A stretch of 21,210 bases of DNA. It comes from a virus. The notes beneath the pieces are model-generated. The model was given only the letters and a program-made list of their open reading frames with translations. It was not told where the DNA came from and made no database searches. Positions 1-21,210 of the stretch are shown one piece after another. Position 1 is the first letter of the stretch, and each line of letters begins with the position of its first letter. Made by a program: the position numbers and the translations under genes. The stretch spans positions 1-21,210 of IMG/VR virus record IMGVR_UViG_3300048672_000407. One strand, 5' to 3'.

Positions 1-34
1 GGTCTAAGGCGATATGCATTTCCTTGATGGTCAT
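1..34 (-). CDS. Start of a phage structural-type gene, cut by the window edge
   Basis: Only the first 11 codons are visible (MTIKEMHIALD), running off the left edge on the minus strand. The ATG lies 6 nt after the stop codon of the 295-aa gene, so the two are probably co-transcribed. An opening of the type MT-x-x-E-M/L-H-I is common in small virion proteins near the capsid gene of Bacteroidota phages, but the fragment is too short to name. Confidence 0.6.
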   Translation of the reverse strand, partial: MTIKEMHIALD

Positions 35-40
35 GGCCGG

Positions 41-928
41 TTACTTTTTAGCTTGTTTACGTGCCTCTTGTAGCTTCTGCTTTAACAACAAGATGGTATT
101 ACCATTCTTCACATTATCCTGTAACCAGGTAATGGCTTGCTCTTGGTTAATACCGATATTGGTCTTGTCTTCAGCTATATAGTAAGCACTATCAATGATG
201 TTTATGAGTTTGTGTTCTACCATCTTCTTCAGTGTAGCACGGGTCTGAAGAGAACTGTCTGCCATAGCACCTAACAAGATCTCAGGTTTCTCAGTTACCA
301 AGGTAGATAGGCGAGTGACTCTGTCTTCTGGAAGGTACTGGTCTGGGTTCTCTCCGTAAGTGATAAGCAATGCTTCTACAATCTCAGGCTTATTCTTAAT
401 GCCCAAGTATTTCGAGTTGGCGTCATCTCTTGTCTTCACAACTTTGGTCTCACTGTTCTTCAGTGCCTCAGGATCAGAGATAAAGAAGTCTTTCAGCATA
501 TCACCAATGGTAGCATCTTCATCAGAACCTACACGTGGGTGATTCTTTGCGTGACGATAACGGATAAAGTCCATTAGTTTCAATGGCATGTTATCTGCAG
601 ATAATGGTTCATCGTTAGATTTCTCTAAACCGATCTCCAGTTTGGTACCAATACCATAAGGAACTTCGGTAGCCATCTCTTGGTAAAAGGTGATAACACC
701 CTTCTTGAATTCTTTGTCTGTGGGTTCGATGCCGTTGATCTCTGGTATCAAGAGTTTCTGTTCTCCAATGGTAAGGCCACTTCCTATAATACGGCTAGTG
801 GTAGATTCAAAATAGGAGCCTACATACTTCTTCGAACGGCTCATGAACTCTGGAATATCTTTCTGTATCTTCTCTAAGTGTGAGGGTTTTCGCCTCAGGA
901 ATACGATGTGTGAATTTTCGTGTGCCAT
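41..928 (-). CDS. Unknown 295-aa protein downstream of the major capsid gene
   Basis: Function not recognised. The frame opens further upstream, but the ATG at 928 (MAHENSHIVFLRR) is preferred because a good Bacteroidota-type promoter lies at 952-983 and would place the transcript start near 948, which excludes the earlier ATG. The protein is soluble, charged and mostly helical in appearance, with a Lys-rich C-terminus (KLQEARKQAKK) and no signal peptide or membrane segment. It follows the major capsid gene and its terminator, and has its own promoter, so it may be needed at a different level from the capsid protein. Position suggests a virion or head-completion role; this is inference only. 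Confidence 0.75.
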   Translation of the reverse strand: MAHENSHIVFLRRKPSHLEKIQKDIPEFMSRSKKYVGSYFESTTSRIIGSGLTIGEQKLLIPEINGIEPTDKEFKKGVITFYQEMATEVPYGIGTKLEIGLEKSNDEPLSADNMPLKLMDFIRYRHAKNHPRVGSDEDATIGDMLKDFFISDPEALKNSETKVVKTRDDANSKYLGIKNKPEIVEALLITYGENPDQYLPEDRVTRLSTLVTEKPEILLGAMADSSLQTRATLKKMVEHKLINIIDSAYYIAEDKTNIGINQEQAITWLQDNVKNGNTILLLKQKLQEARKQAKK

Positions 929-951
929 AATGTGTAACGAGTTTAGTTGAA

Positions 952-983
952 CAAATATAAGCACATTCGATTGTAACTACAAA
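952..983 (-). promoter_or_regulatory. Bacteroidota-type promoter (TTTG-N20-TATATTTG)
   Basis: On the minus strand TTTG (plus 980-983) is followed by 20 nt and then TATATTTG (plus 952-959). This matches the primary-sigma promoter consensus of Bacteroidota, TTTG-N19-21-TAnnTTTG, at every fixed position. The start site should fall about 4-5 nt beyond the -7 box, near 948, giving a leader of about 20 nt before the ATG at 928. Confidence 0.75.
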
Positions 984-1009
984 AAAGGGCACCATTGCTG
1001 GTACCCTTC
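981..1009 (-). terminator. Rho-independent terminator after the major capsid gene
   Basis: Read on the minus strand, AAGGGTACC and GGTGCCCTT form a 9-bp stem with one G-U pair and a 6-nt loop, followed at once by a run of T. It lies 36 nt after the capsid stop codon. The T-run continues into the TTTG -33 box of the next promoter, so the end of one transcription unit and the start of the next share bases. Confidence 0.8.
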
Positions 1010-1044
1010 TTACTAAACCTGACTGTTCACACTACAGTCGAGTC

Positions 1045-2580
1045 CTATGATAATCCTGCTTCACATGTTAAGTCAAAGCATCTGTTCGCACGCATGATCT
1101 GAATACCACAAGATGCAAAACGAGTGTACAGAGATTTATCTTGGTCTGTGCTCATCAAGGCTGCTGCCTCGTTAGCCTCAGGAGAGAAACCACCTGCAAT
1201 ACGTAATGACTTAGGCATAGGAGTCAAACCTGCTACCACACCATGCAAGAAGCTTCTACCTTTCTGTGCAACGTGTTGGATGTTTGGTTGACCATCTACG
1301 TCATTGGTATCCAAGAAAATCATACGATAAGATTCCAAAGGAAGACCTGTTTCAGGGTGCTTAGGGCTTGATTGCGCTACGCGTCCTGTGTCAAACAATG
1401 GGTTGTGCTTAACGGTGATATAATATCCATCGATATGATAGATGCTGGTGAAGTAACCACCCAATGCAAGGTTGTACCCTGTACCGGTTACGAACTTATC
1501 AGCAACCATACCGAAGTTGTTTAACAATTGTCCACCCGCAGCTACTGCCATGTTGTGGAATTCTCTCATACCACCACGACCTGTCATCAAAGTGATAGTC
1601 ATCTGTGCACTATCTGATTGACCGTACAAAGCATCACCAATCACGTTTGTGATGAAGTTATGGGTAAGAGAGGTATAAGAAGCTTTATTCTGGATCTGCT
1701 CGATTACACCCGCACCACGAGGGATAGCCTTACCAGTAGCTACATCTTTCAATGCGATGCTACCGTCTGACTTACGGTTATAACGGCTGTACCAGTATGC
1801 GTTCTCACGAATCTCTAACCACTCTTGCTCAAACTGCCACATGAACCAGTCCATGTACGCTGTGAACTCAGAGGTTTGGCCATTCGCTGTTGCAGCACGC
1901 ATGGTGATCTGCATCATCTTATTGGCAACGTTACCTGCCCAGCTCATACCGTGACGGATGAAGCCCATTTGGTTTTTGAATAATCCTGGTGCAACAGAGT
2001 TTCCTTCAGTTGTACGAGATTCAGATTCTGCCACGTTAGGGTTTAACATGGTCCAAGCTACTTCGATGTCTGTCTGACTTACAGGACAATAGTCTGTAAC
2101 CTCAGCAGGATCCAACTGTACCTTGTATTGGTAGTGAGCACCACCAGAAACAGGGATTGGATCTTCCAACACGTATGCTTGTACCCCTCTTTCAGACTGG
2201 ATAGTGTAGAAACGCTTAATCCAGTTATCGGGGAAATATAGGTAGAAGTAGCTATGACCGATACCAGGCTTATCGCCAGTAGTATAGTCAGTCTTACTTG
2301 TACGGCAAATTTTGTTCAAACCACCCATTACTGGATATGTGAACTGAACGTCGTCCAACTCTACAGCAGTTTTACCCATTCCCTTACCATATCCTACTGA
2401 ACCTAAGGTTGCCATAGTTAATGGATAGTTCTTGGTGTAATCGCCTAAGATATAGGTGATACGACGACTCAACTGTGACGGAGTACCGTGACGTTGGTGA
2501 TAGAAGTTGTTCTCATCTTGCATCGACTTTGGGTCGTAGATGACAGGCTGTACCTGGTACTGTATTTTAGGTAATGACAT
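1045..2580 (-). CDS. Major capsid protein, crAss-like (HK97-fold family)
   Basis: Main building block of the icosahedral head. The 511-aa length and position just after portal and a scaffold-like gene fit the major capsid protein of crAss-like phages. Resemblance in the C-terminal half is recalled rather than searched: a TGRGGMREFH segment near residues 333-342, then the stretch containing HNPLFDTGR and the SYRMIFLDTND segment. The sequence is rich in aromatic residues and has no membrane segment. The ATG at 2580 lies 21 nt after the stop of the scaffold-like gene, and an efficient terminator follows, as expected for the most abundant virion protein. The crAss-like assignment is firmer from gene order than from sequence alone. 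Confidence 0.85.
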   Translation of the reverse strand: MSLPKIQYQVQPVIYDPKSMQDENNFYHQRHGTPSQLSRRITYILGDYTKNYPLTMATLGSVGYGKGMGKTAVELDDVQFTYPVMGGLNKICRTSKTDYTTGDKPGIGHSYFYLYFPDNWIKRFYTIQSERGVQAYVLEDPIPVSGGAHYQYKVQLDPAEVTDYCPVSQTDIEVAWTMLNPNVAESESRTTEGNSVAPGLFKNQMGFIRHGMSWAGNVANKMMQITMRAATANGQTSEFTAYMDWFMWQFEQEWLEIRENAYWYSRYNRKSDGSIALKDVATGKAIPRGAGVIEQIQNKASYTSLTHNFITNVIGDALYGQSDSAQMTITLMTGRGGMREFHNMAVAAGGQLLNNFGMVADKFVTGTGYNLALGGYFTSIYHIDGYYITVKHNPLFDTGRVAQSSPKHPETGLPLESYRMIFLDTNDVDGQPNIQHVAQKGRSFLHGVVAGLTPMPKSLRIAGGFSPEANEAAALMSTDQDKSLYTRFASCGIQIMRANRCFDLTCEAGLS

Positions 2581-2601
2581 GGCTGTCGATTTTAGTTATT
2601 A

Positions 2602-3714
2602 TTAATCCGGTATCAACTCCATGATAGCACTGTTGTTCTGTTGGCCAGCTGCAGCGGCTGTAGCACTCGTTGGAGATGCTCCTGCTTTTTGTGCAGCCTT
2701 CCTGAACTTGTTAACTTGCGTATTCGCAGCTACACTCTTAGCAATCTGGGAGAGATCCCCCTTCTTGTAAATCATGTATAACTGTTCTAACGCTTGTTGC
2801 GCAGTATAGTCTTTATTGAGTTCCATCGCGATGTACGCTCTACCATTGTCTACTACCACATTTTCTTGGAAGAATGCAGTAAATTCTGCTTTCTCTGCCT
2901 CGGGTATTCTGATACGGAGACTATTCTCTGTAAGCAGCTTTGTGGATTCGGCGATCAGGCTCTGAGCAACTGTAGCATTCTGCTTGCGCACTTCTGCTAA
3001 CTGGTTCTCTAATACCTGAGCGGCATTACGTTCATTTTGCTTTGTGTTATCATATGCTGATTTGGCTTTTATACCTATCGACTTGTCAGTAACTGCTAAA
3101 TCGGTAAGTGCTTTTGCTTCATCTGCATTAAGACCTTTTGCTATCAAAGAACTTTCATAAACTTGTCTCTGCAAATCTATGCTATCTGCAAACAGATTTT
3201 CATCAGGTAGAACAGTAGCTTTCTGTGCGAAGAAATCTTCATCGCTACCACCATTCTCTCTATGTAACTTGTATGCGTATGCACGAGGATCTGTTTCCTT
3301 TAATTCATTGAGTACATTCTGCTTTTCTTCCTCACGTACCGCTTTCTCGAAGTAGATGATAGCTTCTGGCGTATCTGGTTCTACATTATCAGGTAACTCA
3401 AACTTCAGTTCACGACCACGTAATTGGTTGATTTCATCCCATATACCTGGCGCATCATCACCTGCAGCTGCAGCATCTGGGTCTGGGGCATCAGGATTCG
3501 GTGCATCTGGGTCTGGAGCCTTTGGATCTGGTGGTGGTGGATCCCCTGCTGGTTTGTTAGGATCTGGTGCTGGGGGAGCTGGTGCTGCCACTGGTGGAGT
3601 AGGTCCTGAGGTTTGTCCCTCATCGAACATATCGTCCATGGTATTTACTACCACTGTGGCTCCGCCTGCAGCTGCTGCAGCGCCATCGTCATAAAAGAAT
3701 CTTGGTTTGTACAT
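2602..3714 (-). CDS. Probable scaffold or head-assembly protein with Pro/Asp-rich N-terminus
   Basis: A 370-aa protein between portal and major capsid genes, the usual place of a scaffold. Residues 12-17 are Ala-rich; residues about 37-87 are low complexity, rich in Pro, Asp and Ala, with repeated PDPxAP units. The rest (about 88-335) is strongly charged and helical, with a coiled-coil-like stretch around the QNERNAAQVLENQLAEVRKQ region, and the C-terminus is again Ala/Gln/Asn rich. This make-up (disordered N-terminus, helical middle) is typical of scaffold proteins, which share little sequence. The leader before the ATG (CACCTACACAT) is the A/C-rich type. A minor capsid or cargo protein is an alternative. 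Confidence 0.6.
   Translation of the reverse strand: MYKPRFFYDDGAAAAAGGATVVVNTMDDMFDEGQTSGPTPPVAAPAPPAPDPNKPAGDPPPPDPKAPDPDAPNPDAPDPDAAAAGDDAPGIWDEINQLRGRELKFELPDNVEPDTPEAIIYFEKAVREEEKQNVLNELKETDPRAYAYKLHRENGGSDEDFFAQKATVLPDENLFADSIDLQRQVYESSLIAKGLNADEAKALTDLAVTDKSIGIKAKSAYDNTKQNERNAAQVLENQLAEVRKQNATVAQSLIAESTKLLTENSLRIRIPEAEKAEFTAFFQENVVVDNGRAYIAMELNKDYTAQQALEQLYMIYKKGDLSQIAKSVAANTQVNKFRKAAQKAGASPTSATAAAAGQQNNSAIMELIPD
3463..3580 (-). repeat. Imperfect tandem repeat coding PDPxAP units
   Basis: The coding strand repeats short units that translate as PDPKAP, DPDAPN, PDAPDPD and similar, within the scaffold-like gene. On the plus strand the same stretch appears as repeated gcatctgg(g/a)tctgg blocks. 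Such repeats expand and shrink easily by slippage, so length may vary between related phages. Confidence 0.7.
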
Positions 3715-3742
3715 ATGTGTAGGTGTTTAGTCAGTGACGAAG

Positions 3743-6118
3743 TTACTTCTTTTTAGCTTTCGATTGTCGTGCCTTGTACCTGGTATCAGCTGATTTGGTA
3801 GCTATCTCCTTTTCCTTCAGCTTCAGGTCCTTGGCGTGACGAATATTCTCAGAGTGTATACGCATACGTTCTGTACTGTCCTTCTGTAACTCGATAGCAC
3901 GTTTCTGCGCACGCTCCATTACTTCAGCAGCATCTGGAACACCGTTATCATTGCTATCACCATCTTGGAAGGTGTACGTAGCGAAATCGCCCTTGATCAT
4001 CTCATTGTTATCCTTGCGGTCCCACTCTTTCTCAAGCAAATCTCCCTGTAGCTGAGCCTTGAATGCTTCGAAGTCTTTTTTCATCTCATTCTCTGTAGCT
4101 AGTAAGTCATGCTCATTATTCTGTTGTGCTTGCGCATTCTCAGATTGCATAGCCTCAATTGCTTTGAGATCCTGTTCGAGTTTGGATAGGTTGTCTGCAG
4201 TCAGTGTTTTGAGTATGGTAGATGCTTGTACACCTGCCTGTATGAAGTTGGCAGCTTGTGCCTTCATAGTGTTGAGCACCTCGAAGTCCTTACTGCTCAT
4301 GCTAAGCTTGATGCCTAGGGCATGCATACAGTAGTGTTCAGGAGTAATCTTCACTAGCTCATACGTCTCGTCGGTGTTGTAACGGATCTTCTTGAACTCA
4401 CCCTCAGCTGCGATAACGTAACGGGACATGTCCAACATACCCTCGAAGTCACGTAGCATCAGTTGCTCGAAGTTCACGAATATCATATCAGTGATAACAG
4501 TGGATTGGAACACAGAGTTCTGTGTAGTACCTACTAAATCATCGGTACCTGTCATCTGTCCTTTACGTTGAGGCGACATACCAAGAATTTCATCCCACTG
4601 TTGCTTATAGTATTGGTATAGGTCAATCAACTGCTTGATGTTATCATACATCGACATATCGAGTACCTGATACTGGTTATAGGACTTGTCTACACCAACT
4701 TGGTTACGGTTGATAAGGCCCCATCCCTTGGACTCTGCGTAGTGGAAGAACTTATCATCATTCCATCCATTGTCACGAGGTATCACGTTCTTATCGATGA
4801 GCGCTATCTTTCCTTTGGATTTGGCAATCATGAACTCTATCTTCCAGTTGATGATCATACACATCAGTTGGAACGGCATGCCTATTTCCATCACAGAAGT
4901 ATTCTTACTGTGTAGGTCAGAGTAGGTACGTCCGTTGTAGCCATTTTTGCAGGAAGAGATAATACCACCATTGGTACGTTGTACAGCTACCGGTTGCATG
5001 AAGGCAAATGTCTCCTGGTCTAGACGCCAGGTCTCATATTTCTCATTAACCCAGTTACGCTCTACGATGGTCTCTCCTTCTGATACTTTGTAGTCTTCAT
5101 CCACTTCCATCTGTGTAGGTAAGCCGGTCTGTGGATCCACATACTCTATTACGAGCACTTGTTTCTGTGCTGTCCATTGTACGTGATACACAGGCATCAG
5201 TCCACCATATTGTGTGGTCAGTGCTTGGTTATTACCACCGAATGCAGTGAAGAAAGTATCAGGTGTATATTGACTAGGGTCAGCAAGCTTCTTCATCTTG
5301 TCAGAGGCTACTTCACCATAGAACATGGTCACGATATCAGAGATGCTCATCATGTAACGTGCTACTACCCAATCTGCATCTTCTACGAATACTTTGTGCT
5401 GAGAACGGGCAAAATCAATATCCATCGGTGAGATGTCACGATAGTAGAAGTTACCATTGTATACACCTTTGAATGAGTATGCTTCACCTGCAATGATCCA
5501 ATGCTTGAACATACGTAGTAATGTCTCCTTCACATGGTAGATATCTAATGCATCTTCGAGCCAGTACTGTCCCATGATGGCCAGTTGGTCTCTCCAGGAT
5601 GACTGGAATTGCTTCTTCAGTGACTCAGGCAATGGAATCTCTTTGGGCTCTTCACCTTCCTGAGGTTGAGTGACGCCTAATGCCTTGATGGCTTCATTGA
5701 AGTGTTGTTGTACATTACCCTGCAGTGTTTGTGTCATCTGCTCATTGTAGGAATCGTATCCCTCAGGACTAGAATTCACCACCATAAAACGTAGCGGACG
5801 ACGATTGAACTCACTGATCAGTTGATCCAGGTTCGTACGTATGATAGATACAGGTCTCAGCTTAGCTGGGTACTGTGAGTTATTCTTATACGGGTCAGTC
5901 ACATGTTTGAACCATTTCTCAGGGAAACGACCATTGTAGGCATCATATAATGTCTGTAAATCTGTGCCCACACTGTTATGCGTGCTGTTGGTCATGTTCT
6001 TGAAACGTGAACACTGCACAAAGTAGTTGGCGCATTGTTGAAACCACAAGTTCCCATTAGCTATCTTTTGATCATAGCTAAGTAACATTATCGGCTTCTG
6101 CGATTGATTAGTCTCCAT
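3743..6118 (-). CDS. Portal protein, crAss-like
   Basis: Forms the ring at one head vertex through which DNA is packaged. Assigned from its 791-aa length, its place right after the large terminase (11-nt overlap) and its general resemblance to crAss-like portals: an N-terminal helical region with many Asn/Tyr/Phe, a segment around residues 80-110 (KLRPVSIIRTNLDQLISEFNRRPLR) typical of portal clip or stem entry, and a long helical, charged C-terminus. Residues 721-732 (DSNDNGVPDAAE) match an EF-hand-like calcium loop. The C-terminal end is very basic (RYKARQSKAKKK), suitable for facing DNA. The ATG at 6118 sits inside the end of the terminase gene, so translation is probably coupled. Confidence 0.88.
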   Translation of the reverse strand: METNQSQKPIMLLSYDQKIANGNLWFQQCANYFVQCSRFKNMTNSTHNSVGTDLQTLYDAYNGRFPEKWFKHVTDPYKNNSQYPAKLRPVSIIRTNLDQLISEFNRRPLRFMVVNSSPEGYDSYNEQMTQTLQGNVQQHFNEAIKALGVTQPQEGEEPKEIPLPESLKKQFQSSWRDQLAIMGQYWLEDALDIYHVKETLLRMFKHWIIAGEAYSFKGVYNGNFYYRDISPMDIDFARSQHKVFVEDADWVVARYMMSISDIVTMFYGEVASDKMKKLADPSQYTPDTFFTAFGGNNQALTTQYGGLMPVYHVQWTAQKQVLVIEYVDPQTGLPTQMEVDEDYKVSEGETIVERNWVNEKYETWRLDQETFAFMQPVAVQRTNGGIISSCKNGYNGRTYSDLHSKNTSVMEIGMPFQLMCMIINWKIEFMIAKSKGKIALIDKNVIPRDNGWNDDKFFHYAESKGWGLINRNQVGVDKSYNQYQVLDMSMYDNIKQLIDLYQYYKQQWDEILGMSPQRKGQMTGTDDLVGTTQNSVFQSTVITDMIFVNFEQLMLRDFEGMLDMSRYVIAAEGEFKKIRYNTDETYELVKITPEHYCMHALGIKLSMSSKDFEVLNTMKAQAANFIQAGVQASTILKTLTADNLSKLEQDLKAIEAMQSENAQAQQNNEHDLLATENEMKKDFEAFKAQLQGDLLEKEWDRKDNNEMIKGDFATYTFQDGDSNDNGVPDAAEVMERAQKRAIELQKDSTERMRIHSENIRHAKDLKLKEKEIATKSADTRYKARQSKAKKK

Positions 6119-8183
6119 AAGGATTCGTTAAAGTGTCTTCAGTATAATAATTACCCTCAGGTGCGAATTGACGGGCATAGAACTCTTCCATTGCTTTCTG
6201 ATCATCCTTGTTACTCTGTTCTATAATAATCGACTTCATCTGGAAGCGTCCTACAATAGCAGAGGATATTCTATCAGCGTTCTTCTTGCCATCAAATTTA
6301 CGCATCTCTTGAAGGAAAGGGCGAGAATAGCACCTATCGATGTTGTAGACGTTCTCTCCTTGCTCAGTAATACCACGTACCTCTTTATGCCACTGTACTA
6401 GATAGGTCAACCCTAGTCGCTTTGCTTCAGTTGACATATTCATGAAGTAGGAACGGTTACGACCATTAGCATCTATCTCTTTGTCCTTAGCCAGAGACTC
6501 TGGTTCAAAGTGCAGTTTATGCATCAGTCGTTTGCGCTTAGCATAATCGATGATACCCTTACCGCCACCGGCAATCTCTGACTGTGCTTTGGCATTATAC
6601 ATAGTACATGCAAGAAATAATTGCTCGTAACAAGTATCTAAATCATCAGGACGTGCGCAGTATTCGAGCACAGGTAGGTCTTGCGATACATTGCTATGCT
6701 TATTGGGTTTCTTCCACACCCAAAAGTGGAACAGAGATGTTTGGTCTTCTGCTTCCTCATTGTAGAATGGATCGACGTATATGTCATACATATCGTCGGG
6801 TGTCACGCCAGTATGGTCCAGGTAAGGGGCTTCATACATGGTACAGCAACCTGTTAGGTCATCTGCATCTTTGTGAGGATAATTCCATATCGGTACAACA
6901 CTATCACTGTGTACGAACTGCACACCTTTTTCTGCGTTATCAATCAGATATCCATGGCGTATGAGGGCCTTGATGGCAGGATCCGAATCGATCCGTTTGA
7001 TCTGCCGGTCAAGCCTGTCCACCCAGAACGGGTTCTTACCCATACGCTTGAACGCCTCTGCTGGTGCAAAAGGATACTCTGCTATATAGTCATCGAGTGT
7101 TTTCTTATCTCGTGCCTTGCCCTTGGTCTCACGTTGTTTGAGTTCATGCGCTATGTTAGCTTCGATGTCGACGTTACCATCTGTATCCATGAAGGCTCTG
7201 TTTGAACGGAACACAGGAACGAAGAAGCCACACTTGGTGTTCTCCATACCCTCTTCATAGATGTTAGGGAAGGCTAGCATATCATATGCATCAGGTTCAT
7301 AGAAGATTTCCTCTAGACCTTCGATGGATGGGCCGCTCTCACCACCAGTACCGAATACACTGATTTGTCCTACCCAGTAGGAACCATCTTTCATAGAACC
7401 CATTGATACGATGAGTGCTTTCTTCAGATTCTTGAAGGAACCTGCTTCCTCGAATACGATCTTCTTACCACGTTTACCACGAGTCTTGTTAGGATCATCT
7501 ACGATAACGCCCATGATTTCACTCATGTCCCCACGCTCAGTACCAAACTCATCAAGGTATGATGCACGCATATGCATAAGCGAGTTCTTCTTCTGCCTGT
7601 TCTTTCTCCAGTAGGAGCAGTGTTCGTTAATCCAGTCCAGCATTGGCTGTACCTTGGATAAGATACCATCCTTGATAAGGTAATCTTCTAGACCTGCGAA
7701 GTAGTAGGATTTAGATCCACCAAAGAAGGTGTAGTTATATACACCATCAGAAGCCTCTTGGAATGACCATCCTGCTCCCCGGGTTTTTGCTGCAACCAGG
7801 TGTCTGGCACCAGGTGAATCCACACCCATGAATGTACCACCGAACCATGCGATGTGCTTGAAGCGATACCACTCGTATCCTATCTCATAGAAATCGGGGA
7901 AGTCCATCTTCTTATCCATGATCTGTGCACCAGTCTTTTTGTTGGTACCCAGTACATCTGTCACACGCATGATGGGCGTGAAGTTCAGGAAGAAGTAATG
8001 TCTACCGGATATCCATGTATCACCTACCTGATATCCATTGAGGCAACGCTCTTCATGCATCTCCCAATACTCTGACCATTCACGTGAACCCTCAGGGGCC
8101 CTTGTGTAGAAGCCACCGTTGCGTTTCCAGTCTATGGCAGCCTCACTAAAGTATCTTGTATTGGTTAGTCCGTGGAAACTCAT
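6108..8183 (-). CDS. terL: Terminase large subunit (TerL)
   Basis: Packaging motor: an ATPase that pumps DNA into the head and a nuclease that cuts it. The 691-aa protein has an unusual Walker A at residues 133-140 (KTRGAGWS), of the kind seen in crAss-like terminases; a Walker B at 241-248 (KIVFEEAG) with catalytic Glu; a GTGGE coupling segment at 278-282; and a nuclease domain beginning near DIYVDPFYNE (Asp471), with a late NADRISSAIVGRF stretch holding another acidic residue. The opening, with EMHEERCLNGYQVGDTWISGRHYFFLNF at about 41-68, also recalls crAss-like TerL. It overlaps its upstream neighbour by 4 nt (ATGA) and portal by 11 nt. Confidence 0.93.
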   Translation of the reverse strand: MSFHGLTNTRYFSEAAIDWKRNGGFYTRAPEGSREWSEYWEMHEERCLNGYQVGDTWISGRHYFFLNFTPIMRVTDVLGTNKKTGAQIMDKKMDFPDFYEIGYEWYRFKHIAWFGGTFMGVDSPGARHLVAAKTRGAGWSFQEASDGVYNYTFFGGSKSYYFAGLEDYLIKDGILSKVQPMLDWINEHCSYWRKNRQKKNSLMHMRASYLDEFGTERGDMSEIMGVIVDDPNKTRGKRGKKIVFEEAGSFKNLKKALIVSMGSMKDGSYWVGQISVFGTGGESGPSIEGLEEIFYEPDAYDMLAFPNIYEEGMENTKCGFFVPVFRSNRAFMDTDGNVDIEANIAHELKQRETKGKARDKKTLDDYIAEYPFAPAEAFKRMGKNPFWVDRLDRQIKRIDSDPAIKALIRHGYLIDNAEKGVQFVHSDSVVPIWNYPHKDADDLTGCCTMYEAPYLDHTGVTPDDMYDIYVDPFYNEEAEDQTSLFHFWVWKKPNKHSNVSQDLPVLEYCARPDDLDTCYEQLFLACTMYNAKAQSEIAGGGKGIIDYAKRKRLMHKLHFEPESLAKDKEIDANGRNRSYFMNMSTEAKRLGLTYLVQWHKEVRGITEQGENVYNIDRCYSRPFLQEMRKFDGKKNADRISSAIVGRFQMKSIIIEQSNKDDQKAMEEFYARQFAPEGNYYTEDTLTNPYGD

Positions 8184-8866
8184 GCCTCATCTTCTTTAGG
8201 GGGTGTAGATACATCTTTTTCAGGTACTCGGAACATACCGAGTAGTGATGGCCCATTATCAATGGTGCCGCCACCTTCACTAAGCACACGGTTCTTTCCT
8301 TCATTGTATCCCTTGACTGCTTTACCACGTATGCCAGTTTCATTGAGCAATTGTGAGTATACCAGCTTCTCGTATTCAGCTATGGCCTCTTCCATCGGTG
8401 GAAGTTGCTTGATGTTATTAATATAGGTGGTAGCGTTGTAAATCAAATCTCCTCGGGCATTAGTAGCTGTGAGATCGATTTCTTCGAAGTAATCCTCTAA
8501 TTTCTCTCTAGAAGCACGCACAATTTGCAGTGTCTTCAGTGATGGTGCATTTGAGTAGAGTATCTCTCGATATACCATCTGTGCCTTCTCAACTAATGAG
8601 TCTATATCCGTTTCTTTCAGTTGTAGGGTCTTAAGCACTACGATGCGTCGATTGTACTCATTCTCTTCGCGAAATGGCGATAGGAAATCTTCCATAAGGT
8701 GTACAAACGACAGTTCCTTGATAGCACGCTTCTTAGCCCTACCCTGTGTATCACCTACAGAACCACGGTCACGTGCAAGGATAGCAGCGAACTCAGGCAC
8801 CATCAGAATCCACTCCTTGTTGAGTTTTAGCTTGTAGTTCTCATCTACCTCAAATAGTCTCAGCAT
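8180..8866 (-). CDS. Unknown 228-aa protein directly upstream of TerL
   Basis: Not recognised by family. It is charged, predicted mostly helical (residues about 35-175) and ends in a flexible Gly/Ser/Pro/Glu-rich tail (from about residue 195). There is no signal peptide or membrane segment. It overlaps the HU/IHF-like gene by 17 nt and TerL by 4 nt, so it is translated together with them. A helical, mid-sized protein just before TerL could be a small terminase subunit, but no clear DNA-binding helix-turn-helix is visible and this remains a guess. Confidence 0.8.
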   Translation of the reverse strand: MLRLFEVDENYKLKLNKEWILMVPEFAAILARDRGSVGDTQGRAKKRAIKELSFVHLMEDFLSPFREENEYNRRIVVLKTLQLKETDIDSLVEKAQMVYREILYSNAPSLKTLQIVRASREKLEDYFEEIDLTATNARGDLIYNATTYINNIKQLPPMEEAIAEYEKLVYSQLLNETGIRGKAVKGYNEGKNRVLSEGGGTIDNGPSLLGMFRVPEKDVSTPPKEDEA

Positions 8867-9431
8867 TTTGTGTCTTTAATTGTTTGTAGTAGTCAGCCTG
8901 GTCCATTTCCCTGTTCAGATTCTCCAATGCTTCTGGTTTAGATGCAAAGATACGTAGTATATACTCGCGTGTCAGCACTTCTGCTTTGTAGAGCTCTATA
9001 GCTCGGACGTCGGTGAGGTATGTGGGGAATACAATAGGCTGTGTGCTAGATGTACTCATCCAGATCTTGCCAATGCGTTTAGCCAGTCCCTCTCTCTCCA
9101 TATCCTCGAGTATCTTCTTGGTAGTAGATGAGATAAAGCGCTGCGTACTGAAGTGTATCTTATACCGCTCCCGCTTTACTAGTTTGCGATTATCCACACG
9201 GAACTTACCGAACTGTGGTATCATGATATCTATGAATAGGTTGGACTCAATAGCAGCTGCTGTGAACTTGCCTACGTAGAGAATGATTTCCTCTACCATC
9301 GCTTCAGGTATACCAACCAATTGAGAAGTATCACGGTATAGTAACTCGTTCATGATCTGTCGTCCATGGGCATCAATTCCTGCTTTGGGCAAACGGGTTC
9401 CCTTGTGATACTTGGTTTTTGGCGGCTGCAT
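8850..9431 (-). CDS. HU/IHF-like DNA-binding protein
   Basis: Residues about 30-85 fit the HU/IHF fold: an N-terminal helical part (DTSQLVGIPEAMVEEIILYVGKFTAAAIESN), then beta-strand residues IDIMIPQFGKFRVDNRKL, in which IPQFGKF (71-77) corresponds to the conserved LPGFGKF-type turn. The C-terminal 100 residues are extra, helical and charged. IHF-like proteins are encoded near the packaging genes of crAss-like phages, so the context agrees; they bend or coat DNA. The start at 9431 is chosen because an AAATCAAATCATATG leader precedes it, although it overlaps the nuclease gene by 59 nt; a start at 9353 would remove the overlap and keep the HU-like part. Confidence 0.7.
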   Translation of the reverse strand: MQPPKTKYHKGTRLPKAGIDAHGRQIMNELLYRDTSQLVGIPEAMVEEIILYVGKFTAAAIESNLFIDIMIPQFGKFRVDNRKLVKRERYKIHFSTQRFISSTTKKILEDMEREGLAKRIGKIWMSTSSTQPIVFPTYLTDVRAIELYKAEVLTREYILRIFASKPEALENLNREMDQADYYKQLKTQNAETI

Positions 9432-10197
9432 ATGATTTGATTTTATTCTGATTCAGTAGAAAGAAGACAGGCTCAGGTAGAAATGGCACATTGTATCGTT
9501 GATATATGTTGTTGCTCTCCGACATGAATGGCTCTATGTGTTCTAGACGCTCAGACTCACACTGCATAGATTCATGCCATAACTCGAGCGATGGTTCTAT
9601 TCCTTCTAATGCGAAGAGATATCCGTAGATAGAGAGTTGTACCTGTGCTTTACCTACTTCAGAGTCAGGTATCTTCTGAAGTGGTGCCTTCATACGGTAG
9701 ATAGCACCTGTTGTCTCGCTCTGCCGATAGTCACGGATCCACCCTGTCTTGTAATCATGTATGTGCACATAGCGTTTACCGGTGATGTCAGTGTATATCT
9801 TACAGAAATCTATGCGCGCAGATACGAAGTACTTGTCACAGAATATGCGTAGTTCACGGTACTCTCCATCAGGTAGTTCACGTATGCGTTTGTATTCGTA
9901 TTCCACCACTCCTGGTTGCTTTGTATAAGCCAGAATCGTTGCGGATCCACTCTCTGCCTCGTGAATGGCATTACCGTAATCTATAGCTGAATTGTATTGT
10001 GTGTCCCATTCTTGTAGGATATCTTCTACCGATACCTTACGTTTCTTGGCATGCTTCTCTGCTGCCTTGATGCGCATCTCCTGCGACATACTAAATGAGT
10101 GTGCTCTGATTAAACTAGATACAGAGGTCAGCCATCTACGCTTACCTTCATCTAGTAAGAAATAACGCTGCTCCTCTGTATCGTAGTATACTTTCAT
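9373..10197 (-). CDS. PD-(D/E)XK nuclease (RecB/Cas4-like)
   Basis: The 274-aa protein carries the motifs of the RecB/Cas4-like nuclease group in order: GNAIHE with His79 (motif I), ARIDF with Asp130 (motif II), HDYKTG with Asp148 and Lys150 (the D-x-K core, motif III) and QLSIYGYL at 188-195 (motif IV with Gln and Tyr). All catalytic positions look intact, so it should be an active metal-dependent DNA nuclease. No Cys cluster for an iron-sulfur centre is seen, unlike Cas4. It begins 1 nt after the RyR gene stops. Possible roles are recombination, processing of replicating DNA before packaging, or host DNA breakdown. Confidence 0.87.
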   Translation of the reverse strand: MKVYYDTEEQRYFLLDEGKRRWLTSVSSLIRAHSFSMSQEMRIKAAEKHAKKRKVSVEDILQEWDTQYNSAIDYGNAIHEAESGSATILAYTKQPGVVEYEYKRIRELPDGEYRELRIFCDKYFVSARIDFCKIYTDITGKRYVHIHDYKTGWIRDYRQSETTGAIYRMKAPLQKIPDSEVGKAQVQLSIYGYLFALEGIEPSLELWHESMQCESERLEHIEPFMSESNNIYQRYNVPFLPEPVFFLLNQNKIKSYAAAKNQVSQGNPFAQSRN

Positions 10198-10198
10198 C

Positions 10199-10825
10199 TT
10201 AACGGGTTACTGCTTTGACTGCATACATCTGTGCAGTTTCTAAATTGGTTTTAGCGATTGCAGCTAGACGCTGTATGTTACCAGCAACTGTTGCATCCAG
10301 CATCATTGGACCACCTACACGCTCACTCACGTGACGTTCAATGGTATCATATGCATCAGCAAATGACTGCTTGATCTCTGCTACGTCTACACGTTGACCA
10401 GGGTTAAAGCTTACTGCCATCACTTCTTGACCTTTGGTCAGTGCGATGTTAGCAGATGGATCAGGATGGTTTACTTCTGCTAGTTGTGACTTCAGTGAAT
10501 GCACGGTCTGACGGAAGATGTAATCCTTTGCTTTCTGTTCAGTAGGTAAGTCTGCACAGGCTACGAAGCAGGGGTGTAGCTTATTCTCAGGATCCTTCAC
10601 TGGACCGTAAGCCCAACCTTCTGCAGCTTTCTGTGCTAACCATGAGTTATGACTGGCGTCTGGGCCAGCATCTGGATTGTGAATGTGGAACTGTACTCCC
10701 ATGATAGCAGAATCTTTCTGCCATTGCGGTGCATCTGCCCACTCGGGTTGACTGTTATCACCAATAGAGGCGCAGTACGCCTTGTTCAATTCATGTGCAA
10801 CTTGTGCGATTTGTTCGATGTTCAT
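10199..10825 (-). CDS. RyR-domain protein
   Basis: Residues 1 to about 115 (MNIEQIAQVAHELNKAY...) match the RyR domain as found in phages and bacteria: the ADAPQWQKDSAIMGVQFH segment, the SHNSWLAQKAAEGWAYGPVKDPENKLHPC segment and the LPTEQKAKDYIFR segment. The domain is named after ryanodine receptors; its role in phages is unknown, though ligand or nucleotide binding has been suggested. The remaining part is helical. The frame is open to an ATG at 10909, but a promoter at 10914-10944 places the transcript start about there. The ATG at 10825 has the usual leader (AACTAAACCACACACAT) and begins where the domain begins, so it is preferred. Confidence 0.85.
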   Translation of the reverse strand: MNIEQIAQVAHELNKAYCASIGDNSQPEWADAPQWQKDSAIMGVQFHIHNPDAGPDASHNSWLAQKAAEGWAYGPVKDPENKLHPCFVACADLPTEQKAKDYIFRQTVHSLKSQLAEVNHPDPSANIALTKGQEVMAVSFNPGQRVDVAEIKQSFADAYDTIERHVSERVGGPMMLDATVAGNIQRLAAIAKTNLETAQMYAVKAVTR

Positions 10826-10913
10826 ATGTGTGTGGTTTAGTTTATAGAGTTCTGATTGTAGGTATGCTTCCATACCACCTCGTCCTGTACGTAATATCAG
10901 CTGTTCCATACCA

Positions 10914-10944
10914 CTAAAGTAGCATAAGGAGATGATACTACAAA
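10914..10944 (-). promoter_or_regulatory. Promoter for the head and packaging operon (TTTG-N19-TACTTTAG)
   Basis: On the minus strand TTTG (plus 10941-10944) is followed by 19 nt and TACTTTAG (plus 10914-10921), which differs from TAnnTTTG at one position. The predicted start is near 10909, giving a leader of about 85 nt before the RyR ATG at 10825. The promoter lies just after the stop codon of the 82-aa gene and could drive the whole block down to the terminator at 981. Confidence 0.6.
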
Positions 10945-10947
10945 GAA

Positions 10948-11196
10948 CTATTTGAAATCAGTCAATCCTTCAGGGAAGGTAGGGTATACCTTATACCTGT
11001 GCTCTAGTCTACGAGCGAGTTGTATGGTGTCGAGTGCCATCAATATAGGCACACCTCTAAGATTACACATGATCCAGGCGCCATCTACCGGATACATATA
11101 TCCCAGTGTTGCCCATTGGTCTAGACCTGCAAGTGTAGAGGAGCACACCACTTTGTAGTGTGTCTTCTCGTCAGTTAGTTTCAGTGATGTGATCAT
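10948..11196 (-). CDS. Unknown 82-aa protein, first minus-strand gene
   Basis: Not recognised. The 82-aa product (MITSLKLTDEKTHYKVV...) has no membrane segment or signal peptide; the middle is moderately hydrophobic (GYMYPVDGAWIMCNLRGVPILMALDTIQLARR) and could form a small alpha/beta domain. The open frame extends to 11385, but the upstream part runs through the palindromes of the divergent control region and lacks coding character. The ATG at 11196 has a C/A-rich leader (CCTTCACACAC) and is preferred. It is first in the leftward block, facing the 205-aa gene on the other strand. Confidence 0.65.
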   Translation of the reverse strand: MITSLKLTDEKTHYKVVCSSTLAGLDQWATLGYMYPVDGAWIMCNLRGVPILMALDTIQLARRLEHRYKVYPTFPEGLTDFK

Positions 11197-11409
11197 GTGT
11201 GTGAAGGTACGATGCGGAATCGAAAAATTTATATGCGCAAAAATTTTCGTGCGTGTCTGTGGAGTGCGGGACCACCTCATCTTGAGTCCCCGACTAAGAT
11301 TTGCGGACGGAAACACCACCCCTTGGAAACAAGGACAGTCGAAATCCGCGCCTAGTATCAATAGTGAGCTAGGATATTCTCTCATTCAACTCAATCAAAC
11401 TCCACAAAC
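11197..11409. promoter_or_regulatory. Divergent control region with several inverted repeats
   Basis: This 213-nt stretch separates the leftward and rightward gene blocks. It holds an AT-rich inverted repeat (CGAAAA...TTTTCG, 11221-11249), a GGGAC...GTCCC repeat (11268-11290), an overlapping GTCC...GGAC pair (11286-11308), and CCTTG-GAAA-CAAGG (11321-11334), which resembles the palindromes upstream of the winged-helix gene. No promoter matching TTTG-N20-TAnnTTTG was found for either direction, so transcription here may use other signals, for instance a phage polymerase. Confidence 0.55.
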
Positions 11410-12027
11410 ATGGACAACTCACAAGCAGCTGTAGCAACAGCACCAACACCCGTAGTAATGGTAGTACGTAATGGCAAGGCAATCCAAGCATTGGACTTGG
11501 CACGTGTACAATCTATTATCGGCGGGACACGAGTATTGACAGCAAATGACCACGGCAAGTACATTGACGGGTTCAAAGTAATCGGCAACGGTAACTTCAA
11601 CCCATCTGCACCTCAAGCTAGTGGTAAACTGTCACCTGCGAGTTTCATCTACAATGTGAACTTGATTAGCGAAGTTGCAATGTCAGGCAACAAGTATCTA
11701 GCAGCCGTAGCAGCATTAAATGCAGCAAAGGGCGACGTAGAACTTACGCATGACGCTTGTAATGACATCCTGAATGCCTTACGTGTTTCATTCAACACAC
11801 CAAAACAGTCTTTCGTGGACGGTCAATTGGTTAAAGGCTCAGTTACTGTTGTTACAACAGAGAAAGGCTCCCTCATCAAGATGGAGAACGTTACAGCAAT
11901 GCCTGCAGAATCAGCATCTACTCTACGCAAAGGTTTAAGCCTTGTGGGATTAGATAGCGCCGCTGCAGCTCAAGGTGCTACACCAATTGCAGGTAACCCT
12001 TTCGCAACCGCTACTCAAACCAAGTAG
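11410..12027 (+). CDS. Unknown 205-aa protein, possibly nucleic-acid binding
   Basis: Not firmly recognised. The N-terminal part (MDNSQAAVATAPTPVVMVVRNGKAIQALDLARVQ) is followed by a region with many Gly, Val and Asn and alternating hydrophobic residues, including SFNTPKQSFVDGQLVKGSVTVVTTEKGSLIKMENVTAM at about 127-164. This strand-rich make-up could fit an OB-fold or single-stranded DNA binding protein, but no diagnostic motif is seen. The C-terminus is Ala-rich and flexible. It is the first rightward gene, alone between the control region and its own terminator, which suggests an abundant product. The leader is CAATCAAACTCCACAAAC. Confidence 0.8.
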   Translation: MDNSQAAVATAPTPVVMVVRNGKAIQALDLARVQSIIGGTRVLTANDHGKYIDGFKVIGNGNFNPSAPQASGKLSPASFIYNVNLISEVAMSGNKYLAAVAALNAAKGDVELTHDACNDILNALRVSFNTPKQSFVDGQLVKGSVTVVTTEKGSLIKMENVTAMPAESASTLRKGLSLVGLDSAAAAQGATPIAGNPFATATQTK

Positions 12028-12042
12028 TAAACTCTTGAGATT

Positions 12043-12072
12043 GGCTGTCCCTTCGGGGATGGCCCTTCTTTT
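12043..12072 (+). terminator. Rho-independent terminator with UUCG loop
   Basis: GGCTGTCCC and GGGATGGCC form a 9-bp stem (two G-U pairs) closed by a TTCG tetraloop, followed by CTTCTTTT. It lies 16 nt after the stop codon of the 205-aa gene and before the end of the convergent minus-strand gene. The minus strand shows no T-run after the stem, so it should act mainly on rightward transcripts. Confidence 0.8.
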
Positions 12073-12103
12073 CCGTTCACGAGCACCACGAGAAGTCGCC
12101 AGG

Positions 12104-12604
12104 CTAGACACCAGACATCAGCTGCAGGTTCATCTCTTTGGGTGCACGCAGATCTGTGAGCGGTGACGCTATACCATTGGTCTCAGCCAAGTGCTGTAGT
12201 GATGCGGTGATAGTAGATAGTGGCTTGCCACGTCTCAATTTGAATGGGTTGATAATGTAATGCCCTACCTCAGCAGCAGGTATGAGGATCTCAGCCTTCT
12301 TGAGGGCAGATATAGCAGTTCTAGTATTGCTATCCGTCCTACCCGCTACCCAGAACACGTTATTCATCTTCATCTCGGGCTGTATACGGAACAGTAACAG
12401 CTTAATAGCACCCATTGGGAGCCCACGATACAGTGTACTGTCTACGATCACGACCGAAGTGAGAAGTATTGACTCTTCCTGGCCTTCATCATGGGTAAAT
12501 ATGCCATCACTGATAGAATCTTTGCGCGTAGTGATACGTTTGGAGGCTGCTTGCAGCTTGTAAGCGAGGTCTAATAGCTGGAAATACGTAGGTGTGCGAG
12601 ACAT
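12104..12604 (-). CDS. Winged-helix DNA-binding protein, RepL-like
   Basis: The 166-aa product has a segment at about residues 60-128 that reads like a winged helix-turn-helix: an MNNVFWVAGRTDSNTRTAISALKKAEIL stretch (recognition helix about 90-103) followed by the wing VGHYIINPFKLRRGK. The closing YxINPxxxxRG pattern is familiar from plasmid RepL and similar replication or regulatory proteins. It is the only minus-strand gene in the right half and sits behind two palindromic repeats and a promoter, so it probably binds there, as repressor, activator or replication initiator. The start at 12604 is chosen because a -7 box TATATTTG lies 17-24 nt upstream and rules out the earlier ATG at 12631. 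Confidence 0.72.
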   Translation of the reverse strand: MSRTPTYFQLLDLAYKLQAASKRITTRKDSISDGIFTHDEGQEESILLTSVVIVDSTLYRGLPMGAIKLLLFRIQPEMKMNNVFWVAGRTDSNTRTAISALKKAEILIPAAEVGHYIINPFKLRRGKPLSTITASLQHLAETNGIASPLTDLRAPKEMNLQLMSGV

Positions 12605-12620
12605 AGTGTGTGATTTGAGA

Positions 12621-12645
12621 CAAATATACACTTTCGCATCGAAAA
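12621..12645 (-). promoter_or_regulatory. Promoter -7 box of the winged-helix gene, overlapped by a palindrome
   Basis: On the minus strand TATATTTG (plus 12621-12628) matches TAnnTTTG exactly. No TTTG lies 19-21 nt upstream, so the -33 element is weak. Between the two positions lies the inverted repeat TTTCG-CAT-CGAAA (12632-12644), well placed as an operator. A good -7 box with a poor -33 box fits a promoter that depends on an activator. Confidence 0.55.
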
Positions 12646-12663
12646 TAGACAGCCCAGAAACGC

Positions 12664-12721
12664 CAATGTCTTGAAATCAGGACAGATTTGATAGGCAATG
12701 TCTTGAAAACAAGACAACATT
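12664..12721. repeat. Two direct repeats carrying palindromes, 32 bp apart
   Basis: Both copies begin CAATGTCTTGAAA. The second holds the perfect palindrome TGTCTTG-AAAA-CAAGACA (12699-12716); the first has the same with one mismatch, TGTCTTG-AAAT-CAGGACA (12667-12684). The 32-bp spacing is about three helical turns, so two dimers would bind the same DNA face. A related CCTTG-GAAA-CAAGG lies at 11321-11334. The likely binder is the neighbouring winged-helix protein, by inference. Confidence 0.75.
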
Positions 12722-12809
12722 TCCTCTGAAACGCAGTGGTAGCAGGCCCTCACGATTCTTGCTCTTAGATAAGCGCGGGCTGATGCGTGGATGTGGCGCT
12801 CGGCGCCTA

Positions 12810-12843
12810 CCCCACCTCCCCCATTACCCCTGTTATTTACCCC
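12810..12843 (-). other. Possible G-quadruplex
   Basis: The minus strand carries four G-runs: GGGG, then GGGG after 9 nt, GGGGG after 4 nt and GGGG after 4 nt. This fits the usual quadruplex pattern with one slightly long loop. It lies in the gap between the winged-helix gene and the rightward genes. Confidence 0.5.
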
Positions 12844-12965
12844 TCTACGCTCCACTACACCCATCCTCATACATATATGGGTCTGCTCTATATCACTATA
12901 TCGTCACGTAGTGTATTTCCACATACCTACATTCCACGCCAAATACGTCAACAACAACTACACAT

Positions 12966-13148
12966 ATGACTCTCAATGCCTATTACTTCATACATAAAGG
13001 CTACAATCTAGCCCCTGTATATGCACATACCGAGCAAGAAGCTCGTACTATTCTCCTCACACAACACGTTTGGTGTGATGCTCCGTACAATGCTCCGCTC
13101 AAATCAGTGGCTATTGGTACAGAGTGGGAACGTATATGTGCTGCATAA
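12966..13148 (+). CDS. Unknown 60-aa protein
   Basis: A small gene with a strong A/C-rich leader (CAACAACAACTACACAT) right before the ATG, the same kind found at most genes here. The product (MTLNAYYFIHKGYNLAPVYAHTEQEARTIL...) is Tyr-rich and soluble, with a short alpha/beta look, and ends ERICAA. No family recognised. It is the first gene of the rightward run after the C-rich gap. Confidence 0.65.
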   Translation: MTLNAYYFIHKGYNLAPVYAHTEQEARTILLTQHVWCDAPYNAPLKSVAIGTEWERICAA

Positions 13149-13400
13149 CCTTCTTGTCTACCAGTTGAAGTGGCTCAGTAAAACCGAGAGCCTTGAAAGC
13201 CTAATGGCCAGATAATGTATACCATAGGAGTATACGTCTGAAGCGACCGGGTATTGGTAGACAACATCACTGATCACTATAGCAATACCTCTTACGCTCC
13301 TTGAGTGGAGATAAAGTATGTAGCTTACAGATCACCCAGCAGTTCCACCTTACAGCTTCTGCGAGCAATCCTTAGCCGAAGGGGTGGGGCTGCTTTTATT
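13149..13400 (+). other. 252-nt structured leader or intergenic region
   Basis: No gene with a credible start is seen here. It contains several possible hairpins: GGCTC...GAGCC (13171-13193), GTATAC...GTATAC (around 13217-13235), and GGTATTG...CAATACC (13250-13256 with 13283-13289). The words GGGTATTGG and AAGGGGTG followed by ATCCCCC recur in the gap at 13846-14102. It may be a structured 5' leader of the next gene. Confidence 0.45.
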
Positions 13401-13595
13401 ATGGAATTAATCCCCCGATATATGGAACATGTTACCAAGCAAGTCGACATCATCACTGCTATTGCTATCATTACTGAACTGGCCAAGCACAATATCATCG
13501 ACTACAAAGTAGGCTCACACACCGTCAGTATGCCTGAACAGCACTGGAGTAAAGTAGAGCACCTGTTACCACCACCAATCAACGAGCAGCAGTAG
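13401..13595 (+). CDS. Unknown 64-aa protein
   Basis: A short frame (MELIPRYMEHVTKQVDIITAIAIITELAKHNIIDYKVG...) with a helical, Ile/Ala-rich start, then a strand-like part and a Pro-rich end (LLPPPINEQQ). This could be a small helix-turn-helix-like or adaptor protein; nothing firmer can be said. The frame is open upstream to a GTG at 13305, but that part overlaps the structured region. The ATG at 13422 (MEHVTKQ) is an alternative start. Neither has the usual CAACTACAAC leader, so the start is uncertain. Confidence 0.5.
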   Translation: MELIPRYMEHVTKQVDIITAIAIITELAKHNIIDYKVGSHTVSMPEQHWSKVEHLLPPPINEQQ

Positions 13596-13629
13596 TGCTC
13601 TCGTTTAATTGTTAACAACAACTAAACAT

Positions 13630-13845
13630 ATGCGTACCCTATACGTAAAATTGATTTCACTTGATGATCTATCCCAGCATTGGGGCAGTTTAGCATATAC
13701 CACCGGCTCATCTATCAGATTCATGTCACTCGATTCATTTGTATACATACAGTGTACAAAGAAGGGTGAGGTGAACTATGATAAAGCGTCAGTGTATAGT
13801 GTGCCTGAACTGATCCAACGAGATGGCGTGGTCGTCGTCAAATAG
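13630..13845 (+). CDS. Unknown 71-aa protein
   Basis: Starts at an ATG preceded by AACAACAACTAAACAT, the typical leader. The product (MRTLYVKLISLDDLSQHWGSLAYTTGSSIRFMSLDSFVYIQ...) looks like a small beta-rich domain with no membrane segment. The opening, with a YTTGSS turn after two strands, faintly recalls the YTGGTL turn of the paralogue family downstream, but length and the rest do not match, so no relation is claimed. Confidence 0.62.
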   Translation: MRTLYVKLISLDDLSQHWGSLAYTTGSSIRFMSLDSFVYIQCTKKGEVNYDKASVYSVPELIQRDGVVVVK

Positions 13846-14102
13846 CTCTGCGTAAGCAGCACAAGACACGATACCTTGCACTGGACATGCAGAGGTTTAA
13901 ATACACTGGGTATTGGGAAGTCTATTACCAATCGTGCTAGTATACACCACGTGTGGTGGGCATTAGCTCCAGTAACGTGAAAGGGGTGCAATCCCCCATC
14001 TTTGTCAATAACAACTTATAATACCCCCTTGCTTTGAGACAACCCGTGGCATGTATAGAGATATGCATGCCACACATTTATTCAACTACAAACAACAATC
14101 TT
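13846..14102 (+). other. 257-nt structured leader region before the paralogue cluster
   Basis: No convincing gene is seen. Hairpins include CTCTGC...GCAGAG (13846-13894), ATTGG...CCAAT (13912-13932), GGGG-TGCAAT-CCCC (13983-13996) and GTGGCATG...CATGCCAC (14046-14073, 8 bp, 12-nt loop). The last lies 30 nt before the ATG of the first paralogue and could affect its translation. It shares GGGTATTGG and AAGGGGTG...ATCCCCC with the gap at 13149-13400. Confidence 0.5.
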
Positions 14103-14480
14103 ATGGACTTACTCAAGTTCGAACAACTACGGATGGGTAACATATACCTGATCCATGTAAAGCATTCAACACGTAGAATATTGTTCCAGTATACTGGTGG
14201 TACGCTCAACGGTGCTTGCATACTACCGCCTATGATAGTATTCGATGATAGTATAACAGAACCACCAACTGATTACTATATCATGCGAGAGGCAGGTATA
14301 TTAGATTTCAACGCATCTAGTAATCACTATCTTGCTGGCTATGAGGATGTATCTGGTACACTATTGGCTGAGTACTGCAGTAAATGCGTACGTAATGACT
14401 ACCGAGAGCTATGGGTAGAATTAGTAGAAAGGAATGCTGATTTCACACCCGATTATTCACACTATAATTTCATACCCTAA
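14103..14480 (+). CDS. Tandem paralogue 1 with conserved C-terminal tail (125 aa)
   Basis: Function unknown. It begins MDLLKFEQLRMGNIY, has the turn FQYTGGTLNG near residues 33-42, a later HYLAGYEDVSGTL segment and ends SHYNFIP right before the stop. The same start, YxGGTL turn and tail recur in the following genes, which shows they arose by duplication. The product is acidic, aromatic-rich and strand-rich, without signal peptide or membrane segment. The ATG at 14103 has the TTCAACTACAAACAACAATCTT leader; the frame open to 14034 is not used. The stop overlaps the next start (TAATG). Confidence 0.75.
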   Translation: MDLLKFEQLRMGNIYLIHVKHSTRRILFQYTGGTLNGACILPPMIVFDDSITEPPTDYYIMREAGILDFNASSNHYLAGYEDVSGTLLAEYCSKCVRNDYRELWVELVERNADFTPDYSHYNFIP

Positions 14481-14830
14481 TGGAACTACTTACAATCGAA
14501 GAACTACAGCTAGGTGTTATATACAAAGCTGTACGAGTTAATCCGTATAGTGCACCAGCAAAAGAAGATCTTGCTTATCTATTCGCATACAATGGTGGTA
14601 CCCTAACTAAAGATACTACTATTCTCTTCACGGATAGTGATGGAGAAAAGAGACAGCTCACTACTGGTAGTTTGAGTACGCTTGATAATAGCGCATTCAA
14701 AGGCTATCGACAAGCCAATACCCGCCAAATCACTCACTATTATGCTACAATGGGTATGGTATTTGATCACAATGCTATCAACAAGCAAATCGGCAATATT
14801 GCACATAACCACTTCAACTTCATGCCATGA
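14480..14830 (+). CDS. Tandem paralogue 2 with conserved C-terminal tail (116 aa)
   Basis: Clearly related to the gene before it: MELLTIEELQLGVIY against MDLLKFEQLRMGNIY, FAYNGGTLTK for the central turn, an AFKGYRQANTRQITHYY segment and the end NHFNFMP. It starts inside the previous stop (TAATG) and its own stop overlaps the next start (ATGA), so the genes are translated as a coupled chain. Unknown function; strand-rich, soluble. The close match at the N-terminus makes this pair the most recent duplication in the set. Confidence 0.75.
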   Translation: MELLTIEELQLGVIYKAVRVNPYSAPAKEDLAYLFAYNGGTLTKDTTILFTDSDGEKRQLTTGSLSTLDNSAFKGYRQANTRQITHYYATMGMVFDHNAINKQIGNIAHNHFNFMP

Positions 14831-15123
14831 CCTACACAGATCTAAAAGAACCTGGTTATTACACACGTGTATGGAGTGATGGCGACTGCTATGTATTCTA
14901 CTTCAATGGCAAATCAGCTAAGGACTTCAGAGAATCTAACACAGAGCGTGTATTAACAATACGCGGTAGTAGTGATATCAACTGGCGTGTAGTTACACAA
15001 GGTGAACGTGAAACGCTCATAGCAGCTGAGGTAGCAGCTCGAAAGAAAGCTGTTAGGGCTGAGCGTGAGTATCACAAACACACAGATAAATTATTACATT
15101 CACACTTCAATTTTATGCCGTGA
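14827..15123 (+). CDS. Tandem paralogue 3 with conserved C-terminal tail (98 aa)
   Basis: More diverged and shorter: MTYTDLKEPGYYTRV at the start, FYFNGKSAKD where the others have YxGGTL, then a helical basic stretch (ETLIAAEVAARKKAVRAEREYHKHTDK, about 66-90) not found in the other members, and the tail SHFNFMP. Keeping the tail while the middle changed suggests the tail has a function of its own. Coupled to both neighbours by ATGA and GTGA overlaps. Function unknown. Confidence 0.72.
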   Translation: MTYTDLKEPGYYTRVWSDGDCYVFYFNGKSAKDFRESNTERVLTIRGSSDINWRVVTQGERETLIAAEVAARKKAVRAEREYHKHTDKLLHSHFNFMP

Positions 15124-15509
15124 ACAAATTTGTTACAATCACAGACATCAAGCAACTGCAAGTCAATCATTGCTATGTATGCATACTCACTAATGAGGGT
15201 GGTGGCGTTATATTCTTGTATGATGGCGGTACATTGGATGGTTGGAGACAACACCGTCCAGATAGTACAGGCGTACCTCATCATAGTAACATCAAAGATG
15301 ATGGTGTAATGCTGAGTTTACGCCCTGCTGAAGCAGATTCATCTTACTCATTTAATGTACGCTCTAATTCTAGTGTACAAGGATATCGATACGCCAAAAT
15401 CTCAGAGCTAAAGGACTATATGGTATTACTACGTGAAGCTGGTATCTCAATAACTTCTGTGTATACTGAAGAGGACATCATTCCATCACACTTCAAATAC
15501 CTACCATGA
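15120..15509 (+). CDS. Tandem paralogue 4 with conserved C-terminal tail (129 aa)
   Basis: The start codon is probably GTG at 15120, overlapping the previous stop as GTGA. The product has VTITDIKQLQVNHCY near the start, FLYDGGTLDG for the central turn, a SSVQGYRYAKISELKDYMVLLREAGI segment matching the GYxxA region of paralogues 1 and 2, and the tail SHFKYLP. Its stop overlaps the next ATG (ATGA). No family known. No other nearby start would keep the shared N-terminal part. Confidence 0.72.
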   Translation: MNKFVTITDIKQLQVNHCYVCILTNEGGGVIFLYDGGTLDGWRQHRPDSTGVPHHSNIKDDGVMLSLRPAEADSSYSFNVRSNSSVQGYRYAKISELKDYMVLLREAGISITSVYTEEDIIPSHFKYLP

Positions 15510-15820
15510 GACTAGATGAACTGAAAATCGGCAAAGTATACCGTGGCACGCAGCTATACAATGGTGAGACAATCTCTAATATCATAGTGCAATACACTGG
15601 CATGATTCATAATACTGTAGGAGAACTCTCTTATGTATGGTGTGCTATTGATCAAACAATGGAATACAGAACCTACGGTGGGGTTACTATGGAGTATCAT
15701 GAAATAACTGAAGGCAGTACCACATGGGAAGAATACTTCAGTCGTATATTGCAATACGATTTCGAACATGGATCACCAATACAACGCACACAACGAACAG
15801 AACATTTTCCAATTTACTAA
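15506..15820 (+). CDS. Tandem paralogue 5, tail degraded (104 aa)
   Basis: Begins MRLDELKIGKVYRGTQ, the same L-x-x-L-x-x-G-x-x-Y opening as paralogues 1 and 2, followed by VQYTGMIHNT in place of YxGGTL. The C-terminus is EHFPIY, which keeps only the HF of the H-[FY]-[NK]-[FY]-[IML]-P tail. It is the last of the coupled chain; the next gene has its own leader. Function unknown. The relation to the other four rests mainly on the N-terminal pattern and gene position. Confidence 0.68.
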   Translation: MRLDELKIGKVYRGTQLYNGETISNIIVQYTGMIHNTVGELSYVWCAIDQTMEYRTYGGVTMEYHEITEGSTTWEEYFSRILQYDFEHGSPIQRTQRTEHFPIY

Positions 15821-15832
15821 ATCAAATACAAC

Positions 15833-16300
15833 ATGGCAAAGCCAACTAAGACTACTACCGCAGTAGCAATTATCAAAGGTGCATCACCAGTGGAAACAAT
15901 CAACAAACTGGATGTAGCACTTGCCAAACTGAAGCGTATTCAGGAAACACCGTGGAAAACATCAGGCGAATTCGGTGATGGTTTCCCTAACATCAAGAAC
16001 GTACAGAACGTAGGTCTTGGTGTATTGATCCGTATGTCAGCAGCTTCTGCTACACGTGCGGATTTGTATCATAAAGCAGCAGCGAGATTGGGTAAGACCA
16101 GCTATCCTGCATTTGAGATCAGTGGATTCGATGATGATGCATGGCAACATGACATCAAATTGCGTATGGATATTGATGAGCAAGAGAATGTGTATACTAC
16201 GCTTAAAGGCTTCCAAGAGAAAATGAGCAAATTCTTGTCTGAAGCAGACCAAAAAGAGCAGCTCGAAAACGAGATTAACCAATTCATGGCTAACTTGTAA
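15833..16300 (+). CDS. Unknown 155-aa protein with C-terminal coiled coil
   Basis: Preceded by AATCAAATACAAC and an ATG. Residues 1-20 are Thr/Lys/Ala-rich; the middle (about 25-110) is a mixed domain containing GEFGDGFPNIKNVQNVGLGVLIRMSAAS and FEISGFDDDAWQHDIKLRMDIDEQ; residues 117-155 are strongly helical and charged (LKGFQEKMSKFLSEADQKEQLENEINQFMANL), likely a coiled coil for self-association. No family recognised. A hairpin follows at 16307-16341, so it may end a transcript. Confidence 0.8.
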   Translation: MAKPTKTTTAVAIIKGASPVETINKLDVALAKLKRIQETPWKTSGEFGDGFPNIKNVQNVGLGVLIRMSAASATRADLYHKAAARLGKTSYPAFEISGFDDDAWQHDIKLRMDIDEQENVYTTLKGFQEKMSKFLSEADQKEQLENEINQFMANL

Positions 16301-16306
16301 CAACTT

Positions 16307-16341
16307 AAAGAAACACTACTGGGCAACTGGTAGTGTTCTTT
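16307..16341 (+). terminator. Probable terminator hairpin
   Basis: AAAGAAACACTAC pairs with GTAGTGTTCTTT (11 bp with one bulged A) around a loop of about 10 nt and ends in TTCTTTC. There is an A-run on the 5' side and only a broken T-run on the 3' side, so it may be weak, or work in both directions. Confidence 0.55.
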
Positions 16342-16368
16342 CAACTTCGTAACCAACAACTACAACAT

Positions 16369-16740
16369 ATGAAACCCGTATTCATCGTTGCAATGTGTAT
16401 GCTATTTGCATTCACTGCACAGTCACAGACTACTACCATGCATACCATTACGTTCTTCAATCCCACATCAGGTAAGATTGAGAATATGACAGCTATCAGC
16501 CGTACTGTTTCTTTACCTGATCGTAGAAATGAAAAAGTTTCTGATTACAATTCACTGATTGACCAGTACAAAGCAGGCCCTATCACTAGTGTGCCTATCA
16601 AGTCATTAGCACAGCAATCACGTGAGTTCAATACACCTGTATCCTACAGTGTAACACCTTATTCTAAGTCGGCTGAGCACAATGCAGCACAAGATGCTAT
16701 GAAGATGCTCGATGCTATTATCTCACCGAAAAAGAATTAG
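16369..16740 (+). CDS. Small exported protein (123 aa) with signal peptide
   Basis: The N-terminus is a standard Sec signal peptide: MK, a hydrophobic core PVFIVAMCMLFAFT, and a probable cut in AQS-Q near residue 19, in the style of Bacteroidota signal peptides. The mature part (about 104 aa) has a strand-like beginning (MHTITFFNPTSGKIENMTAISRTVSL) and a helical end. No lipoprotein box. The start at 16369 is chosen because of the ACAACTACAACAT leader; the earlier frame to 16333 would mask the signal. A periplasmic phage protein of this size may act in superinfection exclusion or envelope change; the family is unknown. Confidence 0.75.
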   Translation: MKPVFIVAMCMLFAFTAQSQTTTMHTITFFNPTSGKIENMTAISRTVSLPDRRNEKVSDYNSLIDQYKAGPITSVPIKSLAQQSREFNTPVSYSVTPYSKSAEHNAAQDAMKMLDAIISPKKN

Positions 16741-16742
16741 GC

Positions 16743-17234
16743 ATGGATTATCTGAAATATCAATGGACTAGGATCTGCCGATGGTGGATCCTATTTCATT
16801 TAGAAGGCAGTGCTCGGTATAAGATGCGTGTGCTTACTCAAATGCTTGACCTGTTAGAAACTTCTGATTGTAAGGGTCTATGCACTCTTGCACTTGTGGC
16901 TGTAAACTTCAAACCATACTGCTATGGCGATCAAATCGTGGCCATACCCTCTCGTAAAATAATCGAGATATTAGGTATCACACACTTCGAGCCACCTGAT
17001 GATATCAAGTATGATAAGTTACACGGTAATTGGTGGTTTTCACATACCAATAAGCATGTACGTCGCATCATTCTATGGGAAATGCTACGTTATTATCGTG
17101 AATTGAACTTCAGTGCAGAGGTATACAGCCAATATAAAGCACACATACCTGTTGAACCATTACCAGCAGATCCAATGGGCTGGCTTATGAAACATGACCC
17201 AAGCTTCAGGCACTGGTGCATATATCATTTCTAA
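16743..17234 (+). CDS. Unknown 163-aa Trp/His-rich protein
   Basis: Starts 2 nt after the exported protein gene, so probably coupled to it. The opening MDYLKYQWTRICRWWILFHLEG is amphipathic rather than a membrane helix. The middle (KGLCTLALVAVNFKPYCYGDQIVAIPSRKIIEILGI) and the rest are rich in Trp, Tyr and His, ending HWCIYHF. No known motif. Its location suggests a role together with the exported and membrane proteins on either side, but nothing in the sequence proves it. Confidence 0.7.
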   Translation: MDYLKYQWTRICRWWILFHLEGSARYKMRVLTQMLDLLETSDCKGLCTLALVAVNFKPYCYGDQIVAIPSRKIIEILGITHFEPPDDIKYDKLHGNWWFSHTNKHVRRIILWEMLRYYRELNFSAEVYSQYKAHIPVEPLPADPMGWLMKHDPSFRHWCIYHF

Positions 17235-17370
17235 AAGAATCCGCGAGACACTCTAAAGTGTACCGGTCGCTTTGTATCACACTACAGGGCGTGGGTAGCT
17301 ATGTTAAGTCATCATCTTGCAGCGAGTGCAAGCTACCCGCTATTATTCACTACAACAAACCATCTACAAC
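17235..17370 (+). other. 136-nt gap with a nested hairpin
   Basis: ACACT-CTAA-AGTGT (about 17248-17261) forms a short hairpin. Further on GGGTAG pairs with CTACCC and encloses CTTGCA-GCGAG-TGCAAG, giving two stacked stems with a 17-nt side bulge (about 17290-17338). No T-run follows, so a structured leader or small RNA is more likely than a terminator. The complement of CCGGTCGCTT here (AAGCGACCGG) also occurs at 13241-13250. Confidence 0.5.
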
Positions 17371-17760
17371 ATGGAAAACATTCTAAAATCTGAGGCAGAA
17401 GCTAAATATGCAGCTGAACTCAAAGACCAAGGCAAGTATGTCGAGCCTAATTTCGACAGTATATTTTCGTGGTTGACATATCCCACGATTTTACGGTTCT
17501 TCTTAGCGGTATTCATTGTGATGACCTGTTTCCTTGTGGGAATAGCATTACAAGCGATATCCTTACAAGTGAGTGTCACTAGCGTGAGCTTCTCATTTGT
17601 ATTACCCAAATTCGATACGTACACAGGATTTGCCTGGTTACTACAGTGTATTTGGTGGGGTATATGCCTATTATTTGGCATCTTCCTGCATATGTTCGTG
17701 TTACATGAAATTGACGAGACAAACTCATTAGCCAAAAAGACTAGCGTGAAAACGCCATAG
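17371..17760 (+). CDS. Inner-membrane protein with two transmembrane helices (129 aa)
   Basis: The N-terminal 40 residues are charged and cytoplasmic in appearance. A first membrane helix lies at about 43-65 (ILRFFLAVFIVMTCFLVGIAL) and a second at about 88-112 (FAWLLQCIWWGICLLFGIFLHMFVL), joined by a short, Ser/Val-rich loop; the tail is basic (AKKTSVKTP), so both ends probably face the cytoplasm. Such small proteins in phage accessory regions often block superinfection or act in lysis (holin-like), but the long charged N-terminus is not typical for a holin. The ATG has a CCATCTACAAC leader. A terminator follows. Confidence 0.78.
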   Translation: MENILKSEAEAKYAAELKDQGKYVEPNFDSIFSWLTYPTILRFFLAVFIVMTCFLVGIALQAISLQVSVTSVSFSFVLPKFDTYTGFAWLLQCIWWGICLLFGIFLHMFVLHEIDETNSLAKKTSVKTP

Positions 17761-17775
17761 TTTTGTTGTAGTTGA

Positions 17776-17806
17776 GGGATGTCTCTTCGGCGGCATCCCA
17801 TTTTTT
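17776..17806 (+). terminator. Rho-independent terminator
   Basis: GGGATGTC pairs with GGCATCCC-type bases (6 perfect pairs extended by G-U/G-C) around a loop holding TCTTCGG, followed by ATTTTTT. It lies 15 nt after the stop of the membrane protein gene. The loop resembles that of the terminator at 12043. Confidence 0.82.
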
Positions 17807-17826
17807 CATTCTAATTCTCCCGTAAC

Positions 17827-18186
17827 ATGGAACTTACTGACAAATTTATTCACTATCCCACAGGAGAGGACTTCACTGACAAAGTGCAGATGATTGGTAC
17901 CACACTATGTGATGCTAATGGTATCCCTTTTAACATGGATGGTATGTGGCTCATTGGCTTAGGCGTACGCGATAATCCGCAGATTGTACCAACAGGTATT
18001 ATCCTGGTCATCGGTGTAGTAGCCACAGCTGATTCAATCTTCTGGATACCCCGTACTGTACAGAAATCAACAGGATTACTGGACTATATGGAAGGAGAGT
18101 ATCAGGGACGTACTTACTTCGCAGTGCAAAACTCATTGTATATGGGTAGTGCCATGAAGACACTTGTTTTAAAACCTATTGTATAG
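17827..18186 (+). CDS. Unknown 119-aa protein
   Basis: The product (MELTDKFIHYPTGEDFTDKVQMIGTTLCDANGIPFNMDGMW...) is strand-rich, with a hydrophobic stretch VPTGIILVIGVVATADSIFWIP at about 54-75 that might be a buried sheet or a single membrane helix; Asp within it makes the latter less likely. The ATG lies 20 nt after a terminator and has only a weak leader (TCTCCCGTAAC). A TAGTTTTG word at 17758-17765 could be a -7 box, but the terminator lies between it and the gene. No family recognised. Confidence 0.7.
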   Translation: MELTDKFIHYPTGEDFTDKVQMIGTTLCDANGIPFNMDGMWLIGLGVRDNPQIVPTGIILVIGVVATADSIFWIPRTVQKSTGLLDYMEGEYQGRTYFAVQNSLYMGSAMKTLVLKPIV

Positions 18187-18189
18187 GTG

Positions 18190-18273
18190 ATGGAAGTTAG
18201 AGATAAGGACAAAAAAGACGAGGGGAAGCCCCTCAATGTGATCTTGGACGACGTGAGTTCATATCTTTGCTGA
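18190..18273 (+). CDS. Possible 27-aa leader peptide
   Basis: A short frame (MEVRDKDKKDEGKPLNVILDDVSSYLC) that starts 3 nt after the previous stop. Its 5' half is very charged and it contains a GAGGGG-AAG-CCCCTC hairpin. There is no clear leader before the ATG and the end overlaps a promoter -7 box, so it may be chance. Confidence 0.25.
   Translation: MEVRDKDKKDEGKPLNVILDDVSSYLC
18237..18269 (+). promoter_or_regulatory. Promoter of the zinc-ribbon cluster
   Basis: TATCTTTG (18262-18269) matches TAnnTTTG exactly. TGTG (18237-18240), 21 nt upstream, is one base off the -33 TTTG. The start would be near 18273, giving a 50-nt leader before the ATG at 18324. It is preceded by the stem GAGGGG-AAG-CCCCTC (18219-18233), which could stop upstream transcription. 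Confidence 0.55.
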
Positions 18274-18323
18274 ATGCAGTTCGTCGCTGCACCATCACCT
18301 ATTTCAATTCAAAACTTAATCGT

Positions 18324-18545
18324 ATGCCAGCATACAAATGTAACGTGTGTAGCTATCGCTTTGACGATGGATTCATACACACAGAATGTCCCTCATGTGG
18401 ACAAACAGAATGCCTCATGGAAATCAATGAGCGCATTACACCTACTCCTACCGTAGAAGAGGAAGCAGTGGATACACCTATTGAAACTATCAAGGATCTG
18501 TGGGCACAAAATGAGCAAGAAGACGAAGATGGTCTTGCTGACTAA
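18324..18545 (+). CDS. Zinc-ribbon protein (73 aa)
   Basis: Two Cys pairs, YKCNVC (Cys6, Cys9) and CPSCG (Cys24, Cys27), are spaced as in rubredoxin-like zinc ribbons and should bind one zinc ion. The C-terminal half is acidic (TVEEEAVDTPIETIKDLWAQNEQEDEDGLAD) and disordered, as in proteins that touch polymerases or mimic nucleic acid. The start at 18324 is chosen because the ribbon begins there and a promoter lies about 50 nt upstream; the frame is open to 18267. A regulator of host or phage transcription is possible, by inference. Confidence 0.75.
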   Translation: MPAYKCNVCSYRFDDGFIHTECPSCGQTECLMEINERITPTPTVEEEAVDTPIETIKDLWAQNEQEDEDGLAD

Positions 18546-18567
18546 CGAGGAATCAACTACAACACAT

Positions 18568-18891
18568 ATGAAAGATTACCTGTTCACACTCAATGACCTT
18601 AAGAAACGCGTATTGAATATCAAGAACGTGTTTCGTGTTACCGTCGATAAACTCGATGTGGATTCACCTACTTGTATGTTTCTCGGTGTACGCACTGAAG
18701 AACGTGAATGGTGTGTGATGTCTTTACCTCTGGAGACTATCTATAAACAATGGGATAGCGACTTCGAGACTGCAGTAGATGCTGTTTTAACGCAAGGGAC
18801 AATCACTTATGATTACAGGACGATTAAACATATCGTACCTTGTGACCCTTCTATGCTGCTACAATATAAGCAAGCACCAATAGCTGGCTAA
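18568..18891 (+). CDS. Unknown 107-aa protein
   Basis: Starts after a strong leader (AATCAACTACAACACAT), 22 nt after the zinc-ribbon gene. The product (MKDYLFTLNDLKKRVLNIKNVFRVTVDKLDVDS...) has a helix followed by strands, ending with an HIVPCDPSMLLQYKQ segment; no membrane part. Not recognised. A hairpin with 7-8 bp (GATGCCGG...CCGGCAT) follows. Confidence 0.75.
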   Translation: MKDYLFTLNDLKKRVLNIKNVFRVTVDKLDVDSPTCMFLGVRTEEREWCVMSLPLETIYKQWDSDFETAVDAVLTQGTITYDYRTIKHIVPCDPSMLLQYKQAPIAG

Positions 18892-18904
18892 CTGCAAACC
18901 AATT

Positions 18905-18944
18905 GATGCCGGTACCTCTTAGCAATAACAAGGGCCGGCATTAT
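18905..18944 (+). terminator. Hairpin with 7-8 bp GC-rich stem, possible terminator
   Basis: ATGCCGG and CCGGCAT are perfect complements; inside, CCTCTT can pair partly with AAGGG, leaving a loop around AGCAATAAC. The T-run after the stem is poor (TATCTACT), so it may be a processing site or a rho-assisted terminator. Confidence 0.45.
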
Positions 18945-18970
18945 CTACTAACCCAAATCAACTACAACGA

Positions 18971-19387
18971 ATGAGCGGAAAATTAGTGTGCATTACTTGT
19001 GGCACACGCACAAATTCACATAACTGCTACAGATGCGGTGAACAAAAACGCTTCAGTGATAAGGTAGCATGGGTAGATATCGAAGGGCCACTGGCCAATA
19101 TCGATTATCTCGCTGCTATGGGCTTTCATGCACACTTCTCTTCTGAAGATAAGCTGAAGGACAGGATACACCCGTGGAATCTACCACATATCATGCCCTG
19201 GTTCTCACGAGCTAATCAACACCTGTGGTTCACTAAAGCACAAGGACATTGGTATATCGGTACATTTAAAGATGGATTTCTCCACAATGTGTACCGTAAT
19301 ACTGAATTATTCACCCTATTAAACGAGTACAATGCTCAAGAACGAGATCTCACACGAGAAAGCACTAGCGTTCCTGTTGGCAGGTAA
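18971..19387 (+). CDS. Protein with N-terminal zinc ribbon (138 aa)
   Basis: Residues 6-22 hold CITC and CYRCG, a four-Cys ribbon. The rest (WVDIEGPLANIDYLAAMGFHAHFSSEDKLKDRIHPWNLPHIMPWF...) has many Trp, His and Phe and looks like a compact domain; QHLWFTKAQGHWYIGTFKDGFLHN is strand-like. Family not known. The ATG follows AATCAACTACAACGA. The last 56 nt overlap the DUF6011-like gene in another frame, showing dense packing. Confidence 0.75.
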   Translation: MSGKLVCITCGTRTNSHNCYRCGEQKRFSDKVAWVDIEGPLANIDYLAAMGFHAHFSSEDKLKDRIHPWNLPHIMPWFSRANQHLWFTKAQGHWYIGTFKDGFLHNVYRNTELFTLLNEYNAQERDLTRESTSVPVGR

Positions 19388-19751
19388 GTGTTACTTCATA
19401 CTATTCACTACTGCACCGTTGAAAGCTTCTCTTGACCATTTGACTTATCAGATATACGGCAAGCCATCATCAAGATGGTCTGTATATTATCAAGGGCATC
19501 AGATTGGTGCTATCATGATTACATCTACTGCGTACACATTCGAAAGTATGCGTACTGTGCACATAGGTGCAGAACGTTTAGCGTTAGCACAGCGTAGTAT
19601 AGCATACATGCTGCACCAGTTACAAAAAGGAACACTGCCTGACCATTTCCATATCCTACATGAAGGACGATGTGGTAAATGTGCCAGGCCATTAACTGAC
19701 CCTGTCTCTATCGAACTTGGCTTAGGCCCTGCTTGTGGTGGCAGAGTATAA
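19332..19751 (+). CDS. DUF6011-like zinc-binding protein (139 aa)
   Basis: The C-terminus EGRCGKCARPLTDPVSIELGLGPACGGRV carries the pattern C-x2-C-x-R-P-L-x(3)-S-x(4)-G-x-G-P-x-C-x(2) of DUF6011-type domains, common at the ends of phage and plasmid proteins and probably zinc-binding. The N-terminal 100 residues contain a strand-rich part (KCYFILFTTAPLKASLDHLTYQIYGKPSSRWSVYYQGHQIGAIM) and a helix. It begins inside the previous gene (AAACGAGTACAATG). Function unknown; nucleic-acid binding is the usual guess. Confidence 0.78.
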   Translation: MLKNEISHEKALAFLLAGKCYFILFTTAPLKASLDHLTYQIYGKPSSRWSVYYQGHQIGAIMITSTAYTFESMRTVHIGAERLALAQRSIAYMLHQLQKGTLPDHFHILHEGRCGKCARPLTDPVSIELGLGPACGGRV

Positions 19752-19761
19752 ATACTTCGGT

Positions 19762-19998
19762 ATGATCACTATTATTGAATCGGGCATGTGTACCTGTGAT
19801 ACTGCACCCATGGGACATGGTGGATTAGAAGGCTTTGATGAGAAATCATCCTACTTCTATGAGCTATGTGCTGATGAGAATACTAAATGGTACCGTGTCT
19901 ATCATGACACTGTCGACGTTTCGAGGGAAACCTGTAGCGTTGGCATATTTAAACAACACTTTAAACTACAACAAAATGGCAACGACCGCCAAATCTAA
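19762..19998 (+). CDS. Unknown 78-aa protein
   Basis: The ATG at 19762 follows the DUF6011-like gene by 10 nt; the frame is open to a GTG at 19735 that would overlap it. The product (MITIIESGMCTCDTAPMGHGGLEGFDEKSSYFYELCADENTKWYRVYHD...) is acidic and has four Cys, two as CTC, with no clear zinc-binding spacing. It overlaps the following gene by 23 nt. Not recognised. Confidence 0.55.
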   Translation: MITIIESGMCTCDTAPMGHGGLEGFDEKSSYFYELCADENTKWYRVYHDTVDVSRETCSVGIFKQHFKLQQNGNDRQI

Positions 19999-20401
19999 GA
20001 AAGTGGCACTGCACACTGAAAAGCAGTATGAAGACCTACAGTCTAAGTATGAGAACGCTACTAAAACCATAGCATCTCTAGAAGACACAGTAAAAGAACG
20101 CACAGCTCAAGTAGAACGTGCCTTTGGAGTAATTGAGAAATTCAAAAAGCAGACAGAGGAACTGAATGAACTTCGTGAGAAGGAAGAGCGTTGTGATAAC
20201 ACTGGTACATTGCGTATCATTGAGCTTATCAGCAAACGTGAACCGTCTGTTCGTGCTGTGGTCTTGAGTAACGCGATTAGTGTTATCAAGTTCCGTGCAG
20301 AAGAGGCTGTACGTAGATTGGAAACAAAACACAATAGCTTGATAGATGAGTTGGAGAAAGCGAGAGCTGCTTCTAACGATATCTTTGAGTTAGTGAAATA
20401 G
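19976..20401 (+). CDS. Coiled-coil protein (141 aa)
   Basis: Residues about 15-65 (TEKQYEDLQSKYENATKTIASLEDTVKERTAQVERAFGVIEKFKKQTEELNELREKEE) and about 95-138 are highly charged heptad-like helices separated by a short hydrophobic stretch (RAVVLSNAISVI). It probably forms a dimer. The start at 19976 has an AACTACAACAAA leader; the frame open to 19835 runs over the previous gene and is ignored. Function unknown; similar helical proteins in phages act in structural assembly or as anti-host factors. Confidence 0.75.
   Translation: MATTAKSKKVALHTEKQYEDLQSKYENATKTIASLEDTVKERTAQVERAFGVIEKFKKQTEELNELREKEERCDNTGTLRIIELISKREPSVRAVVLSNAISVIKFRAEEAVRRLETKHNSLIDELEKARAASNDIFELVK
20380..20387 (+). promoter_or_regulatory. 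Possible -7 box for the RAMP-like gene transcript
   Basis: TATCTTTG matches TAnnTTTG exactly and lies in the last codons of the coiled-coil gene. No -33 TTTG is found at the right distance (a TTGG is 25 nt upstream). If used, the transcript would start near 20392 and carry the structured element at 20403-20480. A match of this length is expected by chance a few times per 10 kb. Confidence 0.3.
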
Positions 20402-20402
20402 T

Positions 20403-20480
20403 TGCAGGGGTCAGAGCGTGTAAGTCGACCTCAAACCGTCAAGGAAAACGAGAAACGTAAATCCGTGTCATCCCCCTGCA
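20403..20480 (+). ncRNA. Cloverleaf-like structured element, not a canonical tRNA
   Basis: TGCAGGGG and CCCCTGCA close an 8-bp stem over 78 nt. Inside, GAG...CTC, CGT...ACG and ACG...CGT could form three short arms, giving a tRNA-like outline of about 77 nt. The D-loop GG, the TTC-R-A T-loop and a standard anticodon arm are absent, and no CCA follows. It is a tRNA-like RNA, a decayed tRNA, or a leader structure. Confidence 0.4.
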
Positions 20481-20582
20481 CATCTTATTGAGTGACGTCA
20501 TAACCCGGCGTTAATGACTGGGATTACCTGTAATGGGGAGAAAGTAACAGCTCAATTCTTTTAACACAATCAATTACAAACA

Positions 20583-21188
20583 ATGGCAACAAAAACTACA
20601 GTTACGGTTAAAGAACTAGATATTCGAACCGTAGTTATTCCTATTAAGGGTAGAAGTCCCTTGATAGTGAACCAATTCAATAAAAAGGCTAGAGATCTGA
20701 TGCTTGATAAGCAAACAGGTAAAGCTACCAATAAGAAGCATGCTATAAAGGTCCCAGAAAATGACTATGAGGGTTCTAAGCATATTAGTACTGAGGGTTG
20801 GGAAGGTTTTCCAGCAGCAGGCTTTAAAGGTGCTATGATACGCGCTGCTAAGAGTTTAGGAATGGTAATGACTGATGTCAGAACTGCTTTCTTTATACAG
20901 GCCGATGACGAACTTACACAGCTTGTTCGTATCTATGGAGAATCCCGTATGCGTGAGGATATGGTACGTGTAGGAATGGGTACAGCAGATATTCGATTTA
21001 GAGCAGAATACCCACAATGGGAAGCTAATCTAACTGTTGAATTTAATGAAGGGAATATCAGTATAGACCAGATCTATCAGCTTGTAAAAATGGCTGGATA
21101 TGGTAGTGGTATTGGTGAAATGCGCCCAGAGAAAGGTAAATTTAACTATGGTCGTTTTGTATTAGCACAAGAAGTTCAAACCACTTAA
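20583..21188 (+). CDS. RAMP-like phage protein (201 aa), Cas5/6/7-type resemblance
   Basis: The protein belongs to a family I recognise from many phages, usually unnamed: PIKGRSPLIVNQF at 20-32, EGFPAAGFKGAMIRAAKSL at about 74-92, RMREDMVRVGMGTADIRFRAEYPQW at 122-146, and the closing GYGSGIGEMRPEKGKFNYGRF at 172-192. The last is like the Gly-rich loop of RAMP (Cas5, Cas6, Cas7) proteins, and the FPxxxFKGAMxxAA segment recalls the corresponding helix of Cas7-type subunits. It might bind RNA or single-stranded DNA, or coat nucleic acid. No Cas partner is visible in the window. The leader CAATCAATTACAAACA fits. The next gene begins 2 nt after its stop. Confidence 0.75.
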   Translation: MATKTTVTVKELDIRTVVIPIKGRSPLIVNQFNKKARDLMLDKQTGKATNKKHAIKVPENDYEGSKHISTEGWEGFPAAGFKGAMIRAAKSLGMVMTDVRTAFFIQADDELTQLVRIYGESRMREDMVRVGMGTADIRFRAEYPQWEANLTVEFNEGNISIDQIYQLVKMAGYGSGIGEMRPEKGKFNYGRFVLAQEVQTT

Positions 21189-21190
21189 TT

Positions 21191-21210
21191 ATGGAAAAGA
21201 TATATAGTTG
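21191..21210 (+). CDS. Start of a gene cut by the right edge
   Basis: Only six codons (MEKIYS) are visible, beginning 2 nt after the stop of the RAMP-like gene. The spacing implies co-transcription with it, so its identity could help explain the function of the RAMP-like protein. Confidence 0.55.

Follow-up and report, generated by a model that had tools for sequence, protein, structure and literature searches.

Overlapping small genes with a common C-terminal peptide in a divergent crAss-like phage

Four adjacent small proteins encoded in the genome of an uncultured crAss-like phage end in closely similar peptides placed immediately before the stop codon. As judged from codon comparisons among these four tails of a single phage, the peptide has demonstrably been kept by purifying selection. 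We put our confidence somewhat short of even that the genes form a lineage-specific, tandemly duplicated set whose products have diverging bodies and a C-terminal linear motif docking on a common partner. The cassette is genuine, a puzzling peculiarity of a single phage.

The phage and its cassette

The stretch of DNA analysed here (the window) is the complete virus record IMGVR_UViG_3300048672_000407, 21,210 bases in length. Judged by its genes, the record is a 21-kb piece of the genome of an uncultured crAss-like phage. Genes for the capsid, portal and large terminase lie on the minus strand, and each has a match among the crAss-like PHROGs, the E-values ranging from 1e-66 to 1e-93 (PHROG 11589, major head protein, 3.7e-66; PHROG 6547, portal, 3.7e-73; PHROG 6681, large terminase, 1.9e-93), and these three matches place the record in the Crassvirales. 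The large terminase aligns with those of named crAss-like phages over more than 90% of its residues but at only ca. 31% identity, and its identity to the terminases of the nearest IMG/VR contigs does not exceed 52%; the lineage is thus a divergent one.

From ca. 12.9 kb to the end of the window, the likely genes are short and are located on the plus strand. The cassette (Table 1) is thus encoded on the strand opposite to the capsid, portal and terminase genes. In phages crAss001 and phi14:2, transcription begins with the block located opposite the structural genes (PMC10136315). By analogy, the short plus-strand genes, the cassette included, are probably early or middle genes that are expressed before the structural genes.

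A first-pass annotation of the window had described five small coupled frames at positions 14103–15820 of the plus strand, and the overlaps TAATG, ATGA, GTGA and ATGA were found as claimed. Since the genes overlap stop to start, their translation is probably coupled. An in-frame TTG codon located upstream of ORF1, at position 14034, would extend its product by 23 amino acids.

Table 1. Coordinates of the cassette genes, of the tail-coding stretches and of the leader (positions in the window)
Feature	Position	Strand	Description
Leader	14083..14102	+	A/C-rich, CAACTACAAACAACAATCTT; precedes ORF1 start; 9/11 matches to consensus CAACTACAACA
ORF1	14103..14480	+	125 aa; end SHYNFIP; firm paralogue
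ORF1 tail HYNFIP	14460..14477	+	
ORF2	14480..14830	+	116 aa; end NHFNFMP; firm paralogue; start overlaps ORF1 stop (TAATG)
ORF2 tail HFNFMP	14810..14827	+	
ORF3	14827..15123	+	98 aa; end SHFNFMP; linked by tail only, body homology undetected
ORF3 tail HFNFMP	15103..15120	+	
ORF4	15120..15509	+	129 aa; GTG start; end SHFKYLP; firm paralogue
ORF4 tail HFKYLP	15489..15506	+	
ORF5	15506..15820	+	104 aa; N-terminal LDELKIGKVY; no tail (end EHFPIY); marginal paralogue

The sequence YxGGTL, reported to be common to ORFs 1, 2 and 4, was present in all three (YTGGTL, YNGGTL and YDGGTL), and the four tails were confirmed at the ends of ORFs 1–4. The N-terminal motif had been described as L-x-x-L-x-x-G-x-x-Y and assigned to ORFs 1, 2 and 5; these three ORFs do contain it, but so does ORF4, and the literal L-x-x-L fits ORF5 only. 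We have rewritten the motif as [LIF]xxLxx[GN]xxY (FEQLRMGNIY, IEELQLGVIY, IKQLQVNHCY and LDELKIGKVY in ORFs 1, 2, 4 and 5, respectively).

Some 255 nt directly upstream of the cassette (13846–14102) contain no likely gene. ARAGORN detected no tRNA in this region, and the predicted RNA fold of a part of it was no better than that of shuffled sequences (z -0.15). A sub-threshold tRNA-like Rfam match (E 0.49) is located at 13941–14016; the Rfam and tRNA scans returned nothing reliable.

The tail is conserved as a peptide

The pattern H-[FY]-[NK]-[FY]-[IML]-P is expected with a probability of ca. 1.5e-7 per C-terminus from the residue composition of this phage; it was chosen after inspection of the data, and four adjacent hits still leave an ample margin. 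The last eight residues were also compared in 14,386 pairs, namely, all same-strand ORF pairs of the window and of related phage loci whose members are located within 8 kb of each other. The six tail pairs among ORFs 1–4 scored 47, 37, 34, 28, 25 and 24 and were all among the top seven of the 14,386, the best pair from outside the cassette (25) being an acidic run in locus L005. No further occurrence of the motif was found in any frame of the window. Together, the low probability, the ranking and the occurrence at a single site rule out a chance origin of the tail.

The proposal of the first-pass annotation that the peptide rather than the DNA is under selection is borne out by codon usage. 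Of 21 codon pairs that encode the same residue in different tails (the pairs are not independent), 12 are identical, which is at the level expected from random synonymous choice given the usage of the phage (10.2 ± 2.4). Nucleotide changes in the tails replace aromatic residues with aromatic and aliphatic with aliphatic ones. When the observed number of substitutions was introduced at random, the residue-class pattern, which was defined from the same data, was kept in all three other tails in none of 200,000 trials. Since the third codon positions look randomised, selection appears to act on the peptide and not on the DNA.

Evidence on paralogy among the cassette proteins

Paralogy was tested with the tails removed by searching a profile of two members against the held-out third one and repeating the search with 2,000 shuffles. 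ORFs 1, 2 and 4 detected each other, with none of the 2000 shuffles scoring as high, and pairwise alignments agreed with this result. For ORF3, 334 of the 2000 shuffles scored equally high, i.e., no homology of its body was detectable, while the similarity of the ORF5 body was marginal (28 of 2000). The cassette had been described as five paralogues; this description holds for ORFs 1, 2 and 4, while ORF3 is linked to them by its tail only and ORF5 is a marginal case. Identity between the cassette paralogues is about 25%. The bodies had also been described as varying, a description that is not established: three of them are homologous and have two more conserved blocks, [IF]xxLxx[GN]xxY and FxYxGGTL, in common. 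The linkers that precede the tail are unequal in length and sequence between the ORFs.

Direct repeats spaced by 350, 293 and 386 nt bridge the stop/start junctions, as expected of tandem duplication of a unit that contains the overlap. Tail and body are separable, since the tail of ORF3 follows a body with no recognisable similarity, and ORF5 combines weak similarity of the body with the absence of a tail. This separation is the best evidence that the tail may be a module; ORF3 may, however, merely have diverged too far.

Search for relatives

The first-pass annotation knew of no described family with this layout, and no Pfam, PHROG, NCBIfam, PADLOC or PDB family was matched. The best matches of the cassette ORFs in Pfam, PHROG and NCBIfam were local (E 0.001–0.1) and no family fitted, and a PDB profile search with the cassette proteins gave nothing below E 0.35. 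The sole PADLOC match was a local one of ORF2 to the 678-aa DruF model (E 0.015); PADLOC covers defence systems, and its result says nothing on counter-defence function. Residues 25–93 of ORF5 matched the conjugation family TrbJ (NCBIfam NF010452, E 1e-4) and, over the same stretch, PHROG 20348 (E 1e-3). With 21 bits against a cut-off of 286, the TrbJ match was judged to be a local resemblance and was rejected.

Scans of IMG/VR with ORF4 alone and with the profile of ORFs 1, 2 and 4, and of GTDB genomes with the same profile, revealed no confirmed relative. Two tail patterns retrieved two and five stretches from IMG/VR, none of which ends a convincing gene of the cassette kind. The IMG/VR and GTDB scans used short near-exact peptide patterns, which distant relatives would escape. 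A tblastn search of named phages with each of the five ORFs yielded chance matches only; the one that touched the ORF1 tail region was inside an unrelated 420-aa ORF resembling an aminotransferase.

Related phages were searched as well. No match to the five ORFs was found in related phage loci by tblastn, and when 2,808 ORFs were searched locally with a profile, none from outside the window matched below E 0.5. A six-frame search of five related records with the A1 profile also returned nothing, a result of little weight since there was no positive control. A one-mismatch match to the tail in the genome of L014 turned out to lie inside the terminase. In a 95.7-kb relative (terminase 51% identical), the corresponding region, which runs from the divergence point to the homologues of the genes at 19332 and 19735, is occupied by other small genes and has no cassette. 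No syntenic contigs were found when the adjacent gene 15833–16300 was used as a probe. The first-pass annotation had suggested looking for the tail in related phages; since the whole cassette is absent from the nearest ones, its idea of the tail is neither confirmed nor refuted. As far as the searched collections show, the cassette appears restricted to this phage lineage. We also found no description in the literature of a common C-terminal tail in phage paralogues.

One 85-aa protein of a relative (L008 5857–6114, equal to L020 13608–13865, minus strand) has an order of motifs like that of the cassette bodies (EEIRIGETYEI, NGTET and WGYTRKDLLKFL). Its profile match is not significant (E 4–14), and it has no tail.

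Predicted structure and proposed mode of action

AlphaFold models were built for ORF2 and ORF4 only, from the alignment of five sequences, and were of low confidence throughout (mean pLDDT 44.9 and pTM 0.39 for ORF2; 46.7 and 0.38 for ORF4). At this confidence, both models contain N-terminal strands and a helix that follows the GYR block. In both models, confidence is at or close to its minimum in the last 20–25 residues (26–36 in the tail region), which does no more than suggest that the tail is flexible. A search of BFVD for folds similar to the ORF2 model yielded no usable match, and none below E 0.15.

We propose the following scheme. An old tandem duplication would have made the set; this origin is shown for ORFs 1, 2 and 4, probable for ORF3 and possible for ORF5. 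The coupled block would, as its sequence indicates, probably be translated from a single leader in front of ORF1. Each protein would have a small beta-plus-helix body, which has probably diverged freely, followed by the flexible C-terminal motif [SN]-H-[FY]-[NK]-[FY]-[IML]-P-COOH. The motif would most likely dock each protein on one common partner, of either phage or host, and the diverged bodies could then have distinct though related tasks, perhaps directed at host factors in the early phase of infection. The first-pass annotation had suggested a docking, assembly or degradation signal and different host targets, all of which are conjectural. Some observations count against docking: the last gene, ORF5, has no tail, no homologue was found in any of the searched collections, and with models of such low confidence the tail may well be ordered. 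A counter-defence role of the cassette is only suggested by its genomic position and orphan status. Should the selected common peptide be such a handle, the tail could serve as a bait for the common partner, and the bodies could be tested for different targets.

The main alternative, which we hold to be possible though doubtful, gives the tail no separate partner: it would simply be the part of the fold that is conserved best, and would pack back on the body or form the oligomer interface. The cassette would then be one more ordinary duplicated orphan family. A small family at 25% identity normally retains a few such blocks, ORFs 1, 2 and 4 do have the two others described above, and ends composed of aromatic and hydrophobic residues and proline are plausible packing elements. 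It is harder to explain in this way why the tail of ORF3 is nearly unchanged while its body is undetectable, and why the linkers vary. The models also show no confident structure in the tail, although their quality is too low to decide.

The docking proposal also has a bolder form, which we consider unlikely. Here the tail is a portable peptide by which one phage partner recruits duplicating small effectors whose bodies evolve freely, and in ORF3 it has been grafted onto a different body. Such a peptide would be the C-terminal equivalent of T4's capsid targeting sequence, acting outside the late strand.

C-terminal degrons with hydrophobic final residues are known for ClpXP and Tsp, and the tail stands exactly at the end of all four proteins. 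It could therefore act as a degron that shortens the life of all of them and limits their action to early infection. We judge this improbable: the tail presumably bears no evident resemblance to ssrA or MuA-type tags, of which a C-terminal proline is, to our knowledge, atypical, and there is no sign of turnover in the sequence.

Comparison with known systems

Two precedents come closest: in kind, the short orphan genes that occur in blocks in crAss-like phages, and in logic, the capsid targeting sequence of T4. The orphan blocks are a recognised puzzle of crAss-like phages; in Crassvirales, their genes are suspected, though not confirmed, to be counter-defence genes (PMC10136315). The cassette resembles them in being composed of short orphan genes with no detected homologues; it differs in having at least three tandem paralogues, coupled frames and a common C-terminal peptide, and the PADLOC search turned up no counter-defence match for it.

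As in the T4 internal proteins IPI, IPII and IPIII, the terminal peptide is better kept than the bodies of the small proteins, and the bodies may have a role in an arms race (PMC9026906). However, the T4 sequence is N-terminal, is cleaved and serves late head assembly (PMC9026906), whereas the cassette tail consists of the last C-terminal residues and its genes lie opposite the late strand. By its C-terminal position and by its strand, opposite to the structural genes, the tail falls outside the T4-type capsid targeting sequences. The same differences bear on a reading that we find very improbable, namely, that the tail sorts cargo into the virion, similar to the T4 sequence but C-terminal. 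In T4-like phages, one short common peptide does direct proteins whose bodies have diverged to the head (PMC9026906), and crAss-like phages package and eject cargo proteins (PMC10136315). Yet in crAss001, transcription of most cargo genes is late and accompanies that of the structural genes (PMC10136315), to which the cassette is opposite.

Amplification of a segment with the T4 gene tifA under ToxN pressure (PMC9391042) is likewise an adaptation in which a small phage gene gains tandem copies. The tifA copies are recent and identical, whereas those of the cassette are old, ca. 25% identical, and each has its own sequence.

Translation starts and other plus-strand genes

The A/C-rich leader CAACTACAACA is located directly 5′ of the start codon in most uncoupled plus-strand genes between 12950 and 20582 (examples are at 15824, 16358, 17362, 18555, 18960 and 19964). 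With at most one mismatch allowed, the window contains nine matches versus 2.5 expected, and none of 100 shuffles had as many. The corresponding region of the relative L036 has none. The host phylum lacks Shine-Dalgarno sequences and prefers adenine upstream of the start codon (PMC6847099). The leader may be this phage's own non-Shine-Dalgarno start signal. Among the cassette genes, only ORF1 is preceded by it.

A very slim chance is left to the reading that the conserved stretch works in the mRNA, where it would signal the start of the overlapping gene that follows, with the peptide as a by-product: four of four tail genes overlap the next start, ORF5 has neither overlap nor tail, and CACTTCAAC is slightly similar to the leader, but the four tail-coding stretches score 6, 8, 6 and 6 of 11, like coding DNA generally (6 is reached by half of coding positions, while true leaders score 7–11), their third positions are as random as synonymous choice permits, and the tail is not encoded at the window's other stop/start overlaps, all of which disfavours a start signal in DNA or RNA.

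Of the plus-strand genes, only two adjoining small ones at 19332–19998 have homologues in the 95.7-kb relative (L021 1071–1873); the first of the two has a Cys-rich end (CGKC...CGG) that resembles a zinc-binding site. A 201-aa protein encoded at 20583–21188 is 65–69% identical to proteins in six IMG/VR contigs, which have no other tested gene in common with the window, except for a weak local match to positions 41–964 in two of the six. Since this protein is far more conserved than the core genes of the phage, it was probably exchanged horizontally.
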